Positions 1 through 64,000 of a DNA stretch of 64,000 bases are shown here, in pieces. The translations under genes and the position numbers were made by a program. The stretch is from positions 1,819,001 through 1,883,000 of the forward strand of contig NZ_CP090975.1 of the NCBI RefSeq assembly GCF_021513215.1. Reading direction: 5' to 3'. The notes beneath the pieces are model-generated. The model had not been told where the DNA came from. It searched no databases and saw only the letters and a program-made list of their open reading frames with translations. The DNA is from Suttonella sp. R2A3. GTDB lineage: Bacteria > Pseudomonadota > Gammaproteobacteria > Cardiobacteriales > Cardiobacteriaceae. Each line of letters opens with the position of its first letter. Position 1 is the first letter of the stretch.

Positions 1-2
1 TC

Positions 3-1652
3 GGCCTTGCAGGTATGGCGGGAGGGTTTTTCTTTTACTCACGTTTTATTGCCAATAAAATCTTTAAATTAGATCCGACTTTTGAAACGCCGGCGCATGC
101 CATGCAAGATGGTGTGGACTATGTGCCGACCAATAAATACGTATTGTGGGGACACCACTTTACTTCTGTAGCGGGTGCTGCACCGATTATCGGTCCGGCG
201 ATTGCGGTCATCTGGGGTTGGTTGCCGGCCTTTTTGTGGGTCATTTTAGGCACCATCTTTATGGCTGGTGTTCATGATATGGCGGCGATTTGGGCGAGTG
301 TGCGTAATCGTGGGCAATCGATGGGCGCGGTTGTTGGTAACGTGGTTGGTGGGCGCGCGCGTGCCTTGCTGATGATTGTTATCTTCCTGTTGTTGCTGAT
401 GGTAAACACCGCTTTTGGTACGGTTATCGCACGGATGATGGTGAGCACGCCATCAGCGGTTGTGCCTGTTTGGGGTGCGCTCATTGTTGCCTTTATGATT
501 GGCCAGGCGATTTATCGTTATAAGCTTTCACTACCGCTAGTGTCAATTGTTGGCGTGGTCGCGCTGTATTTCTTAATCTGGTTAGGGCCAAAAGTGCCGA
601 TTACTTTACCTAGCGAAATGCTTGGCATGAGTGATATTGGCTGGTGGATCATTATTCTATTCACCTACGCAGCGATTGCCTCACTGTTACCGGTTTGGAT
701 GCTCCTTCAGCCGCGTGATTATATTAACGGTCTGCAGTTATTTGTCGGTCTGGGTGTGTTGTATGTCTCTATTCTTCTCTTTGCACCAGATGTGGTTGCT
801 CCTGCGGTCAATCAGAACCTGCCAGATGGGACGCCTTCGATTGTGCCGCTGTTGTTTGTGACGATTGCTTGTGGGGCTATTTCCGGCTTCCACGGCTTAG
901 TATCGGCAGGTACCACAGCCAAACAAATTAACAAAGAAACCGATATTCGCTTTGTCGGGTATTTTGGTGCCGTAGGCGAAGGGATGTTGGCATTAAGTGC
1001 GATCATTGCTGCTACTGCTGGTTTTGCTGCGCTCGCTGATTGGGAAGCTGTCTATAGCGCCTTTGGTAAAGGTAGCGTGGGTGCGTTTATCCAAGGTGGC
1101 GCGGAAATCATGAACCAAGGTGTGGGCTTAGATAAAGAATTATCTGTCACTATGCTCACGGTTATGGCGGCGCTCTTTGCAGGTACTACTATGGATACTG
1201 GGGTGCGTTTACAACGCTATATCGTTCAAGAATTTGGTGAGATTTATCGCTTGCCTGTGCTCAATAACGGTGTGATTGCTACCTTAGCTGCAGTCATTAT
1301 CTGTGTCTTGTTAGTCTTTGGTACTGGCGGTAGCGATGGCGCTGGTGGTTTAACCATCTGGCCATTGTTTGGCACAACCAACCAGTTGATGGCAGGTTTG
1401 ACTTTGTTGATCGTATCAGTGATGTTGCTGCGTCGTGGTATTAAGAGTTGGTACACCTTGTTGCCAATGGTCTTCTTGTTATTGATGACCATGTTGGCTT
1501 TAGTCACCCAGCTCGGAAGCTTCTACGCTAAAGAGCAGTGGCTACTGTTGGTGCTCGATGTGATTATTCTCGTAGCCGCGATACTGGTTTCACTAGAATG
1601 TGCTTCAGTGCTGCGCAAAGAGTGGCCAAAAAAAGCCAATAACGCCGCTTGA
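3..1652 (+). CDS. cstA: CstA family carbon starvation / peptide-pyruvate transporter, 5' partial
   Basis: Polytopic inner membrane protein of the CstA family, whose members take up peptides or pyruvate. The signature around YVLWGHHFTSVAGAAPIIGP lies near the N-terminal end of the visible part, followed by about a dozen hydrophobic helices. The frame is open to the left edge (codons read Gly-Leu-Ala-Gly before the first Met at 15), and in E. coli CstA the equivalent segment lies some tens of residues in, so the true start is outside the window. The C-terminus is shorter than in E. coli CstA (701 residues). Two genes follow on the same strand, a CC-ending small protein and an ArsA-like ATPase; a joint transcript is likely. 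Substrate cannot be told from sequence. Confidence 0.93.
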   Translation, partial: GLAGMAGGFFFYSRFIANKIFKLDPTFETPAHAMQDGVDYVPTNKYVLWGHHFTSVAGAAPIIGPAIAVIWGWLPAFLWVILGTIFMAGVHDMAAIWASVRNRGQSMGAVVGNVVGGRARALLMIVIFLLLLMVNTAFGTVIARMMVSTPSAVVPVWGALIVAFMIGQAIYRYKLSLPLVSIVGVVALYFLIWLGPKVPITLPSEMLGMSDIGWWIIILFTYAAIASLLPVWMLLQPRDYINGLQLFVGLGVLYVSILLFAPDVVAPAVNQNLPDGTPSIVPLLFVTIACGAISGFHGLVSAGTTAKQINKETDIRFVGYFGAVGEGMLALSAIIAATAGFAALADWEAVYSAFGKGSVGAFIQGGAEIMNQGVGLDKELSVTMLTVMAALFAGTTMDTGVRLQRYIVQEFGEIYRLPVLNNGVIATLAAVIICVLLVFGTGGSDGAGGLTIWPLFGTTNQLMAGLTLLIVSVMLLRRGIKSWYTLLPMVFLLLMTMLALVTQLGSFYAKEQWLLLVLDVIILVAAILVSLECASVLRKEWPKKANNAA

Positions 1653-1739
1653 TGTTTGATCGCCTTCCTGCACCTTTCTGATGAATGGTGCAGGGAGGGA
1701 TCAATTTAGGTCAGTTTTGGAAATGGTAAGGCTGATTAT

Positions 1740-2021
1740 ATGAGTAAACCTAGTTTTGAAGCGTGGCGAGAGAAATGGCAAGCGTTTTCTGATGGGTTGC
1801 ATGAGTTCTATTATGCCCCTTACCGTCAAACGCTTGCTCGAGCCGCGCGAGATGAAGAAGATTTATTCATGATGATGCTGTTTGCTGAAAGTTTAGGGGT
1901 ACCTAATCCTGTGGCTTTTTATGCTTTGGAATTACAACCGATCTTTCTTGAGCAGTTCCACGACTGGCATACCCGTATGGGGATTGAAAAATCCCCATTT
2001 GATCATTTTGGATGTTGCTAA
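1740..2021 (+). CDS. Small 'cory-CC-star'-type protein ending in Cys-Cys
   Basis: A 93-residue soluble-looking protein with no signal peptide or membrane helix, rich in aromatic and acidic residues (FYYAPYRQTLARAARDEEDL). It ends in Phe-Gly-Cys-Cys directly before the stop. From memory this matches a small family named for its Cys-Cys terminus that sits beside ArsA-like ATPases; I cannot verify the name here. Its stop codon overlaps the start of the ATPase gene by one base, and CstA is 87 bases upstream, so the three are probably one operon. Function unknown; the terminal cysteines could bind metal, form a disulfide or be modified. Confidence 0.75.
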   Translation: MSKPSFEAWREKWQAFSDGLHEFYYAPYRQTLARAARDEEDLFMMMLFAESLGVPNPVAFYALELQPIFLEQFHDWHTRMGIEKSPFDHFGCC

Positions 2022-2992
2022 TGGGACTCCTGCAAACCCTTGATGCCCATTCGGTGATTTTTGTCGGCGGCAAAGGCGGGGTGGGTAAAACCACTAGCGC
2101 AGCGGCTTTGGCGGTGCATTTTGCACAACAAAAGCGCAAAACGCTGATTATTTCCACCGATCCGGCGCACAGTTTGGGTGATGCGTTTGCGACAAAATTA
2201 TCGCATGAAGCCACGACTATTGATGATTATCTTACGGCGATCGAGCTTGATCCCAATCGTTTAATTCATCAGCATTTCGCGCAGATTGAGCGTACCCTTG
2301 CGGCTTATACCAACCCAGATATGATGCCCAAGTTGCGTGAGTTTCTAAAGCTCTCGCACCATGCCCCTGGTGCGGAAGAAGCTGCGATGCTTGAAGCGAT
2401 CTGTCGCGAGCTGATTCATGCACGCGCTGAAGGCTATGACAAAATTATTTTTGATACCGCACCGACGGGGCATACTTTGCGTCTATTGAGCTTGCCAGAA
2501 ATGATGCAGGCGTGGACTGATGGACTACTTGCCCAGCAACGTCGTCAAAGCAAGTTACGCGGTGCGGCAGAAGCGTTAGATTTTCCGAACCCACTGCAGA
2601 GTGCCCATGAAGACCGCTGGGGGAGTGCGGTGCGTGTGCTCGAGAAGCGGCGTGCGTTATTTGCCGAGGCACGCGATATTTTGCACGATCCCTCGCAAAC
2701 AGCAATTGTCTTGGTGCTGATTCCCGAGCATTTACCGCTACTCGAAACGCAACGCGCTGTGCAACAGCTTGCCTCGGTGGATTTGCCCTGTGCAGGGTTG
2801 TTTATTAATCAAGTGATTGATAGCGAACAAAATGACGCATTTTGGCAGCAACGTGCGGACCGTCAGCGCCAGATTTTGCAGGACATTGATGCACATTTTG
2901 CCGATATCGAGAAAATGCACGTCCACCTGCATAGCAATGATGTACGTGGTGTGCAGGCGTTAGCTGGTTTTTGGTCACAAAGGGTCAGCTAA
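2021..2992 (+). CDS. ArsA/Get3-like anion-transporting ATPase
   Basis: SIMIBI-class P-loop ATPase with the deviant Walker A motif GGKGGVGKTT near residue 15, a STDPAHSLGDAF switch I region and DTAPTGHTLRLL switch II. It is a single ATPase unit of 323 residues, like Get3 and unlike the duplicated plasmid ArsA. The ATG at 2021 gives a TAATG overlap with the upstream gene; the longer start at 2012 would lie inside that gene. No arsenic genes are nearby, so an arsenite role is unlikely; the fixed neighbour is the CC-ending protein, which may be its client. Client and partner are inference. Confidence 0.85.
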   Translation: MGLLQTLDAHSVIFVGGKGGVGKTTSAAALAVHFAQQKRKTLIISTDPAHSLGDAFATKLSHEATTIDDYLTAIELDPNRLIHQHFAQIERTLAAYTNPDMMPKLREFLKLSHHAPGAEEAAMLEAICRELIHARAEGYDKIIFDTAPTGHTLRLLSLPEMMQAWTDGLLAQQRRQSKLRGAAEALDFPNPLQSAHEDRWGSAVRVLEKRRALFAEARDILHDPSQTAIVLVLIPEHLPLLETQRAVQQLASVDLPCAGLFINQVIDSEQNDAFWQQRADRQRQILQDIDAHFADIEKMHVHLHSNDVRGVQALAGFWSQRVS

Positions 2993-3077
2993 CAGGCGAT
3001 ATCGCTTCTAAGATGGGTCTGAATGAGTGGTAATCATTTTTATTAAGCGCCAAGAGAATAGATTATGCTCAATAATC

Positions 3078-3102
3078 AAGCGCTCTTTGGGCGCTTTTTT
3101 TA
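3078..3102 (+). terminator. Rho-independent terminator after the ArsA-like gene
   Basis: Inverted repeat AAGCGC / GCGCTT with a 7-base loop, followed by a run of T. It lies about 85 bases after the ArsA-like stop codon and reads correctly on the plus strand. Confidence 0.7.
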
Positions 3103-3170
3103 ATACTAAGGTTTAAGTGATTACTTCATACTAAACACCTTGTTTTTTAAGCAATGAGCTAAGTTGCGGT

Positions 3171-3293
3171 TCAATAAGGTGTTTTGCCAAGGGAAGTTTT
3201 GCGTAGAAGATTCTTTTGCTGTTTTGTGAAGTATTTCAGATACGCGACTGTTTGAAAACCCTCATCTAAATATCGTTTAATGAGTAAATTCAT
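3171..3293 (-). other. Short open frame or gene remnant in the 375-base gap before tolQ
   Basis: The gap 2993-3367 has no clear gene. On the minus strand a 40-codon frame starts with ATG at 3293, preceded by a weak GAGAG, and ends at TGA 3171. The peptide is basic and aromatic (FQTVAYLKYFTKQQKNLLRK) and matches nothing I know. It could be a small protein or a leftover of an older gene. Low certainty. Confidence 0.2.
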
Positions 3294-3330
3294 TGCGTGT
3301 CTCTCATCACACATTAAGCGATGCTTCCTA

Positions 3331-3336
3331 TATAAT
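3331..3336 (+). promoter_or_regulatory. Probable -10 box of the tol-pal promoter
   Basis: A perfect TATAAT lies 32 bases before the tolQ start. No good -35 box is seen at 16-18 bases upstream, so the promoter may need an activator or be weak. Confidence 0.45.
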
Positions 3337-3367
3337 GGGCAGCATTTAGCATGATTGGGAGAGCACT

Positions 3368-4063
3368 TTGCAAAGCGGTTTGTCTATTCCTCATTTGATT
3401 GCCAATGCCAGTATTTTTGTGCAGGTATTAATGGCGCTGTTATTTGTGATGTTTTTGCTGACGTTGTTTATGACCGGCAAAAAATGGGTGCAGTTTGAAC
3501 GGCTAAAATCAAAATCAAAACAGTTTGATGAGCAGTTCTGGCGCAGTCGTGATTTACAACAGCTCTATGAACACTATCTCGAGCGCGACCCAGAAAGCGT
3601 CGAGCGGATTTTTATTGAAGGGTTTCGTGAATTCAAACAATTCAAACAAACCCATTTGGAATCGCCGGATGCGATTGTTGAAAATTGTCGTCGCGCGATG
3701 GAAGCGGCGATGAACCGCGAATGCCGAACTCAGGAAAATCACCTCAATATGCTCGCGACCTTCGGCTCTTCCGCACCGTATATCGGGCTGTTGGGTACGG
3801 TTTATGGGATCATGAATTCGTTTATTGCCTTAGGGGGTACGCAACAGGCGAGTATTGCCAGCGTGGCTCCTGGTATTGCCGAAGCGCTGATTGCTACGGC
3901 GATTGGTTTGTTGGCGGCGATTCCTTCAGTATTAGCGTACAATTTCTTTATTGGTCACTCGGATCGTCTATCGGTTGAGTACGAGGCGTTTATCGAGGAA
4001 TTTTCGAATATTTTGCAGCGGCAAATCTTGGCTGCAAAAAGCAAAATGAAAGCAAAGCCATGA
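3368..4063 (+). CDS. tolQ: TolQ, inner membrane proton channel subunit of Tol-Pal
   Basis: MotA/TolQ/ExbB family protein of 231 residues (E. coli 230). With TolR it uses the proton gradient to drive TolA, which helps outer membrane constriction at division. Three membrane segments are visible, near residues 15-37, 132-158 and 170-193; the block APYIGLLGTVYGI and PGIAEALIATAIGL are the family core. The start is a TTG at 3368, chosen because GGGAGAG lies at the right distance upstream and no ATG gives the full N-terminus. It overlaps tolR by four bases (ATGA). Confidence 0.96.
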   Translation: MQSGLSIPHLIANASIFVQVLMALLFVMFLLTLFMTGKKWVQFERLKSKSKQFDEQFWRSRDLQQLYEHYLERDPESVERIFIEGFREFKQFKQTHLESPDAIVENCRRAMEAAMNRECRTQENHLNMLATFGSSAPYIGLLGTVYGIMNSFIALGGTQQASIASVAPGIAEALIATAIGLLAAIPSVLAYNFFIGHSDRLSVEYEAFIEEFSNILQRQILAAKSKMKAKP

Positions 4064-4518
4064 TGAAATTGCGCCGCCGTAACCGCAATCGCCGCGTTAA
4101 AGCGGATATGAATGTTGTGCCTTATATTGATGTGATGTTGGTGTTGCTGGTTATTTTTATGATCGCCGCACCGTTGATCAATCAGGCGATAGAAATTGAT
4201 TTGCCTGATGCGCCAGCCGATGTGCTCGAAATGCCTGACGATGCCGATTTGGATGTGTTGCCGTTGGTGCTTACAGTTGATAACTCTGGGCAGATGTTTT
4301 TGAGTTGGGCCGATGATCCGGCAGCGCCGTTGGGTAAAGAAGCGATTACCGAGATTACCGCACAAGCACTCAAACAATACCCGGCATTACCGGTATTGGT
4401 ACGTGGGGATCAAGGTGCGCGCTACGCCGATATTGTTTCAGGTATTAGCTACTTACAAGCAGGTGGCGCCCCGAATGTGGGCTTATCGACGGATCCGTTA
4501 GAAAACGAGGTGCCTTAA
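4060..4518 (+). CDS. tolR: TolR, inner membrane subunit of Tol-Pal
   Basis: ExbD/TolR family protein of 152 residues. Basic N-terminus, then a single membrane helix PYIDVMLVLLVIFMIAAPL; Asp24 in this helix corresponds to the proton-carrying Asp23 of E. coli TolR. The periplasmic part follows. It overlaps both neighbours (ATGA with tolQ, TAATG with tolA), indicating translational coupling in the order tolQ-tolR-tolA. Confidence 0.96.
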   Translation: MMKLRRRNRNRRVKADMNVVPYIDVMLVLLVIFMIAAPLINQAIEIDLPDAPADVLEMPDDADLDVLPLVLTVDNSGQMFLSWADDPAAPLGKEAITEITAQALKQYPALPVLVRGDQGARYADIVSGISYLQAGGAPNVGLSTDPLENEVP

Positions 4519-5543
4519 TGTCTTCGCGGCGCTTTTTTCGTTATTTACTCGAAAATCTTGCTGGTTGGCTGATGTTGCTTACTGGCGTTGCGTTGTTGCT
4601 GGCGGTGTTTTGGGTCGGGCGCGAGATGCTTAACCCGTCTACGGGTCAGAATAACCCTGCTGGTGAGCCAATTCAGGCACAACTTGTTGATGGCGCCACG
4701 CTTCAACGCACCATTGATCAAATCGAAGCGAAAAAACAAGCCGAAGAAGATGCGCGCTTAGCCGCTATTCGTGCTGAAGAAGAGGCGAAGCGTCGCGCAG
4801 AGGAAGAAGCGCGTCGACAGAAAGAAGCGGAAGAAGCGGCAAAGCGTGAAGCAGCAGAAGAAGCAGCGCGTCAAAAAGCGCAAGAGCAGGCCGCTAAAGA
4901 ACAAGCTGCTGAAGCTGCGGCGGCTAAAAAAGCCGCAGAAGAAGCGGCGAAGAAGAAAGCTGAAGAAGAAGCTAAACAAAAGGCTGCCGAAGAAGCAGCG
5001 CGTCAAAAGGCCGAAGAGGAAGCTAAGAAAAAAGCTGCTGAAGAAGCGGCACGTCAAAAGGCTGAAGAAGAAGCTAAGAAAAAAGCCGCTGAAGAGGCAG
5101 CACGCAAAAAGGCAGAGGAAGAAGCTGCGCGTAAGAAAGCCGAAGAAGCACGACAACTAGAAGAAAAACTCGCGGCGATGAATGCCGATGAACCGAGTTT
5201 AGAGGGTTTGCAATCCAGCTTGCAAGCCGATGCAGATGCACGCGATGGTTCGGTGTATGATAGTGCATTAAGTGCTTATGAAACGTTAATTGAGCGTGTG
5301 ACTAAGCGCCATTATCGATTGCCCGATAATACACCAACAAATTTACACGCAGAGCTGGTGATTTATGTGAACGCACAAGGTAACGTGTTAGATGTGCAGG
5401 TAAAACGCTCTAGTGGCTATCAACAATTTGATATCGCGGCACGTAACGCGGTCCGCGATGCCTCACCTTTGCCGCTACCAGATTATCGGCCGCTACGTGA
5501 TGACGTGATTAAGGAAGGGATTTTGTTTAAATTTAATCCGTAA
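4518..5543 (+). CDS. tolA: TolA, periplasm-spanning link of Tol-Pal
   Basis: 341 residues with the three TolA domains: an N-terminal membrane helix (about residues 14-36), a long Ala/Glu/Lys-rich helix (about 70-220) and a C-terminal globular domain (about 240-341) with the TonB/TolA-like AELVIYVNAQGNVLDVQVKRSSG segment. TolA connects TolQR to Pal and TolB. The helical part is built of near-identical KAEEEAKKKAAEEAARQ-type units and the DNA repeats visibly (about 4960-5150), so its length may vary between strains. It is shorter than E. coli TolA (421 residues). Confidence 0.95.
   Translation: MSSRRFFRYLLENLAGWLMLLTGVALLLAVFWVGREMLNPSTGQNNPAGEPIQAQLVDGATLQRTIDQIEAKKQAEEDARLAAIRAEEEAKRRAEEEARRQKEAEEAAKREAAEEAARQKAQEQAAKEQAAEAAAAKKAAEEAAKKKAEEEAKQKAAEEAARQKAEEEAKKKAAEEAARQKAEEEAKKKAAEEAARKKAEEEAARKKAEEARQLEEKLAAMNADEPSLEGLQSSLQADADARDGSVYDSALSAYETLIERVTKRHYRLPDNTPTNLHAELVIYVNAQGNVLDVQVKRSSGYQQFDIAARNAVRDASPLPLPDYRPLRDDVIKEGILFKFNP
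4960..5150 (+). repeat. Imperfect tandem repeat in the tolA helical domain
   Basis: Three to four copies of a unit of about 50 bases coding for AEEEAKKKAAEEAARQK-like peptide, with only scattered silent differences between copies. Such repeats in tolA can gain or lose units. Confidence 0.7.
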
Positions 5544-5622
5544 CCTGAAATATCGGTAATCCAATGATTTATAGTCGACAGGCCATTATCATATAGGGAC
5601 TGTCACGGATGAGGAGAGAAGA

Positions 5623-6888
5623 GTGAAAATGATGCGACAATGGCTTTTAGCAGCGGCGTGTGTAATGAGCCTGCCGCTGCAAGCGCAGGTGGTGGTTAAT
5701 GTGAGTGGTGCACAACGCGCCGCGCAGCCGATTGCTGTCCTGCCGTTTACAGACGATAACGGTGCAAAAATTGATTATATTATTTCCACCGACTTATATA
5801 AAAGTGGGGTGCTGCAGCCTATTGATCCCAGTTCGCTGAATATGCGGCCCAATTCGCCTCAAGAAATCGATTATGACGCGTTTCGTCAGAAAAACATCGA
5901 TTACCTGAGCTTAGGCCGCATGCAAGGCAGTCATGAGGCGCAGTTTGTATTAAGCGATGTGACTGGGCGTGAGGTGTTGCTCAATGATCGAGTTAAAGCC
6001 GATAACGACCGACAGCTCGCCCATGAAATCGCCGACCGTATTCTTGAAGAACTCACGGGTAAGCGTGGCGCATTTGCGACAAAAATCGCCTATATCTTGG
6101 AGCAAGATAAAGGCGATATTCGACGCTATAGCCTGATGGTTTCTGATATGGATGGGGCGAATCGTCGTGAGGTAGTGAGTAGTAATCAGCCCATTCTCTC
6201 GCCTACCTGGTCGCCAGATGGGCGAAATATTGCCTATATGACGTACGCTGATAACCGTTCACAGATTGTTGTACAAGATATCAGCGGTGGTTCAAAACGT
6301 GTGCTAGTGCAAAGCGATGACATCAGCTCTTCACCTGCGTTTTCTCCCGATGGCAGGTCGATCGCTTTTTCACAATCAAGCAATAATAACCCCGATATCT
6401 ATGTCATCGATTTAGCCAGTGGCAACAAAATGCGTTTAACCACGCATGCCGGGATCGATACAGAACCGGCTTTTTCACCTGATGGACGTTATGTGTATTT
6501 CACCTCGGATCGTGCAGGGCGTCCGCAAATTTATCGCATCAGTCGCAATGGCGGCGCTGCCGAGCGTGTAGTGGTTGGTAATGGATTTGCCGCCAATGGC
6601 GATATTTCACCTGATGGCAATTCGTTGGTGCTCACCCGTCAAACCGGCGGTGGTTATCAAATTGGTTTATATGATCTTGCCAGCGGGCGTTTTGAGGCGT
6701 TGACTTCAGGGCGTTTAGATGAAGGCGCAAGCTTTGCACCGAATGGCCAGATGATTGTTTATGCTACCCGAGAAGGCGGGCGTTCCGTACTGAAGATGAT
6801 TAATCACAAGGGCGGTGAAGCGTTAACCTTGGCGGATCCTGCAGGTCGTCTGCGTGATCCAGCCTGGGGCCCGGATACTCGTAATTAA
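5623..6888 (+). CDS. tolB: TolB, periplasmic beta-propeller of Tol-Pal
   Basis: 421-residue secreted protein. Signal peptide at residues 1-22 (MKMMRQWLLAAACVMSLPLQA), an N-terminal mixed domain, then WD40-like propeller blades marked by repeated SPDGR motifs (SPTWSPDGRNIAY, SPAFSPDGRSIAF, EPAFSPDGRYVYF). TolB binds Pal and TolA. GAGGAGAG lies just upstream; the GTG at 5623 or the ATG at 5629 could both be used. It follows tolA after 79 bases, a usual spacing in this cluster. Confidence 0.96.
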   Translation: MKMMRQWLLAAACVMSLPLQAQVVVNVSGAQRAAQPIAVLPFTDDNGAKIDYIISTDLYKSGVLQPIDPSSLNMRPNSPQEIDYDAFRQKNIDYLSLGRMQGSHEAQFVLSDVTGREVLLNDRVKADNDRQLAHEIADRILEELTGKRGAFATKIAYILEQDKGDIRRYSLMVSDMDGANRREVVSSNQPILSPTWSPDGRNIAYMTYADNRSQIVVQDISGGSKRVLVQSDDISSSPAFSPDGRSIAFSQSSNNNPDIYVIDLASGNKMRLTTHAGIDTEPAFSPDGRYVYFTSDRAGRPQIYRISRNGGAAERVVVGNGFAANGDISPDGNSLVLTRQTGGGYQIGLYDLASGRFEALTSGRLDEGASFAPNGQMIVYATREGGRSVLKMINHKGGEALTLADPAGRLRDPAWGPDTRN

Positions 6889-6919
6889 TTTGCTGATATT
6901 TTGATTTAAGGACTAGATT

Positions 6920-6947
6920 ATGATGAAAAAAAGACAATTTGGTTTAT
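6920..6947 (+). other. Frame break in the pal signal peptide at a seven-A run
   Basis: ATGATG at 6920 with an upstream AAGGAC is the expected pal start, but it is out of frame with the rest of pal. The start is followed by seven A (6926-6932). Eight A would read MMKKKTIWFMAAFALVLAGC, a perfect lipoprotein signal. As given, the frame from 6920 runs 65 codons into nonsense. Either a sequencing deletion, a real mutation, or slippage on the A run. Confidence 0.8.
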
Positions 6948-7470
6948 GGCCGCATTTGCATTGGTGCTCGCTGGCTGTAGTAAACCGTATCAAGTTGAGG
7001 GTGGCCAAAATGGCGCTATGGGTAATGGAAATCCCTACGGTGGTCAGGGCGATTCTTATGGTAATGGCAGCGGCGGCAGCTACGGCAATTTCTACGATGA
7101 CCCAACTTATGGCGTGAATGTCGTTGGTGGCCCAGCGGCGACTGAGAAAGACCGCGTGATTTATTTCTCCTTTGATAGCAGCAGCATCGATAACCGCTCG
7201 CATAATGTGATTGCCCAACATGCGGCGTATTTGAAAAATAACCCACAAACTGCCGTGGTTCTTGAAGGCCACACTGATGAACGCGGCACACGTGAATATA
7301 ATATTGGTTTAGGTGAGCGTCGTGCGTATTCGGTTAAGGATGTATTTGCGCAAAATGGCGTCAATGCGAACCAAATGCGCGTTTTGAGCTATGGTGAAGA
7401 GCGCCCGGCCGTTTGGGGTTCTGATGAAAACAGTTATGCGCGTAACCGTCGTGTTGTGATTGTTTATTAA
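6946..7470 (+). CDS. pal: Pal, peptidoglycan-associated outer membrane lipoprotein
   Basis: OmpA-like lipoprotein that anchors the outer membrane to peptidoglycan and receives TolA/TolB. The lipobox LAGC sits at residues 8-11 of this reading, then a Gly/Asn-rich linker, then the OmpA C-terminal fold with VIYFSFDSSSID and the peptidoglycan-binding EGHTDERGTREYNIGLGERR. The only in-frame Met is at 6946, which leaves a signal peptide without its positive n-region; the natural start is almost surely 6920, one base out of frame (see the separate entry). The mature domain is intact and full length. Confidence 0.9.
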   Translation: MAAFALVLAGCSKPYQVEGGQNGAMGNGNPYGGQGDSYGNGSGGSYGNFYDDPTYGVNVVGGPAATEKDRVIYFSFDSSSIDNRSHNVIAQHAAYLKNNPQTAVVLEGHTDERGTREYNIGLGERRAYSVKDVFAQNGVNANQMRVLSYGEERPAVWGSDENSYARNRRVVIVY

Positions 7471-7479
7471 GTGGGTGTG

Positions 7480-8076
7480 ATGATGAAGAAATTAATGATT
7501 GGACTCACCAGTACTTTGCTTATTACCGGTTGTGCGACGGGCGATATGCAAACGCAATTACAAGCCAATACGACCTTGCTACAAGATCTACAAAATCGTG
7601 TGATTACCCTGGAAACACAACAAAAAGCCATCGGTGAAAAAGTCGCTCGTGGGGGGATTAATGTGCCTACGGGTGTCACCGCCATCCCTTCCGAGCGTCG
7701 TAGCGGGGTGTACGATGATTCAGCGATTGATGGCTATGCTCCGCCACCTTCAAGCAAAGATGGGCTTGATCAAGGTGTGGAATTATACAAAGCCGGTGAT
7801 GTTGATCGTGCGATTCGTGTGTTAGAGACGTTTCAATCAAATGGACGTGGTGAGCGTGCTGTAGAAGCACGTTACTGGTTGGCTGATGCGCATTACACCC
7901 AGCGCAACTACCAAATGGCCAGTCGTTATTACGGTCAATATTTGCGTGATATGCCGCAAAGCGAGCGTGCACCGATGGTGCTAGAAAAGCTTATTGAATC
8001 GTTACGTGCCTCAGGACGCAGCGCGGATGCTGATGTGTTAGCACGCGATGGCGTGAGTGCGATTGCCGGTCAGTAA
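7480..8076 (+). CDS. cpoB: CpoB (YbgF), Tol-Pal cell division coordinator
   Basis: Periplasmic TPR protein that links Tol-Pal to peptidoglycan synthesis at division. 198 residues from the ATG at 7480 (ATG 7483 also possible); shorter than E. coli CpoB (263). Order: signal peptide with lipobox-like LITGC, a short coiled coil (QLQANTTLLQDLQNRVITLETQ), a low-complexity linker, and TPR repeats from about residue 85. The lipobox suggests a lipoprotein, while E. coli CpoB is soluble. Last gene of the tol-pal cluster; it begins 9 bases after pal. Confidence 0.9.
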   Translation: MMKKLMIGLTSTLLITGCATGDMQTQLQANTTLLQDLQNRVITLETQQKAIGEKVARGGINVPTGVTAIPSERRSGVYDDSAIDGYAPPPSSKDGLDQGVELYKAGDVDRAIRVLETFQSNGRGERAVEARYWLADAHYTQRNYQMASRYYGQYLRDMPQSERAPMVLEKLIESLRASGRSADADVLARDGVSAIAGQ

Positions 8077-8099
8077 GCATTAAACCACCACTATTTAGA

Positions 8100-8125
8100 C
8101 CTTCCCTTGCATGCGTAAGGGAGGG
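8100..8125 (+). other. Weak inverted repeat after cpoB
   Basis: CCTTCCCTT / AAGGGAGGG around a short loop, without a T run. It may end the tol-pal transcript with factor help or be chance. The rest of the 236-base gap shows no gene. Confidence 0.3.
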
Positions 8126-8312
8126 TTGAACCTTACCTACAGATTTGGGATAAGTTAGTCACTGATAGTTCATGCCTTCAAAAGTCTAACCAGCTTTGAT
8201 GGCAATCAATACACTTAACGCACGTTTATTGTCGCTGGCACAGCTTGTACAGCATAATCAAATACAATAGCGTTGCCGTAGAATGATTGAATAATTACAA
8301 AGAGGAGAAGCC

Positions 8313-11300
8313 ATGAGTACGTTAAACGATAAACGCTTTAGCGAGATTGTTACTCTAGCCGGGAAATTTGTTTCAGCATCACAACAAGATGCCTTAAATG
8401 CCTTTGCGCGTGCGTATCTCACCCAATTGCCCGCTGATGAAGCAGAGCAAATGAGCGATGCGGATTTGGCCGGCAATTTGCTTACGCATTTTACGCTGCT
8501 TCAGCGTTATGATGGTCAGGCGCCACAGGTGCGTGTGTTTAATCCCACCGTTGAGGAAGATCATTTCCACACCCCGCATACCGTGATTGAGTTGGTGATG
8601 CGTGATCGCCCATTTTTAGTCGATACCTTGCAAATGTGCTTGGAGGCAGAAGGGCTGGTGATGCATCGCTTGCTTCATACCATCGTTGAATTAACCCGTG
8701 ATGACGCCGGTGAGATTCAGGATGTTGATATCGCCCACAGCAGTGATGCCCGCTACCTATCGGTGATTTATTGTGAGGTCGATCGCCAGGAAGAGAGAGC
8801 CGAGCAAACGCAAATCAAAACCGCATTGTTAGAACAAATTCAGTTGCTTGATAAGGTCACCGACGATTGGCAGCCGATGCAGTCGCAGCTTTCAAAGGTG
8901 CGTGATGAATTGGCTGCTGCAAATCTGCCAGGTTGTCCGTTTAGTCAAGATGAAATGGTCGCGTTTGTCGATTGGATGTTGGATGGTAATTTTACCTTCC
9001 TCGGTTTCCGTGAATACCGCATAACACAAGGTAAAGACGACGTTGAGCTACATGTGGTTGGCGGTACCGGCTTGGGGATGCTCGATGGGGTTGATGAAGA
9101 CCGTCCGTCAAAGAGCTTTGCTGAGCTGCCATCTAATCTCAAAGCGATGGTGCTCGAACCACAGGGTCTATTACTCTCAAAATCGAGCCACCTGTCAACG
9201 ATTCACCGCAAAGCGTATATGGATTTCTTAGGCATCCAACGCTTTGATGCTGATGGTAATGTGATTGGTGAATACCGCTTTATCGGGCTTTTGACCGCTT
9301 CGGCGTATCAGTTATCGGTGGATCATATTCCTTTGTTACGCGAAAAAGCCAACCAGGTATTGGATCGTGCGGAACTCCCGGAAAATGGCCATGCGTATAA
9401 AAAAATGCTGCATATTTTAAATACGCTACCGCGTGATGATCTCTTTCAAGCGACCATTGATGAGCTCTATCCGATGGCAATGGGTATCCTGCATTTGCAA
9501 GATAAAAAGCGCCTGCGTTTATTTACGCGTGTTGACCATTATCAGCGCTTTGTGTCATGTCTGGTTTATGTGCCACGTGAGAAATTTAATACTGCGCTGC
9601 GCGTTAAAATTCAAAATATTTTGCTTGAGGCTTTTGGTGGGGCGTCGTGTGAATTTAACACCCAATTTAACGATATCCATCATGCGCGTTTGCATGTGCA
9701 TGTGCGTACCACGCCGGGCAAAATTAAATCATTTGATCGTGCGGCGTTAGAAAAGCAGTTAATCATGGCGATGCGTGATTGGCGTGATAATTATGAGCGG
9801 GGAGTGATTGAATCGCTTGGCGAAGTGGAAGGTAAGCGCTTATTGCAGCGCTTTAGCGACGGTATCCCGGCGGCTTATCGTGATATCTACTCAACGCGTA
9901 CCGCGATTCATGACACCAAACGCTTAGCAGCGCTCAATGAAACGCAAAACCTAGATATCTATCTCTATCAATCAGCCGGTGAGCGCAGCGATCAGCTGCA
10001 TCTAAAGCTTTATGGGATTAACGAGCCAAGCATGCTCTCGCAGGTTCTGCCGATGCTGGAGAATTTTGGTGTGGCGGTATCGAATGCCCATCCGTTTTCA
10101 TTTAAAACCGGCGATGGCGGCTCGCTGTGGATGCAAGAATACGATTTGGTGTTGCGTCAAGCACAAGCGGTAGATATGCAAGTCGTTCGTGAGCAATTTG
10201 AAGAAGGCTTCCATCGCGTTTGGCGCGGATCGGTTGAAAGTGATCGCTTTAATGAACTGGTGTTGACCACCGAATTAGATGTCGATGATGTGGTGGTATT
10301 ACGTGCCTTATCGCGCTATATGTTGCAGGCGCGAGCACCATTCTCTGCTGAATACGTGCAACAAACGCTCAATCAAAACCCGGATATCGCGGTAGCGTTG
10401 ATCGGACTGTTCCACACACGGATGGATCCTAAGAAGGATGATGGTCGTGATAAGGCGGTTGCGGCGCAGCGTGCAGACATTGAAGCACAACTACAACAGG
10501 TCAGCAGTCTTGATGAAGACCGCATTCTGCGTTGGTTCTTAAACCTGATTAACGCAATGCTGCGTACAAACTTCTATCAGCGTGATGAAAACGGCGCGCG
10601 TAAAGACCGCCTGTCGTTCAAATTTGCTGCTTCTGAAATCGAAGATCTACCAAAACCACGGCCGATGTTTGAGATCTTTGTCTATTCTCCACGCGTTGAA
10701 GCCGTGCATCTTCGTGGTGGTAAAGTCGCTCGTGGTGGTCTGCGCTGGTCGGATCGTATGGAAGACTTCCGTACCGAAATCTTAGGCCTAGTTAAGGCAC
10801 AGATGGTGAAAAATGCGGTGATTGTACCGGTTGGTTCAAAAGGTGGGTTCATCGTTAAAACGCCAACTGAAGGGCGTGACGCGTTTATGGAAGAAGGGAA
10901 GGCATGTTATCGCACCTTTATTCGCGGTATGCTCGATATCACCGATAACCTGGTTGAAGGCAAAGTTGTGCCACCAGCGGATACGGTGCGCCATGACGAA
11001 GATGATCCGTATTTGGTGGTCGCGGCGGATAAAGGCACCGCGAGCTTCTCGGATATTGCCAATGGCGTGGCAGCAGAATACGGCTTCTGGCTGGATGACG
11101 CCTTTGCTTCTGGTGGTTCAGTGGGCTATGACCATAAAGCGATGGGCATTACTGCCCGCGGCGCTTGGGAATCGGTAAAACGCCACTTCCGTATGCTGGG
11201 TAAAGATATCCAGGAACGCGATGAGATTAATGTGGTCGGTATTGGCGATATGAGCGGCGACGTGTTTGGTAACGGCATGTTGCGCTCACGCAAAATCCGC

Positions 11301-13100
11301 TTGCAGGCAGCGTTTAACCACTTACATATCTTTATCGATCCTGCTCCTGATGCAGCGCGTTCATGGGAAGAACGCGATCGCTTGTTTAACTTGCCACGCT
11401 CGAATTGGGCCGATTATGATGCGAGCTTGATCAGTCAAGGCGGCGGGGTGTTTTCACGTACTGAGAAATCGATTGCGATCACCCCAGAGATGAAAGAAGT
11501 CTTTGCGATTGAAGAAGATAAATTAACCCCAACCGAGCTGATTCATCAGCTACTCAAAGCGCCGGTCGATTTGATTTGGAATGGTGGTATTGGCACGTAT
11601 GTGAAACACAGCGAAGAAAGCCATGGTGAAGTGGGTGATCGTGCAAACGATAACCTACGCGTTGATGGCCGTGATATTCGCGCGAAGGTTATCGGTGAAG
11701 GCGGTAACCTTGGGATGACCCAACGTGGGCGTATTGAATACGCGCTTGCTGGTGGACGCCTCTATACCGATGCGATCGATAACTCAGGCGGTGTGAACTG
11801 CTCTGACCACGAGGTCAATATTAAGATCTTACTCAATAAGATCGTTGAGCAAGGCGATATGACGCAAAAACAGCGTAATGAGTTGCTCGCCAGTATGACC
11901 GAAGAAGTGGGCGATTTGGTGTTGCGTCAAAACTATATGCAGCCGCAGACTATTGAAGTGAGCGCGTATCGTCCGGAGAAAATCGGTGATTATGTACGCA
12001 TCATGCATCAGCTTGAGCGCGAAGGTCGATTGGATCGTGCGATCGAATTCTTACCTGAAGACGCCGAAGTCGAGCAGCGTAAGAAAGCCGGTCAAGGGTT
12101 AACCAACCCAGAGCTGGCGGTGATGCTGTCGTATTCGAAGATGTGGGTTTATGACCACTTACTCGAATCTGACCTGCCGGATAATGTGTATTTCCGCCGT
12201 GAATTACCACGCTACTTCCCACAAACCTTACATGAGCGCTTTAGCGATAGCATGCCGGATCACCGCCTGCACAGAGAGATTATTTGTACCTATCTCACTA
12301 ACAGTCTGGTCAACCGCATGGGGATTAGCTTTGTTTTCCGTGCGGTTGAAGAAACCGGCGAAAGTGTGGCCTCAATTGCCAGCAGCTACGCCTTGGCGCG
12401 TGAAGTCTTCGGTGTGCGTCGTTATTGGCGCATGATTGAAGCGATGGACAATAAGATCGATGCCAATAAGCAGATTGAGCTGGAATTAACCGTACGCCAG
12501 TTACTTGAGCGTGCGATGTTCTGGTTCTTGCGCAACTTAAATACACCGATCGATGTTGAAGTGATGGTAGAGCGCTTTAGTGGCGCGGTAGAAGCGTTGA
12601 CTGGTGACGATGGCTTCTTAGCGCAGAAATTTGCCAAACGGATTGATAGCGAAAGCGAGAAATTGCTTAACTTAGGTCTTACTGAAAGTGATGCGCGTGC
12701 GCTGGCAACCTTGCCATTGAGCTTTGCCGCACTTGATGTGGTGTTGATCACTGAGCAGAGTGAACGCGATATTAATCAGGTCGCTGAAGTTTATTTTGCG
12801 GTGCAACAACGCTTGCAAGGTGGCTGGTTGTTAAAACAAATCAACCAATTGCCAGCAGATGACTATTGGGCACGTCGAGCACGCACCGCGCAGCTCAACA
12901 GCTTCTATGCTACGTTGCGTAGCATCGCGCAAAACTTGCTTGCTGAAGATGCTCCTGGCATCGATGAATGGGCTGCTTCGCGCCATGATGATATTGAGCG
13001 TTTAGCGCAGGCAATCAATGAGTTAGAACAACGTGATGTTGATCTGGCGACCTTGTCTGTTGTGCTGGGTGAAATTGCAGCACTAGCCGAAGTTCATTGA
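8313..13100 (+). CDS. gdhB: NAD-specific glutamate dehydrogenase, large (about 180 kDa) type
   Basis: 1595-residue member of the bacterial NAD-GDH family that converts glutamate to 2-oxoglutarate and ammonia. The N-terminal third holds the ACT-like regulatory regions; the catalytic core is central (about residues 780-1150), with LRGGKVARGGLRWSDR, the substrate lysine region VPVGSKGGFIVK and the nucleotide-binding INVVGIGDMSGDVFGNGM; a long helical C-terminus follows. A strong AGAGGAGA site precedes the ATG. Stands alone, not in an operon. Length and motifs fit the family well; the frame is unbroken. Confidence 0.95.
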   Translation: MSTLNDKRFSEIVTLAGKFVSASQQDALNAFARAYLTQLPADEAEQMSDADLAGNLLTHFTLLQRYDGQAPQVRVFNPTVEEDHFHTPHTVIELVMRDRPFLVDTLQMCLEAEGLVMHRLLHTIVELTRDDAGEIQDVDIAHSSDARYLSVIYCEVDRQEERAEQTQIKTALLEQIQLLDKVTDDWQPMQSQLSKVRDELAAANLPGCPFSQDEMVAFVDWMLDGNFTFLGFREYRITQGKDDVELHVVGGTGLGMLDGVDEDRPSKSFAELPSNLKAMVLEPQGLLLSKSSHLSTIHRKAYMDFLGIQRFDADGNVIGEYRFIGLLTASAYQLSVDHIPLLREKANQVLDRAELPENGHAYKKMLHILNTLPRDDLFQATIDELYPMAMGILHLQDKKRLRLFTRVDHYQRFVSCLVYVPREKFNTALRVKIQNILLEAFGGASCEFNTQFNDIHHARLHVHVRTTPGKIKSFDRAALEKQLIMAMRDWRDNYERGVIESLGEVEGKRLLQRFSDGIPAAYRDIYSTRTAIHDTKRLAALNETQNLDIYLYQSAGERSDQLHLKLYGINEPSMLSQVLPMLENFGVAVSNAHPFSFKTGDGGSLWMQEYDLVLRQAQAVDMQVVREQFEEGFHRVWRGSVESDRFNELVLTTELDVDDVVVLRALSRYMLQARAPFSAEYVQQTLNQNPDIAVALIGLFHTRMDPKKDDGRDKAVAAQRADIEAQLQQVSSLDEDRILRWFLNLINAMLRTNFYQRDENGARKDRLSFKFAASEIEDLPKPRPMFEIFVYSPRVEAVHLRGGKVARGGLRWSDRMEDFRTEILGLVKAQMVKNAVIVPVGSKGGFIVKTPTEGRDAFMEEGKACYRTFIRGMLDITDNLVEGKVVPPADTVRHDEDDPYLVVAADKGTASFSDIANGVAAEYGFWLDDAFASGGSVGYDHKAMGITARGAWESVKRHFRMLGKDIQERDEINVVGIGDMSGDVFGNGMLRSRKIRLQAAFNHLHIFIDPAPDAARSWEERDRLFNLPRSNWADYDASLISQGGGVFSRTEKSIAITPEMKEVFAIEEDKLTPTELIHQLLKAPVDLIWNGGIGTYVKHSEESHGEVGDRANDNLRVDGRDIRAKVIGEGGNLGMTQRGRIEYALAGGRLYTDAIDNSGGVNCSDHEVNIKILLNKIVEQGDMTQKQRNELLASMTEEVGDLVLRQNYMQPQTIEVSAYRPEKIGDYVRIMHQLEREGRLDRAIEFLPEDAEVEQRKKAGQGLTNPELAVMLSYSKMWVYDHLLESDLPDNVYFRRELPRYFPQTLHERFSDSMPDHRLHREIICTYLTNSLVNRMGISFVFRAVEETGESVASIASSYALAREVFGVRRYWRMIEAMDNKIDANKQIELELTVRQLLERAMFWFLRNLNTPIDVEVMVERFSGAVEALTGDDGFLAQKFAKRIDSESEKLLNLGLTESDARALATLPLSFAALDVVLITEQSERDINQVAEVYFAVQQRLQGGWLLKQINQLPADDYWARRARTAQLNSFYATLRSIAQNLLAEDAPGIDEWAASRHDDIERLAQAINELEQRDVDLATLSVVLGEIAALAEVH

Positions 13101-13110
13101 TGCTGTAAAA

Positions 13111-13185
13111 ACACGCAAACCGCTTGGCTAGCGCTGAATCGGGCCATGTAACTGCATGATCGGTTCAGCGCGTAGCTAAGCGTGT
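13111..13185. repeat. Long imperfect hairpin between gdhB and ilvI
   Basis: ACACGC ... CGCTTGGCTAGCGCTGAA pairs with TTCAGCGCGTAGCTAAGCG ... GCGTGT with one bulge and one mismatch, giving about 20 base pairs around a 20-base loop. No T run follows, so it is not a standard terminator. It may protect or end the gdhB transcript, or be part of an ilvI leader. Confidence 0.55.
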
Positions 13186-13203
13186 TCAAGATTAAGAATA
13201 CAT

Positions 13204-13234
13204 CAGTTTCTGTGTGTAAACACTGCAGGAACTG
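13204..13234. repeat. Second hairpin upstream of ilvI
   Basis: CAGTTTCTG pairs with CAGGAACTG (one mismatch) across a 13-base loop. Together with the larger hairpin before it, this makes the 262-base gap before ilvI structured. No recognisable leader peptide with long Ile/Val/Leu runs is seen ahead of it. Confidence 0.4.
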
Positions 13235-13362
13235 ACGCTAAAAAATAACCATGGCCAGAGAAACATAAGTTTTTCGGTACTTTTCGCGTTTTAAGCTTGA
13301 CCACTCACAGATCTCAAAGTAATGTTAAAGGTTTTACGGTCGGTTTCGGGGGTTAAGACATT

Positions 13363-15110
13363 ATGGCAACACGAAAACACCGCTTAAATGGTGCGGAAAT
13401 CATCATTGAAGCATTAAAAGCTGAAGGGACAGAGTATATTTTTGGCTATCCTGGTGGGGCGGTGCTGCATATTTATGATGTGTTGTTCAAACAAAACGAT
13501 ATCGTGCATGTGTTGGCGCGCCATGAGCAGGGCGCAGTGCATGCGGCCGATGGTTATGCACGCGCTAGCGGAAAAGTTGGTGTTGCTTTAATGACCTCTG
13601 GTCCCGGGCTGACCAATGCGGTAACCGGGATTGCTACCGCTTATGCGGATTCTATTCCGATGGTGGTGTTTTCGGGCCAAGTCCCTTCATCATTAATTGG
13701 TAACGATGCGTTTCAGGAAGTCGATGCGGTGGGGATTACCCGCCCTTGCGTCAAGCACAGCTATTTGGTTAAAGATGTGCGCAAGCTTGCGGAAACGATT
13801 AAAAAAGCCTTTTATATCGCAAGCACCGGACGCCCCGGACCGGTGTTGATTGATGTGCCTAAAGATGTCACAGCCGCTGAAACACCATTTTTCTATAGCG
13901 ATGAGGTGCATATTCCCTCGTATCAACCAACCGTTGATGGGCATATCGGACAAATTAAAAAAGCGCTGAAATTGCTTAAGCGCGCCAAGCGCCCAATGCT
14001 CTATTCCGGTGGTGGCGTGGTGATTGATAATGCCAGCGATGAGATGACTACGCTGGCGCGCCGGCTTCATCTTCCAGTGACTAATACCTTAATGGGTTTA
14101 GGTGCTTATCCAGCCAATGATCCCCAGTTTGTTGGCATGCTCGGCATGCATGGCACGTATGAAGCGAATATGGCGATGCATCACTGCGATGTGTTGTTTG
14201 CCATTGGTGCGCGTTTTGATGACCGCGTTACCGGACTGTTGGAAAAATTCTGCCCGAAAGCGCAGATCATCCATATCGATATCGATCCATCATCGATTGC
14301 GAAAAATGTGCAGGTTGATATTCCAATCGTTGGCTCGGTAAAATCAGTGTTGAGTGAGATGTTGCGCTTAACCGAAGACAAAACTTTTGATGAGGCGCAG
14401 GTAGCGCCTTGGTGGTCACAGATCGATCAATGGCGTGCGATTGAATGCCTCGATTTTGAACAGACCGATGAAGTGATTAAGCCACAACGGGTGATCAAAA
14501 CGCTCTATGAGTTGACCGGAGGGAAGGCAATTATTACCTCTGATGTTGGCCAACACCAAATGTGGGCAGCGCAATATTACGGATTTCATGAACCGCGGCG
14601 CTGGATTAATTCGGGTGGACTGGGCACGATGGGCTTTGGTTACCCGGCTGCATTAGGCGCTAAACTGGCACGTCCTGATGAGGATGTGTACTGTATTACC
14701 GGCGAAGGCAGTATTCAAATGATGCTGCAAGAAATGACCACCGCGTTGCAATATAACATCCCGACCAAAATTATCTGTTTAAACAATGGGTATCTGGGGA
14801 TGGTGCGTCAGTGGCAGGAGTTTTTCTACGACCGTCGTTATTCGATGAGCTATATGGACGCTTTGCCAGATTTTGCCAAGCTTGCTGAAGGCTATGGGCA
14901 TCGCGGGATCAACATCGAACACGCCAGCGAATTAGAAGACAAGCTGCGTGAAGTGATCGCGATGAAAGACGAAACGGTTTTTGTGAATATCAAAACGGAT
15001 CCGCGCGAGAACGTCTTCCCAATGATTCCGTCAGGGGGTGGGCAAGCCGATATGCTGCTTGCTGGACGCGATAAAATGAAATCGGTATTTAATGAAGGGA
15101 TGGTGTTGGT

Positions 15111-15114
<4 letters not shown>
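13363..15114 (+). CDS. ilvI: Acetolactate synthase large (catalytic) subunit
   Basis: 583-residue thiamine-diphosphate enzyme that makes acetolactate or acetohydroxybutyrate, the first common step of valine, leucine and isoleucine synthesis. Visible: catalytic Glu in LARHEQGAVHAADGYARASG, FAD-domain segment, and the ThDP-binding ITGEGSIQMMLQEMTTALQYN...NNGYLGMVRQWQEFFY. A GGGGG-containing site precedes the ATG. It overlaps ilvH by four bases (ATGA), so the two subunits are coupled. Closest in type to IlvI/IlvB of E. coli. Confidence 0.95.
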
Positions 15115-16650
<1,536 letters not shown>

Positions 16651-16658
16651 GCCAAACG

Positions 16659-16708
16659 CGCATCAAAAAACGCCCGCTCAGTTTTCTGATCGGGCGTTTT
16701 TTGATGCG
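16659..16708. terminator. Bidirectional terminator between ilvC and the ABC importer
   Basis: Perfect 18-base arms CGCATCAAAAAACGCCCG and its complement around a 14-base loop, with A and T runs on both sides, so it can stop transcripts from both converging operons. Confidence 0.9.
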
Positions 16709-16725
16709 TTAAATAAATAATCGCT

Positions 16726-17520
16726 TTAAGACAGCAGCAGGGCGTCGTCGGTGACTTCTTCGCCGCGTTGGCGCTCAAACAGGCGCAACAGATCGGCGAC
16801 TTCTAAGCCTTCGCGCTCTTCACCGCTGATATCAAATACCACTTGTCCTTGGTGGAGCATGATGGTACGTGTGCCGATATCCAGGGCCTGGCGCATACTG
16901 TGGGTGACCATCAAAGTGGTCATTTTACGCTCGGTGATGATGTCTTCGGTTAATTTCAGCACAAATGCCGCTGTTTTTGGATCAAGGGCCGCGGTATGTT
17001 CGTCAAGCAATAAAATACTCGAGGGACGAAGGCTCGCCATCAGCAAGCTCACCGCTTGACGCTGACCACCAGAAAGCAAACCCATGCGGTCGTGTAAACG
17101 GCTCTCCAAGCCAAGTTCGAGTTGCGCGAGGCTGTCTTTAAATCGCCCAATATAGCTGCGCTTAACCGCTGGCGATAAAAAGCGTTTATCACCGCGCTTA
17201 AACGCTAAGGCGAGGTTTTCCTCAATGGTTAAATTCGCGCAGGTGCCAGCGAGTGGGTCTTGGAAGACGCGCGCGACATTGGCCGCACGTTTGTGTGTGG
17301 GTAATTTAGTCAGATCCTGGCCGTCGATCTCAATCTTGCCCGAATCGACGATCACTTCACCTGCTAGGCTGTTGAGTAAGGTAGACTTACCCGCGCCATT
17401 GGAACCAATCACACTGACAAATTCGCCTTGCTGTAAATGCAGTGATAAACCACGTAATACAGGATTTTCTAATGGGGTGCCGGGGTTGAACGTTTTAAAG
17501 AGGTTTTGCGCATCAATCAT
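16726..17520 (-). CDS. ABC transporter ATPase of TrpXYZ-type importer
   Basis: 264-residue ATPase with Walker A GSNGAGKSTLLNSL, signature LLSGGQRQAVSLLMA, Walker B SSILLLDEHTAALDP and the switch His in VTHSMRQAL. It powers the permease encoded upstream on the same strand. It is last in the order binding protein-permease-ATPase. The set belongs to the importer type whose binding protein has the ABC_sub_bind (DUF534) fold; tryptophan has been shown or proposed for some, so the substrate here stays open. Four bases separate it from the permease. Confidence 0.88.
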   Translation of the reverse strand: MIDAQNLFKTFNPGTPLENPVLRGLSLHLQQGEFVSVIGSNGAGKSTLLNSLAGEVIVDSGKIEIDGQDLTKLPTHKRAANVARVFQDPLAGTCANLTIEENLALAFKRGDKRFLSPAVKRSYIGRFKDSLAQLELGLESRLHDRMGLLSGGQRQAVSLLMASLRPSSILLLDEHTAALDPKTAAFVLKLTEDIITERKMTTLMVTHSMRQALDIGTRTIMLHQGQVVFDISGEEREGLEVADLLRLFERQRGEEVTDDALLLS

Positions 17521-17523
17521 AGC

Positions 17524-18420
17524 TTACCCACGGGTCCGTAGTTTTAGTTTGCGTTTCATCCCAGGAAGGACAATAGCCAAGGTGACCAAGGCTGCGGTGA
17601 TCAAGTTGAGATCTTGTGCTTTGAGACCGATAAAGTCCGCGTTAAGCGCTAAGGCAATCGCCAGACGATAAACAATCGCGCCAAGAATACAGCCAATGAG
17701 CGCACGAACGACTGTTTTTGGCGTCAGTAGCGCTTCACCACCAATCAATGAGGCCAAACCAATAACAATCACCCCGACGCCCATGGTGACATCCGCTGAT
17801 CCTTGGCTTTGTGCAAATAGCGCACCCGCCAAGCCAACCAAACCATTGGCGACAGCAACGCCGAGCATGATCATTGCACTCGTGGCAATCCCTTGCGCGC
17901 GTGCCATACTGGGGTTGGCGCCTGTTGCACGCATCGCAAGTCCGATCTCTGATTTCATAAACCACCACATAAAGGCAAAAGCAGCCAGCGCGACGATAGC
18001 AAATAAAATGACCGGCACAATAAAATACGGCACTGGCAGTGCTTCCCAGGGGGTGAGAATAGTGTCTTCACCCAATAAAGCGACGTTTGGTCGTCCCATA
18101 ACGCGCAGGTTGACTGAATAGAGCGCGGTCATCACTAAAATTGAGGCCAGCAGGTTCAAAATGCCCAATTTGACGTTTAGAAATGCGGTGACAGCACCTG
18201 CCAGCATACCGGCAACAATTGCGGTTAATGTAGCTAGCCAAGGATTCCAGCCATTCATGATGCACACGGCGGCAACTGCTGCGCCAAGGGGAAAGCTGCC
18301 ATCTACGGTGAGATCAGGGAAATCCAGCACACGAAACGACAGGTAAATGCCAAAGGCAACTAATCCATAGATAAAGCCGGTTTCTATGGCACCGTAAAAC
18401 GCAATTTCACTCAACAGCAT
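17524..18420 (-). CDS. ABC transporter permease of TrpXYZ-type importer
   Basis: 298-residue inner membrane protein with about eight to nine hydrophobic helices, similar in layout to the LivH/RbsC-like branched permeases (IETGFIYGLVAFGIYLSFRVLDFPDLTVDGSFPLGAAVAA at the N-terminus). It forms the channel of the importer together with the ATPase just downstream and receives substrate from the secreted protein encoded upstream. It starts 58 bases after that gene, with a hairpin in the gap. Confidence 0.88.
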   Translation of the reverse strand: MLLSEIAFYGAIETGFIYGLVAFGIYLSFRVLDFPDLTVDGSFPLGAAVAAVCIMNGWNPWLATLTAIVAGMLAGAVTAFLNVKLGILNLLASILVMTALYSVNLRVMGRPNVALLGEDTILTPWEALPVPYFIVPVILFAIVALAAFAFMWWFMKSEIGLAMRATGANPSMARAQGIATSAMIMLGVAVANGLVGLAGALFAQSQGSADVTMGVGVIVIGLASLIGGEALLTPKTVVRALIGCILGAIVYRLAIALALNADFIGLKAQDLNLITAALVTLAIVLPGMKRKLKLRTRG

Positions 18421-18443
18421 AGTGTATTAAACCAAAAATTGAA

Positions 18444-18459
18444 GGGCGCCGAAGCGCCC
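18444..18459 (-). terminator. Intra-operon hairpin with a UUCG tetraloop
   Basis: On the minus strand GGGCGC-TTCG-GCGCCC: six G-C pairs closed by the very stable cUUCGg loop, followed by TTCAATTTTTGG. It lies between the binding-protein gene and the permease gene, so it probably ends part of the transcripts or protects the upstream message, giving more binding protein than permease. Confidence 0.7.
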
Positions 18460-18477
18460 TGGAGATTAAAAATCAGA

Positions 18478-19443
18478 TTATTCACCGACAATTTCTGCGG
18501 CGCTATCTAATACTTCTTGCGGCAGGTCTACGCCCATTTTTGCAGCAGCACCCGGATTAATGAATAGGTTGAGTTCTTCTAAGTGACCGACTGGGATATC
18601 GCCAGGGTTTGCACCTTTGAGGATATCGGCAACTTGTTTACCGGTTGCGCGGCCAACGTCGTAATAATCAAAACCAAGGGCTGCAATCGCACCGCGTTCT
18701 ACAGAGCTGGTGTCAGCAGCAAACACCGGTAGTTTGTTTTGTTCGCCCACTTGAACAACACCTTCCATCGCGCTCACCACCGTATTATCAAGGGTGATGT
18801 AAATCGCATCCGCTTTGCCGACTAATGAACGAGCTGCAGCAAGGACTTCTGAAGATTTGGTGGCTGGTGCTTCAACTAAGGTTAGGCCTTTATCTTCAAA
18901 AAACGCTTTAATCTTGGTGTTTGTTGCCACAGAATTGGCCTCGCCAGGATTAAACACGGTGCCGATATTTTTAGCTTCTGGGACAATTTGTTGGATCATC
19001 GCAATTTGCTTATCAAGGGCAATGGCATCTGTTACCCCGGTAATGTTTTTACCAGGTTTGTCCAGATTATCCACCAATTTAGCTTCAACAGGATCGGTCA
19101 CGGCTGTAAAAACTACAGGAATCCCACGGACTGCAGCAGCAACAGATTGTGCTGAAGGGGTGGCAATCGCGACAATCACCGCCGGGTCTTCACCCGCAAA
19201 TTTCTTGGCAATTTGTGCGGCAATGGCGGTATCGCCTTGTGCGCTTTCATGCATATAACGAATATTGTCATCAGCGGTGTAGCCTTGTTCGCTGAGTTCA
19301 TCAACCACACCTTCATGGACAGCGTCTAATGCAGGATGTGCCACAATTTGAGTAATGGCCACCAAAGGAGCATCCGCCAGCGTCGTCGCGCTTGCCAATA
19401 TGCCTGCAGCGGCGGTTAACCATAATTTTTTATTCATTCCCAT
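18478..19443 (-). CDS. ABC transporter substrate-binding protein, TrpX/DUF534 family
   Basis: 321-residue secreted binding protein. Signal peptide MGMNKKLWLTAAAGILASATTLA (about 1-23), then the two-lobed ABC_sub_bind fold with VAITQIVAHPALDAVHEGV, the VVFTAVTDPVEAKLV segment and LDNTVVSAMEGVVQVG. The ATG at 19443 is well placed after a GGAG; a second ATG lies two codons on. First gene of the importer operon. The ligand is unknown; relatives bind tryptophan or other aromatic compounds. Confidence 0.87.
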   Translation of the reverse strand: MGMNKKLWLTAAAGILASATTLADAPLVAITQIVAHPALDAVHEGVVDELSEQGYTADDNIRYMHESAQGDTAIAAQIAKKFAGEDPAVIVAIATPSAQSVAAAVRGIPVVFTAVTDPVEAKLVDNLDKPGKNITGVTDAIALDKQIAMIQQIVPEAKNIGTVFNPGEANSVATNTKIKAFFEDKGLTLVEAPATKSSEVLAAARSLVGKADAIYITLDNTVVSAMEGVVQVGEQNKLPVFAADTSSVERGAIAALGFDYYDVGRATGKQVADILKGANPGDIPVGHLEELNLFINPGAAAKMGVDLPQEVLDSAAEIVGE

Positions 19444-19568
19444 GATGTGCTCCTTAAGGTTAGGTTAGGAAAAATAATCTTAGCATAGAACGCTGCGAAG
19501 CTAAGCACGCTTTTTGTAAAAAACTCAAGTAGAAACGATAATAATCGGTGGTAATAATCAAGAAAATA

Positions 19569-19599
19569 TTGCTTTTTGGTAAAAAAGCTATGCTATATT
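19569..19599 (+). promoter_or_regulatory. Candidate sigma-70 promoter of the AGCS gene
   Basis: TTGCTT at 19569-19574 and TATATT at 19594-19599, 19 bases apart, with TGC just before the -10 box (extended -10). The predicted start lies about 50 bases before the ATG. Confidence 0.45.
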
Positions 19600-19652
19600 G
19601 TTACTGTGAATTAATGATATTCACTTATGCTTTTGTTACTAACGAGGATTGT

Positions 19653-21170
19653 ATGGAAAGTTTTATCGCAAGCCTTAATGGCATTATCTGGAGCCCTGCT
19701 CTGGTTTATCTCTGTCTTGGGGCAGGGCTCTTTTTCTCTATCTTAACCCGCTTTGCGCAAGTTCGTCATTTTGGCGAAATGTGGCGTTTATTGTTTAAAG
19801 ATCATGGTTCACAGGAAGGGATTTCATCCTTCCAGGCGCTCGCGGTATCACTTTCCGGACGCGTTGGTATGGGTAATATTGCCGGTGTTGCTGCAGCGAT
19901 CGGTTTTGGTGGTCCTGGGGCGATTTTCTGGATGTGGCTTGTTGCCTTCCTTGGCGCAAGCACCGCCTATGTTGAGTCAACGCTCGCGCAGATTTATAAA
20001 GTCACCGATACAGAAACCGGGCAATATCGTGGTGGTCCTGCGTATTATTTTGAGCGCTGCTTAAAAGGTCCATTTTGGAAGTTTTATGGTATCGTTTTCG
20101 CGATTGCATCGATTCTCGCCTGTGGACTGTTTTTACCAGGGGTACAAGCGAATGGGGTTGCTAATGCGGTAACAGAAGTCTTTGGTCCTGGGGATCTGGT
20201 TAATACTTCCTTAGCCGGTGAAGTGGGTGTTAATACCTTAGTTGCCGTAGCAATCATTCTCTTGGTTCTTGGTTTTATCATTTTCGGTGGGATCAAACGT
20301 ATTGCAAACTTTACGCAAGTCGTCGTGCCATTTATGGCTTTAGGCTACATCATTCTTGCGCTTATTATTGTGTTTATTAACCTTGATAAGGTACCAGAGA
20401 TGATCAGCTTGATTTTCTCTGATGCGTTTACCGCACAGGCCGGATTTGGTGCGGCTATTGGTTGGGGGGTTAAACGCGGTATTTATTCTAACGAAGCTGG
20501 TCAAGGTACTGGGCCACACGCCGCTGGTGCTGCTGAGGTGGAGCATCCAAGTCAGCAAGGGTTGGTGCAAGCGTTCTCAGTGTATGTTGATACTCTGTTT
20601 GTGTGTACTGCAACCGCGTTAATGATCCTTTTGACTGGGCAATATAATATCCAAGGCACACTGCCTGATGGACAATTCCTGGTACAAAATGTTGATGCAG
20701 CAACGGTGATCAGTTCACCAGCATTTACCCAAATGGCCTTGTCACAAGTCTATGGCGGCATGGGTGAGATCTTCGTTGCGCTCGCTGTCTTCTTCTTTGC
20801 CTTTACAACCATCTTGGCGTATTACTACATCGCTGAAGTAAACGTTGCCTACCTGAGTGCTAAAATTGGCATGGAAGGCCCAGCGTTACTGATCGTCAAA
20901 TTAGTCATTATGTTTATGGTCGCTTATGGCGCGATTAATAATTCTGGCTATATCTGGAACGTTGGTGATATTGGTGTTGGCGCGATGGCATGGCTCAATA
21001 TCGTGGGTATTCTTGCGCTGTTCTTCTTAGCTCGCCCAACGATGCGTGCGTTAAAAGACTATGAAGAACAGAAGAAAGCGGGCGTGAAGCACTTCACTTT
21101 TGATCCTGAAAAATTAGGGATTAAAAATGCCACCTTCTGGGAAGAACGCATTAAGCGTAATAACCCTTAA
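19653..21170 (+). CDS. AGCS family sodium:alanine/glycine symporter
   Basis: 505-residue inner membrane symporter that takes up alanine or glycine with sodium. Family blocks seen: SGRVGMGNIAGVAAAIGFGGPGAIFWMW near the N-terminus and YSNEAGQGTGPHAAGAA in the middle; about eleven membrane helices. The open frame extends to 19548, but the extra 35 residues look unlike the family, and the ATG at 19653 has CGAGGA seven bases upstream, so I start there. Single gene with its own promoter and terminator. Confidence 0.93.
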   Translation: MESFIASLNGIIWSPALVYLCLGAGLFFSILTRFAQVRHFGEMWRLLFKDHGSQEGISSFQALAVSLSGRVGMGNIAGVAAAIGFGGPGAIFWMWLVAFLGASTAYVESTLAQIYKVTDTETGQYRGGPAYYFERCLKGPFWKFYGIVFAIASILACGLFLPGVQANGVANAVTEVFGPGDLVNTSLAGEVGVNTLVAVAIILLVLGFIIFGGIKRIANFTQVVVPFMALGYIILALIIVFINLDKVPEMISLIFSDAFTAQAGFGAAIGWGVKRGIYSNEAGQGTGPHAAGAAEVEHPSQQGLVQAFSVYVDTLFVCTATALMILLTGQYNIQGTLPDGQFLVQNVDAATVISSPAFTQMALSQVYGGMGEIFVALAVFFFAFTTILAYYYIAEVNVAYLSAKIGMEGPALLIVKLVIMFMVAYGAINNSGYIWNVGDIGVGAMAWLNIVGILALFFLARPTMRALKDYEEQKKAGVKHFTFDPEKLGIKNATFWEERIKRNNP

Positions 21171-21181
21171 ATGCTAACAAT

Positions 21182-21214
21182 AAAAAAGCCCCGGCAAACG
21201 CTGGGGCTTTTTTT
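21182..21214. terminator. Bidirectional terminator between the AGCS and YceI genes
   Basis: AGCCCCGGC / GCTGGGGCT stem with a 4-base loop and A/T runs on both sides; it serves both converging genes. Confidence 0.88.
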
Positions 21215-21228
21215 GCTGGTGATAAAAA

Positions 21229-21843
21229 TTATTCGCAGGCGCTTTCAGCGACTGGAACGCTAAAATAAATATCAACATCGGTCCAGGTTTTGCCTTGATG
21301 CCATGCAGCAGAGCAAATGGCGGCAAATTTTTCCATCGCCTCAGCAGTATCAAAATCTACGAGGTCCAGAGTGCCTTTGGCATTGAACACACCGTCAGCG
21401 ACGGTATAAGGCATATCGATATTCTGCGTGACACCATTCATGGTCACAGCGAGAACAACTTTCTCACCATCAATCTCAGCAATTTCGGCTTTGATGCTTT
21501 CACCATCAACAAAGTTACCAAATAACCCGGTAGCGATGTTTTGGTTGCGCACTAAGATCGTCGCTTCTGGCCATTCGCCGCTTTTATCCCAGTTGCCAGG
21601 ATCAGCGGAAGTATCCACTGAAGCCGTTTTAATGTTGATGGTTGCGCCAAGGAGCTTGCCTGACTCAGAAGCAAGTTCAAAATCGCTAAAGGTGTTATTT
21701 TCTACCACGTACGATTTATCAGGGAATCCGTAGCCGGTAAAACCGTAAGCGAACTGATCAGGCGATGGGGTAAAGTCACATTGAGCTGCAAGTGCTGAAC
21801 CCATGGTGCACAGTGCCATACTGCCGGCAAGCATTTTTTTCAT
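21229..21843 (-). CDS. YceI-like periplasmic protein
   Basis: 204-residue secreted protein with the lipocalin-like YceI fold, which in relatives binds polyisoprenoid or amphiphilic molecules. Signal peptide MKKMLAGSMALCTMGSALA, then FAYGFTGYGFPDKSYVVENNTF and alternating beta strands. I start at the ATG at 21843, six bases after a GGAG, not the TTG 12 bases earlier. Two or three cysteines (in QCDF, CSAAW and the last residues) could form a disulfide. Ligand unknown. Confidence 0.75.
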   Translation of the reverse strand: MKKMLAGSMALCTMGSALAAQCDFTPSPDQFAYGFTGYGFPDKSYVVENNTFSDFELASESGKLLGATINIKTASVDTSADPGNWDKSGEWPEATILVRNQNIATGLFGNFVDGESIKAEIAEIDGEKVVLAVTMNGVTQNIDMPYTVADGVFNAKGTLDLVDFDTAEAMEKFAAICSAAWHQGKTWTDVDIYFSVPVAESACE

Positions 21844-21921
21844 AAGAAACTCCAAGCAATGAATTAATGAGAATTAATCTCATTGTCTATTTAATCACAA
21901 ATGCATATGGTGAGTAAAAAT

Positions 21922-22593
21922 TTATTGTTCGTGTGGTGGCCACGCAATAAGGGTCACACCATCTTTGCCCCAAATCAAAATGCCATCATCCTCGATTTGG
22001 CGCAAGGTGCGCGAGAGTGTTTCTGGACGCATGGCCAGATGATTGGCGAGGTCTTTCTTGCTCATTGAAATGGGGTAGGTTGCTTTATTCTGCCAATTAG
22101 GTGGTAATAATTGCTTGATATGTCGCAATAAGCGCTGCTTGCTATCCATGACGCTGAGCATCTCAACTTGTCCGCTTAATATCTGGATATGTTGAATGAG
22201 GTGACCGATAATCGCTGAATACAAGCGCGGGCGATCTTCTAAAATACGCCGAAAGGTATCGATGCGGATCGCTAACAGCTCACAATCGCTAATGGTTGCC
22301 GCGTTAGCAGGATATTGATCGTGGTGCATAAACATAACCGCATCAGCAAAGCTTTGTTGCTTGGAAAAGGTGCGAATGGTTTTTTCGCGTCCATCAGGGG
22401 TCGCAAAATAAATCCGTACTTCGCCTTTAATAATGAAATAAAACGTACTCGCTGCGTCGCCTTTTTGAAAAATTAAGCTGTTGGCAGCAAGGTTTTTTTT
22501 GCTCGCGTCTTTGAGCAAGATGTCGCGTTCTTCGTCGCTGAGCGCAGAAAAAAGATAATGTTTGGCGATTTCACGAGCAAGGCTAATTGGCAT
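21922..22593 (-). CDS. Crp/Fnr family transcription regulator without iron-sulfur cysteines
   Basis: 223 residues: cyclic-nucleotide-binding-like sensor domain (about 15-125), a dimer helix (about 130-155) and a winged HTH (SMSKKDLANHLAMRPETLSRTLRQIEDDGIL, about 175-205). The N-terminus has no cysteine cluster, so it is not Fnr; it resembles the Dnr/Anr-like branch, where Dnr senses nitric oxide through haem. The recognition helix (RPETLSRTLRQ) has the E-x-x-S-R of Fnr-type proteins, predicting a TTGAT-like half site. A palindrome 43 bases upstream may be its own operator. Confidence 0.85.
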   Translation of the reverse strand: MPISLAREIAKHYLFSALSDEERDILLKDASKKNLAANSLIFQKGDAASTFYFIIKGEVRIYFATPDGREKTIRTFSKQQSFADAVMFMHHDQYPANAATISDCELLAIRIDTFRRILEDRPRLYSAIIGHLIQHIQILSGQVEMLSVMDSKQRLLRHIKQLLPPNWQNKATYPISMSKKDLANHLAMRPETLSRTLRQIEDDGILIWGKDGVTLIAWPPHEQ

Positions 22594-22635
22594 AATAATC
22601 CGTAAAAAGTCGTTGCGCGATAGTGTGCGCTGTAG

Positions 22636-22654
22636 GTTTATTTAGCGAATAAAC
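22636..22654. promoter_or_regulatory. Palindromic operator candidate upstream of the Crp/Fnr gene
   Basis: GTTTATT-TAGCG-AATAAAC, a perfect 7-base inverted repeat with a 5-base spacer, 43 bases before the regulator's start. Size and symmetry fit a dimer-binding site. It does not match the canonical Fnr box. Confidence 0.4.
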
Positions 22655-22708
22655 AGCAATCCTATCACGCAGACAGGTTAAGCTATTTTTCTAATTGGTT
22701 TAATTATA

Positions 22709-23917
22709 CTATATTGATTCGGGTTTTTCGTTAGCTATGCCAGGCGAGGCGCTCTCAAGTAATGAAATCACTTCTTCTGGTCGCACGACGCCGCTAAGCT
22801 GTCCGTCATCATCGACCACTGGCACCGGATATTGGTTGCCCACAGCAATTGGCAGTAAGTGCTCAATGCTACGATTGGCATCCACAGATTGAGGCTTTTG
22901 CGCGATATCTGCTAGGCTGGCGTGTGGGTTTGCTTGGCGTGCACGTTCAATCAATGCCACAGTAATCAATCCTTCCCAATGATCCCCCGTTTTGACCCAC
23001 GCCCAATCCTGGCTGTGGTCGCGCATAATGGCTAAAGCCTCATCAACGCTTTCGTCATCGAAATACAGCGAAGGGCGACGCATCACTGCCTGAGCATTAA
23101 GCACACTCGCGCGGTTGACGTCTTTGACAAATTCCTCGATATGATTATTAGCTGGGCGCAATAAAATATCTTCCGGGGTGCCGACTTGTTCGACCTGACC
23201 ATCACGAAGGATGGCGATCCGCGAACCAATACGTAATGCTTCGGCTAAGTCGTGGGTGATAAACACGATCGTTCTTTTAAGTTGTGCTTGTAGGCTCAGC
23301 AGCTGCTCTTGCATTTGTGAGCGAATCAGCGGATCAAGTGCCGAAAACGCCTCATCCATCAGTAAAATATCTGTTTCCGTGGCTAAAGCCCGTGCTAAGC
23401 CAACGCGTTGCTGTTGCCCACCAGATAATTGTTTGGGGTATTGTGCTTCAAAACCGGCCAGGCCCACCAAAGCTAACCATTTTTCCGCCTCTATTGTGGC
23501 ACTTTTTTTATCCTCCCCGCGTACGCTCCGCCCGTAAGCCACATTATCGAGCACGCTGCGGTGTGGCATGAGCCCAAAATGCTGGAATACCATACTCATC
23601 GTGTGGCGGCGAAATTCGATGAGTTCGCGCGTGCTCATTGCCGTCACGTCTTGACCGTTGATGATAATTTGCCCAGCAGTCGGGTCAATTAGGCGGTTAA
23701 AATGGCGAATCAAGGTGGATTTTCCGGAGCCGGATAGCCCCATAATCACAAAGATTTCACCTGCTTCGATAGTCAGATTAATATCATAAAGCCCTAGCGC
23801 ATGCTGGTGGTCTTCTAATAAGGTTTTTTTGTCGGTGCCATTCTCGACTAAACGCAACGCTTGCCGCGGATTAGCACCAAAGATTTTTGAGATATGACGA
23901 ACTTCGATAACGCTCAT
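22709..23917 (-). CDS. proV: Glycine betaine/choline ABC importer ATPase (ProV-like)
   Basis: 402-residue ATPase of the osmoprotectant importer type. Walker A GLSGSGKSTLIRHFNR, signature LSGGQQQRVGLARALA, Walker B DILLMDEAFSALDP, then a C-terminal pair of CBS domains (about 280-390) that in relatives sense ionic strength. The frame is open upstream to 24085 but overlaps the permease gene there; the ATG at 23917 has GAGGAC upstream and gives the standard ProV start, 7 bases after the permease stop. Last gene of proX-proW-proV on this strand. Confidence 0.92.
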   Translation of the reverse strand: MSVIEVRHISKIFGANPRQALRLVENGTDKKTLLEDHQHALGLYDINLTIEAGEIFVIMGLSGSGKSTLIRHFNRLIDPTAGQIIINGQDVTAMSTRELIEFRRHTMSMVFQHFGLMPHRSVLDNVAYGRSVRGEDKKSATIEAEKWLALVGLAGFEAQYPKQLSGGQQQRVGLARALATETDILLMDEAFSALDPLIRSQMQEQLLSLQAQLKRTIVFITHDLAEALRIGSRIAILRDGQVEQVGTPEDILLRPANNHIEEFVKDVNRASVLNAQAVMRRPSLYFDDESVDEALAIMRDHSQDWAWVKTGDHWEGLITVALIERARQANPHASLADIAQKPQSVDANRSIEHLLPIAVGNQYPVPVVDDDGQLSGVVRPEEVISLLESASPGIANEKPESI

Positions 23918-23924
23918 GATGTCC

Positions 23925-24785
23925 TCATGATTGATGGTGTGCTTGTGCACGACGACCAGCAGCTTGGGTAATCCGATCGAAGACAATAGCGAGGATGACA
24001 ATGGCGATACCGCCAAGCAGGCCTTGACCGGCATCATTACGCTGTAAGCCCAAAAGAACCGTTTCGCCCAGGCCGCGTGCGCCAATCATCGAAGCTACCA
24101 CTACCATTGCTAAAGCCATCATCATCGTTTGGTTGATCCCCTGCATGATCGATGGGAGCGCAAGCGGGATTTGCACACGGGTGAGCACTTGCCAACGTGT
24201 GGCACCAAAGGCACGACTCGCTTCAACCACTTCTTTATCGACACCACGAATCCCTAAATCGACCAAACGGATCAGTGGTGGGGTGGCATAAATAACGGTT
24301 GCGAGAATGGCTGGCATTTTCCCGAGGCCAAATAACATCGCCGCGGGGATCAAATACACAAAACTGGGGATGGTTTGCATTAAATCCAGAACGGGCGAGA
24401 GTACGGTGCGAAAACGATTGCTGCGTGCGGTGAGGATACCGAGCGGTAGGCCAATGACAATTGCAATCAGCATCGACACCAGCATGATGGCAATGGTTTG
24501 TAGCGATTGATCCCACAACCCCAGGCAACCAATCAGATACATCCCCAAGCCAACGCCCAAACACAGCAGCCAGCGACGACTGGCAATAAAGGCCAGCGCC
24601 ATAATCAAGGCAATCAGTAATGGTTCGGGAAACCAGCGCAGCGCACGTTCAATAGTGACCAAGATGGTGATAAAAAAACCCGAGAATTGTTCAAAACCAT
24701 CGGCGTAGTTAATCACCAGATAACGGATCGCGTCATTGACCGAGTCGCGAATGCTATCGCCAATGTTGAAGAAAAAATTGTCCAT
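23925..24785 (-). CDS. proW: Glycine betaine/choline ABC importer permease (ProW-like)
   Basis: 286-residue permease with six to seven membrane helices and the ABC permease loop EASRAFGATRWQVLTRVQIPLALPSIMQGINQ at about residues 185-215, where the ATPase docks. A short amphipathic N-terminal part (GDSIRDSVNDAIRYLVINYADGFEQFSGF) precedes the first helix, as in ProW. Between proX and proV genes, so the importer is complete. Confidence 0.92.
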   Translation of the reverse strand: MDNFFFNIGDSIRDSVNDAIRYLVINYADGFEQFSGFFITILVTIERALRWFPEPLLIALIMALAFIASRRWLLCLGVGLGMYLIGCLGLWDQSLQTIAIMLVSMLIAIVIGLPLGILTARSNRFRTVLSPVLDLMQTIPSFVYLIPAAMLFGLGKMPAILATVIYATPPLIRLVDLGIRGVDKEVVEASRAFGATRWQVLTRVQIPLALPSIMQGINQTMMMALAMVVVASMIGARGLGETVLLGLQRNDAGQGLLGGIAIVILAIVFDRITQAAGRRAQAHHQS

Positions 24786-24819
24786 CGTTGGTTCCCCTTA
24801 AAGCAGGGTTGGTAAAGCG

Positions 24820-25851
24820 TTATAGCGACTCATTGATCCGCGTTGCGACTTCTGGCGAGACCCATTGTATCCAGAGATCGGGGTACTTCTCTAAGAAGCG
24901 CTTAGCAATGGCTTCATCGCGGGTATCATTATTGCGCATATCTGCCAGCGCTTCAGACACAATCTCGCTGCTGGTGTGATAGCGTGATAAAAATTCAATC
25001 GTTTGCGGCGCGCTTTGCGCAAATGCGGTGGTGACGCCAATCGCTAATTGAGAATCAGGATAGGCGGTTGCTGACTCGACTTTGGTGAGGTCAGCGTCTT
25101 TATCGGTTGCCGCTAAAAGGTTTGACCAGATGGCTTCATCGTAGGCGGGTTCTTCGAGGATGATCAGTTCATCGCTAAATTTACCAATCAGCCATGAAGG
25201 AGTCCAATAATAAAAGAGGATAGGTTTTTGCCGCAAAATCGCCGATTCAACCGCTGATGCGACAGCGTTACCTGAGCCTGGGCGGAAATTAACAAAATCT
25301 TTATCGAGTCCGTAAGCATAGAGCTTAGCGGTGTTGGTTTTTTCACACGACCAGCCGAGTATGCAGTTATAAAATCGACCTTTATCAGGATCTTCCTGAT
25401 CAGCAAATAACTGGGCATAGCGCGGTAAATCGGCGACGCTTTTTAGATCAGGTGCTGGTGCATTCTCACCTTCGACTAAATAGCGTGGAATGAAAAAGGC
25501 TTGTTTGGCATCATCAACGTTAATACCGATTGTTTTAGCGATGCCATCGGCCTCCATTTCCCGCCATAGTTCGTCGACTGACTGCAGCCAGATTTCCATC
25601 GCAATATCAATGTTGCCACGACTCATGCCGTTAAATAAAGGAATCGTTGATCCAGGGATTTCATCGGTCGCGCAGCCATAGCCATGCTCTAAAATATAGC
25701 GGGCCACGCTGTTATGAAAGGTGATTGAGTCCCAATCAAACCCGGCAAAAACAATCGGGCGATCTATATCACACTGGGGTTCGTTGGCATAGGAAAAGAT
25801 GCTGAAACTGGCGAGTGTGCCGAGCAGTAGGGAACGTATAGTGGGGAACAT
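24820..25851 (-). CDS. proX: Glycine betaine/choline-binding protein (ProX-like)
   Basis: 343-residue secreted binding protein. Signal peptide MFPTIRSLLLGTLASFSIFSYA, then the two-lobed OpuAC fold. Aromatic residues that could form a cage for a quaternary amine are present (FDWDSITF, WLQSVDELW, YYWTPSWL). A Cys pair in FYNCILGWSCEK matches a ProX disulfide. First gene of the operon; its start is divergent from the glycan cluster. The substrate could be glycine betaine, choline or carnitine; not decidable here. Confidence 0.9.
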   Translation of the reverse strand: MFPTIRSLLLGTLASFSIFSYANEPQCDIDRPIVFAGFDWDSITFHNSVARYILEHGYGCATDEIPGSTIPLFNGMSRGNIDIAMEIWLQSVDELWREMEADGIAKTIGINVDDAKQAFFIPRYLVEGENAPAPDLKSVADLPRYAQLFADQEDPDKGRFYNCILGWSCEKTNTAKLYAYGLDKDFVNFRPGSGNAVASAVESAILRQKPILFYYWTPSWLIGKFSDELIILEEPAYDEAIWSNLLAATDKDADLTKVESATAYPDSQLAIGVTTAFAQSAPQTIEFLSRYHTSSEIVSEALADMRNNDTRDEAIAKRFLEKYPDLWIQWVSPEVATRINESL

Positions 25852-26007
25852 AAGTTAACCTCCGGTTAATACTTTGTTTATATTAACACAGTTGATTGGT
25901 ATTTTTTTTGCGGATTTTCTGCAAACGTTGGTTTTGCGCTGTATCATGGCGCGGTTATTATGTTCTATAAATAGATGCGTTTATGGTTGTAACCAATAGA
26001 TGGATTG

Positions 26008-27657
26008 ATGCAAAAAGTTAACCCCAAAACGTTTTTCTGGCTTATGTGGCTAGGTTTTATTGTGCTGTGGGTGGTGATTTCTGAGTTACACCGTCCGGGG
26101 ATGGATAAATACGGCGATATGGTCGAAGGCTATGCTTGGGGACAAGTATGGGTTTGGGGAACGTTCAAACACCCACCTTTTCTCGCCTGGGTTGCCAAAT
26201 TGTGGTTTTCTGTGTTTCCTGTGGAAACATGGAGCTATTACCTATTATCCTATCTTAATGCCGGGGTCGGTGCGCTAGGCATTGTCGCTCTAGGCCGCCT
26301 TTGGTTACCGCCTGGTTTGCCAGCGCGGCGCAAAGCACTTTTCTCTCTGCTGGTTCTGCTATTTGCCTTACTCGGTACACCGTATAGTCATCTCGCGGCA
26401 AAATATAACGCCGATACGATTTTATTATCGCTATGGCCATGGACGGCGTATGCGTTTTTTGCCACCTTACATAGCCGTACTAACCGTGAGCGTTGGTTGT
26501 TTACATTATTGCTTGGCGTGTTGGGTGCGGTATCGATGTTGGCGAAATACTATTCAGGGATATTGCTAGCGAGCTTTTTCGCGATCAGTGTGCTCGAGCC
26601 AACGTATCGTCGCTGGTATCGCAGTTATTCGCCGTATCTGGCGTTTATTGTATTTTTCTTAGTGCTCATGCCGCATATCGTGTGGGAATGGCGCAATGAT
26701 TTCCCATTCAGTGAGTATTTATTTACCAAAATCGATGATCGAGTTCGCTTAGATAAAGTGTTGTCGTTTTATTTATCGAGTATTTATTATTGGATTTTTG
26801 CTTGGGGCGCGTTTTATTTGCTGCGCCGGATGATTGGCCAATCCACTAAGCAAACCATTCGTTGGCAGATCCCATGGCGAGCGTTATTACTGATGATCGC
26901 GATGCCGGCTGTGATTACCTCGCTATTCCATATTTTTGGTCGTGTGTATTTAACCACGCATTGGGCGATCCCGATTTGGTTTGCCTTACCGATTGCTTTA
27001 GCGATGTGGTTATTACCAAGCGTACCGCTGAATTTTTCATTAGCTAAACTGGCACGATGCTTGGCTCTATTTGCTGCGGTGTTGTTCGGCGTGATGACGC
27101 TCTATACCTTAATACTCTCAGCGACCGGTAGCGCAAAATATACCATGGCACGTGAGGAAATGGTGGCGGCGATTGAGGCGCGTTTTCATGAGCGCTACCC
27201 GGATGCCGAACTAACTTGGAGTGGTGGTACCTGGCAGGAAACAGCGTCACTCGCCTTTTTTATGGACAGTCATCCGCGTGCCGTGCCTGGATTCCCAGCA
27301 GGCGATGCGGCTCAAGTTAACCCGGAGGAAGGCTGGCGTGATGGTTATGGTGTGGTTTTGTGTCATACACTCGATGATGACGGTAACCCTGTGGCGGCAA
27401 GACGTCGGGTGTTGTGGTGCCAATACTCGGTGATGCATGAGTTGATACGCGCAGGCTATCCGATTATTAAAGAAACAATTCGCTACCAGGCGCAAGGTTG
27501 GCGTTACCTACAAAAGCCAGAACTTGAGGTTGTGGTGTTTTGGGCACCACCACAACCCGATCTACTGCATAAACCACTTGAAGAAGGTGAAAAACCGTTA
27601 TCATTAGAGCCTGTCGAGCAGATCAAGAACCAAAAGGTGGGGATGGATGAAAACTGA
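26008..27657 (+). CDS. ArnT/PMT-family polyprenyl-phosphate sugar transferase (FlmK/LgmB-like)
   Basis: 549-residue membrane glycosyltransferase of family GT39/GT83. Early acidic motif HRPGMDKYGDMVEGYAWGQ and KHPPFLAWVAKLW match the ArnT/PMT first periplasmic loop with its catalytic acidic residue; about eleven helices and a C-terminal periplasmic domain follow. Such enzymes move a sugar from undecaprenyl phosphate to lipid A phosphate or other acceptors. Start set at the ATG 26008 (a TTG lies one codon earlier). First of four overlapping genes with a glycosyltransferase, GtrA and YdjC-type deacetylase, the same set as Francisella FlmK-FlmF2-NaxD and Bordetella Lgm. Confidence 0.85.
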   Translation: MQKVNPKTFFWLMWLGFIVLWVVISELHRPGMDKYGDMVEGYAWGQVWVWGTFKHPPFLAWVAKLWFSVFPVETWSYYLLSYLNAGVGALGIVALGRLWLPPGLPARRKALFSLLVLLFALLGTPYSHLAAKYNADTILLSLWPWTAYAFFATLHSRTNRERWLFTLLLGVLGAVSMLAKYYSGILLASFFAISVLEPTYRRWYRSYSPYLAFIVFFLVLMPHIVWEWRNDFPFSEYLFTKIDDRVRLDKVLSFYLSSIYYWIFAWGAFYLLRRMIGQSTKQTIRWQIPWRALLLMIAMPAVITSLFHIFGRVYLTTHWAIPIWFALPIALAMWLLPSVPLNFSLAKLARCLALFAAVLFGVMTLYTLILSATGSAKYTMAREEMVAAIEARFHERYPDAELTWSGGTWQETASLAFFMDSHPRAVPGFPAGDAAQVNPEEGWRDGYGVVLCHTLDDDGNPVAARRRVLWCQYSVMHELIRAGYPIIKETIRYQAQGWRYLQKPELEVVVFWAPPQPDLLHKPLEEGEKPLSLEPVEQIKNQKVGMDEN

Positions 27658-28639
27658 ACCCGTCAATCAACACGCGCTGAGCTATACCTACAGTATCGTC
27701 ATCCCGGCGTATAACGATGCTGAGGCGCTAAAGCTGTTTGTGCCTCAGCTTTACCCGCTGTTAGAACGCTATCAGGGCCAGCATGAGATTGTGATTGTCG
27801 ATGATGGCAGTAAAGACGCGTTGCTTGAGGCTTTTGAAGACCTACAAGAGACTCTGCCTGAGACTGTCAGGTTAAAGTTGGTGCGCTTTTCGCGTAATTT
27901 TGGTAAAGAAGCCGCCTTGAGCGCGGGATTGCAGGCAGCGCAAGGTGAGGCAGTGGTTATGATGGATGCTGACGGTCAGCATCCGGTGAGTATGCTCGAG
28001 CAGATGATCACCCATTACGAGCGTGGTGCGGATGTGGTTGCGGCTGTTCAAGTGGTGCGCGATCAGGAACGCCTTTTTGCGCGCTGGCTCAAAAAGCGCT
28101 TTTACCGTTTTATGCAAGACGCGCAGCGCTATCAGTTAAAAGCTAATGCTGGGGATTTCCGCCTGATGCGTCGTAAAGTGGTTGATGCACTGCTTGCGCT
28201 GCCAGAGCGCCAGCGCTTTATGAAAGGTTTATATGCCTGGGTGGGTTTTGATACGGTGTATCTGCCGTTTAATGCAGCGCCACGCCAGGACGGAAGCAGT
28301 AAATTTCAATACCGTGATTTATTTGACCTCGCGATGGTCGGTATCACCTCTTTTTCGCTCAAACCACTACGCTGGATTTCGCGGATGGGTATTGTCGTCT
28401 CGCTGCTTGCCTTTATTTATGGCCTGTTTATCGTCTTTGATACGTTATTTACTGGCCGAGATGTGGCTGGTTGGACAACGCTTTCGGCAGGGATTATGTT
28501 TTCTGCCGGTTTGCAATTGATCTGTATCGGGGTGATTGGTGAGTATGTCGGGCGTATTTATGAAGAAGTCAAACAACGCCCGCTGTATGTTGTTGATGAA
28601 GTCTATGACAGTTCACGGCGACCTAAAGACGAGCACTAG
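27647..28639 (+). CDS. Polyprenyl-phosphate glycosyltransferase (GT2, ArnC/FlmF-like)
   Basis: 330 residues. N-terminal GT-A domain with VIPAYNDAEALKLFVP, IVIVDDGSKDALLEAF and the DXD-type VVMMDADGQHP, then two C-terminal membrane helices (about 240-262 and 275-300) as in ArnC and dolichol-phosphate mannose synthases. It should load a nucleotide sugar onto undecaprenyl phosphate on the cytoplasmic face, supplying the ArnT-like transferase. It overlaps the upstream gene by 11 bases and precedes gtrA by 3, so the genes are translated together. The sugar is not known. Confidence 0.88.
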   Translation: MKTEPVNQHALSYTYSIVIPAYNDAEALKLFVPQLYPLLERYQGQHEIVIVDDGSKDALLEAFEDLQETLPETVRLKLVRFSRNFGKEAALSAGLQAAQGEAVVMMDADGQHPVSMLEQMITHYERGADVVAAVQVVRDQERLFARWLKKRFYRFMQDAQRYQLKANAGDFRLMRRKVVDALLALPERQRFMKGLYAWVGFDTVYLPFNAAPRQDGSSKFQYRDLFDLAMVGITSFSLKPLRWISRMGIVVSLLAFIYGLFIVFDTLFTGRDVAGWTTLSAGIMFSAGLQLICIGVIGEYVGRIYEEVKQRPLYVVDEVYDSSRRPKDEH

Positions 28640-28642
28640 CTG

Positions 28643-29029
28643 ATGTGGGCGCAGCAAATATCCTGGTTTGCCGTGGTCGGTGTGAGCGCAGCGCTGACCC
28701 ATGTGCTTTGCCTGTGGGGGTTGGTTGATGGCCTGTCGTGGCCACCAGTATGGGCAAATATCGGCGCATTTTGTGTGGCATTTTTGGTGAGCTTTTTCGG
28801 CCATTTTTTACTCACCTTCCGAGGAATGGATACGCGTTGGTGGGCGAGCTTGATACGCTGGCTCTTGGCGGCTGTTTCTGGGTTTGTGCTCAATCAATTG
28901 CTTTTTATACTTGGTTTACATCTATTCGGCGAGGCTGCTTATCTGTGGGTATGGTTTGTCGCCACCGCTATTGTCACTTTGTTATCGTTTGTGCTTGCTA
29001 AATTCTGGGCGTTTCGCCATGACCATTAA
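28643..29029 (+). CDS. GtrA-like membrane protein, probable lipid-linked sugar flippase
   Basis: 128-residue protein with four membrane helices and the GtrA family pattern (VGVSAALTHVLCLWGL, NIGAFCVAFLVSFFGHFLLTF, FVLAKFWAFRH at the end). GtrA proteins are thought to flip polyprenyl-linked sugars across the inner membrane. Placed between the GT2 that would make the lipid-linked sugar and the deacetylase, it completes the pathway: load, flip, transfer. It overlaps the next gene by 11 bases. Confidence 0.85.
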   Translation: MWAQQISWFAVVGVSAALTHVLCLWGLVDGLSWPPVWANIGAFCVAFLVSFFGHFLLTFRGMDTRWWASLIRWLLAAVSGFVLNQLLFILGLHLFGEAAYLWVWFVATAIVTLLSFVLAKFWAFRHDH

Positions 29030-29813
29030 GCGCGTCATCATCAATGTTGATGATTTAGGGCTCTCTCCAGCCGTGAACCGCGCGGTGATCGATTTGGCTG
29101 AAGGCGGGATTGTGCGTAGCACCAGTTTGATGAGCTTAGGTGCGTTGTCTGATGCTGAACGACAAGCGCTGCGTGCTGCACGGGTGGATATCGGTTTGCA
29201 CTTGGATTTTACCGGACTGTTAACGGAAAAGTGTTCGCTCAAGCAGTTGATACGTGATGCCTGGTTGCGTCGCCTGCCGGTTGCGTTTCTCGAACAATCA
29301 ATCAATGAACAGCTCGATGGTTTTGAGCGTTTGGTTGATGATGCGCCGCGATTCATCGATGGACACCAGCACGTTCATCAATTCCCTGGGATTCGAGAAG
29401 CGTTGTTTGCGGTACTTGCCCACCGTTATCCAAAAAATAACATTGCCTTGCGTCATACCAAGCCGATCACTGGTGCAGGGGTTAAAGCGCACATCATCCA
29501 CGGTCTCGGTGGTCCAGCCATTCAGCGTTATAGCCAAACACACGGCATTGAGCATAACAGTGTATTTGCAGGGGTTTATGATTTTCAGGGTGACGAATTG
29601 CGTTTGGAAGCGCTTTGGCGGCATTGGCTGGGCAAGATGCCTGCCTGTGGTGGGCTGATTATGTGTCATCCGGCGGTGGCTGATAACTCTTGGCATGATG
29701 AAATTCGCGTAGCCCGTGAGCGAGAATATGCGTGGTTGACTAGTGACAGGTTTCGCCATTTGTTACGTGAACAATCTATTGAACCTTGCGGATGGGATGA
29801 ATTATCCTATTGA
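29019..29813 (+). CDS. YdjC/ChbG-family carbohydrate deacetylase (NaxD/LgmC-like)
   Basis: 264-residue enzyme of the YdjC family, metal-dependent N-deacetylases of sugars. Metal/catalytic residues visible: Asp11-Asp12 in INVDDLGLS, His61 in GLHLDFTG, and the His cluster in IDGHQHVHQFP (116-120). The open frame extends upstream to 28884 inside gtrA; the ATG at 29019 gives the family N-terminus. In Francisella NaxD of this family deacetylates undecaprenyl-linked GalNAc before transfer to lipid A. The context makes the same role likely here; diacetylchitobiose hydrolysis (ChbG) is the alternative but no chitobiose genes are near. Confidence 0.85.
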   Translation: MTIKRVIINVDDLGLSPAVNRAVIDLAEGGIVRSTSLMSLGALSDAERQALRAARVDIGLHLDFTGLLTEKCSLKQLIRDAWLRRLPVAFLEQSINEQLDGFERLVDDAPRFIDGHQHVHQFPGIREALFAVLAHRYPKNNIALRHTKPITGAGVKAHIIHGLGGPAIQRYSQTHGIEHNSVFAGVYDFQGDELRLEALWRHWLGKMPACGGLIMCHPAVADNSWHDEIRVAREREYAWLTSDRFRHLLREQSIEPCGWDELSY

Positions 29814-29862
29814 TTTATTGTTATTAGCGTTATGATAAAGCCTGTTGATACAGGGAGTCGCT

Positions 29863-30801
29863 ATGAGCCGATGGCTGCTGATATTCACGACGCTATGTGT
29901 GCTGCTTGGCTGTGAGCAGCAAAAAGATGATGGGCGCTTTAATGGCTACATCGAAGGCGATTACCGCATCATTATATCTCCACAATCAGGGCGTTTAGAA
30001 CGCCTGTTAGCCGTAGAAGGTGAGACGCTCAGCGATGGAGTAATCGTCGCACAACTCGATGACACCAATCAGCAATTAGCGCTAGAGATGGCGCGAGCGC
30101 AGTATGAAACCAGCCGGGCACAATGGCGTAATTTACAAAGTGGTCGGCGTCCACCGGAATTGGCAACGATTCGTGCACAACGTCGCGCCATCGAAGCTGA
30201 ATTAGCACAGGCAAAAACTGATGCTGAGCGCTATCGGCGTTTGGCGGATGCACAGGCTGTCTCACGCGCGCAGGCAGAGACGGCAGAAAGTCGTGTGCAA
30301 GCGCTAAGCGCACAAATCGCCGCGTTAGACGCCCAGCTGGATAGCGCCGAGCTTCCGGCACGTAGCGAACAAATCGATGCGGCAAACGCACAGATGCAAG
30401 CGACTGCTGTGGCTGTGAAACAAGCCGAAGAAGCGTTAGCAGATCGACAGATTATCAGCCAGTTTTCGGGTCGGGTTGAAGCGGTGTATCGGCATCCCGG
30501 CGAGTATGTCCGTGACGGAGAGGCTTTGCTAAAAGTATTGCCTGAGGACGCACGTAAAGTGGTGTTTTATCTGCCGCAGAAAAGCCTTCCTGATATCAGG
30601 GTGGGTCAAGAAATTAACGTTACTAGTGATGGCGCGCCGCCACAGCGAGCACGTATCAGTTTAATTAGCGATCAGGCAACGTTTACCCCACCGGTGATTT
30701 ATAGCAACACCACGCGCAATAAATTGGTTTTTCGTGTGGCGGCTCGCCTTAATGATGCAACACTCCCACCGGGGTTGCCGGTGAGTGTTTCTTATGAGTG
30801 A
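29863..30801 (+). CDS. HlyD/MFP-family periplasmic adaptor lipoprotein
   Basis: 312-residue membrane fusion protein. N-terminal lipoprotein signal with VLLGC, a biotinyl-lipoyl-like half (GYIEGDYRIIISPQSGRLERLLAVEGETL), a long coiled-coil hairpin rich in Ala, Gln and Arg (about 70-200), then the second lipoyl half and barrel. It resembles YhiI/YbhG, adaptors that join ABC exporters to TolC. ATG 29863 has GGGAG upstream; the frame's earlier start at 29845 is less likely. It overlaps the ATPase gene by 8 bases. Confidence 0.88.
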   Translation: MSRWLLIFTTLCVLLGCEQQKDDGRFNGYIEGDYRIIISPQSGRLERLLAVEGETLSDGVIVAQLDDTNQQLALEMARAQYETSRAQWRNLQSGRRPPELATIRAQRRAIEAELAQAKTDAERYRRLADAQAVSRAQAETAESRVQALSAQIAALDAQLDSAELPARSEQIDAANAQMQATAVAVKQAEEALADRQIISQFSGRVEAVYRHPGEYVRDGEALLKVLPEDARKVVFYLPQKSLPDIRVGQEINVTSDGAPPQRARISLISDQATFTPPVIYSNTTRNKLVFRVAARLNDATLPPGLPVSVSYE

Positions 30802-31720
30802 GATGGCATTAGCGATTGATGTCCGCGGACTGAGCAAACACTTTGCGGGTAAAACGGCGGTTGATGATGTGAGTATTGCACAACCGAAGGGGAGTGTATG
30901 GGGCTTTCTGGGGCCAAATGGATCGGGAAAAACCACTTGTATCCGGATGATTTGCGGACTGCTCGAAGCCGATCGTGGCGAAGGGCAGTGCTTGGGTTTT
31001 GATATTCGTCACGAGTCACGAGCGATCAAGAACCATACCGGTTATATGACCCAGCATTTCAGTTTCTGGACGGATTTGAGCGTGCGCGAGAATCTTGAGT
31101 TTGTTGCGCGATTATACGGCCTTGCACGGCCGCGTCAGGCTGTGGATCAGGCGATTGAGGATTTAGGGTTAACGCAACGTCAGTATGAATTGACTGCAGG
31201 GTTATCTGGTGGTTGGAAACAGCGTTTGGCGTTGGCCGCTGTGACCTTACACCAGCCAAAACTTTTGCTGCTTGATGAACCAACTGCTGGTGTTGACCCA
31301 CAAGCGCGGCGCGAATTTTGGCAAGAAATTCACGCCTTTTCACAACGTGGGATGACAGTATTGGTATCCACGCATTACATGGATGAGGCGGAGCGCTGTG
31401 ATCATATCGTGTATCTGGCGCATGGACGTTTACTTACCCAAGGTAGCGTGGCAGAGATTATTCATCATTCAGGTTTGGCAGGCCGCAGTACGCAAGTCGG
31501 TGGTGGGCAACGTGGTGCTGTAGCGGCTTTACAACGTCTTGATGAAGTCGATAGTGCGTTATTTTATGGTGGGCGATTGCATGTGGTAGGACAGGATGCC
31601 GCTCGATTAGATGCGGCGCTCGCTGCTTTTTCAGAGGATTTTACTTGGCAGGTGGAAGCGCCAACACTCGATGATGCCTTTATTGCGCTAGAGATGCAAA
31701 GCGGTGGAGATCAGCGATGA
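30794..31720 (+). CDS. ABC exporter ATPase
   Basis: 308-residue single-domain ATPase: Walker A GPNGSGKTTCIRMI, Q-loop GYMTQHFSFW, signature LSGGWKQRLALAAV, Walker B LLLLDEPTAGVDP, switch His STHYMDEAE. A C-terminal part of about 80 residues is typical of drug/export ATPases of the CcmA/DrrA group. With the adaptor before it and the permease after it (4-base overlap) it forms an efflux complex that would need TolC. Related E. coli systems (YbhFSR, RbbA/YhhJ) have either two permeases or a fused ATPase. Confidence 0.9.
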   Translation: MSEMALAIDVRGLSKHFAGKTAVDDVSIAQPKGSVWGFLGPNGSGKTTCIRMICGLLEADRGEGQCLGFDIRHESRAIKNHTGYMTQHFSFWTDLSVRENLEFVARLYGLARPRQAVDQAIEDLGLTQRQYELTAGLSGGWKQRLALAAVTLHQPKLLLLDEPTAGVDPQARREFWQEIHAFSQRGMTVLVSTHYMDEAERCDHIVYLAHGRLLTQGSVAEIIHHSGLAGRSTQVGGGQRGAVAALQRLDEVDSALFYGGRLHVVGQDAARLDAALAAFSEDFTWQVEAPTLDDAFIALEMQSGGDQR

Positions 31721-32856
31721 TTACTGCGTGGTGGAGTATTTTGTTACGAATTGGCGCGATTATGCGCAAAGAGGTGTTGCAGATGCGTCGTGATCGGATG
31801 ACCTTTGCGATGTTGCTCGGTATTCCAGTGATGCAATTGATTCTATTTGGTTATGCGATCAATCTCCAACCGAAACATTTACCCACGGCAGTGCATTTTG
31901 AAGAGCGCAGCGACATAACGCGAAGCATGGTCGCTGCGATGGAACAATCAGGCTATTTTGCGGTGGTTGCTGAGGAATTAGATGCGACAAAAACCACCGC
32001 ATTACTACAATCGGGAGAAGTGAATTTTGTGTTGTCGATTCCCACGGGGTTTAGTCGTGCCTTAGTACGTGGTGAGCGTCCGCAGTTATTATTGGAAGCC
32101 GATGCTAGTGATCCTTCAGCATCCAGTACGGCGAGTGCGCATTTCCCATATATTATCGAGCAGGCACTAGCTGCGTACAATAGAGACCCGCGCGGCATTA
32201 CTGTTAATGTTGCTCCGGTGGATGTAGTGGTGCATAGTGCGTTTAATCCGCGGGGGGTTACTAGCCATCATATTGTGCCAGGGTTACTTGGCGTGATTTT
32301 AACCATGACCGGAGTGATGATTACCGCGATTACGATGACACGCGAACATGAGCGGGGCACTATGGAGAATTTATTGGCTATGCCGGCACGCCCACTTGAA
32401 GTCATGCTTGGAAAAATCCTCCCGTATCTTGGGGTAGGGGCGTTGCAAACGCTGTTAATTCTAGGCGTAGGATTAGGGTTATTTGGGGTGCCGTTTGTAG
32501 GCCAAGTATGGATCTTATTGAGTGGTTTGTTGCTGTTTCTTTTAGCGAATTTAACCCTGGGTTTTGCCTTTAGCACGATTGCTACCTCACAGTTACAGGC
32601 GCTGCAGATGACGTTCTTTTTCTTTTTGCCATCGATTCTGCTTTCGGGCTTTATGTTTCCGTTTCGTGGGATGCCGGTTTGGGCGCAGTATATCGGTGAA
32701 GCATTACCACTAACCCATTTCTTACGCATTGTGCGCGGGGTGATGTTGAAAAATGCCGATTTTTCTATGCTCAGTATGGCGTTTCTTGCTATCGCTATTT
32801 TTTGGTTGGTTGCTGGGCTTATCGCGATGTGGCGCTACAAAGTTACATTAGGGTAG
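31717..32856 (+). CDS. ABC-2 type exporter permease
   Basis: 379 residues: one N-terminal helix, a large extracytoplasmic domain (about 45-175), then five to six helices, the ABC2_membrane_3 layout of YhhJ/YbhR. The segment TMTREHERGTMENLLAMPARPLEVMLGKILPY is the family's conserved coupling region. Only one permease gene is present, so it probably acts as a homodimer. Last of the three-gene exporter operon. Confidence 0.9.
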   Translation: MITAWWSILLRIGAIMRKEVLQMRRDRMTFAMLLGIPVMQLILFGYAINLQPKHLPTAVHFEERSDITRSMVAAMEQSGYFAVVAEELDATKTTALLQSGEVNFVLSIPTGFSRALVRGERPQLLLEADASDPSASSTASAHFPYIIEQALAAYNRDPRGITVNVAPVDVVVHSAFNPRGVTSHHIVPGLLGVILTMTGVMITAITMTREHERGTMENLLAMPARPLEVMLGKILPYLGVGALQTLLILGVGLGLFGVPFVGQVWILLSGLLLFLLANLTLGFAFSTIATSQLQALQMTFFFFLPSILLSGFMFPFRGMPVWAQYIGEALPLTHFLRIVRGVMLKNADFSMLSMAFLAIAIFWLVAGLIAMWRYKVTLG

Positions 32857-32930
32857 TGTCACTTTTTCGTCTTGTTTTTCTTGAGTTAGCCTCCATATCT
32901 TTTACTACATACCATTGATGGGAGTCATTT

Positions 32931-33428
32931 GTGCCATTTTTATATTTATTTTTATTTTGGGGAATTGCCGAGCTTGTGGTGATGATTATGGTGGCGAGTG
33001 CGATTGGTGCGATGGCAACCTTTGCTTTATTGCTGCTCGGAATGATCGCTGGATCATATCTATTAAAACGTACCCGCTTGCAGTTCATGCAGCGTATGCA
33101 AGAAGGACAAAAATCAATGAATGCCCCGGAAATGCGCGATGGTTTGTTCCAAATGATGGGCGCTACCTTACTCTTTATTCCTGGGTTTATTAGCGATGCG
33201 TTGGCGGTGGTGTGTTTACTGCCGACTTTACGTAAGATTTTTGGTGGTGTGATGATGAAAATCTTTCGTCCTGAAGTGTTGGCTGGCCGTTTTAATTGGC
33301 AACAAGGCAGTGGTGGACACGTTTATGAGGGCGAAGTGCGCCGCGAGGCTCAATCTCAAGCGCAATATGGCGATCGGGTGATTGAGGGGACAGTCACCAC
33401 AGATCATACAAAACGCAAAGATTCTTAA
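32931..33428 (+). CDS. fxsA: FxsA family inner membrane protein
   Basis: 165 residues with four hydrophobic stretches and the FxsA core (AELVVMIMVASAIGAMATFALLLLGMIAGSYLLKR; LLFIPGFISDALAVVCLLP). FxsA of E. coli reduces F exclusion of phage T7 when overproduced; its normal job is unknown. Start is a GTG at 32931 after GGGAG. It is 74 bases after the exporter operon and ends at a terminator, so it may be its own unit. Confidence 0.88.
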   Translation: MPFLYLFLFWGIAELVVMIMVASAIGAMATFALLLLGMIAGSYLLKRTRLQFMQRMQEGQKSMNAPEMRDGLFQMMGATLLFIPGFISDALAVVCLLPTLRKIFGGVMMKIFRPEVLAGRFNWQQGSGGHVYEGEVRREAQSQAQYGDRVIEGTVTTDHTKRKDS

Positions 33429-33455
33429 ACACCCAAGCAAACACTGTTAACCTTG

Positions 33456-33482
33456 AAAGCACCATCGTTGGTGCTTTTTTAT
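33456..33482 (+). terminator. Terminator after fxsA
   Basis: AAAGCACCA-TCGT-TGGTGCTTT followed by T. The same AAAGCACC/GGTGCTTT core occurs in the two tRNA-Asp terminators to the right. Confidence 0.85.
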
Positions 33483-33578
33483 GTATGGGGTACAACAGCT
33501 ATACGTTATGACGCTAAGAGGGCGTATCTGTTGATGCGTTGTAACGACAAGACTTCGTAGTCTGGTGACATCAGAAAA

Positions 33579-33665
33579 TGGCGGAACGGACGGGACTCGA
33601 ACCCGTGACCCCTGTGTGACAGGAAGCCATATTAAGTCAAGTCTAACCAACGGAACTGCTACTCT
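33579..33665 (-). pseudogene. Degenerate tRNA-Asp with a 10-nt insertion (copy 1)
   Basis: The 3' half (T arm and CCGTTCCGCCA) equals the intact tRNA-Asp genes, but the 5' acceptor strand AGAGTAG has lost two pairs and the region between the D arm and anticodon carries about 10 extra bases (CTTGACTTAATATGGC), giving 87 nt and no normal anticodon stem. It looks non-functional. Confidence 0.75.
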
Positions 33666-33726
33666 GTAGCGATATAGACTGTAATAACGCAGTAAAAATA
33701 GTTCAAGAAAGCTTTTGCATAAGAAA

Positions 33727-33813
33727 TGGCGGAACGGACGGGACTCGAACCCGCAACCCTTGTGTGACAGGCAGCCATATTAAGCCAAGTCTAACCAACT
33801 GAACTACTGCTCC
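33727..33813 (-). pseudogene. tRNA-Asp-like gene with a 10-nt insertion (copy 2)
   Basis: 87 nt. The acceptor strand GGAGCAG is nearly intact and the T arm is perfect, but the same insertion as copy 1 (CTTGGCTTAATATGGC) breaks the anticodon stem; TGTCAC is still present. The shared insertion means copies 1 and 2 descend from one altered gene that was duplicated. Confidence 0.7.
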
Positions 33814-33842
33814 GCAGCGATAGTGACTGTCATATCACAGAA

Positions 33843-33864
33843 AAAGCACCATAAAAGGTGCTTT
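33843..33864 (-). terminator. Terminator after tRNA-Asp (left intact copy)
   Basis: AAAGCACC and GGTGCTTT around 6 bases; followed on the minus strand by TTCTG. Lies directly after the tRNA on its reading strand. Confidence 0.7.
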
Positions 33865-33872
33865 GATATAAG

Positions 33873-33949
33873 TGGCGGAACGGACGGGACTCGAACCCGC
33901 GACCCCCTGCGTGACAGGCAGGTATTCTAACCAACTGAACTACCGCTCC
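33873..33949 (-). tRNA. tRNA-Asp (GTC), left intact copy
   Basis: 77 nt with encoded CCA, full cloverleaf, anticodon loop CTGTCAC (GTC). Identical to the next copy and nearly identical to E. coli tRNA-Asp. Confidence 0.96.
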
Positions 33950-33977
33950 CCGGTATTATTCATCACAGACAAAAAAT

Positions 33978-34004
33978 AAAAAGCACCTCGGTGAAGTGCT
34001 TTTT
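33978..34004 (-). terminator. Terminator after tRNA-Asp (right intact copy)
   Basis: AAAAAGCAC / GTGCTTTTT with a 9-base loop, followed by T-rich sequence on the minus strand. Confidence 0.75.
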
Positions 34005-34013
34005 ATACAAAAA

Positions 34014-34090
34014 TGGCGGAACGGACGGGACTCGAACCCGCGACCCCCTGCGTGACAGGCAGGTATTCTAACCAACTGAACTACCGCTCC
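34014..34090 (-). tRNA. tRNA-Asp (GTC), right intact copy
   Basis: 77 nt with CCA, anticodon GTC. It directly follows tRNA-Val (4 bases between), so the two share a transcript. Confidence 0.97.
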
Positions 34091-34094
34091 GCGG

Positions 34095-34170
34095 TGGTGG
34101 GTGCTAAAGGACTCGAACCTTTGACCCTCGCCTTGTAAGGGCGATGCTCTACCAACTGAGCTAAGCACCC
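34095..34170 (-). tRNA. tRNA-Val (TAC)
   Basis: 76 nt with CCA; anticodon stem TCGCC/GGCGA and loop CTTACAA (TAC). First gene of the tRNA unit on the minus strand. Confidence 0.97.
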
Positions 34171-34189
34171 GCGTCATGTGAGGAGCAGC

Positions 34190-34217
34190 ATTATAGGCGG
34201 TTTTCCCCTTGTAGCAA
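34190..34217 (-). promoter_or_regulatory. Promoter of the tRNA-Val/tRNA-Asp unit
   Basis: On the minus strand TTGCTA (34212-34217) and TATAAT (34190-34195), 16 bases apart, about 20 bases before tRNA-Val. Confidence 0.75.
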
Positions 34218-34262
34218 ACTTTTTTTAAAAAAAGACGCTTTTTTTGCTAACAAGATGAATTG

Positions 34263-35738
34263 CTAGGTTTTCTTTTTGCCATTCTTGGAGGCTAAAACGC
34301 TGCTTTTTTTGTGGCGTCGTGTGTATCGTTCGATGGTTGGCAGCCACAGTTCGATGCGAAGCCCTGGTTGGTTATCGAGTAAGTTGATCGTGCCCCCATG
34401 TAAGGCAATGACAGCACTGACCAATGACAAGCCCAAACCATTGCCGGGCGTACTACGGGCGCTATCCAAGCGGACAAAGCGTTTTAACACTTCCTCACGT
34501 TTACCATCAGGAATACCCATACCATTGTCGCTGACGCTGATGACGATCTGTTTGTCGTTTCGCGCAGCGTTGAGGGTAATGTGGCCACCTTCTGGGGTGT
34601 ATTTCACCGCGTTATCGAGCAGGTTGATGATCGCTTGTGCGAGTAATTGACGGTTACCCATCACGCTCAGACCATGCGCGATATCGCTGCTAAAGCTATG
34701 TTCGCCTTCTTCGCTCATCACTTCATAGAGCTCGGCTAAATCGGTACAAATCTGGCTGACATCCGTTTCAGCGAAGTCATCACGAGCACGCGATTCAACC
34801 TGGGCAATATTGAGCAGGGCGTTAAAGGTTTTTAGTAGATTTTCGGCATCATCCACGGATTGGCCAATGACATCGCGTAACTCATCACAGGAGACGTTTT
34901 TATCCATTAACGCCACTTCCATGCGGTTGCGTAGGCGATTGAGTGGGCTGCGCAGGTCATGGGCGATATTGTTGGTGACCTGTCGCTGGCTGGTAATCAG
35001 GTTTTCGATGCGGTCAAGCATATGGTTGAGATTGCCCGCGAGTTGGTTGAGTTCGTCTGAATCGTTGCTTGAGGTGCGGATGCGTTCGGAAAAGTCGCCA
35101 TCGACAATTAAGCGCGCCGTATGACTGATACGCGCGATGGAGTTGATGATATTACGCGCAATCAAAAATGAGCCAATGAAGGACACAATCAACAGTAAGC
35201 CGGTAACTAAATACACAATATTGAGCATACTGACCAATAAACGGCGCTGGCTGCGGGTGTCGTAACTCAAAATGAGCGCATAATCATCAACCACAGGGGT
35301 GATGATGATCCGCATAATATCGGCATTTTTACGCACAGATTCACGATGAAAATCGCAAAGATCGCTGAAATTACTGTTCAACATCACAAAGCGATTTTTG
35401 TCTTGTGGAATCAGATCGGCATCGAGTTTGTCTAAGCGCGCCACACAATATGACATTGCTGGTTCAGTGGCGACGCGCTCGGTAACGCCCACTGAAGGTT
35501 GACCAAATTCGACATTATGACGGTATTCGATCTCTCGTTTGAGGCGTGATGATTCGGTGTAGAGGCGCGCATCAACCTGTTCGGCGATTTCTTGTGCTGC
35601 CGTTTGATAAATCATCACCATCGAGATACCGGTTAGGATACTAAAGGCGATGGTAAAAAGTAACGAGTAGCGAAACGCAGTGGTTTTCGCTACTCGGGTT
35701 AAGTCGTTAAGAAACTTACTGATAACTGGTCGGATCAT
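34263..35738 (-). CDS. Sensor histidine kinase of an envelope two-component system
   Basis: 491-residue inner membrane kinase. Helix 1 (about 24-45), a periplasmic domain of about 120 residues, helix 2 (about 170-195), HAMP, a dimerisation domain with the phospho-His in NIAHDLRSPLNRLRNR, and a HATPase domain with N, G1 (SVSDNGMGIP) and G2 (GNGLGLSLV) boxes. It phosphorylates the response regulator encoded just upstream on the same strand; the ATG at 35738 overlaps that gene by 23 bases (a GTG at 35759 is an alternative). Signal unknown; the divergent protease gene suggests envelope damage. Confidence 0.9.
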   Translation of the reverse strand: MIRPVISKFLNDLTRVAKTTAFRYSLLFTIAFSILTGISMVMIYQTAAQEIAEQVDARLYTESSRLKREIEYRHNVEFGQPSVGVTERVATEPAMSYCVARLDKLDADLIPQDKNRFVMLNSNFSDLCDFHRESVRKNADIMRIIITPVVDDYALILSYDTRSQRRLLVSMLNIVYLVTGLLLIVSFIGSFLIARNIINSIARISHTARLIVDGDFSERIRTSSNDSDELNQLAGNLNHMLDRIENLITSQRQVTNNIAHDLRSPLNRLRNRMEVALMDKNVSCDELRDVIGQSVDDAENLLKTFNALLNIAQVESRARDDFAETDVSQICTDLAELYEVMSEEGEHSFSSDIAHGLSVMGNRQLLAQAIINLLDNAVKYTPEGGHITLNAARNDKQIVISVSDNGMGIPDGKREEVLKRFVRLDSARSTPGNGLGLSLVSAVIALHGGTINLLDNQPGLRIELWLPTIERYTRRHKKSSVLASKNGKKKT

Positions 35739-36405
35739 ACAAGCTATAGCCGGCACCACGTTCAGTATGAATCAAAGGCGTGTCGAAATCCTTATCGATT
35801 TTGCTACGCAAGCGTGAGATATGGACGTCGATCACATTGGTTTGTGGATCAAAATGGTATTCCCACACTTTTTCCAAGAGCATGGTGCGGGTGACGACTT
35901 GCCCTGCGTTGCTCATCAGGTATTCCAACAGGCGAAATTCGCGCGGTTGTAAGTTGATTTTTTTACCGTCGCGCGTCACTTTGCGCTTTAAACGGTCGAG
36001 GCGTAAATCGGCCACTTCAAGAACCATTTGATCTTGAATGTCGCTGCTACGACGACGGGTTAACGCCTGAACGCGTGCGAGCAGCTCAGAAAATGCATAA
36101 GGTTTAACCAGGTAATCATCACCACCAGCAGCAAGTCCTTCCACGCGGTCGTCCACTTCACCGAGTGCTGAGAGAATTAATACCGGCACGCTAAGGCCTT
36201 CTGCGCGTAGCTTAGAAATCACTTCCAAACCCTCGAGCTCGGGCAACATGCGGTCAACGATCAAAATATCGTATTGGCCGTTTTGTGCCATCTCTAAGCC
36301 TTCTGTGCCAGTGTGTGCGCTGTCGGCAACATAGCCACTTTCGCTCAAACCTTTGGCAATATAGGCGGCAACATCTTTATCGTCTTCGATGATTAGTACG
36401 TGCAT
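35716..36405 (-). CDS. OmpR/PhoB-family response regulator
   Basis: 229 residues: receiver domain with the acidic pocket IIEDDKD, phospho-Asp in ILIVDRMLPELEG and Lys in DDYLVKPYAF, then a winged-helix DNA-binding domain (REFRLLEYLMSNAGQVVTRTMLLEKVWEY...VDVHISRLRSKID). The ATG at 36405 follows AAGGAGCCCTT; the frame's longer start lacks a good site. It is divergent from the DegP-like gene with 111 bases between, so it could control that gene and its own. Confidence 0.92.
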   Translation of the reverse strand: MHVLIIEDDKDVAAYIAKGLSESGYVADSAHTGTEGLEMAQNGQYDILIVDRMLPELEGLEVISKLRAEGLSVPVLILSALGEVDDRVEGLAAGGDDYLVKPYAFSELLARVQALTRRRSSDIQDQMVLEVADLRLDRLKRKVTRDGKKINLQPREFRLLEYLMSNAGQVVTRTMLLEKVWEYHFDPQTNVIDVHISRLRSKIDKDFDTPLIHTERGAGYSLYDPTSYQ

Positions 36406-36516
36406 AAGGGCTCCTTTTAATCTGCTCACTGAATAAGGTTTAATCTTATCTTCAGCTAATCGCAGGTCATCATTTTGTAAAATCTCTAAGTCATCTTAAA
36501 ACAAACGGGCGAATAA

Positions 36517-37896
36517 ATGAATAAAACCTTAGTAACGATTGGGCTTGCGTTTTCTGCGTTTGCTGTGAATGCGCTCGCAGATAGCGCCCCAGATTTTGCA
36601 GCGCTCTTTGCTCAAACTAAAGATGCGGTGGTGAGTGTGGAAGTGCAAACCAATGTGGCACGTTCACCGAGGGCTCAAGAAATCCCACCGGGATTCCCGC
36701 CGGAGTTGTTTGAGCGATTTTTTGGTGCACCGTTTGCCATGCCTGAAAACATTCCTGAGCATCGACGCACAGGGCAAGGCTCTGGCTTTATTATTGATAA
36801 AGAGGGTTATATCTTGACCAATGCACATGTGGTTGATGAGGCTGAAAGTGTGAAAGTCATGCTCTTAGACCGCCATGAATACGATGCTGAGGTAGTTGGG
36901 GTTGATCAGCGCACCGATATTGCGTTGTTAAAAATCGATGGTGAGGGCTTGCCTGTTGCGAGCTTAGGGGATTCCGATGCCGTTCAAGTGGGCGATTGGG
37001 TGTTGGCGATTGGTTCACCGTTTGGTTTTACTCATACCGCGACCAAAGGGATTGTCAGTGCGGTTTCCCGTAGCTTGCCCAATGGCGCATATGTGCCCTT
37101 TATTCAAAGTGACGCAGCGGTGAATCCGGGGAATTCCGGAGGGCCACTCTATAATAGCGCTGGAGAAGTGATTGGCATTAATTCGCAGATTTATAGCCGC
37201 AGTGGGGCGTTTAATGGGCTGGCGTTTTCGATTCCGATCAATGTGGCGAAAAATGTGGTCGATCAGTTGCGTGATGGGGGCACGGTTCAGCGTGGTTGGC
37301 TTGGGGTGGCCATTCAAGGGATTGATCAGGAATTGGCGCAATCATTTGCGATGGATAACCCGCAAGGTGCTTTAATTACCGCAATTCAGCCTGATTCACC
37401 GGCCAAAGCCGCAGGTTTGCGCGCCGGCGATGTGATCCTTAACTATAACGGGAAAAGTATTCATAAATACGACGATTTACCACCATTAGTCGCTTTAACC
37501 CCGATCGGTGAAGAGGCAGAGTTGACGGTGCTGCGCGATGGAGAAAAGCAATCATTAGCGGTCACGATTGGGAATTTAGAAAATATGAGTACAGCAAACG
37601 CCTCAGATAGCCGTGGGCAATCAGCGTATGGTTTGAATTTGCGGGCCTTAACCGAGCAGGAAAGGCAACAGCTTAATGTTGAAGATGGCGTGTTGGTGCG
37701 TTCCGTTGAACAGGATAGCGCGGCGTATAAGGCAGGCGTACGTGCTAATGATGTGCTACTTGCCCTCGGTAGTCAGGTTGTTAGCGATAGCGACGCGGCT
37801 TATGATGGGTTAAAAAGCGCTAAAGGCCAGGTGGTTGCTTTGCTAATTAAGCGTGGTGAGCAAACGCTCTATATTCCTATGGAAACCAAAGAATAA
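36517..37896 (+). CDS. DegP/DegQ (HtrA)-family periplasmic serine protease
   Basis: 459 residues. Signal peptide MNKTLVTIGLAFSAFAVNALA, trypsin-like protease domain with the triad His104 (TNAHVVDEAE), Asp134 (QRTDIALLKID) and Ser207 (NPGNSGGPL), then two PDZ domains (about 265-355 and 375-450). It degrades or holds misfolded envelope proteins. It is transcribed away from a two-component system, as with other envelope-stress proteases, and dolP follows it. DegP, DegQ and MucD cannot be told apart from sequence alone. Confidence 0.93.
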   Translation: MNKTLVTIGLAFSAFAVNALADSAPDFAALFAQTKDAVVSVEVQTNVARSPRAQEIPPGFPPELFERFFGAPFAMPENIPEHRRTGQGSGFIIDKEGYILTNAHVVDEAESVKVMLLDRHEYDAEVVGVDQRTDIALLKIDGEGLPVASLGDSDAVQVGDWVLAIGSPFGFTHTATKGIVSAVSRSLPNGAYVPFIQSDAAVNPGNSGGPLYNSAGEVIGINSQIYSRSGAFNGLAFSIPINVAKNVVDQLRDGGTVQRGWLGVAIQGIDQELAQSFAMDNPQGALITAIQPDSPAKAAGLRAGDVILNYNGKSIHKYDDLPPLVALTPIGEEAELTVLRDGEKQSLAVTIGNLENMSTANASDSRGQSAYGLNLRALTEQERQQLNVEDGVLVRSVEQDSAAYKAGVRANDVLLALGSQVVSDSDAAYDGLKSAKGQVVALLIKRGEQTLYIPMETKE

Positions 37897-37997
37897 AGTG
37901 ACGATGGCAGGGTGGATCGCTGAGCAATGTTTATCGGTGATGGCATGTCAGCGCTATGCACTATATAATTAAAGTATCTCATTAATTAGGAACGCAC

Positions 37998-38576
37998 ATG
38001 AAACGGACGTATCGGGTTCTTATAACAGTATTGGTAGCCTTGGTTTTGCAAGGTTGTGGTGTATTGTTTGTTGGTGGCGCCGCAACCACCGCGGGTGTGG
38101 TTCATGATCGGCGAACCGCTGGGACGATTGTCGATGATAATGCCCTGGAATTGAAAATTCGCAACAGCATCGGGAAGCAGGCCGAGCTTTATGATAATAG
38201 TCATGTCAATGTGACGGGTTACAATGGCCGTATTCTGCTTACCGGTGAAGCGAATTCTCAAGCAACTGCTGATGCAATCGGACAGCTTGCCGCACGCCAT
38301 CTAGGAGTTAAGGAAGTGATTAACCAAATCATCGTCGGTCGTGCGAGTACGTTTATGGAGCGTAGCTATGACGCCAAACAAACCTTAAAAGTCAAAACGG
38401 TGCTCTTTGATGTCAATGTGCCAGGGTTTGACCCATCGCGTGTCAAAGTCGTGACTGAACACGGGGTGAGTTTCTTGATGGGGATTGTCAGCGAGGCAGA
38501 AGCGCAAGCGGTTGCTGAACGTGCAAGACGTGTTTCGGGCGTCAGACAAATCGCCACCTTATTTGAAATAAGATAA
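37998..38576 (+). CDS. dolP: DolP (YraP), dual-BON-domain outer membrane lipoprotein
   Basis: 192 residues. Lipoprotein signal with LVLQGC at the cleavage site, an alanine/glycine-rich stretch, the DRRTAGTIVDD motif shared with E. coli DolP, then two BON domains (about 50-115 and 125-190; NVTGYNGRILLTGEA and VVTEHGVSFLMGIVSEAEA). DolP binds anionic phospholipid and supports outer membrane integrity at the division site. It follows the protease by 101 bases and ends in a terminator. Confidence 0.92.
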   Translation: MKRTYRVLITVLVALVLQGCGVLFVGGAATTAGVVHDRRTAGTIVDDNALELKIRNSIGKQAELYDNSHVNVTGYNGRILLTGEANSQATADAIGQLAARHLGVKEVINQIIVGRASTFMERSYDAKQTLKVKTVLFDVNVPGFDPSRVKVVTEHGVSFLMGIVSEAEAQAVAERARRVSGVRQIATLFEIR

Positions 38577-38595
38577 GCGAAAACAGATCCACAAG

Positions 38596-38627
38596 AAAGC
38601 GGGCAAATGGTTTTGCCTGCTTTTTTT
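38596..38627 (+). terminator. Terminator after dolP
   Basis: AAAGCGGGCAAA / TTTGCCTGCTTT stem with a 4-base loop and seven T. Confidence 0.88.
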
Positions 38628-38699
38628 ATGCGTGGTTATTAGACTCTAAACAAGGTAGTAGCGAATAGCATAGCGCATAAAATTTTTCAAACGAAACGA

Positions 38700-38727
38700 T
38701 TGCAGCAACCAAAAAGTATGCTATGCT
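38700..38727 (+). promoter_or_regulatory. Candidate promoter of the DUF4212-symporter operon
   Basis: TTGCAG (38700-38705) and TATGCT (38722-38727), 16 bases apart, with TGC before the -10 box. The start codon is about 98 bases downstream, leaving room for a leader or operator. Confidence 0.4.
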
Positions 38728-38824
38728 TAATATATGTTATGCTTTATTTAATGGTCAGTTAATGTTTTCCGCAGTGGAGTATAGCATATCCGTTATTTAT
38801 CTTCATGATTTTTAAGGAGATTAT

Positions 38825-39088
38825 ATGTCAGAAAATCAACATGATCTTAGTGGCTATTGGAAGGCTAATGTGCGCATTATCCTTTCATGCCTGGTAGTGT
38901 GGGCCCTCTGTTCATACGGGTTTGCTATGGGTTTTCGACCATGGTTGTCCGGTATTAAAATTGGCGGGACAGATTTAGGCTTTTGGTTTGCCCAGCAAGG
39001 CTCAATCTTGACCTTCATTGTCATTATTTTCTTCTATTCCTGGCGTATGAATAAGCTGGATAAGAAATTTGGCGTTGGTGAGGAGTAA
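38825..39088 (+). CDS. DUF4212 small subunit of a sodium/solute symporter
   Basis: 87-residue protein with two membrane helices (about 14-34 and 57-76) and the family start YWKANVRIILSCLVVWALCSYGF. DUF4212 proteins are always encoded next to a VC_2705-type sodium:solute symporter and are taken as its small subunit, like YjcH with ActP. An AAGGAGATTAT site precedes the ATG. The large subunit follows after 5 bases. Confidence 0.9.
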   Translation: MSENQHDLSGYWKANVRIILSCLVVWALCSYGFAMGFRPWLSGIKIGGTDLGFWFAQQGSILTFIVIIFFYSWRMNKLDKKFGVGEE

Positions 39089-39093
39089 GTCAT

Positions 39094-40869
39094 ATGAGTC
39101 AATTTGCAATTAATCTAATTTTTGTTGGTGGCTCATTTGCCTTGTACTTTGCGATCGCTATTTGGGCACGTGCTGGTTCAACTAAAGAGTTCTATGTGGC
39201 TGGTGGTGGTGTTCACCCGGTATTAAATGGGATGGCAACCGCTGCTGACTGGATGAGTGCGGCGTCGTTCATTTCCATGGCAGGTTTGCTGGCGATGGGT
39301 GGTTATGCCTCATCAGCATTTTTGATGGGCTGGACCGGCGGTTATGTACTGCTGGCTTTATTGCTTGCCCCTTATATGCGTAAGTTTGGTAAATTTACCG
39401 TGCCTGATTTTATCGGTGAACGCTACTATAGTCGCAACGCACGTTTGCTCGCGGTATTGTGTTTGGTTATCGCCTCAACGACTTACGTTATCGGTCAGAT
39501 GACTGGCGCAGGCGTGGCATTTTCACGCTTCTTAGAAGTGGAAAATACGCATGGCTTGATCATTGCTGCGGTGGTTGTACTGTTTTATGCGGTACTTGGT
39601 GGCATGAAAGGGATTACCTACACCCAGGTTGCGCAATATGTGGTATTGATTATTGCCTTTACCATTCCAGCGATCTTTATCTCCATCCAGTTAACCGGTA
39701 ACCCGGTTCCGGCATTGGGTCTTTTTAGTACCCATACTGAGTCTGGTTTGCCGGTGTTGCAAAAGCTCAATGAAGTCATCACAGATCTTGGGTTTGGCTC
39801 GTATACTGCTGATATTGATAATAAGCTCAATATGATGCTCTTTACCTTATCGCTGATGATTGGTACCGCAGGTTTGCCACACGTTATTATCCGCTTCTTT
39901 ACCGTACCAAAAGTATCTGATGCGCGTATTTCTGCGGGTTGGGCGTTGGTGTTTATCGCCTTGCTGTATACCACAGCACCAGCTGTTGGTTCGATGGCAC
40001 GTATCAACTTGGTTGATACCATCTATCCTAATGGTACCGCTGAAAAACCGATCCATTATTCAGAGCGTCCGGAATGGATGAAATCTTGGGAAGTGACTGG
40101 ACTGGTCACCTTTGAAGATAAGAATGGTGACGGTGATATCCAATATTACGACGACACTTCAGAAAGCTTTAAAGCGACGGCTGAGGCGCGTGGTTGGGCA
40201 GGTAATGAGCTCAATGTGAATAAAGACATTTTGGTACTCGCTAACCCGGAAATTGCTAATTTGCCATCTTGGGTTATTGGTCTGATTGCAGCCGGTGGTT
40301 TAGCCGCGGCGCTTTCTACAGCGGCAGGCTTGTTGCTCGCTATCTCCTCAGCAATTTCGCATGACTTGATTAAAAATACCCTCAAGCCAGATATTACTGA
40401 GAAAGGCGAACTACGTGCCGCGCGAATCTCGATGACGGTGGCTATTGTTGTGGCAACATTATTGGGTATTCACCCACCAGGGTTTGCGGCACAGGTTGTT
40501 GCGCTAGCCTTTGGTATCGCTGGTGCGTCAATATTCCCAGCCTTGATGATGGGTATCTTCTCTAAGCGAATCAATAGCACCGGTGCTACGCTTGGGATGG
40601 CCGCCGGTTTGACCGTAACCTGCTTATACATTTTCCTCTACTTGGGTTGGTTCTTCATCCCTGAGACGAATGTATTTGAGAACGTACCAGAAAACTGGCT
40701 CTTTGGTATTGCACCAACGTCCTTTGGTGCGATTGGTGCCGCAATTAACTTTGCTGTAGCGTTTGCCGTTTCCAGCATAACTAAAGCACCACCAAAAGAA
40801 ATCCAAGACTTAGTGGAAAGCGTGCGTTACCCACGCGGCGCTGGACAAGCTGTCCATATGCACCACTAA
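39094..40869 (+). CDS. Sodium:solute symporter (VC_2705/ActP-like)
   Basis: 591-residue SSS-family symporter, about 13 helices. Core motifs: EFYVAGGGVHPVLNGMATAADWMSAASFISMAGLL near the N-terminus, GYVLLALLLAPYMRKFGKFTVPDFIGERYYS, and LAAALSTAAGLLLAISSAISHDL. It contains an unusual acidic insert at about residues 305-390 (KNGDGDIQYYDD) seen in this subfamily. Relatives take up acetate or other short carboxylates. Ends at a strong terminator. Confidence 0.92.
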   Translation: MSQFAINLIFVGGSFALYFAIAIWARAGSTKEFYVAGGGVHPVLNGMATAADWMSAASFISMAGLLAMGGYASSAFLMGWTGGYVLLALLLAPYMRKFGKFTVPDFIGERYYSRNARLLAVLCLVIASTTYVIGQMTGAGVAFSRFLEVENTHGLIIAAVVVLFYAVLGGMKGITYTQVAQYVVLIIAFTIPAIFISIQLTGNPVPALGLFSTHTESGLPVLQKLNEVITDLGFGSYTADIDNKLNMMLFTLSLMIGTAGLPHVIIRFFTVPKVSDARISAGWALVFIALLYTTAPAVGSMARINLVDTIYPNGTAEKPIHYSERPEWMKSWEVTGLVTFEDKNGDGDIQYYDDTSESFKATAEARGWAGNELNVNKDILVLANPEIANLPSWVIGLIAAGGLAAALSTAAGLLLAISSAISHDLIKNTLKPDITEKGELRAARISMTVAIVVATLLGIHPPGFAAQVVALAFGIAGASIFPALMMGIFSKRINSTGATLGMAAGLTVTCLYIFLYLGWFFIPETNVFENVPENWLFGIAPTSFGAIGAAINFAVAFAVSSITKAPPKEIQDLVESVRYPRGAGQAVHMHH

Positions 40870-40888
40870 ACATTCACCACAATCGATT

Positions 40889-40915
40889 AAGGGCCTGCTA
40901 AGCAGGCCCTTTTTT
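40889..40915 (+). terminator. Terminator after the symporter
   Basis: AAGGGCCTGC-TAA-GCAGGCCCTT then T run. Confidence 0.9.
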
Positions 40916-40993
40916 GTAAAAGATAATGGTTTTGTTTACGGTAAAGATGATAAAATTATGCCATGACTTTTATCTATTATTGAAGGAAAGGCT

Positions 40994-41302
40994 ATGTACG
41001 TTACAATGAACCGATTTAAGATTAAGCCACAATATGCCGAGGCTTACGTAGATGTTTGGCAAGAAGCACAGGTGCGCGTGGCAGATGTAGATGGCTTTCT
41101 TGAGTTTAAATTTTTTCGTTTAGATAGCGACAAGCCTAGTGAATATGTATTATTTTCGTCTTATGCTGTTTGGGAAAATAAAGATAAATTCCTTGCCTGG
41201 ACACGCTCAGAGCATTTCAAAAAGTCTCATCGTAGTGGTGCGAACAATCGACATATGTATGTGGAAAAACCCCATTTGGAATGTTTTGATGCGCTTATTT
41301 AG
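40994..41302 (+). CDS. ABM-domain protein, candidate IsdG/HmoA-like haem monooxygenase
   Basis: 102-residue antibiotic-biosynthesis-monooxygenase fold. Asn6, Trp69 and His79 fall in the order and near the spacing of the catalytic Asn-Trp-His of IsdG-type haem-degrading enzymes (7, 67, 77); the block AWTRSEHFKKSHR is typical. This would open haem to release iron. Other ABM proteins have different substrates and no haem transport genes are adjacent, so function is inferred. An AAGGAAAGG site precedes the ATG. Its stop overlaps the converging gene by 4 bases. Confidence 0.75.
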   Translation: MYVTMNRFKIKPQYAEAYVDVWQEAQVRVADVDGFLEFKFFRLDSDKPSEYVLFSSYAVWENKDKFLAWTRSEHFKKSHRSGANNRHMYVEKPHLECFDALI

Positions 41303-41607
41303 CGTGCATCATTAATCTGTTGCCAGCGTTTTGCTTCGCGTGCAATCGACTCATCCATCATCAGGCGATAAAGCGTTTCTAAATAAGCGCGATCAATCCC
41401 ATATTGATCCGCGATAGGCGTAATTTTCTCGATAATTTCCTCGATGCGGTCTTCTAAGCGCACATCTTCAAACCGTGGTTTGAGGGGGGCTGCCTGTATG
41501 ATGAGCTCTAAACGTTGACACATCATGTGTGCGAGCTCTTGATCGTGGGCATCAATACGTTCGCGCAAGGCGAGTAATTCATCTGAAGGGATAAATGCGG
41601 CAGTCAT
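41299..41607 (-). CDS. Chorismate mutase type II (AroQ/PchB-like) protein
   Basis: 102-residue all-helical protein of the AroQ fold. Helix 1 LLALRERIDAHDQELAHMMCQRLELI carries the two arginines expected to hold the substrate, KPRFEDVRLEDRIEEI the flexible-loop lysine, and SIAREAKRWQQI the last active-site helix, aligning with PchB (isochorismate pyruvate lyase) and monofunctional chorismate mutases. No siderophore or salicylate genes are near. It lies between the ABM gene and ntrC; either activity is possible. Confidence 0.75.
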   Translation of the reverse strand: MTAAFIPSDELLALRERIDAHDQELAHMMCQRLELIIQAAPLKPRFEDVRLEDRIEEIIEKITPIADQYGIDRAYLETLYRLMMDESIAREAKRWQQINDAR

Positions 41608-41694
41608 AAGTGATTGGTGTTAATTATTTGGCACACATTCTATAGCGAAACGACAGGCGATACCAGAGCAGTTCTTAATGCGGACAATCAGCCA

Positions 41695-43104
41695 TTAGGA
41701 TTGCTGAGAAGCATCTTTACGTTTGCGTGTCAGTGTGTTGCGGCCAATCCCTAACAGAGAGGCTGCATGGCTGATGTGGTGATCGGTATGCTGCAAAGTG
41801 GTGTGGATTAATGTGTCATCAAATTGTTTAAGCAGCGTTTGATAGGTATTACCGGGATGATCACGCAAGGTCTCGCGAACCACATGCACAAGTGCTGTGC
41901 GCCAATCGGTAGTATCAGGATCAGATTGGCCAGTGCTTGTCGTGTGCTCACCTAATTGAAAATCAGCCACATTAATGGTTTCTGTGGCGCTTAGAATTGT
42001 CAGCTGATGGCAGAGGTTTTCCAGTTCACGGATGTTACCGGGCCAGCTGTAGTGTTGCAGTGCGCTTAAAGCGCTACGATCAAGCTGCTTACGCGTCATA
42101 TTATGCGCCTTAGCAGCACGATCAAGATGAAACTCGAGCAGGGCGGGGATGTCTTCGCTGCGTTCACGTAAGGGCGGGAGATGGAGATGAATCACGTTTA
42201 GACGATGATAGAGGTCAGCGCGAAAGGCGCCAGCATCGGCCTGTTCGCTAAGATTCTTATGGCTCGCTGCGATGATGCGGACGTTAGCCGTTTTCAGGGT
42301 TTGCCCACCAATGCTGTAGTAGTTGCCCTCAGCGAGTGCGCGCAATAATTTGGCTTGCAGTGGCAGCGGCATGTCGCCGATTTCATCTAAAAATAGGGTG
42401 CCGCCCTCAGCTTGGGCAAAACGACCTTGGCGGGTGCTGGTCGCGCCAGTAAATGCGCCTTTTTCGTGACCAAAAAGTTCGGCTTCAGCAAGCTCTGGTG
42501 GGATCGCCGCCATATTCAGCGCGACAAAAGGACCATTGGCTACCGGACTGTGTTTATGGAGTGCTCGAGCGATCAGCTCCTTACCTGTGCCGGTTTCGCC
42601 GCTGATCAGGACATTGACTGTGGTTTTTGCCAGTCGCCCGATCGCGCGATAAAGCTGTTGCATGGCGGGACTATTGCCGATAATGTCACGGCTCAGCGCT
42701 TGTGGTTCTTGTCGTTGCGGGACGGGTTGTTTTGTGCTCGGCCGTAGCGCTTGTTTGCTCAGACGTTTGAGTTCTTCAAGGTCAAAGGGTTTTGGGAGAT
42801 AATCAAACGCGCCTTGCTGGTAGGCATTAACCGTGATATCGAGATCAGAGTAAGCGGTGGTGATGATAAAGGGTAGATCAGGAAAGCGTCGATGCGCGTG
42901 CTCAAGTAATTCCAGACCACTAAGCCCAGGCATGCGGATATCGCTGATAATCAGCGCTGGTGCACTGTGGCTCTGTGCAATCGCATCGAGCGCTTCTAAA
43001 GCGTTGCTAAAGGCACGGGTTTTATAGCCCCAGTCTTGTAGGCTGTCTTCGATAATAAAGCGAATCGCATCGTCATCATCAATGACCCAAATACGCTCAC
43101 TCAT
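41695..43104 (-). CDS. ntrC: NtrC, sigma-54 activator of nitrogen genes
   Basis: 469 residues (same as E. coli NtrC): receiver with phospho-Asp in [16 protein letters not shown]+ domain with Walker [14 protein letters not shown] and the sigma-54-contacting GAFTGA loop, and a Fis-type HTH at the C-terminus ([22 protein letters not shown]). It activates sigma-54 promoters when phosphorylated under nitrogen limitation. It overlaps ntrB by 8 bases and is last in glnA-ntrB-ntrC. Predicted binding sites lie in front of glnA. Confidence 0.96.
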
Positions 43105-44128
43105 CTGAGACCTCCAAAGGTAAAATCACCGAAAGACACGTTTTTCCTGGCTCGCTGTCGAGCTCCAGGCAGCCATGATGTTGGTGCACGATATGTTGCA
43201 CAATCGCGAGTCCTAAGCCGCTCCCTTGGTTAAAGTGGCTGATCATTGGCTGAAAAATGGCGGTATGAAGTGACTCAGGAATGCCGCAGCCTTGATCATG
43301 GACACGGATGGCCACCGCATGGCGGTGACGTCGTTCGCCAATCGTGTATTGGTGCACGATTTCTGTACCAAGATAAATATTGCCGTCGTAATCGCTCGCT
43401 TTAGCCGCGTTACTGAGCAGGTTGAGTATCACTTGATGGATTTGACCAGCATCAATGGCAATTTCCGGGATGCTCGGGTCGTAGTGCCTGCTGATATGGA
43501 TATTTTGGTGTTCGCTGGCGCTGCTAAACCCTGCAATCGCGTCTTCAATCACCCGATGAATGTTCTCTGGACGTGTTTCTGTTTTGCCCTCAGCAGACAT
43601 CGTTTTCAGCAGGGCGTTTAGCCGGTCAGTTTGGGTAATGATAATGTCAATATAACGCTGATTATCAGGATCAATTCGTTCACGAACGCGCTGCGCTGCG
43701 CCTTTTATGCCGGCTAAAGGATTACGGATTTCATGAGCAAGATTACGTAGCAGCAGTTGGTTATGCTCGGCCTGCATTTGTAGCGTTCGGCTGCGGATGA
43801 TGCCATCAGCGCGGGCAAACAGGTGCAGCTCAATCAAAAACTGTTGTTCGTCGATTTGGCGCAAGGCAATATCTGCGCGGTGGCGCTTGTGTTGGGTAGG
43901 GAAAACCAATCTTGTGTTGCGTTCGATGACGCTTTGGTGCTGGTGGCGGGCGAATTCAAGCAGTGATGGCCAGCCTTCAGGATGTTTGATGTGTTCGCTT
44001 AATGATTGATGTCTGGTATGGGAAATGCTGCTACCAATCAGATCTTCGGCACTGGCGTTCAAATCAAGCACACGGGTTTGGTCATCGACAACGATGAGGG
44101 CAACATGTAGATGGTCGCTAAAGGACAT
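43097..44128 (-). CDS. ntrB: NtrB, nitrogen sensor kinase/phosphatase
   Basis: 343-residue soluble kinase: N-terminal PAS domain (HVALIVVDDQTRVLDLNASAEDLIG), phospho-His in NLAHEIRNPLAGIKGAAQ and a C-terminal ATPase domain (HDQGCGIPESL, GSGLGLAIVQHIV). Under nitrogen excess it works with PII as a phosphatase on NtrC. It starts 70 bases after glnA; a G-C hairpin lies in the gap. Confidence 0.95.
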   Translation of the reverse strand: MSFSDHLHVALIVVDDQTRVLDLNASAEDLIGSSISHTRHQSLSEHIKHPEGWPSLLEFARHQHQSVIERNTRLVFPTQHKRHRADIALRQIDEQQFLIELHLFARADGIIRSRTLQMQAEHNQLLLRNLAHEIRNPLAGIKGAAQRVRERIDPDNQRYIDIIITQTDRLNALLKTMSAEGKTETRPENIHRVIEDAIAGFSSASEHQNIHISRHYDPSIPEIAIDAGQIHQVILNLLSNAAKASDYDGNIYLGTEIVHQYTIGERRHRHAVAIRVHDQGCGIPESLHTAIFQPMISHFNQGSGLGLAIVQHIVHQHHGCLELDSEPGKTCLSVILPLEVSDE

Positions 44129-44160
44129 CGCTGATTCCCGTGGCTAAGAAAGAAGGGCAG

Positions 44161-44182
44161 GCCCCGCGCTGTGTGGCGGGGC
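44161..44182 (-). terminator. Hairpin between glnA and ntrB
   Basis: GCCCCGC / GCGGGGC with an 8-base loop; no T run on the minus strand. Probably a partial stop or stability element so that glnA message exceeds ntrBC. Confidence 0.5.
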
Positions 44183-44198
44183 GTGCGGTGATCGCTGT

Positions 44199-45608
44199 TT
44201 AACAGCTGTAGTAGAGTTCGAATTCCAGTGGGTGTACTTGCAAGCGCATTTTTTCCACTTCTTCGCGTTTGAGCGCGATGTAACCAGCAAGCAGGTCTTC
44301 GCTAAAGACATCACCGGCTTTCAAGAAGTCACAATCAGCTTCCAAAGCATCAAGGGCTTGTTCAAGAGAAAACGCAACCTGTGGGATGTTATCGGCTTCT
44401 TCCGGTGGAAGATCATACAAATCTTTATCCATCGCCTCGCCTGGATGAATCTTGTTCTTGATCCCGTCTAGGCCAGCCATCAACAACGCAGCAAAAGCGA
44501 GGTATGGGTTAGCGGTAGAATCCGGGAAGCGTACTTCAATACGGCGTCCTTTCGGATTGAAAATATAAGGAACACGAATCGAGGCCGAACGGTTACGAGC
44601 AGAATACGCGAGCATCACTGGCGCTTCAAAGTGTGGCACGAGGCGCTTGTAGCTGTTAATAGATGGGTTGGTAAACGCGTTCAAAGCGCGAGCGTGTTTG
44701 ATGACCCCACCGATATAATACAACGCAGTTTCAGAAAGACCGCCGTAGCCATCGCCGCTAAACAGGTTGTTGCCGTCTTTAGCGAGCGACATATGCACGT
44801 GCATCCCTGAGCCGTTATCGCCAACCAATGGCTTAGGCATAAAGGTCGCGGTTTTGCCGTAAACGTCAGCGACGTTATGAATAACGTATTTTAACTGCTG
44901 AACTTCATCAGCTTTACGGGTGAGGGTGTTAAATTTGACCCCAATTTCACACTGACCTGCTGTGGCGACTTCGTGGTGGTGTACTTCAACGGTTTGCCCA
45001 ACCTCTTCAAGCACCAAACACATATCCGCACGGATGTCGTTCAGTGAATCTACAGGCGCAACTGGGAAATAACCGCCTTTAAGTCCTGGACGGTGGCCAC
45101 GGTTTGTGCCGTCAAAATCGGCGTCGCTATTCCAAAAGCCTTCTTCGGAAAGAATTTCTACACTGGTTTTATTGATGCTGGTTTTGTATTTAACCCCATC
45201 AAAGATAAAGAATTCATTTTCAGGACCAAACAATGCCGTATCAGCGATGCCGGTAGATTGTAAATACGCTTCAGCGCGTTTGGCGAGTGAGCGAGGGTCG
45301 CGCACATAGCCTTGCAAGGTGTCTGGTTCGATGATGTCACAGGTGATAACCAGCGTTTTGTGTTCGCTGAACGGGTCAACAAAGGCGGTTTCAGGATCTG
45401 GCATGAGAATCATGTCCGATTCGTTAATGCCTTTCCAGCCAGCGATAGACGAGCCGTCAAACATTTTGCCTTCTTCAAAAAAGTCCTCATCGACATCTTT
45501 AGCGAGGATCGACACATGCTGTTCTTTACCTTTAGTGTCGGTAAAGCGCATATCGACAAAACGAATTTCTTCTTCCTCGATGCGTTTGATGATGTTGTCA
45601 GGGGTCAT
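44199..45608 (-). CDS. glnA: Glutamine synthetase type I
   Basis: 469 residues, same as E. coli GlnA. It makes glutamine from glutamate, ammonia and ATP. Seen: [31 protein letters not shown], the ATP-site [11 protein letters not shown], and the adenylylation segment [11 protein letters not shown] with its tyrosine, so control by GlnE is expected. First gene of glnA-ntrBC on the minus strand, behind a sigma-54 promoter and NtrC sites. GAGCACC lies before the ATG. Confidence 0.97.
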
Positions 45609-45673
45609 GGGTGCTCCTTGGGTTGCAATGTCAGTAAAACGGTTCAGCCTATGGCTGCGCCTTGCCCTTTATT

Positions 45674-45689
45674 AGCAGCAAATGTGCCA
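45674..45689 (-). promoter_or_regulatory. Sigma-54 promoter of glnA
   Basis: On the minus strand TGGCAC-ATTTG-CTGCT, with GG and GC ten bases apart as sigma-54 requires. It matches the consensus TGGCAC-N5-TTGCA at all but two positions and lies about 66 bases before the ATG. Confidence 0.85.
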
Positions 45690-45741
45690 AAATATAATGG
45701 CTTGAAAAAGCAATGGTTTTATTGTGGTGGATTGATCAACC

Positions 45742-45756
45742 GCACCAAAATAATAC
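45742..45756 (-). promoter_or_regulatory. NtrC binding site, weaker copy
   Basis: Minus strand GTATTATTTTGGTGC: right half matches the NtrC half site TTGGTGC, left half is poor. It is 32 bases (about three helical turns) from the strong site. Confidence 0.6.
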
Positions 45757-45773
45757 AGCTTGCATCATATATC

Positions 45774-45788
45774 GCACCAATATAGTGC
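45774..45788 (-). promoter_or_regulatory. NtrC binding site, strong copy
   Basis: Minus strand GCACTATATTGGTGC, close to the NtrC consensus TGCACYA-N-TTGGTGCA. It lies about 85-100 bases upstream of the sigma-54 box, the usual enhancer distance. Confidence 0.8.
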
Positions 45789-45789
45789 G

Positions 45790-46893
45790 TCAATAGGCGA
45801 GTGTGCCCGCGCTGATCGCTTTTTGGCCGGCAATTTGCACCACAACATGACCAGGTCGCACCAAATGATTACGACCCAAGGCGTAGACAATGCCGTCAGT
45901 CGTTGCTGTCAGCGGCGTTGGTGTAGCGTTAGGATCATCAAGATCAATCAGATTAGCGACCACATCGCCTTGGCAAACCCGTGCACCAGCAGCTACCTTA
46001 AAATCCAACAAGCCACTATGGGGGGCTAAAATGCGTCCAACGCCAGCGAGCGGCGTGCCAACTTTTGTGTTGTTATCTGCAAGCGTAGGGCCATCGACAA
46101 TACCGATGTGTTGTAAAAAGCGCATCACACCTTCAGCGTCTTGTTGTGCTAGCGTTTCTGATACATCACGTTCGCCACGCAGTTCTAAGGTAGTTGAAAA
46201 ACAGGCGTAGGGCAGCTTGAGGTCCAATGCGCGCTCAAGACGCCACCAAGGACTGGCTGACGCCTCATCAAAGGCAATCACACCAGGGTCGTCTTCAAGT
46301 AGCAATACATCAAGGTTGAGGCTTTGTGCGAGCGCCTCACCGGTCTCTTGATGGCGCTCATTGGTAAAGGCGTGTGCGCAAGCAGCAGCATCACAGTGCA
46401 CATCAATCACCACATCAGCGTCATAGCTAAGCAGCTGTAAGGTTTTGCGCAGGTGTTCGCTTTCAAGCTGCGGTTGCCAGGCATCGAGTGCTTGTTTAAA
46501 AGCACTGCGGATGGTTTGTGTTTGCGCGGCAGTATCTTGTGCGGCAAGGGCGTCACGATCAAGGTAGGGCAGGGCAGCTTCGCCAAGGTTGAGATAACCA
46601 CGGTTAAAATTACCGCTGTAGTCAAAATCAAAACGTCCGAGCTGGTAGCCACCAAGAAACTGGCGCATACCGATGGGGTTAGCATACGGCACAATCACGA
46701 TTTCGCCGCGAATGGTTGCCTGTTCAAGCTGGGCGTGGAGATGGTGCAGCATCAACAATCCCGGCCATTCATCGGCGTGTAATGCAGCCTGAATATACAC
46801 TTTCTGCCCGCCTTCTTTACCATAACGCCAGGTAGTAAGGCGGGTATAGCTACCGGGTGAGGCCGATGGTAGGTCGATGGTCTCTTGCCACAT
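45790..46893 (-). CDS. Succinylglutamate desuccinylase/aspartoacylase family hydrolase
   Basis: 367-residue zinc hydrolase of the M14/AstE-like family. Zinc ligands are visible in AALHADEWPG (His, Glu) and DVVIDVHCDAA (His); the C-terminal part (KVGTPLAGVGRILAPHSGLLDFKVAAGARVCQGDVV) is the barrel-like domain of this family. It removes an acyl group from an amino acid, but the true substrate is unknown; no other ast genes are near. It is divergent from gltX, 69 bases away. Its stop is beside the strong NtrC site of glnA. Confidence 0.85.
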   Translation of the reverse strand: MWQETIDLPSASPGSYTRLTTWRYGKEGGQKVYIQAALHADEWPGLLMLHHLHAQLEQATIRGEIVIVPYANPIGMRQFLGGYQLGRFDFDYSGNFNRGYLNLGEAALPYLDRDALAAQDTAAQTQTIRSAFKQALDAWQPQLESEHLRKTLQLLSYDADVVIDVHCDAAACAHAFTNERHQETGEALAQSLNLDVLLLEDDPGVIAFDEASASPWWRLERALDLKLPYACFSTTLELRGERDVSETLAQQDAEGVMRFLQHIGIVDGPTLADNNTKVGTPLAGVGRILAPHSGLLDFKVAAGARVCQGDVVANLIDLDDPNATPTPLTATTDGIVYALGRNHLVRPGHVVVQIAGQKAISAGTLAY

Positions 46894-46962
46894 GGTACGT
46901 GCTCCTATGATTGCGGTACAATACGCGCTTTATTGTACGCGATTAACAAGGAATTAAGGAAT

Positions 46963-48366
46963 ATGACCACAACTCGATTTGCGCCAAGTCCAACGGGGGA
47001 TTTACATATTGGTGGGGTGCGCACGGCGTTGTATTGCTGGCTGCACGCGCGTCAGCATCAAGGGACGTTTCGTCTGCGTATCGAAGACACCGATCAAACC
47101 CGCTCAACCCAATCCTCAACCCAGGTTATTCTTGATGGTTTGTCTTGGCTGGGTTTAGAGCATGATGGTGAGGTCGTCTATCAAAGCCAACGCTTTGCCC
47201 ATTATGACGGAATTATCGAGCAAATGCTTGCTGATGGCTTGGCCTATTATTGCTGGTGTACGCCAGAAGAGTTAGACGCGATGCGCGAGGCGCAGAAAGC
47301 GCGCGGTGAAAAGCCGCGTTATAACGGTAAATACCGCAACGGTGGCGAACCAGTGCCTGGTGTGGATCCTGTGGTGCGTTTTAAGAATCCACAAGAAGGT
47401 AGTGTGGTGTTTGACGATAAAGTGCGCGGGCGGATCAGCATCAGCAATAGCGAGATGGATGATTTTATTATTCGACGTAGCGATGGCTCGCCAACGTATA
47501 ATTTCTGTGTGGTGGTTGATGATGCTGAGCAAGAGATTAGCTTGGTGATTCGTGGCGATGACCACATCAATAATACCCCGCGACAAATCAACCTATACCA
47601 TGCGCTCGGCTATCGTGTGCCGGAGTTTGCCCATGTACCGATGATTCTTGGCGATGATGGTAAACGCCTATCGAAACGCCACGGGGCAACCAATGTGCTG
47701 GATTATCGCAACGAAGGCTATTTACCAGAAGCGGTGCTCAATTATTTGCTGCGTCTGGGGTGGTCGCATGGTGACCAAGAGATTTTTAGCCGTGAAGAGA
47801 TGCTGCAGTATTTTGATATTGCTAACGTGCACAGTGCAGCCGCCGCGTTTAATACCGAAAAACTGCGCTGGTTGAACCAACATTATCTTAAGAGCCATAC
47901 GGCTGAAAACCTCATTCAACCCCTGCAAGCGCACTTAAAAGCTGCAGATATCGCTTTGGATGAAGCAACGATACTGGCTGCTATTCCACATTATCAAGAG
48001 CGGGCGAAGACGCTCAAAGAAATGGCAGAGAATATGCGCTGGCTTGGGCAGGCCCCGAGTGAATACCCAGAAAAAGCCGCACAAAAAGCGTTTAAGGGCG
48101 AAGCAACGGCTAACTTGCTTAATGATTTAGCTGAGCGCTTACAGGCACTTGCAAACTATGATGAAGCGAGCATTCATGGGGCGATTGAAGCGTGTGTTAC
48201 GGATAATGAAGTGGGCTTCGGTAAAGTCGGTCAGCCGGCGAGACTGGCGGTCACAGGCGGCGCACCATCGCCAGATTTGGCGGTAACGCTGTGTTTGCCT
48301 GGGCGTGATAGCGTGGTTAAGCGGTTGCAGCAGGCTGTTGATTACATCAATGAAAACAAAGGCTAA
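46963..48366 (+). CDS. gltX: Glutamyl-tRNA synthetase
   Basis: 467-residue class I synthetase charging tRNA-Glu. HIGH-type motif FAPSPTGDLHIGGVRTAL at the start, KMSKS-type DDGKRLSKRHG at about residues 232-242, and a helical anticodon-binding C-terminus. The frame is open to 46885, but the ATG at 46963 after AAGGAAT gives the family N-terminus. Two tRNA-Glu genes, its own substrate, lie just downstream behind a separate strong promoter. Confidence 0.96.
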   Translation: MTTTRFAPSPTGDLHIGGVRTALYCWLHARQHQGTFRLRIEDTDQTRSTQSSTQVILDGLSWLGLEHDGEVVYQSQRFAHYDGIIEQMLADGLAYYCWCTPEELDAMREAQKARGEKPRYNGKYRNGGEPVPGVDPVVRFKNPQEGSVVFDDKVRGRISISNSEMDDFIIRRSDGSPTYNFCVVVDDAEQEISLVIRGDDHINNTPRQINLYHALGYRVPEFAHVPMILGDDGKRLSKRHGATNVLDYRNEGYLPEAVLNYLLRLGWSHGDQEIFSREEMLQYFDIANVHSAAAAFNTEKLRWLNQHYLKSHTAENLIQPLQAHLKAADIALDEATILAAIPHYQERAKTLKEMAENMRWLGQAPSEYPEKAAQKAFKGEATANLLNDLAERLQALANYDEASIHGAIEACVTDNEVGFGKVGQPARLAVTGGAPSPDLAVTLCLPGRDSVVKRLQQAVDYINENKG

Positions 48367-48398
48367 ATCAAATAACGTTTTTTTTTCACAATAAATGT

Positions 48399-48426
48399 TT
48401 GACCTTGGGCGCATTTTTGCTAAAAT
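48399..48426 (+). promoter_or_regulatory. Strong promoter of the tRNA-Ala/tRNA-Glu unit
   Basis: TTGACC and TAAAAT 16 bases apart, then the G-C-rich discriminator GCGCGCCTCGC, typical of stringently controlled tRNA promoters. Confidence 0.8.
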
Positions 48427-48447
48427 GCGCGCCTCGCACACAGCGAC

Positions 48448-48523
48448 GGGGCTATAGCTCAGCTGGGAGAGCGCCTGCATGGCATGCAGGAGGTCAGCGG
48501 TTCGATCCCGCTTAGCTCCACCA
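48448..48523 (+). tRNA. tRNA-Ala (GGC)
   Basis: 76 nt with CCA; anticodon loop ATGGCAT (GGC). Nearly identical to the E. coli gene. Confidence 0.97.
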
Positions 48524-48537
48524 AGAGGTTATACTGC

Positions 48538-48612
48538 GTCCCCTTCGTCTAGCGGTTAGGACATCGCCCTTTCACGGCGGTAACAGGGGTTCGAATCCCC
48601 TAGGGGACGCCA
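48538..48612 (+). tRNA. tRNA-Glu (TTC), first copy
   Basis: 75 nt with CCA; anticodon loop CTTTCAC (TTC). The D loop is one base shorter than in the second copy. Confidence 0.96.
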
Positions 48613-48650
48613 TTTATCCTCGCTGTGTGATGATCGACGACTTTCTCTAA

Positions 48651-48726
48651 GTCCCCATCGTCTAGAGGCCTAGGACATCGCCCTTTCACGGCGGTAACAG
48701 GGGTTCGAATCCCCTTGGGGACGCCA
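48651..48726 (+). tRNA. tRNA-Glu (TTC), second copy
   Basis: 76 nt with CCA and the same anticodon arm as copy 1; differs in the D loop and in the base pair at the top of the T-stem side. Confidence 0.96.
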
Positions 48727-48902
48727 TTTTTTCATCGGCGTGACTGAGTTGCTTTATCACTGATCATTCGATAAGGCTTCTTCTCTAATGCCTGACTAAC
48801 TATCTCGTCAGTTGCTCACGATAACTTAATTTTTGGTTAGCTTGTTCTTTACTTATCGCATTACAAAACAGTATCATGCATTTTTATTTCAGGATGAGTG
48901 CG

Positions 48903-49418
48903 ATGCGTTATTTACTGTGTTTGTGTTTAGCGATGGCTTCTGTGGCCCAAGCGGAACAGTGGTTTTCAAAAAATGCTTTCCCGAATTTATTGGAATCTAG
49001 CGGCTGGCAAAATGGCGATTTTCGTCTGCGCACCAGTATCTATAGCGTTCATTACGATCCGAAACCTGAGCACAATAACCATCAGCGCTTGATTAGCGTC
49101 GATTATGTACGCACCGATGATTGGTTTGTTGGCGCGGCCTTGTTTGATAATTCCTTTGGTCAGCCCTCGCAATACGTTTATCTCGGTAAAGATTGGTGGT
49201 TTATCGATGAAGGTGATTGGCGGTTGCGAGGCAGCTTGTCAGCCGGTTTTTTGCATGGTTATAAAGATGAATATAAAGATAAAATTCCTTTTAATAACCT
49301 CGGGGTAGCACCAGCTATCTTACCTGCTCTTGGGCTCACTTATCGTCAAAGCGTGTTTGTTGAAGTACAATTCTTTGCTGCTGCCGGCGCAATGGCGACG
49401 GTAGGTTATCGTTTTTAA
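48903..49418 (+). CDS. Small outer membrane beta-barrel protein (annotated in relatives as sn-glycerol-3-phosphate transporter)
   Basis: 171 residues from ATG 48903 with AGGA upstream. Signal peptide MRYLLCLCLAMASVAQA, then alternating beta strands (HYDPKPEHNNHQRLISVDYVRTDDW, FNNLGVAPAILPALGLTYRQSVFVEVQFF) ending in Phe, the usual outer membrane insertion signal. I remember a family with this HFxPxPxHNNHQ pattern in Pseudomonas and Burkholderia carrying the old name 'sn-glycerol-3-phosphate transporter'. Size and strands also recall divergent PagP acyltransferases; that is a guess. It is 8 bases before alaA. Confidence 0.65.
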   Translation: MRYLLCLCLAMASVAQAEQWFSKNAFPNLLESSGWQNGDFRLRTSIYSVHYDPKPEHNNHQRLISVDYVRTDDWFVGAALFDNSFGQPSQYVYLGKDWWFIDEGDWRLRGSLSAGFLHGYKDEYKDKIPFNNLGVAPAILPALGLTYRQSVFVEVQFFAAAGAMATVGYRF

Positions 49419-49426
49419 GGAATAAC

Positions 49427-50644
49427 ATGCGCCCAATTCATAAATCCCATAAGCTGGAAAACGTTTGCTATGACATTCGTGGTCCAGTGCTCGATGAGGC
49501 GAATCGCCTCGAACGTCAAGGTTATAACATCCTCAAGCTTAATATCGGCAACCCTGCGCCATTTGGTTTTGACGCGCCCGATGAAATGCGTGAGGACTTG
49601 ATTGCCAACCTGTATAAGGCTCAAGGCTATAGTGAGTCGAAAGGTGTTTTTGCCGCGCGTAAGGCAATCATGCACGAAACCCAACGCTTAGGTATCCCAC
49701 AGGTTAGTGTGGACGATATTATCATCGGTAATGGGGTATCAGAGCTGATTGTTATGGTAATGCAGGCGCTGCTTAATAGCGGTGATGAGGTCTTGGTGCC
49801 GATGCCGGACTATCCTCTATGGACGGCAGCTGCGCATCTAGGCGGTGGTCGTGCGGTGCACTATTACTGCGATGAAGGTAATGGTTGGCAGCCTGATATC
49901 GATGATATTCGTGCAAAAATTAACGATAGCACTAAAGCGATTGTTCTGATTAATCCGAATAATCCCACCGGTGCAGTCTATAGCGAAGCGATCTTACGCG
50001 AGTTAGTAGCGCTCGCTGAACAACATGGCCTGGTGATCTTTTCTGACGAAATCTACGACAAGATTGTCTACGATGGCGCCAAGCATATTCCCACGGCAAC
50101 CTTGGTTGAAGACACGCTATGTGTGACCTTTAATGGACTATCAAAGAACTACCGTGCTGCTGGGTTTCGCGCCGGCTGGATGATTTTAAGCGGCAATAAA
50201 GCACCAGCACGTGGTTTTATCCAAGGGCTGGAGATGTTGTCGTCAATGCGCCTGTGCGCCAATGTGCCGGCGCAATACGCAATCCAGACTGCATTGGGTG
50301 GTTATCAAAGCATTAATGATCTGGTGGCTCCTGGTGGCAGGCTATACGAGCAGCGCTGTGTGGCACAAACACTGATTGGTGAGATTGATGGGTTAAGCAC
50401 GGTACCGGCGCAGGGTGCGATTTATCATTTTGTCAAAATTGATACGGACAAATTCAATATCCGTAGCGATGAGCAATTTATTTTGGATTTGTTGCGTGAA
50501 AAGCATATGTTATTAGTCCATGGCCGGGCATTTAACTGGCCAGAGCCGGATCATTTCCGTTTGGTGTTTTTACCGCATCAATCTGATTTGCGCATGGCGC
50601 TGGGACGATTGGCAGATTTTCTACAAAATTATCAGCAAAAATAA
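49427..50644 (+). CDS. alaA: Alanine-synthesising transaminase AlaA
   Basis: 405 residues, the length of E. coli AlaA (YfbQ). Class I PLP aminotransferase that makes alanine from pyruvate and glutamate. Seen: LKLNIGNPAPFGF substrate loop, INPNNPTGAVY, FSDEIYDKIVYD and the PLP lysine in FNGLSKNYRAAGFRAGW. The frame starts 8 bases after the outer membrane protein stop, preceded by AAGGAATAAC. Confidence 0.94.
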   Translation: MRPIHKSHKLENVCYDIRGPVLDEANRLERQGYNILKLNIGNPAPFGFDAPDEMREDLIANLYKAQGYSESKGVFAARKAIMHETQRLGIPQVSVDDIIIGNGVSELIVMVMQALLNSGDEVLVPMPDYPLWTAAAHLGGGRAVHYYCDEGNGWQPDIDDIRAKINDSTKAIVLINPNNPTGAVYSEAILRELVALAEQHGLVIFSDEIYDKIVYDGAKHIPTATLVEDTLCVTFNGLSKNYRAAGFRAGWMILSGNKAPARGFIQGLEMLSSMRLCANVPAQYAIQTALGGYQSINDLVAPGGRLYEQRCVAQTLIGEIDGLSTVPAQGAIYHFVKIDTDKFNIRSDEQFILDLLREKHMLLVHGRAFNWPEPDHFRLVFLPHQSDLRMALGRLADFLQNYQQK

Positions 50645-50683
50645 TCAGCTGAATAAAAAAAGAGGTTTTCTGTAGGCTTTGGC

Positions 50684-50712
50684 TTGACGATAACCTCGGG
50701 GGCGGCTACAAT
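50684..50712 (+). promoter_or_regulatory. Promoter of tRNA-Asn
   Basis: TTGACG and TACAAT 17 bases apart, followed by GCGCGCCTC as discriminator. Confidence 0.8.
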
Positions 50713-50730
50713 GCGCGCCTCTTACGAGAT

Positions 50731-50806
<76 letters not shown>

Positions 50807-50811
50807 ATTCC

Positions 50812-50843
50812 AAAAAAGCTGCTTTTATAGCAGCTTTTTTTTT
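50812..50843 (+). terminator. Terminator after tRNA-Asn
   Basis: AAAAAAGCTGC / GCAGCTTTTTT stem with a 7-base loop and nine T. Confidence 0.9.
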
Positions 50844-50845
50844 GC

Positions 50846-50992
50846 CTAAAATTTCATCATAGAATGAACAGCGCGATCAGAAACTAAAAACAATTTGTGC
50901 TGTTCCATAGTTTGGATAGCCAATAGCATACGGGATAATAGTGACCCAGTGGCTTCTTCACGTGATTTTTTATCAATCTTATTTCTTACTAC
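50846..50992 (-). pseudogene. C-terminal gene remnant after tRNA-Asn
   Basis: A minus-strand frame open from 50992 to a TAG at 50846, with no start codon, reads like a real protein end (KKSREEATGSLLSRMLLA, then a Met/His-rich tail). I do not recognise it. It looks like the 3' end of a gene whose 5' part is gone. Confidence 0.3.
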
Positions 50993-51052
50993 TTAAGGAA
51001 GAAGGGGGTGAGATTTACTATTTAATTGTTCGATTAAAAGTGGGGGAGGATA

Positions 51053-51298
51053 CTACTTTAAAGCTTGATAAATTTCTTCGGATATGAAAGAAACATCGTC
51101 ATTATATATTCCCATCTCGTATAAGCGTCTAAACCCAGAATTCAAATTCTTTTTTAAAACTGCCACATTAGGATCTCTAATGTTTAGTATATTTTTTACT
51201 TTTTTAAACTCAGAAATGTCATAAATTGACAGTTTGTTCAAACAATTATCTAGATTATTAATCAGGTAAATGATTTTGTCTATATTCTCGCTTTTCAT
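51053..51298 (-). CDS. Hypothetical 81-residue protein
   Basis: AT-rich small gene. The ATG at 51298 follows GGTAAG; a longer frame starts at 51343 without a clear ribosome site. The product (MKSENIDKIIYLINNLDNCL at the start) is helical, Asn- and Lys-rich, and has no signal peptide or membrane helix. No family recognised. It could be an immunity or antitoxin-like protein by size and place, but nothing shows it. Confidence 0.5.
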   Translation of the reverse strand: MKSENIDKIIYLINNLDNCLNKLSIYDISEFKKVKNILNIRDPNVAVLKKNLNSGFRRLYEMGIYNDDVSFISEEIYQALK

Positions 51299-51384
51299 AT
51301 TCTTACCTACTAATTTGCTCTGGAAAAGCCACTTTAAACTCATTATATGAATATAATTTACCAGTTTTGGGTGTCTTTAATGCG

Positions 51385-51693
51385 CTATTCGTTTGTATGT
51401 TTGTGTCTTAATGTGCACGCTTTCGTCAAGGTGAAGTCGGGTATAGGCACCAGCCTATCATCAATACTTTCGCTGTCCATGATACGGATATTTTTATAAG
51501 CAAAGTCTAAGTGCAAAATCCGCAGTGTGAGTAACTCTTGTAAGCACGACAGGTATACGCTCTCGTTGTTTTTTCTGAGTGCTCGGATGTTTGCATCTTT
51601 CATGGATATGCCGAGTACGTCATTGTACAAAAACATAATGGCGTTAAATGCTTGGTTTTGTGTGGTTGCTGCCATGTTTTGTTTGTTCTTCAA
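51385..51693 (-). pseudogene. Integron integrase (intI) remnant A, with internal deletion
   Basis: 102-codon frame on the minus strand. TTQNQAFNAIMFLYNDVLG matches the N-terminal SAM-like domain of IntI (IntI1: THRQALAALLFFYGKVL), and LLTLRILHLDFAYKNIRIMD matches the later IntI segment [20 protein letters not shown]. The part between, with the first catalytic Arg, is missing, as are the first 80 or so residues and the C-terminus with the active Tyr. Clearly dead. Its broken 5' end is 20-30 bases from the first cassette gene, which points the other way, the normal intI/cassette layout. Confidence 0.75.
51590..51685. repeat. 96-bp direct repeat in intI fragment, copy A
   Basis: Same 96 bases as 52915-53010 with 7 mismatches by eye (about 93% identity). 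Codes for the same IntI segment in both places. Confidence 0.85.
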
Positions 51694-51710
51694 TAAAGTA
51701 AGGAGTAGCT

Positions 51711-51986
51711 ATGGAAGATAAAATTTATGAAATAATTAAAAGTTGGGCAGGTATTCCAACTTGGCATACAACTCACCCTTTGGATCAAGAACGTTTTTCA
51801 ATCGCCATGCATAATCTGGTTTCTGATTTGGGCGCAAATGTTGATATCGAAGCTTTCCAAAATGCCTTGCGTAGGCATGCTGAAAGTCATGTGGATATTT
51901 TAGGGGCACCTGACCATTGGGATGAGTTAATTCTAAAGTTCACAATTAAGGTTGAAACAATTTTCACCTATGAATTAGCAAGGTAA
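51711..51986 (+). CDS. Integron cassette 1: hypothetical 91-residue protein
   Basis: ATG at 51711 after AAGGAGTAG. Soluble, acidic and aromatic (WAGIPTWHTTHPLDQERFSI); no signal peptide; family not recognised. It starts right after the intI remnant and is followed by an attC-like site, the position of a first cassette. A small unknown protein is the commonest kind of cassette cargo. Confidence 0.7.
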   Translation: MEDKIYEIIKSWAGIPTWHTTHPLDQERFSIAMHNLVSDLGANVDIEAFQNALRRHAESHVDILGAPDHWDELILKFTIKVETIFTYELAR

Positions 51987-51989
51987 AAA

Positions 51990-52045
51990 TATAACAAGCA
52001 CCTCAACCAATGGATGTAAAATAGCAAGTTAGTCGGGCGTTAGAA
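51990..52045 (+). repeat. attC-like recombination site 1
   Basis: Outer cores TATAAC and GTTAGAA, the latter in the typical context CGGGCGTTAGA, and inner elements CTCAAC and GTTAGTC. 56 bases; pairing between inner arms is poor, so it may be decayed. Confidence 0.55.
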
Positions 52046-52067
52046 ATCAAAAAATAGGAGAAGTAAT

Positions 52068-52490
52068 ATGAATAAAACTATATCGATAGCAATAATCTCT
52101 GCTGTTGTAGCTATATCAGGTTGTGCGCCCCAGGGGTATTCAGGCAAAGGAGGAATGACACAATATTCTATTACATCTGAAGCATATGAATATCATTACA
52201 AAAATGGCTTTACAGGGGTAGACGCTATGGGTTGGGATGCTAATTTGCAGTATGTGTGGTCAAGAGCTGGTGCAGCCATTACTTGTGGTATTAAATTTGA
52301 CAAAAAGCTAGTTCTTTCACAGATGACCAAAATGTATGGGCAAAGCGATTTTATACATGAACTAAATGGTGTTGATTTTCATCATTTGCAAAGCAAGAAA
52401 GCTGAGGGCTTTTGTACCCCTTCAAGAATTAATGAAATTAAAGATGTTATGCCTAAATTCGAGAAAGGCGATTTTCCTAAATATTTCTAA
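52068..52490 (+). CDS. Integron cassette 2: hypothetical lipoprotein
   Basis: 140 residues. Lipoprotein signal MNKTISIAIISAVVAISGC with lipobox ISGC, then a polar domain rich in aromatic residues and three more cysteines or so (AAITCGIKFDKKL, EGFCTPSRI). An AGGAGAAGT site precedes the ATG, which is 22 bases after the attC site 1 core. The stop codon TAA is part of the first core of attC site 2, as is usual in cassettes. No family recognised; secreted cargo is common in chromosomal integrons. Confidence 0.75.
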   Translation: MNKTISIAIISAVVAISGCAPQGYSGKGGMTQYSITSEAYEYHYKNGFTGVDAMGWDANLQYVWSRAGAAITCGIKFDKKLVLSQMTKMYGQSDFIHELNGVDFHHLQSKKAEGFCTPSRINEIKDVMPKFEKGDFPKYF

Positions 52491-52568
52491 CAAGGCCAAC
52501 GACAATCGCCCAGCAAAAATCTGCTGGGCTGGATTCGCTAACGCTCGCCTGTGTTGGCAGCGTTAGCT
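52485..52568 (+). repeat. attC recombination site 2
   Basis: Cores TTCTAAC and GTTAGCT; 3 bases in on each side GCCAAC pairs with GTTGGC; an inner hairpin GCCCAGCA / TGCTGGGC follows; the right arm is longer and holds GCTAACGCT facing AGCGTTAGC. 84 bases. This is the classical attC layout. Confidence 0.8.
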
Positions 52569-52633
52569 GCTAATTTAACTCGTCATACATAAGCGAGGAA
52601 CCCTTTGGATTACAGCGCTACTATTTGATATAT

Positions 52634-52885
52634 CTAACCATTAAAAAGCTCTTCCTGCCATATTTTAAAATCTTCGAGATCATAAAAATATTCGTCATCA
52701 CTCACCATTAAATCTACTGCGCCTAGATTTTGTATAATTTCCCAAGCTGTTTTATTGGTAACTCTAACAAAGTCATCATCAATAATTGAAATAGCCCAAG
52801 CGGAAATAGATTCACGTGACTCTTTCCTATCTATAAGCATCTGTATTATTTCATTAATATATTCTGAAGATGGTAAACAAGCCAT
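52634..52885 (-). CDS. Hypothetical 83-residue acidic protein
   Basis: Minus-strand gene opposite to the cassettes. AGGAGATGATTGC precedes its ATG. The product is acidic with aromatic residues (AISIIDDDFVRVTNKTAWEI, then DLMVSDDEYFYDLEDFKIW); no signal peptide or helix. It begins where the intI remnant B is cut off, so it, or the piece carrying it, replaced the 3' end of that intI. Family not recognised; small acidic proteins here may be immunity proteins or antitoxins. Confidence 0.6.
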   Translation of the reverse strand: MACLPSSEYINEIIQMLIDRKESRESISAWAISIIDDDFVRVTNKTAWEIIQNLGAVDLMVSDDEYFYDLEDFKIWQEELFNG

Positions 52886-52889
52886 GCAA

Positions 52890-53182
52890 TCATCTCCTCT
52901 CAGTATGGTTTCTGTTTGCTTCTTTCATGGATATGCCGAGTATGTCATTGTACAAAAACATAATGGCGTTAAGCGCTTGATTTTGTGTGGTTGCTGCCAT
53001 GCTTTGCTTGGCTAAACTTGTCAGAAAAGCTTCTATTTCTGGTTTGCCCATGTCTTTGGGATGCTTCTTGTTATGAAAAAGTACATAATGATAAATCCAA
53101 TGTGCATAGGTTTTTTCTGTGTTGATGCTATAGTGTTTGACACGTATTTTATCTTTGACTTGTTCAAAGAGTTTTTTGCCAT
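52890..53182 (-). pseudogene. Integron integrase (intI) remnant B, N-terminal domain only
   Basis: From ATG 53182 the frame needs one extra A in a run of six (53172-53177) to read MAKKLFEQVKDKIRVKHYSI, then YAHWIYHYVLFHNKKHP, EIEAFLTSLA and TTQNQALNAIMFLYNDILG, aligning residue for residue with the N-terminal SAM-like domain of IntI1 (RIRYLHYSLRTEQAYVHWV...FHGVRHP...VEAFLSWLA). Homology stops near 52911 and a TGA follows at 52890. The catalytic domain is absent. The R-M cassette lies on the other side of its start, as expected for intI-attI-cassette. Confidence 0.8.
52915..53010. repeat. 96-bp direct repeat in intI fragment, copy B
   Basis: Partner of 51590-51685; 7 mismatches by eye. The divergence shows that the two copies have been separate for some time. 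Confidence 0.85.
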
Positions 53183-53292
53183 ATATACTTTATTACACCA
53201 ATATTTTGTGGTAAGCCTTAACTTTTATACTCTTATATCACATAAACGATATATAAAAATTTTTATTCTGCTTGTTTAGATATAATATTTAT

Positions 53293-53322
53293 TTGATATA
53301 AAATACTATTGGTGTATATAAT
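53293..53322 (+). promoter_or_regulatory. Candidate promoter of the restriction-modification genes
   Basis: TTGATA and TATAAT 18 bases apart with TG before the -10 box, about 49 bases before the endonuclease start, in the AT-rich stretch that should hold the attI site. Confidence 0.5.
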
Positions 53323-53370
53323 AAATTGTGAGCTCCTCAGATCGAATACCAAATTAACTTAGGAAGTATT

Positions 53371-54162
53371 TTGAAAGTTGAAAAACTAAACAAAAAGGAA
53401 CTTGATGAATATTGCACATCATTGGGTATCGATATCAAGAAGAAGAAAAAGTCAGAGCTTATTGATGCTGTATATGCTCATGAAAGAGAAATAATTAATC
53501 AAGCAATCGCCAATGACGATTGCTTGGCTCTACTCAAAGAAAAGATATGCAAGCTTGCAGACGAATATGCTGGAAACTTAAAAAGTAAAATTGTTGCACG
53601 AAAAGAAGAAATGAAAGGCGATGACAACTCTCATTACCTTATATACCGAGTTTTAGGAATTCCTCATGATGAAGGTGTTTTGATTGATGAATATCAGAAT
53701 ACAGGTCGTTTTCTCTATAAGTATGCTGGGTCTTTCCTGGAAGAGGCAGCAACTTTATGTATGTTCTTCTCAAACAGTCAGGGTGGTAAGACACTGGTTG
53801 AAAACACCATTGGAACCAAGCCAAAGACATTCGAAATAGACTTCCTCAATGGGAATGATGCGGTCGAATTGAAGTGGCGAGATGCAACAACTGATGGAGA
53901 TCACATCACTAAAGAGCATACCAGAGTTAAAGCGATTAAATCTCATGGTTATAAGCCAGTTCGGGTGATGTTTTACTATCCTCAAAGAGAGCAGGCAATT
54001 AAAATTCAGGAAACACTAAAAACCATCTACGCAGGAGTAGATGGTGAGTACTATGCAGGTGATGAAGCTTGGGATTACTTAAAAGCTGTTAGTGGGTACG
54101 ACCTAAAAGCAATTTTGGTTGAAATTGCAAATAAACGAGACCAAGAAGTAACTAATGATTAA
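53371..54162 (+). CDS. ApaLI-like type II restriction endonuclease
   Basis: 263 residues. Start is a TTG at 53371 with TAGGAAG seven bases upstream; no ATG gives the N-terminal part. A Lys-rich N-terminus is followed by a domain with FEIDFLNGNDAVELKWRD, a likely PD-(D/E)xK catalytic strand (E..D then ELK), and GDHITKEHTRVKAIKSHGY, FYYPQREQAIKIQETL, which I recognise from ApaLI (site GTGCAC). It overlaps the methyltransferase by 8 bases, so the pair is coupled. Site specificity is inferred from family resemblance only. Confidence 0.8.
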   Translation: MKVEKLNKKELDEYCTSLGIDIKKKKKSELIDAVYAHEREIINQAIANDDCLALLKEKICKLADEYAGNLKSKIVARKEEMKGDDNSHYLIYRVLGIPHDEGVLIDEYQNTGRFLYKYAGSFLEEAATLCMFFSNSQGGKTLVENTIGTKPKTFEIDFLNGNDAVELKWRDATTDGDHITKEHTRVKAIKSHGYKPVRVMFYYPQREQAIKIQETLKTIYAGVDGEYYAGDEAWDYLKAVSGYDLKAILVEIANKRDQEVTND

Positions 54163-55342
54163 TACAATTCTCAACGGTGACTGCTTAGATGAAATGAGAT
54201 CTATAGAGGAAAGCTCTATAGATCTCATTTATCTTGACCCACCGTTTTTTACAGAAAGAAAACATACCTTAATGAATCGTGAGCGAACCAAAGAGTTTAG
54301 TTTCGACGATAGCTGGGGAAGCGACAAGGGCTATGCTGAGTTTTTAAAAGAGCGCATTGAAATAATGCACTCCTTGCTAAAAGATACAGGTTCAATATTT
54401 GTGCATTGCGATAAGAGCGGTGAGCATATAGTTCGAGCTATTTTAGATCAGGTCTTTGGGGTAACCAACTTCCAGTCAGAAATTATTTGGACATACAAAA
54501 GATGGTCAAACTCGAAAAAAGGTCTTTTGCCAAGCCATCAAAATATCTATTTTTACTCGAAAACAAAAAACTTTAAGTTTAATACGATTTATACATCCTA
54601 CTCAGAAACAACCAATATCGATCAGATTCTTCAACGACGCACTAGGGATGAGCATAACAAATCTGTTTATGACAAAGATAGTTTTGGGAACGTCAAGAAT
54701 GGCGATAAGAAAAAAGGAGTTCCACTGAATGATGTTTGGGATATTCCTTATTTGAACCCGAAAGCAAAAGAGAGAGTCGGTTATCCAACTCAAAAGCCAT
54801 TATTGCTTTTACAGCAAATTATCAAATTAGTTACTGAGGATGGCGATCTTGTTTTAGATCCCTTTTGTGGGAGTGGAACTACCTGTGTTGCGTCAAAACT
54901 CTTAAATCGAAACTATATAGGTATAGATGAGTCAATCGATGCTGTCGAGCTCAGCAATGAGCGCTTAGAAAACCCGATAAAAACTGAGTCCAACCTCTTA
55001 AAAAAGGGTAGAAATTCATATGTTAATGCTGACTCTTCTGCTTTAAATCTTTTGAAGGGAATTGAATTTAACGCAGTTCAGAGAAATAAAGGAATAGATG
55101 CAATTCTCGTAGAGCAATACGAGAACTCTCCTATTTTGGTGCGAGTCCAAAAGCCTAACGAAACTTTAGAAGAGGCTGCCTCTTTACTATCAAAAGCTAT
55201 GAAAACTAAGAAATCAAAACGTTCTATCTTGATTAAAACGTCATTAAACGAAGATCTATTCGAAACTGACATAGATATAAAAGGTCTGGAAGTTATTCTT
55301 TCACCAGCCCTACAGATAGCAGGTATCGTAAAAAAGAGCTAA
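54155..55342 (+). CDS. DNA N4/N6 methyltransferase, class beta, partner of the ApaLI-like endonuclease
   Basis: 395 residues. Motif IV DLIYLDPPFF is near the N-terminus and motif I LVLDPFCGSGTTCVASKLL near residue 235, the beta-class order of amino-methyltransferases; TQKPLLLLQQII precedes motif I. A C-terminal extension of about 120 residues (from residue 275) may help recognise the site. It should protect the endonuclease's site. A 17-base perfect inverted repeat lies in codons 13-26. The stop TAA is part of the attC core GCTAAC, so the R-M pair is the cargo of an integron cassette. Confidence 0.9.
   Translation: MINTILNGDCLDEMRSIEESSIDLIYLDPPFFTERKHTLMNRERTKEFSFDDSWGSDKGYAEFLKERIEIMHSLLKDTGSIFVHCDKSGEHIVRAILDQVFGVTNFQSEIIWTYKRWSNSKKGLLPSHQNIYFYSKTKNFKFNTIYTSYSETTNIDQILQRRTRDEHNKSVYDKDSFGNVKNGDKKKGVPLNDVWDIPYLNPKAKERVGYPTQKPLLLLQQIIKLVTEDGDLVLDPFCGSGTTCVASKLLNRNYIGIDESIDAVELSNERLENPIKTESNLLKKGRNSYVNADSSALNLLKGIEFNAVQRNKGIDAILVEQYENSPILVRVQKPNETLEEAASLLSKAMKTKKSKRSILIKTSLNEDLFETDIDIKGLEVILSPALQIAGIVKKS
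54192..54230 (+). repeat. 17-bp perfect inverted repeat inside the methyltransferase gene
   Basis: AAATGAGATCTATAGAG, a 5-base loop GAAAG, and the exact complement. It starts 37 bases after the ATG and lies fully in coding sequence. In RNA it forms a strong hairpin; in DNA it is an operator-like palindrome. Confidence 0.9.
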
Positions 55343-55396
55343 CAAGTCAAAGCACTCGGACGCAGCAAAGCTGCGCCGGTGTTTGAGGTGTTATGA
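55338..55396 (+). repeat. attC recombination site 3, after the R-M genes
   Basis: Cores GCTAAC and GTTATGA; TCAAA pairs with TTTGA, CAC with GTG, CGG with CCG, CGCAGC with GCTGCG around an AAA loop. The left arm has three unpaired bases (G, T, A) that split the helix, as in functional attC sites, where extrahelical bases steer the integrase to one strand. Confidence 0.8.
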
Positions 55397-55776
55397 GTGT
55401 ACAAGATAGAAATGAAGGAAGAGTAGATACCAATACCTGTGCCAGCATGGTAGCCGCATAATTAAATGCAAAAGGACAAAAAAAGTGAACCATTTACAGA
55501 GTCTAAGGCTCTTAAAATTTAAGATAATGCTACCTGCATCATAACGCCTGCCAGTGTTGCTGCTACTATGGCCAAATCAAGAGATTACGCAGATATTGAT
55601 CCAGGATATGTGTGATAACTATAGCAAGAGCTTAGGATTGAACTTCATAAATAAATTGCGTTTATTGTCACTCATTGCTCCCCATATTGGATAGCAATGA
55701 TAATCTGCCATTAGTTTGATTTTGGTGCTTCCTGAAGGATTTGTTCCTGCAATAAATCCATTATTCCCTGCTGTTA
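55397..55776. other. Gene-free AT-rich stretch between the integron and glpK
   Basis: 380 bases with only short broken frames, the longest readable piece being about 20 codons (TPASVAATMAKSRDYADID) without a start signal. No attC, inverted repeat or IS end is clear. It is probably decayed cassette or phage-like DNA marking the right edge of the accessory region. Confidence 0.4.
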
Positions 55777-57273
55777 CTATTCTTCAATCCAATCTTGCGC
55801 ACATTTCACCGCTTTATGCCAATAGTGTAGAAGTTGGTTCGTCTCTTGTTGGGGCATTGCTGGTATAAAAGTTTGATCCATTTGCCATTGGGCGCTGATC
55901 TCTTCGATGCTGTCCCAGAAACCAACCGCTAAGCCCGCGAGATACGCAGCACCTAAAGCGGTGGTTTCGAGGTTTTTTGGCCGTATCGTGTCACAACCTA
56001 AAATATCAGCCTGAAACTGCATTAATAAATCGCTGGCGGTTGCGCCACCATCAACACGCAGGGCAACGCTTTTTTTGTTTGCATCGGCTTCCATCGCTTT
56101 GATCACGTCATAAACTTGGTAGGCAATGCCTTCAAGCGTAGCGCGCGCGAGATGTCCGTCGGTTGTCCCACGCGTAATGCCGATAATTGTGCCACGCGCA
56201 TATTGATCCCAATACGGCGCACCTAAGCCGGTTAACGCGGGCACAAAGTAGACACCACCATTATCTTCCACTGTTTTTGCCAAGCTGTTAATCCCTTCAG
56301 CGGTGCGCACAATCCGTGCACCATCGCGTAGCCATTGTACGGCAGCACCGCCAACAAATACGCTCCCTTCAAGCGCATAGTTGGTTTGGCCATTAATTTT
56401 CCACGCTACAGTGGTCAGGAGATTGTTTTTGGAATAAACCGCTTCATGGCCGGTGTTCATCAGCATAAAACAGCCGGTGCCGTAGGTGGTTTTAACCATG
56501 CCGGGTTCAATACACATTTGACCAAAGAGGGCGGCTTGTTGATCGCCAGCTATGCCGGCAATCGGGATGTTGCTAGGCAATAAGCGGGTGGAGGTTTGAC
56601 CATAAACCTCGCTACTTTCTTTGACCTCAGGTAGCATATTGCGAGGGATATCGAATAAGGCCAGTAAATCGTCATCCCAATCAAGTGTGTGGATATTAAA
56701 CAGTAGGGTGCGGCTAGCATTCGTTACATCGGTAATAAAAACCTTACCTTGGGTGAGCTTCCATACCAGCCATGTATCAACCGTACCAAAACATAATTGC
56801 CCTGCACTCGCTTTGTCACGCGCCCCTGGCACATTATCGAGCAGCCATTTAAGCTTGGTGCCGGAAAAATACGCATCAAGCACTAACCCTGTTTTTTCTT
56901 TAATTGTTGACCCATAGCCTTGCTCTTTTAAGCTGTCGCAATAGCTGGCGGTGCGACGGTCTTGCCAAACAATCGCATTGTGAATGGGTTCACCGGTTTC
57001 TTTATCCCAAACAATCGTGGTCTCGCGCTGGTTTGTGATGCCAAGGGCGGCAATTTCCTCACCGTTAATCCCTGCCTTAGCGAGCGCTTCTGCAGCAACG
57101 GCAATTTGTGACGACCAGATTTCATTCGCGTCGTGTTCCACCCAACCCGGTTTGGGGAAAATTTGTTCGAAGGGCCTTTGTGCCATCTGAATCATCTCGC
57201 CACGATGATTAAACACAATCGCTCGCGAAGACGTGGTGCCTTGATCAAGGGCGAGTATCATTTTTTGATTCAT
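55777..57273 (-). CDS. glpK: Glycerol kinase
   Basis: 498 residues, FGGY kinase family. Phosphorylates glycerol to glycerol-3-phosphate. Seen: [19 protein letters not shown] at the start, [26 protein letters not shown] and the C-terminal [19 protein letters not shown]. It starts 5 bases after glpD on the minus strand, so glpD-glpK is one operon. No glpF (facilitator) or glpR gene is in the window. Confidence 0.96.
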
Positions 57274-57278
57274 AGTGA

Positions 57279-58862
57279 TTACCCAGTGCTTGTGTGTTTA
57301 TCATCAGCCAATAAATAGCCTTGGGCTAAGGTAATAAATTCGCTGGTTTGTTGCTCAATCCACTGCGCGTTATGGCCAAGCTCATCAGCCATAACAGTCG
57401 CCACTTTATGTGCACAGGCGATAGCGGCACGGGCATCTAAAAACAATAACCGCAAACGTCTTGCCAGCACATCTTCCACCGTCATCGCCATTTCTTCGCG
57501 CACCGCCCAGATCACTTGCGCTATTAAATAAGGATAGTCTGCGTGGATGCGTTGTGCGTAAGGTGGGTGCTCTTCTGCGAGCGCATGAATCGCTGCTTTA
57601 TCGCTGCCGTAGATGGCTAACACACTATCATCGTGGTTTTGCGTATTACCATGGATTGAGAGATGTTCTGTTTGACAGGGTTTGTTGTCTAACGCGGTTA
57701 CTTTGATTGCTTGGTTAATCGTATCTTCAGCCATTTTTCGGTAAGTGGTCCATTTGCCGCCAGCAATCGTTACCAAGCCACTCTTGGATACCCAGACTTT
57801 ATGACTACGCGAGACTTCCTTGGTGCTTTTACTTTTATCTTTGGGTGCGGCAAGCGGACGCAGACCAGCAAATACCGATAGGACGTCGTCTTTGCTAGGC
57901 TTTTTGCTCAGGTATTGCCCCATATTGCTCAGAATAAAATCAACTTCTTCGGCTAAAGGCTTTGGCTCCCACTGCGCTTTGTCAACCAGAGTATCGGTTG
58001 TGCCCACCACAATTTTATCGTGCCAAGGGATGGCAAATAATACACGGCCATCGCTGGTTTTGGGGATCATCAGTGCATCTTCACCCGGTAGAAATGCGCG
58101 ATCAAAAACTAAATGAATCCCTTGGCTGGGTACAACATAATCACGGCTGTTTGGTTGATCCATCGCGATAATGGAGTTGGTGAATACCCCTGTGGCGTTA
58201 ATCACCGCTTGGCTGGTCAGCTCATAGCTATGACCAGCAATTTGGTCTTCGGCAACCACGCCGTTAACACGACCTTGTGCGTCGTAACGCAAATTGACTA
58301 CCTTCATATAATTCAGCGCACAACCATCGTGCTCAACAATGCTTTGTGCTAAATTCACCGCTAGGCGGGCATCATCAAACTGACCATCATGATAGACAAT
58401 ACTGCTATAGAGCTTATTTGGGTTGAGGGTCGGGAGCTTTTGCAGCGTGTTGTTCTTATTTATGCGCTGGGTTTTACCTAGGCGCCATTTGCGCGCCATC
58501 CAATCGTAAATGGTGAGGCCGATTTGGTAATAATAGCCTTCCCACCAACGATAGTTGGGAATCACAAAGCTCTGATTATTCACCAAATGTGCGGCGTTTT
58601 TTGCCAGTAGTCCGCGTTCACGGAGTGCTTCAAACACTAAATCGATTTGTCCTTGCGCTAAGTAACGTACGCCGCCATGAACCAGCTTGGTACTGCGGCT
58701 TGAGGTGGCTTTGGCGAAATCATGGGATTCTAAGAGTAGCGTTTTAAATCCACGGGTGGTCGCATCAAGCGCCGCGCCCAGTCCACTAGCGCCACCACCT
58801 ATCACAATCACATCCCAGTGTCGTTCGCGATTGACTCGCTCGAGCATTGCTTGTCTATTCAT
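57279..58862 (-). CDS. glpD: Aerobic glycerol-3-phosphate dehydrogenase
   Basis: 527-residue FAD enzyme of the inner membrane face that oxidises glycerol-3-phosphate to DHAP and feeds electrons to quinones. FAD motif [22 protein letters not shown] (residues about 18-39), then the family blocks [15 protein letters not shown] and [12 protein letters not shown]. First gene of glpDK. A perfect inverted repeat lies 24 bases before its ATG. A clear Shine-Dalgarno site is not seen. Confidence 0.95.
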
Positions 58863-58885
58863 GTTGTATCAATATTTAAGGCTGA

Positions 58886-58904
58886 TGACTAAGCACCTTA
58901 GTCA
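58886..58904. promoter_or_regulatory. Perfect inverted repeat in the glpD leader
   Basis: TGACTAAG-CAC-CTTAGTCA, 8-base arms around 3 bases. It could be an operator or an mRNA hairpin just ahead of glpD. Confidence 0.5.
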
Positions 58905-59079
58905 AAGCGGTGTATAAAAAGCAAGTACGATTTTGACCTGTATTGCGATCATGGGTTGTGATAGTGCTATGATAGGGCGCATATAGAACAACGACGTGCT
59001 GCTGAATGTGTCACTGCTGACTGGGTTGTCGATCGTTCGTTGATTCTTGATGATGAATATTTGAGCCAGGCGCTGTTTG

Positions 59080-60162
59080 ATGACTGTCTTGTTGATAATC
59101 GTTTTATCCTTATTGATTATTGCCACCGTGGTGCCGCTTTTGCGTTTAGGGCATTGGACGGTACGCGGATTTGATTTTCCTCGGGTGCAGATTAGTGTCG
59201 CGCTGATGGTCGCTATATTCGTTGCGCTATGGTTTGTTGATGAACGCACGTGGTTGCTCAATAGTCTGTTGGTACTTGCACTGGTGGCTTTAGCGTATCA
59301 AATCAGCTGGATTGTGCCGTATTTGCCGTTTTGGCGGCGAGAAGTGGCAAAGGCTAAGCAGGATAAGCCCGAACAAACGCTCTCTCTGTTAAGCAGTAAT
59401 GTATTAACGCCAAATCGTGATAGTGGCAAGCTGTTAGCGCTCATCGATCAATATCAGCCGGATATTGTCCTGACCCTTGAAAGCGATGATTGGTGGGGCG
59501 AACAATTAAGCGTCATCCACGATAGCTATCCGTATCGCATTGCTCAGCCGCTCGATAACCTTTATGGTATGCACCTTTACTCGCGCTTACCGCTCAAAGA
59601 AGGCGAGATTCGCTTTCGTGTTGAGGATGACATTCCCTCGATTGTTGCTTATGCTGAGTTGCCTAGTGGCGATCGCCTACGCTTGTATTGTTTACATCCA
59701 GCGCCGCCGAGTCCGACGGAAAATCCCTGTTCGGATGAGCGTGATGCGGAATTGATCCTGGTTGGCGAGGAAGTAAAATCACGTGATGAACCTGCGTTAG
59801 TCTTTGGCGATTTGAACGATGTCGCTTGGGCGGCGTCAACGCGTTTGTTTAAACGCATCAGTGGGCTGCTGGATCCTCGCATTGGTCGTGGCCAATTCAG
59901 CACATTTCATGCATCAGTGCCGCTAATGCGCTGGCCGCTGGATCATATTTTCCTCAGTGATGATTTTTATCTTTGTGACATAAGACGCTTACCGAATATT
60001 GGTTCTGACCATTTTCCGATTTATGTCCGTGTGCAGTATCACCCGCAAGCAGAAAATGAGAATGTGATTGGTCAGTCGGATGCGCAAGACAAAGCGCGCG
60101 CCGAAGAAGTCAAAGAGCAAGTCGATGATGCCGATATCACCCATCGAGTCCATCATACATAA
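59080..60162 (+). CDS. Membrane-anchored endonuclease/exonuclease/phosphatase family protein
   Basis: 360 residues. Two to three N-terminal helices (about 1-85), then an EEP domain with LLSSNVLTPNRDSGKL, DIVLTLESDDWW (metal Glu), FGDLNDVAW (Asn-Asp pair), and RLPNIGSDHFPIYV (catalytic Asp-His). This architecture is common in gammaproteobacteria, with unknown substrate: phospholipid, sphingomyelin-like or nucleic acid. The C-terminal tail is acidic. It starts at the ATG 59080, one codon after a TTG, and overlaps the next gene by about 38 bases. Confidence 0.83.
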   Translation: MTVLLIIVLSLLIIATVVPLLRLGHWTVRGFDFPRVQISVALMVAIFVALWFVDERTWLLNSLLVLALVALAYQISWIVPYLPFWRREVAKAKQDKPEQTLSLLSSNVLTPNRDSGKLLALIDQYQPDIVLTLESDDWWGEQLSVIHDSYPYRIAQPLDNLYGMHLYSRLPLKEGEIRFRVEDDIPSIVAYAELPSGDRLRLYCLHPAPPSPTENPCSDERDAELILVGEEVKSRDEPALVFGDLNDVAWAASTRLFKRISGLLDPRIGRGQFSTFHASVPLMRWPLDHIFLSDDFYLCDIRRLPNIGSDHFPIYVRVQYHPQAENENVIGQSDAQDKARAEEVKEQVDDADITHRVHHT

Positions 60163-61042
60163 TCCCTTTGCAAGTCTTGATGAGGCGCTAGCAGCGCTCA
60201 GTGGGGAGAAACAGCCGGAGTATACCTTTCAGCGGGTTGGTGGAGGGTGTATTCATGACAGTGCGATCTGTCGCCTGAAGAATGGACAATGCTATTTTGT
60301 GAAACGCAATCATCCGCGTGAATACGATAACTTCTTTCAAGAGGCCCAAGGGCTGGCCGCACTGGCGCAAAGCAAGTACATAGCGGTTGCTGAACCGCTC
60401 GCCATAGGCCGCGATAACACGCAAGCTTTTTTGATTTTGACTGAGATTACTCGTGGTCAAGCTAATGAGCAGACTTGGTTTGACTTTGGTGAGCAGTTAG
60501 CGCGAATGCATCAATCAACCACTGCGGCACAATTTGGTTGGCATGAGGATAATACAATCGGTGCAAACCAACAGCGCAATGCTTGGTGTGATGATTGGGT
60601 GAGCTTTTTTGCGGAAATGCGCCTAAAGCCACAATTGCAGCAAGCGCAAAGCTATCTCTCATCGCGTCTAATGAATGACATCGAATCGATTATTGAAACC
60701 CTCGATCGGCTGTTACAGCCTCCCGCGCGACCGCAGCTCATCCATGGTGATTTGTGGTCGGGTAATGTGATGATTAATGCACAAGGCGAAGGGGTGTTAA
60801 TTGATCCAGCGGTCTATTATGGTCATGGTGAAGCAGATATCGCGATGACACAATTATTTGGCGGGTTTCCTGAGGTGTTTTATCAAGGCTATCAACAGAT
60901 TCAGAGCATTGCGCCAGGATTTGGCCTGCGTGCACGTATTTATAATTTATACCACCTGCTCAATCACTTAAATATTTTTGGTGGAGGCTATCTATCATCG
61001 GTCACGGATCAAGTCGCGGCGATTAATGAGGCGATCAGGTGA
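60125..61042 (+). CDS. Fructosamine kinase family protein
   Basis: 305-residue kinase-like protein (FN3K/YniA family) that phosphorylates sugar adducts of protein amines for their repair. Seen: FQRVGGGCIHDSAICRL, FVKRNHPREYDNFFQEAQGL (ATP lysine and helix C), LIHGDLWSGNVMIN (catalytic loop) and VLIDPAVYYGHGEADIAMT (metal Asp). The frame is open upstream to 60068 inside the EEP gene; the ATGATG at 60125 fits the family start best. Co-transcription with the EEP gene is likely. Confidence 0.88.
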   Translation: MMPISPIESIIHNPFASLDEALAALSGEKQPEYTFQRVGGGCIHDSAICRLKNGQCYFVKRNHPREYDNFFQEAQGLAALAQSKYIAVAEPLAIGRDNTQAFLILTEITRGQANEQTWFDFGEQLARMHQSTTAAQFGWHEDNTIGANQQRNAWCDDWVSFFAEMRLKPQLQQAQSYLSSRLMNDIESIIETLDRLLQPPARPQLIHGDLWSGNVMINAQGEGVLIDPAVYYGHGEADIAMTQLFGGFPEVFYQGYQQIQSIAPGFGLRARIYNLYHLLNHLNIFGGGYLSSVTDQVAAINEAIR

Positions 61043-61085
61043 GGCGTGAAAGCCACTGAGTTATTTTGATAGGATCATCTGGAAA

Positions 61086-61159
61086 TGGAGGCTGGGGTCG
61101 GAATCGAACCGGCGTCCACGGATTTGCAATCCGCTGCATAACCACTCTGCCACCCAGCC
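61086..61159 (-). tRNA. tRNA-Cys (GCA)
   Basis: 74 nt with CCA; anticodon loop TTGCAAA (GCA). It lies behind tRNA-Gly and its terminator hairpin on the minus strand. Confidence 0.97.
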
Positions 61160-61174
61160 GTTTTCGGTCTGGAC

Positions 61175-61200
61175 AAAAAAAGCTCCGATGAGGAGCTTTT
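61175..61200 (-). terminator. Terminator hairpin between tRNA-Gly and tRNA-Cys
   Basis: Minus strand AAAAGCTCC-TCATC-GGAGCTTTT then T run. It would stop the tRNA-Gly transcript, so tRNA-Cys depends on read-through or its own promoter, which I do not see. Confidence 0.75.
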
Positions 61201-61207
61201 CGGAAAT

Positions 61208-61282
61208 TGGAGCGGGAAACGAGATTCGAACTCGCGACCCCAACCTTGGCAAGGTTGTGCTCTACCACTGAGCTATTCCCGC
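61208..61282 (-). tRNA. tRNA-Gly (GCC)
   Basis: 75 nt with CCA; anticodon loop TTGCCAA (GCC); D loop one base shorter than in E. coli. Confidence 0.97.
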
Positions 61283-61296
61283 TTGGTGAGGTGCGT

Positions 61297-61324
61297 ATTA
61301 TAGATTCTTTTTCACACGGGTCAA
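61297..61324 (-). promoter_or_regulatory. Promoter of tRNA-Gly
   Basis: Minus strand TTGACC and TATAAT, 16 bases apart, 15 bases before the tRNA. Confidence 0.82.
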
Positions 61325-61388
61325 CTCTTTTACGGACTTTTTTTACTAAACGATGTTTTTGCTGCAATTATGGTTGTTTTATTGGCCG

Positions 61389-63332
61389 CTATTCGTCGTC
61401 GTGTTGCGGTTCATCGTTATCAAGGCGTTCATCAGGTACAGGCTCCCAAGCGTGATCGTGCTCCACCGTCAGTTTGCGGTTAAAACGGTCGTTGCGCATA
61501 ACTTTCTCAAGTGTGGCATGCAATTCACGGCTGTGGCTGATGTATTGCTCACCAGGCTTGTGTTTGATGTCTTTGTGTGGGTTTTCCTGCCAGGTGGCAT
61601 AAAGCTCTTCAAGCATGCGTTCATCGTAGGTTTTAAAAATGCGTGCTTGTCGATAGGCGGTGTAGGGGTGATAACCCAACTCAATCAGCGCTTTTTCGCC
61701 CAATTCTAACGCTGAGCTAACCTGCTCGCGCTGGAAATAATCGACTTTTTGATCGATGAGATGGTAGGCGTGAACGCGGTCAAAAGCACGAACAATAATC
61801 TTTAAGTGCGGAAAAAATTTGCGTGCCACAGTAATCAGCAGATCAATCTGTTCACGATCCTTAAGCCCGATAATCAACAGCTTTGCCTCGTCCGCACCGG
61901 CTGCTTTGAGCAGATCATGGCGCGTCACATCGCCATAAAAGACCTTTTGCCCAAAACGCTTAACTAAGTCGATGACTTCTGGATTATTGTCGATAATCGT
62001 GCATTGGTGTCCATTTGCGTTAAGTAAGCGAGCAATGATTTGGTTAAAGCGTCCGTAACCGGCGACAATCACCTGATTATGCTCATCGACCGTTTCAGGT
62101 TCACGCGTCATCGGCTGGCTTTCTAGGCGCTTAGAGCGCTCGATAAATTCAAGCAACAGCATCATCAGCGGCGTAAGGAGCATTGAGACAATCACTACCA
62201 AAACCAATAAATCGGTGAGTGCTTGATCGAGCACATAATTATCAGCAGCGAAGGTAAACAGGACAAAGGCGAATTCGCCGCCTTGTGCTAACACCGAAGA
62301 AAACAGCAGGCGCTGTGACTGGGTATGACGAAACGCTTTGGCAAGAAAATACAAGATAACCCATTTAACGCCGATTAACGCAAAGACTAAGGTGGCGATA
62401 ACAAATGGCGAATCCATAAACAGGTTGAAATCGAGGCTTGCCCCGACCGAGATAAAGAAGAGTCCGAGTAAGATACTTTTAAACGGCTCGATACTCAGCT
62501 CAACTTCGTGGCGGTATTCACTCTCAGCAAGCATGACGCCGGCGATAAAGGTCCCCAAGGCGGCAGAAAGGCCAACAGCTTCCATCAACAGCGCGACAGC
62601 AATCACAAAGAATAAGACGGTCGCGGTGAAGATGTCGCGGATATCCATTTTGGCAATCCAGCGAAAGATTGAGGCTGAAAGGAGTCGTCCGAGGACAATG
62701 ACTGCCGAAATGGCGATGATAATCAGCAAGAACTGCACAGTGTTTGGCTGCTGCGACATCCAATAAACCAGCGGGCCTTTGTCTGTGAAGTCTTTCCCGC
62801 CATTAAGTGGCCCACTCATGGCTAGAAATGGCATCACCGCCAAAATAGGGATAACTGCGATATCCTGGAATAACAACACGGAAAACACAGAGCGTCCAGC
62901 GCGCCCGTTTAACAGGCCTTTTTCGCTCAGGGTTTGGATGACAATCGCGGTGGAAGAAAGCCCTAAGACCATACCGATGACCAACGCAGAACGCCAAGGC
63001 TGACCAAAAAGCATCGCAATCGCGGCAATGGCTAAGGCCGATAGCAACATCTGCAGGCCGCCGAGGCCCATAATTGAAGTACGCATGCGCCATAAAAATG
63101 ACGGCTTAATCTCGAGACCGATGATGAAGAGCATCATCACGACGCCAAATTCAGAAAAATGCAGTAATGTTTGTTGATCACCTGTGCCAAGTAATCCCAA
63201 CAAGAATGGGCCAATCACCACACCAGCGAGTAAATAGCCTAAGACAGAACCGAGCTTAAAGAGTTTTGCCAGCGGTACAACGACGATCGAAGCGAGCAGG
63301 ATGACGGCAAATTTGAACAGCATCTCATTCAT
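61389..63332 (-). CDS. kefC: KefC-type glutathione-gated potassium efflux antiporter
   Basis: 647 residues: CPA2 antiporter domain with about 12-13 helices (PLAKLFKLGSVLGYLLAGVVIGPFLLGLL; LGLSSTAIVIQTLSEKG; QDIAVIPILAVMPF), a linker, and a C-terminal KTN/RCK domain with NAD motif VIVAGYGRFNQIIARLL (about residue 420). It releases potassium to acidify the cell under electrophile stress. The ATG at 63332 follows AAGGAGCAAGTG; the frame's earlier start is less likely. It overlaps the oxidoreductase gene by 8 bases. KefB and KefC cannot be told apart here. Confidence 0.92.
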   Translation of the reverse strand: MNEMLFKFAVILLASIVVVPLAKLFKLGSVLGYLLAGVVIGPFLLGLLGTGDQQTLLHFSEFGVVMMLFIIGLEIKPSFLWRMRTSIMGLGGLQMLLSALAIAAIAMLFGQPWRSALVIGMVLGLSSTAIVIQTLSEKGLLNGRAGRSVFSVLLFQDIAVIPILAVMPFLAMSGPLNGGKDFTDKGPLVYWMSQQPNTVQFLLIIIAISAVIVLGRLLSASIFRWIAKMDIRDIFTATVLFFVIAVALLMEAVGLSAALGTFIAGVMLAESEYRHEVELSIEPFKSILLGLFFISVGASLDFNLFMDSPFVIATLVFALIGVKWVILYFLAKAFRHTQSQRLLFSSVLAQGGEFAFVLFTFAADNYVLDQALTDLLVLVVIVSMLLTPLMMLLLEFIERSKRLESQPMTREPETVDEHNQVIVAGYGRFNQIIARLLNANGHQCTIIDNNPEVIDLVKRFGQKVFYGDVTRHDLLKAAGADEAKLLIIGLKDREQIDLLITVARKFFPHLKIIVRAFDRVHAYHLIDQKVDYFQREQVSSALELGEKALIELGYHPYTAYRQARIFKTYDERMLEELYATWQENPHKDIKHKPGEQYISHSRELHATLEKVMRNDRFNRKLTVEHDHAWEPVPDERLDNDEPQHDDE

Positions 63333-63936
63333 CACTTGCTCCTTTTTGCTCAAACAGCTTGCTGTTCACATTCACCGCATCCCGCCAGTTATCGTAATAT
63401 TGCTCAACTTGAGCCAGGCTGTCGAGATAGAAACGGTAATTGCGGGTGTGTAAGTTAAACGCATCATCGTCGATACGGTGACTATCATGAATGACAAACG
63501 GCGGGATATAGCGCATTTCGCAAATCTTCGCCATGCTCTCAATCGGCAATAAGTAATCACGCACCGCAAAACGATAGCCTTGTCCGCGCTGATAGATATA
63601 GTCGCGGCCACCGGTGGAGGTAACCACACCAAAGACTTTATCTTTTAAGGCACGCTCGCCTTCGCCAAAAGCAAACCCGTATTCGAGCACCACATCCTGC
63701 CAATGCTTGATAATTGCTGGTGAAGAAAACCAATACAGCGGAAACTGCATCAAAATGACGTCGTGTTTGCGTAATAAGTCCTGTTCGTGCAGTACATCAA
63801 TAAATTCATCGGGGTAGCGCGCATAAAGATCATGCAAGGTGACATGCTCACACTCCTGTGCGACTTTTTTCCAGCGCGCATGCACGCGCGAGACGTGTAG
63901 GGCGGGGTGGGCGAAGAGGCATAGGATGTTGTTCAT
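63325..63936 (-). CDS. kefF: KefF/KefG-type NAD(P)H oxidoreductase, KefC ancillary protein
   Basis: 203-residue flavodoxin-like quinone reductase fold: LCLFAHPALHVSRVHARW start, VILMQFPLYWFSSPAIIKHWQDVVLEYGFAFG (FMN and dimer region), FGVVTSTGGRDYIYQRGQG. These proteins bind and activate Kef channels. Coupled to kefC by an 8-base overlap, and to an upstream gene by ATGA at 63933. KefF and KefG are equally possible by sequence. Confidence 0.87.
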   Translation of the reverse strand: MNNILCLFAHPALHVSRVHARWKKVAQECEHVTLHDLYARYPDEFIDVLHEQDLLRKHDVILMQFPLYWFSSPAIIKHWQDVVLEYGFAFGEGERALKDKVFGVVTSTGGRDYIYQRGQGYRFAVRDYLLPIESMAKICEMRYIPPFVIHDSHRIDDDAFNLHTRNYRFYLDSLAQVEQYYDNWRDAVNVNSKLFEQKGASDE

Positions 63937-64000
63937 TTTGAGGCTCGTGAATCATCATCGCTGCGTAAATAACGCCGTAAAACGACAAACTGCGCGATTA
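63933..64000 (-). CDS. C-terminal end of an upstream gene, cut by the window edge
   Basis: On the minus strand a frame open from the right edge ends in TGA at 63933, overlapping the oxidoreductase start as ATGA. The visible 21 residues end in FVVLRRYLRSDDDSRASK. It must be a gene co-transcribed with kefF-kefC; too short to identify. Confidence 0.5.
   Translation of the reverse strand, partial: IAQFVVLRRYLRSDDDSRASK

Follow-up and report, generated by a model that had tools for sequence, protein, structure and literature searches.

The integron remnants of Suttonella sp. R2A3 are followed by two overlapping genes that encode a predicted restriction endonuclease (hereafter R) and a DNA methyltransferase (M). 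This arrangement raises the question of whether the pair is an intact type II restriction-modification (R-M) system that reached its present location as an integron gene cassette. The analysis covers a 64,000-nucleotide stretch of this genome, hereafter the window, and all positions are given in its numbering (Table 1). Judging by sequence features, the overlapping R and M genes comprise a single cassette that is bounded by a left recombination junction and a right-hand attC site and is located after a decayed integrase gene (intI). We consider it very probable that an intact R-M system was captured as a gene cassette, that the integrase decayed later, and that the system is now a resident of the genome.

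Table 1. Features of the R-M cassette and its surroundings in the window
Feature	Position	Strand	Basis
intI remnant A, residues ~49-96 with a short later fragment	51439-51705	-	profile and comparison
attC of the upstream cassette, which carries a 140-aa lipoprotein-like ORF (52068-52490)	52485-52568	+	attC scan and fold
intI remnant B, first ~88 residues (N-terminal)	52911-53180	-	profile and protein comparison
Promoter-like TTGATA-N18-TATAAT (11 of 12)	53293-53322	+	consensus match only
Left recombination junction GTGAGCT (degenerate GTTAGCT)	53328-53334	+	alignment with relatives
R-M gene cassette, 2062 bp	53329-55390	+	left edge by alignment of relatives, right edge at attC
ApaLI-family type II restriction endonuclease (R), 263 aa	53371-54162	+	Pfam, PADLOC, predicted structure, alignment
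Beta-class amino-methyltransferase (M), 395 aa, probably m6A	54155-55342	+	Pfam, PADLOC, motif order, PDB profile matches
Perfect 17-bp inverted repeat with 5-nt loop, in the M coding sequence	54192-54230	+	repeat search, folding, codon simulation
attC of the R-M cassette, 60 bases, holds the M stop codon	55337-55396	+	folding and arm-pairing scans

The restriction-modification gene pair

The initial annotation described an ApaLI-like endonuclease gene that overlaps a methyltransferase gene by 8 bases. The coordinates of the two open reading frames confirm the overlap, and the assignment of the endonuclease, for which similarity to ApaLI-type enzymes had been named as a check, is upheld by a highly significant match to the Pfam family RE_ApaLI (PF09499; E=2.3e-85, 285.5 bits, cut-off 25). 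The match extends over residues 55-240 of R and positions 2-187 of the 189 positions of the profile, so that R shares the full domain of the family, a placement made through the Pfam profile rather than through the sequence of ApaLI itself. PADLOC labels R as a type II REase. The PD-(D/E)XK core corresponds to E155-I-D157..E166-x-K168; in an alignment of 34 sequences, E155, E166 and K168 are invariant and D157 is present in at least 90%, and all four residues are present in R of the window. A search of the PDB by sequence yielded no relative of R. At the level of predicted structure (pLDDT 89, pTM 0.85), the nearest solved structure is that of the PD-(D/E)XK restriction enzyme EcoO109I (Z 9.4, rmsd 4.5, 195 residues aligned; Foldseek E 5e-3). 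The first ~50 residues of R appear to be an added SAP-like N-terminal part (SAP-like over residues 1-38, approximately), which most of the Bacteroidota relatives lack; SAP matches were obtained for 8 of 34 R relatives (best 5e-5) and, at E<=1, none for R of the window itself.

The methyltransferase matches the Pfam family N6_N4_Mtase (E=7.3e-56) and is labelled by PADLOC as a type II MTase (PDLC03339, 580 bits). The DPPF motif (motif IV, residues 28-31) precedes the target domain and DPFCGSGT (residues 235-242) follows it, which is the beta-class order (PMC2890505). The closest PDB matches in profile searches are the adenine methyltransferases CcrM and M.MboIIA (6pbd, 1g60), which have the same motif order and the same DPPF and DPFCGSGT motifs; M differs from them in belonging to a separate subfamily, which is encoded beside ApaLI-type nucleases, directly after R, in 50 of the 55 loci examined. 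Given the motif order and the closeness to adenine methyltransferases, M is likely to produce m6A.

The R gene starts with a TTG codon that is preceded by AGGAAG and is aligned with the ATG start of relatives. In the comparison with relatives that have open frames, dN for R and M is 0.08-0.23 whereas dS is >3 or saturated; because dN is far below dS, both genes have been retained under selection.

Cassette boundaries and the attC site

The M stop codon, TAA, is located inside AGCTAACAA, the R'' box of the attC site, and the earlier observation that the methyltransferase gene ends within the first core of an attC thus holds. The two outer boxes are R'' AGCTAAC (55337-55343) and R' GTTATGA (55390-55396). 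In the single-strand fold of the bottom strand (-17.1 kcal/mol), the R box is paired, the spacer is unpaired, the tip has 3 nt and the L box contains extrahelical bases. When the 64 kb were scanned for TAAC..GTTA combinations whose arms pair, this site scored 15 and was the only one at >=12, whereas the expectation from first-order Markov shuffles of the window is ~0.03 sites per 64 kb at >=15. The fold and the score accordingly support the description of the site as a well-formed attC, for which structural scoring had been proposed as the check. A second scan recovered this site together with the attC of the neighboring cassette. The site escaped the strict consensus scan (RYYYAAC/GTTRRRY, one mismatch), as its R' box, GTTATGA, departs from GTTRRRY, but was detected in the pairing-based scans. 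Comparison of the attC with Rfam gave no useful match.

On the left side, the junction GTGAGCT departs by one substitution from GTTAGCT, with which it is aligned in relatives, and can be classified as a G/TTRRRY-type left junction with this one change. Seven relatives (loci L004, L005, L006, L007, L013, L044 and L054) have GTTAGCT, GTTAACT or GTTAGTT at the left edge, and in L008 the edge is GATTAGCT; the distance of the edge from the start codon ranges from -41 to -71. With its limits set at the base following the G/TT-type junction and at the G in the R' box of the attC, the cassette proper is shifted relative to the extent originally proposed, 53371-55397, which does contain the pair and the attC.

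Relatives of the pair in other bacteria

Relatives of R are encoded on 50 genome contigs from Gammaproteobacteria, Desulfobacterota, Campylobacterota, Bacteroidota and others, the well-covered ones being ~57-87% identical. The search for the same cassette in other integrons, suggested with the initial annotation, was successful in particular for the methanotrophic gill symbiont of Bathymodiolus brooksi (L007), where the pair is flanked by full attC sites at 5843-5933 and 7971-8062 on a contig that contains additional attC sites. The location between two attC sites shows that the R-M pair travels as a cassette. The L007 pair (R 78% and M 75% identical to the window proteins) shares the 8-base overlap, the GTTAGCT edge and the right-hand attC; it differs in the greater length of its array, where several attC sites and additional R-M-like genes are present, and in that M reads through into the attC. 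The further R-M-like genes beside the ApaLI cassette (L007:569-1720 and 8147-9012) comprise one for a C5 methyltransferase and one for a possible endonuclease. An attC-like sequence also follows M in L009 and L012. The pair is also present in a few copies on viral contigs.

Not all copies are found in such a context: several adjoin no attC, and the Psychrobacter copy (L054) is carried by a 6-kb plasmid outside a clear cassette. These copies would fit the arrival of a solitary R-M unit from a plasmid or a phage, with an attC that is coincidental or belongs to another element. We regard this scenario as highly improbable given that the M stop codon sits in the attC, that both edges match those of relatives, including the Psychrobacter copy with GTTAGCT at -41, and that the L007 pair lies between two attC sites. 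Capture as a cassette therefore remains the preferred explanation.

R-M systems in chromosomal integron cassettes are already on record (PMC4176335, PMC9892861, PMC12444791), and integrons are enriched in defence genes and commonly carry COG0863 methylases (PMC7370490). Considering this enrichment and the recurrence of the same cassette in several lineages, the initial characterization of such cassettes as rare was too strong; as integrons were already known to carry restriction enzymes, the present cassette serves as a good example and is not surprising. As in the published chromosomal-integron cassettes, the R-M genes are followed by an attC and the array is located beside intI. In contrast to those cases, the enzyme is of the ApaLI type, the array has been reduced to a small number of cassettes, and intI survives as two remnants, with no functional integrase.

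Integrase remnants and the region upstream of the cassette

Remnant B matches positions 2-88 of the integrase model (1.7e-25) and shares 58% identity with an annotated integron integrase; it has no in-frame start codon and ends before the catalytic domain. Remnant A contains an internal deletion and is devoid of the catalytic tyrosine region. No intact intI above the cut-off was detected in the genome, which yielded only these two truncated remnants; the functional intI of a complete integron is thus missing. Both the proposed position of the pair, directly after remnant B, and the proposed decay of the integrase agree with these observations. Decay of the integrase would have left the cassette fixed in the chromosome.

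The two remnants share 98 bases with 93% identity (51588-51685 and 52913-53010), suggesting that two integrons were once present here or that a duplication occurred. A cassette stands in place of the N-terminal part of remnant A. Among the genomes examined, intI remnants were found in none of 11 from the same family and a PF09499 gene in none of the 39 from relatives; within this set, the array is peculiar to this lineage.

The promoter-like site ends six bases before the cassette edge (53328), which is the place expected for an integron cassette promoter. The AT-rich stretch between remnant B and the cassette (53187-53325) is single-copy in the genome and has inverted ends, CACCAATA and TATTGGTG, ~105 bases apart. 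Between the upstream attC and remnant B, an 83-aa ORF without a family match (52634-52885, minus strand) may be a reversed cassette gene.

Under the proposed course of events, an integrase would have recombined a circular cassette into the attI site, and the pair would be transcribed from a Pc-type promoter just outside the cassette edge. R would cleave unmodified DNA at the ApaLI-type sequence GTGCAC, and the beta-class M would protect the host DNA, the modified site probably being GTGC(m6A)C. Decay of the integrase would have followed, leaving an ordinary resident R-M system.

Target site and activity

GTGCAC as the target of R is suggested by the family name only; for the product of M, the natural conjecture would be GTGC(m6A)C. 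M.ApaLI, on which our literature searches found nothing, is probably a C5-cytosine enzyme. If so, the ApaLI-type nuclease is paired here with another class of methyltransferase, the partner of R in the window being, by family match and motifs, a beta-class amino-methyltransferase.

GTGCAC is not depleted in Suttonella sp. R2A3, with 111 occurrences against 113.5 expected in sampled stretches of the genome that total 464 kb. The ratio is 0.75 in a genome of the same genus that does not have the R-M system, so that there is no contrast in the direction expected from avoidance. A frequency at expectation leaves no trace of long exposure to R, and methylation would hide one.

This lack of depletion would also be compatible with a cassette that is silent or inactive, either through poor expression or because one of the enzymes has no activity, as would the decay seen in relatives, namely the R stop codon and M frameshift in L004 and, in Thiomargarita (L012:6001-10994), the D157Y replacement in the R active site along with an M gene split by about 3 kb. 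Inactivity nevertheless seems unlikely for the window, where the frames are intact, every invariant residue is present, dN is low and a sequence that matches the promoter consensus is found upstream.

Palindrome within the methyltransferase gene

The perfect inverted repeat near the 5' end of M has counterparts with paired changes at the corresponding position of L004 (18 bp) and L006 (14 bp), and a different 13-bp palindrome is found a few codons earlier in L078 and L079. The predicted RNA fold has -27.5 kcal/mol in the window and -36.7 kcal/mol in L004. Codon choice alone gives 10.5 of the 17 pairs, and none of 3000 draws reached the 17 of the window with Watson-Crick pairs; L004 likewise has 17 pairs (p 0.001 in codon-choice draws). 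L049 and L012 are also enriched in pairs, and most other relatives are not.

A hairpin in M conserved throughout the family was considered and rejected. The covariation over 17 sequences is weak, with the observed score reached in 20 of 500 shuffles and the observed count of doubly changed pairs in 84 of 500, and the roughly 10 of 17 pairs that come from codon choice further undercut this hypothesis. Template switching that perfected an older, imperfect palindrome accounts for the repeat without invoking function. It appears quite improbable that selection maintains the palindrome as an RNA or DNA hairpin which balances M against R on entry into a new host and so replaces a control protein.

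Implications for the integron

Both post-segregational killing by R-M systems and the stabilization of superintegrons have been proposed in the literature (PMC3874152, PMC4176335). Along these lines, the R-M cassette might have acted as an addiction module and thus be the reason why the array outlived the decay of the integrase, which would fit the intact state of R and M next to two ruined intI copies. Simple retention for phage defence fits the single available genome of this species equally well, and we consider the addiction scenario rather doubtful.

The ApaLI-type R-M cassette, common to distant bacteria, joins the defence genes that are moved by integrons, and in Suttonella sp. R2A3 it presents a clear case of a cassette that stayed intact while the integrase decayed. 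If active, this cassette could be used to test the stabilization of arrays by R-M systems.
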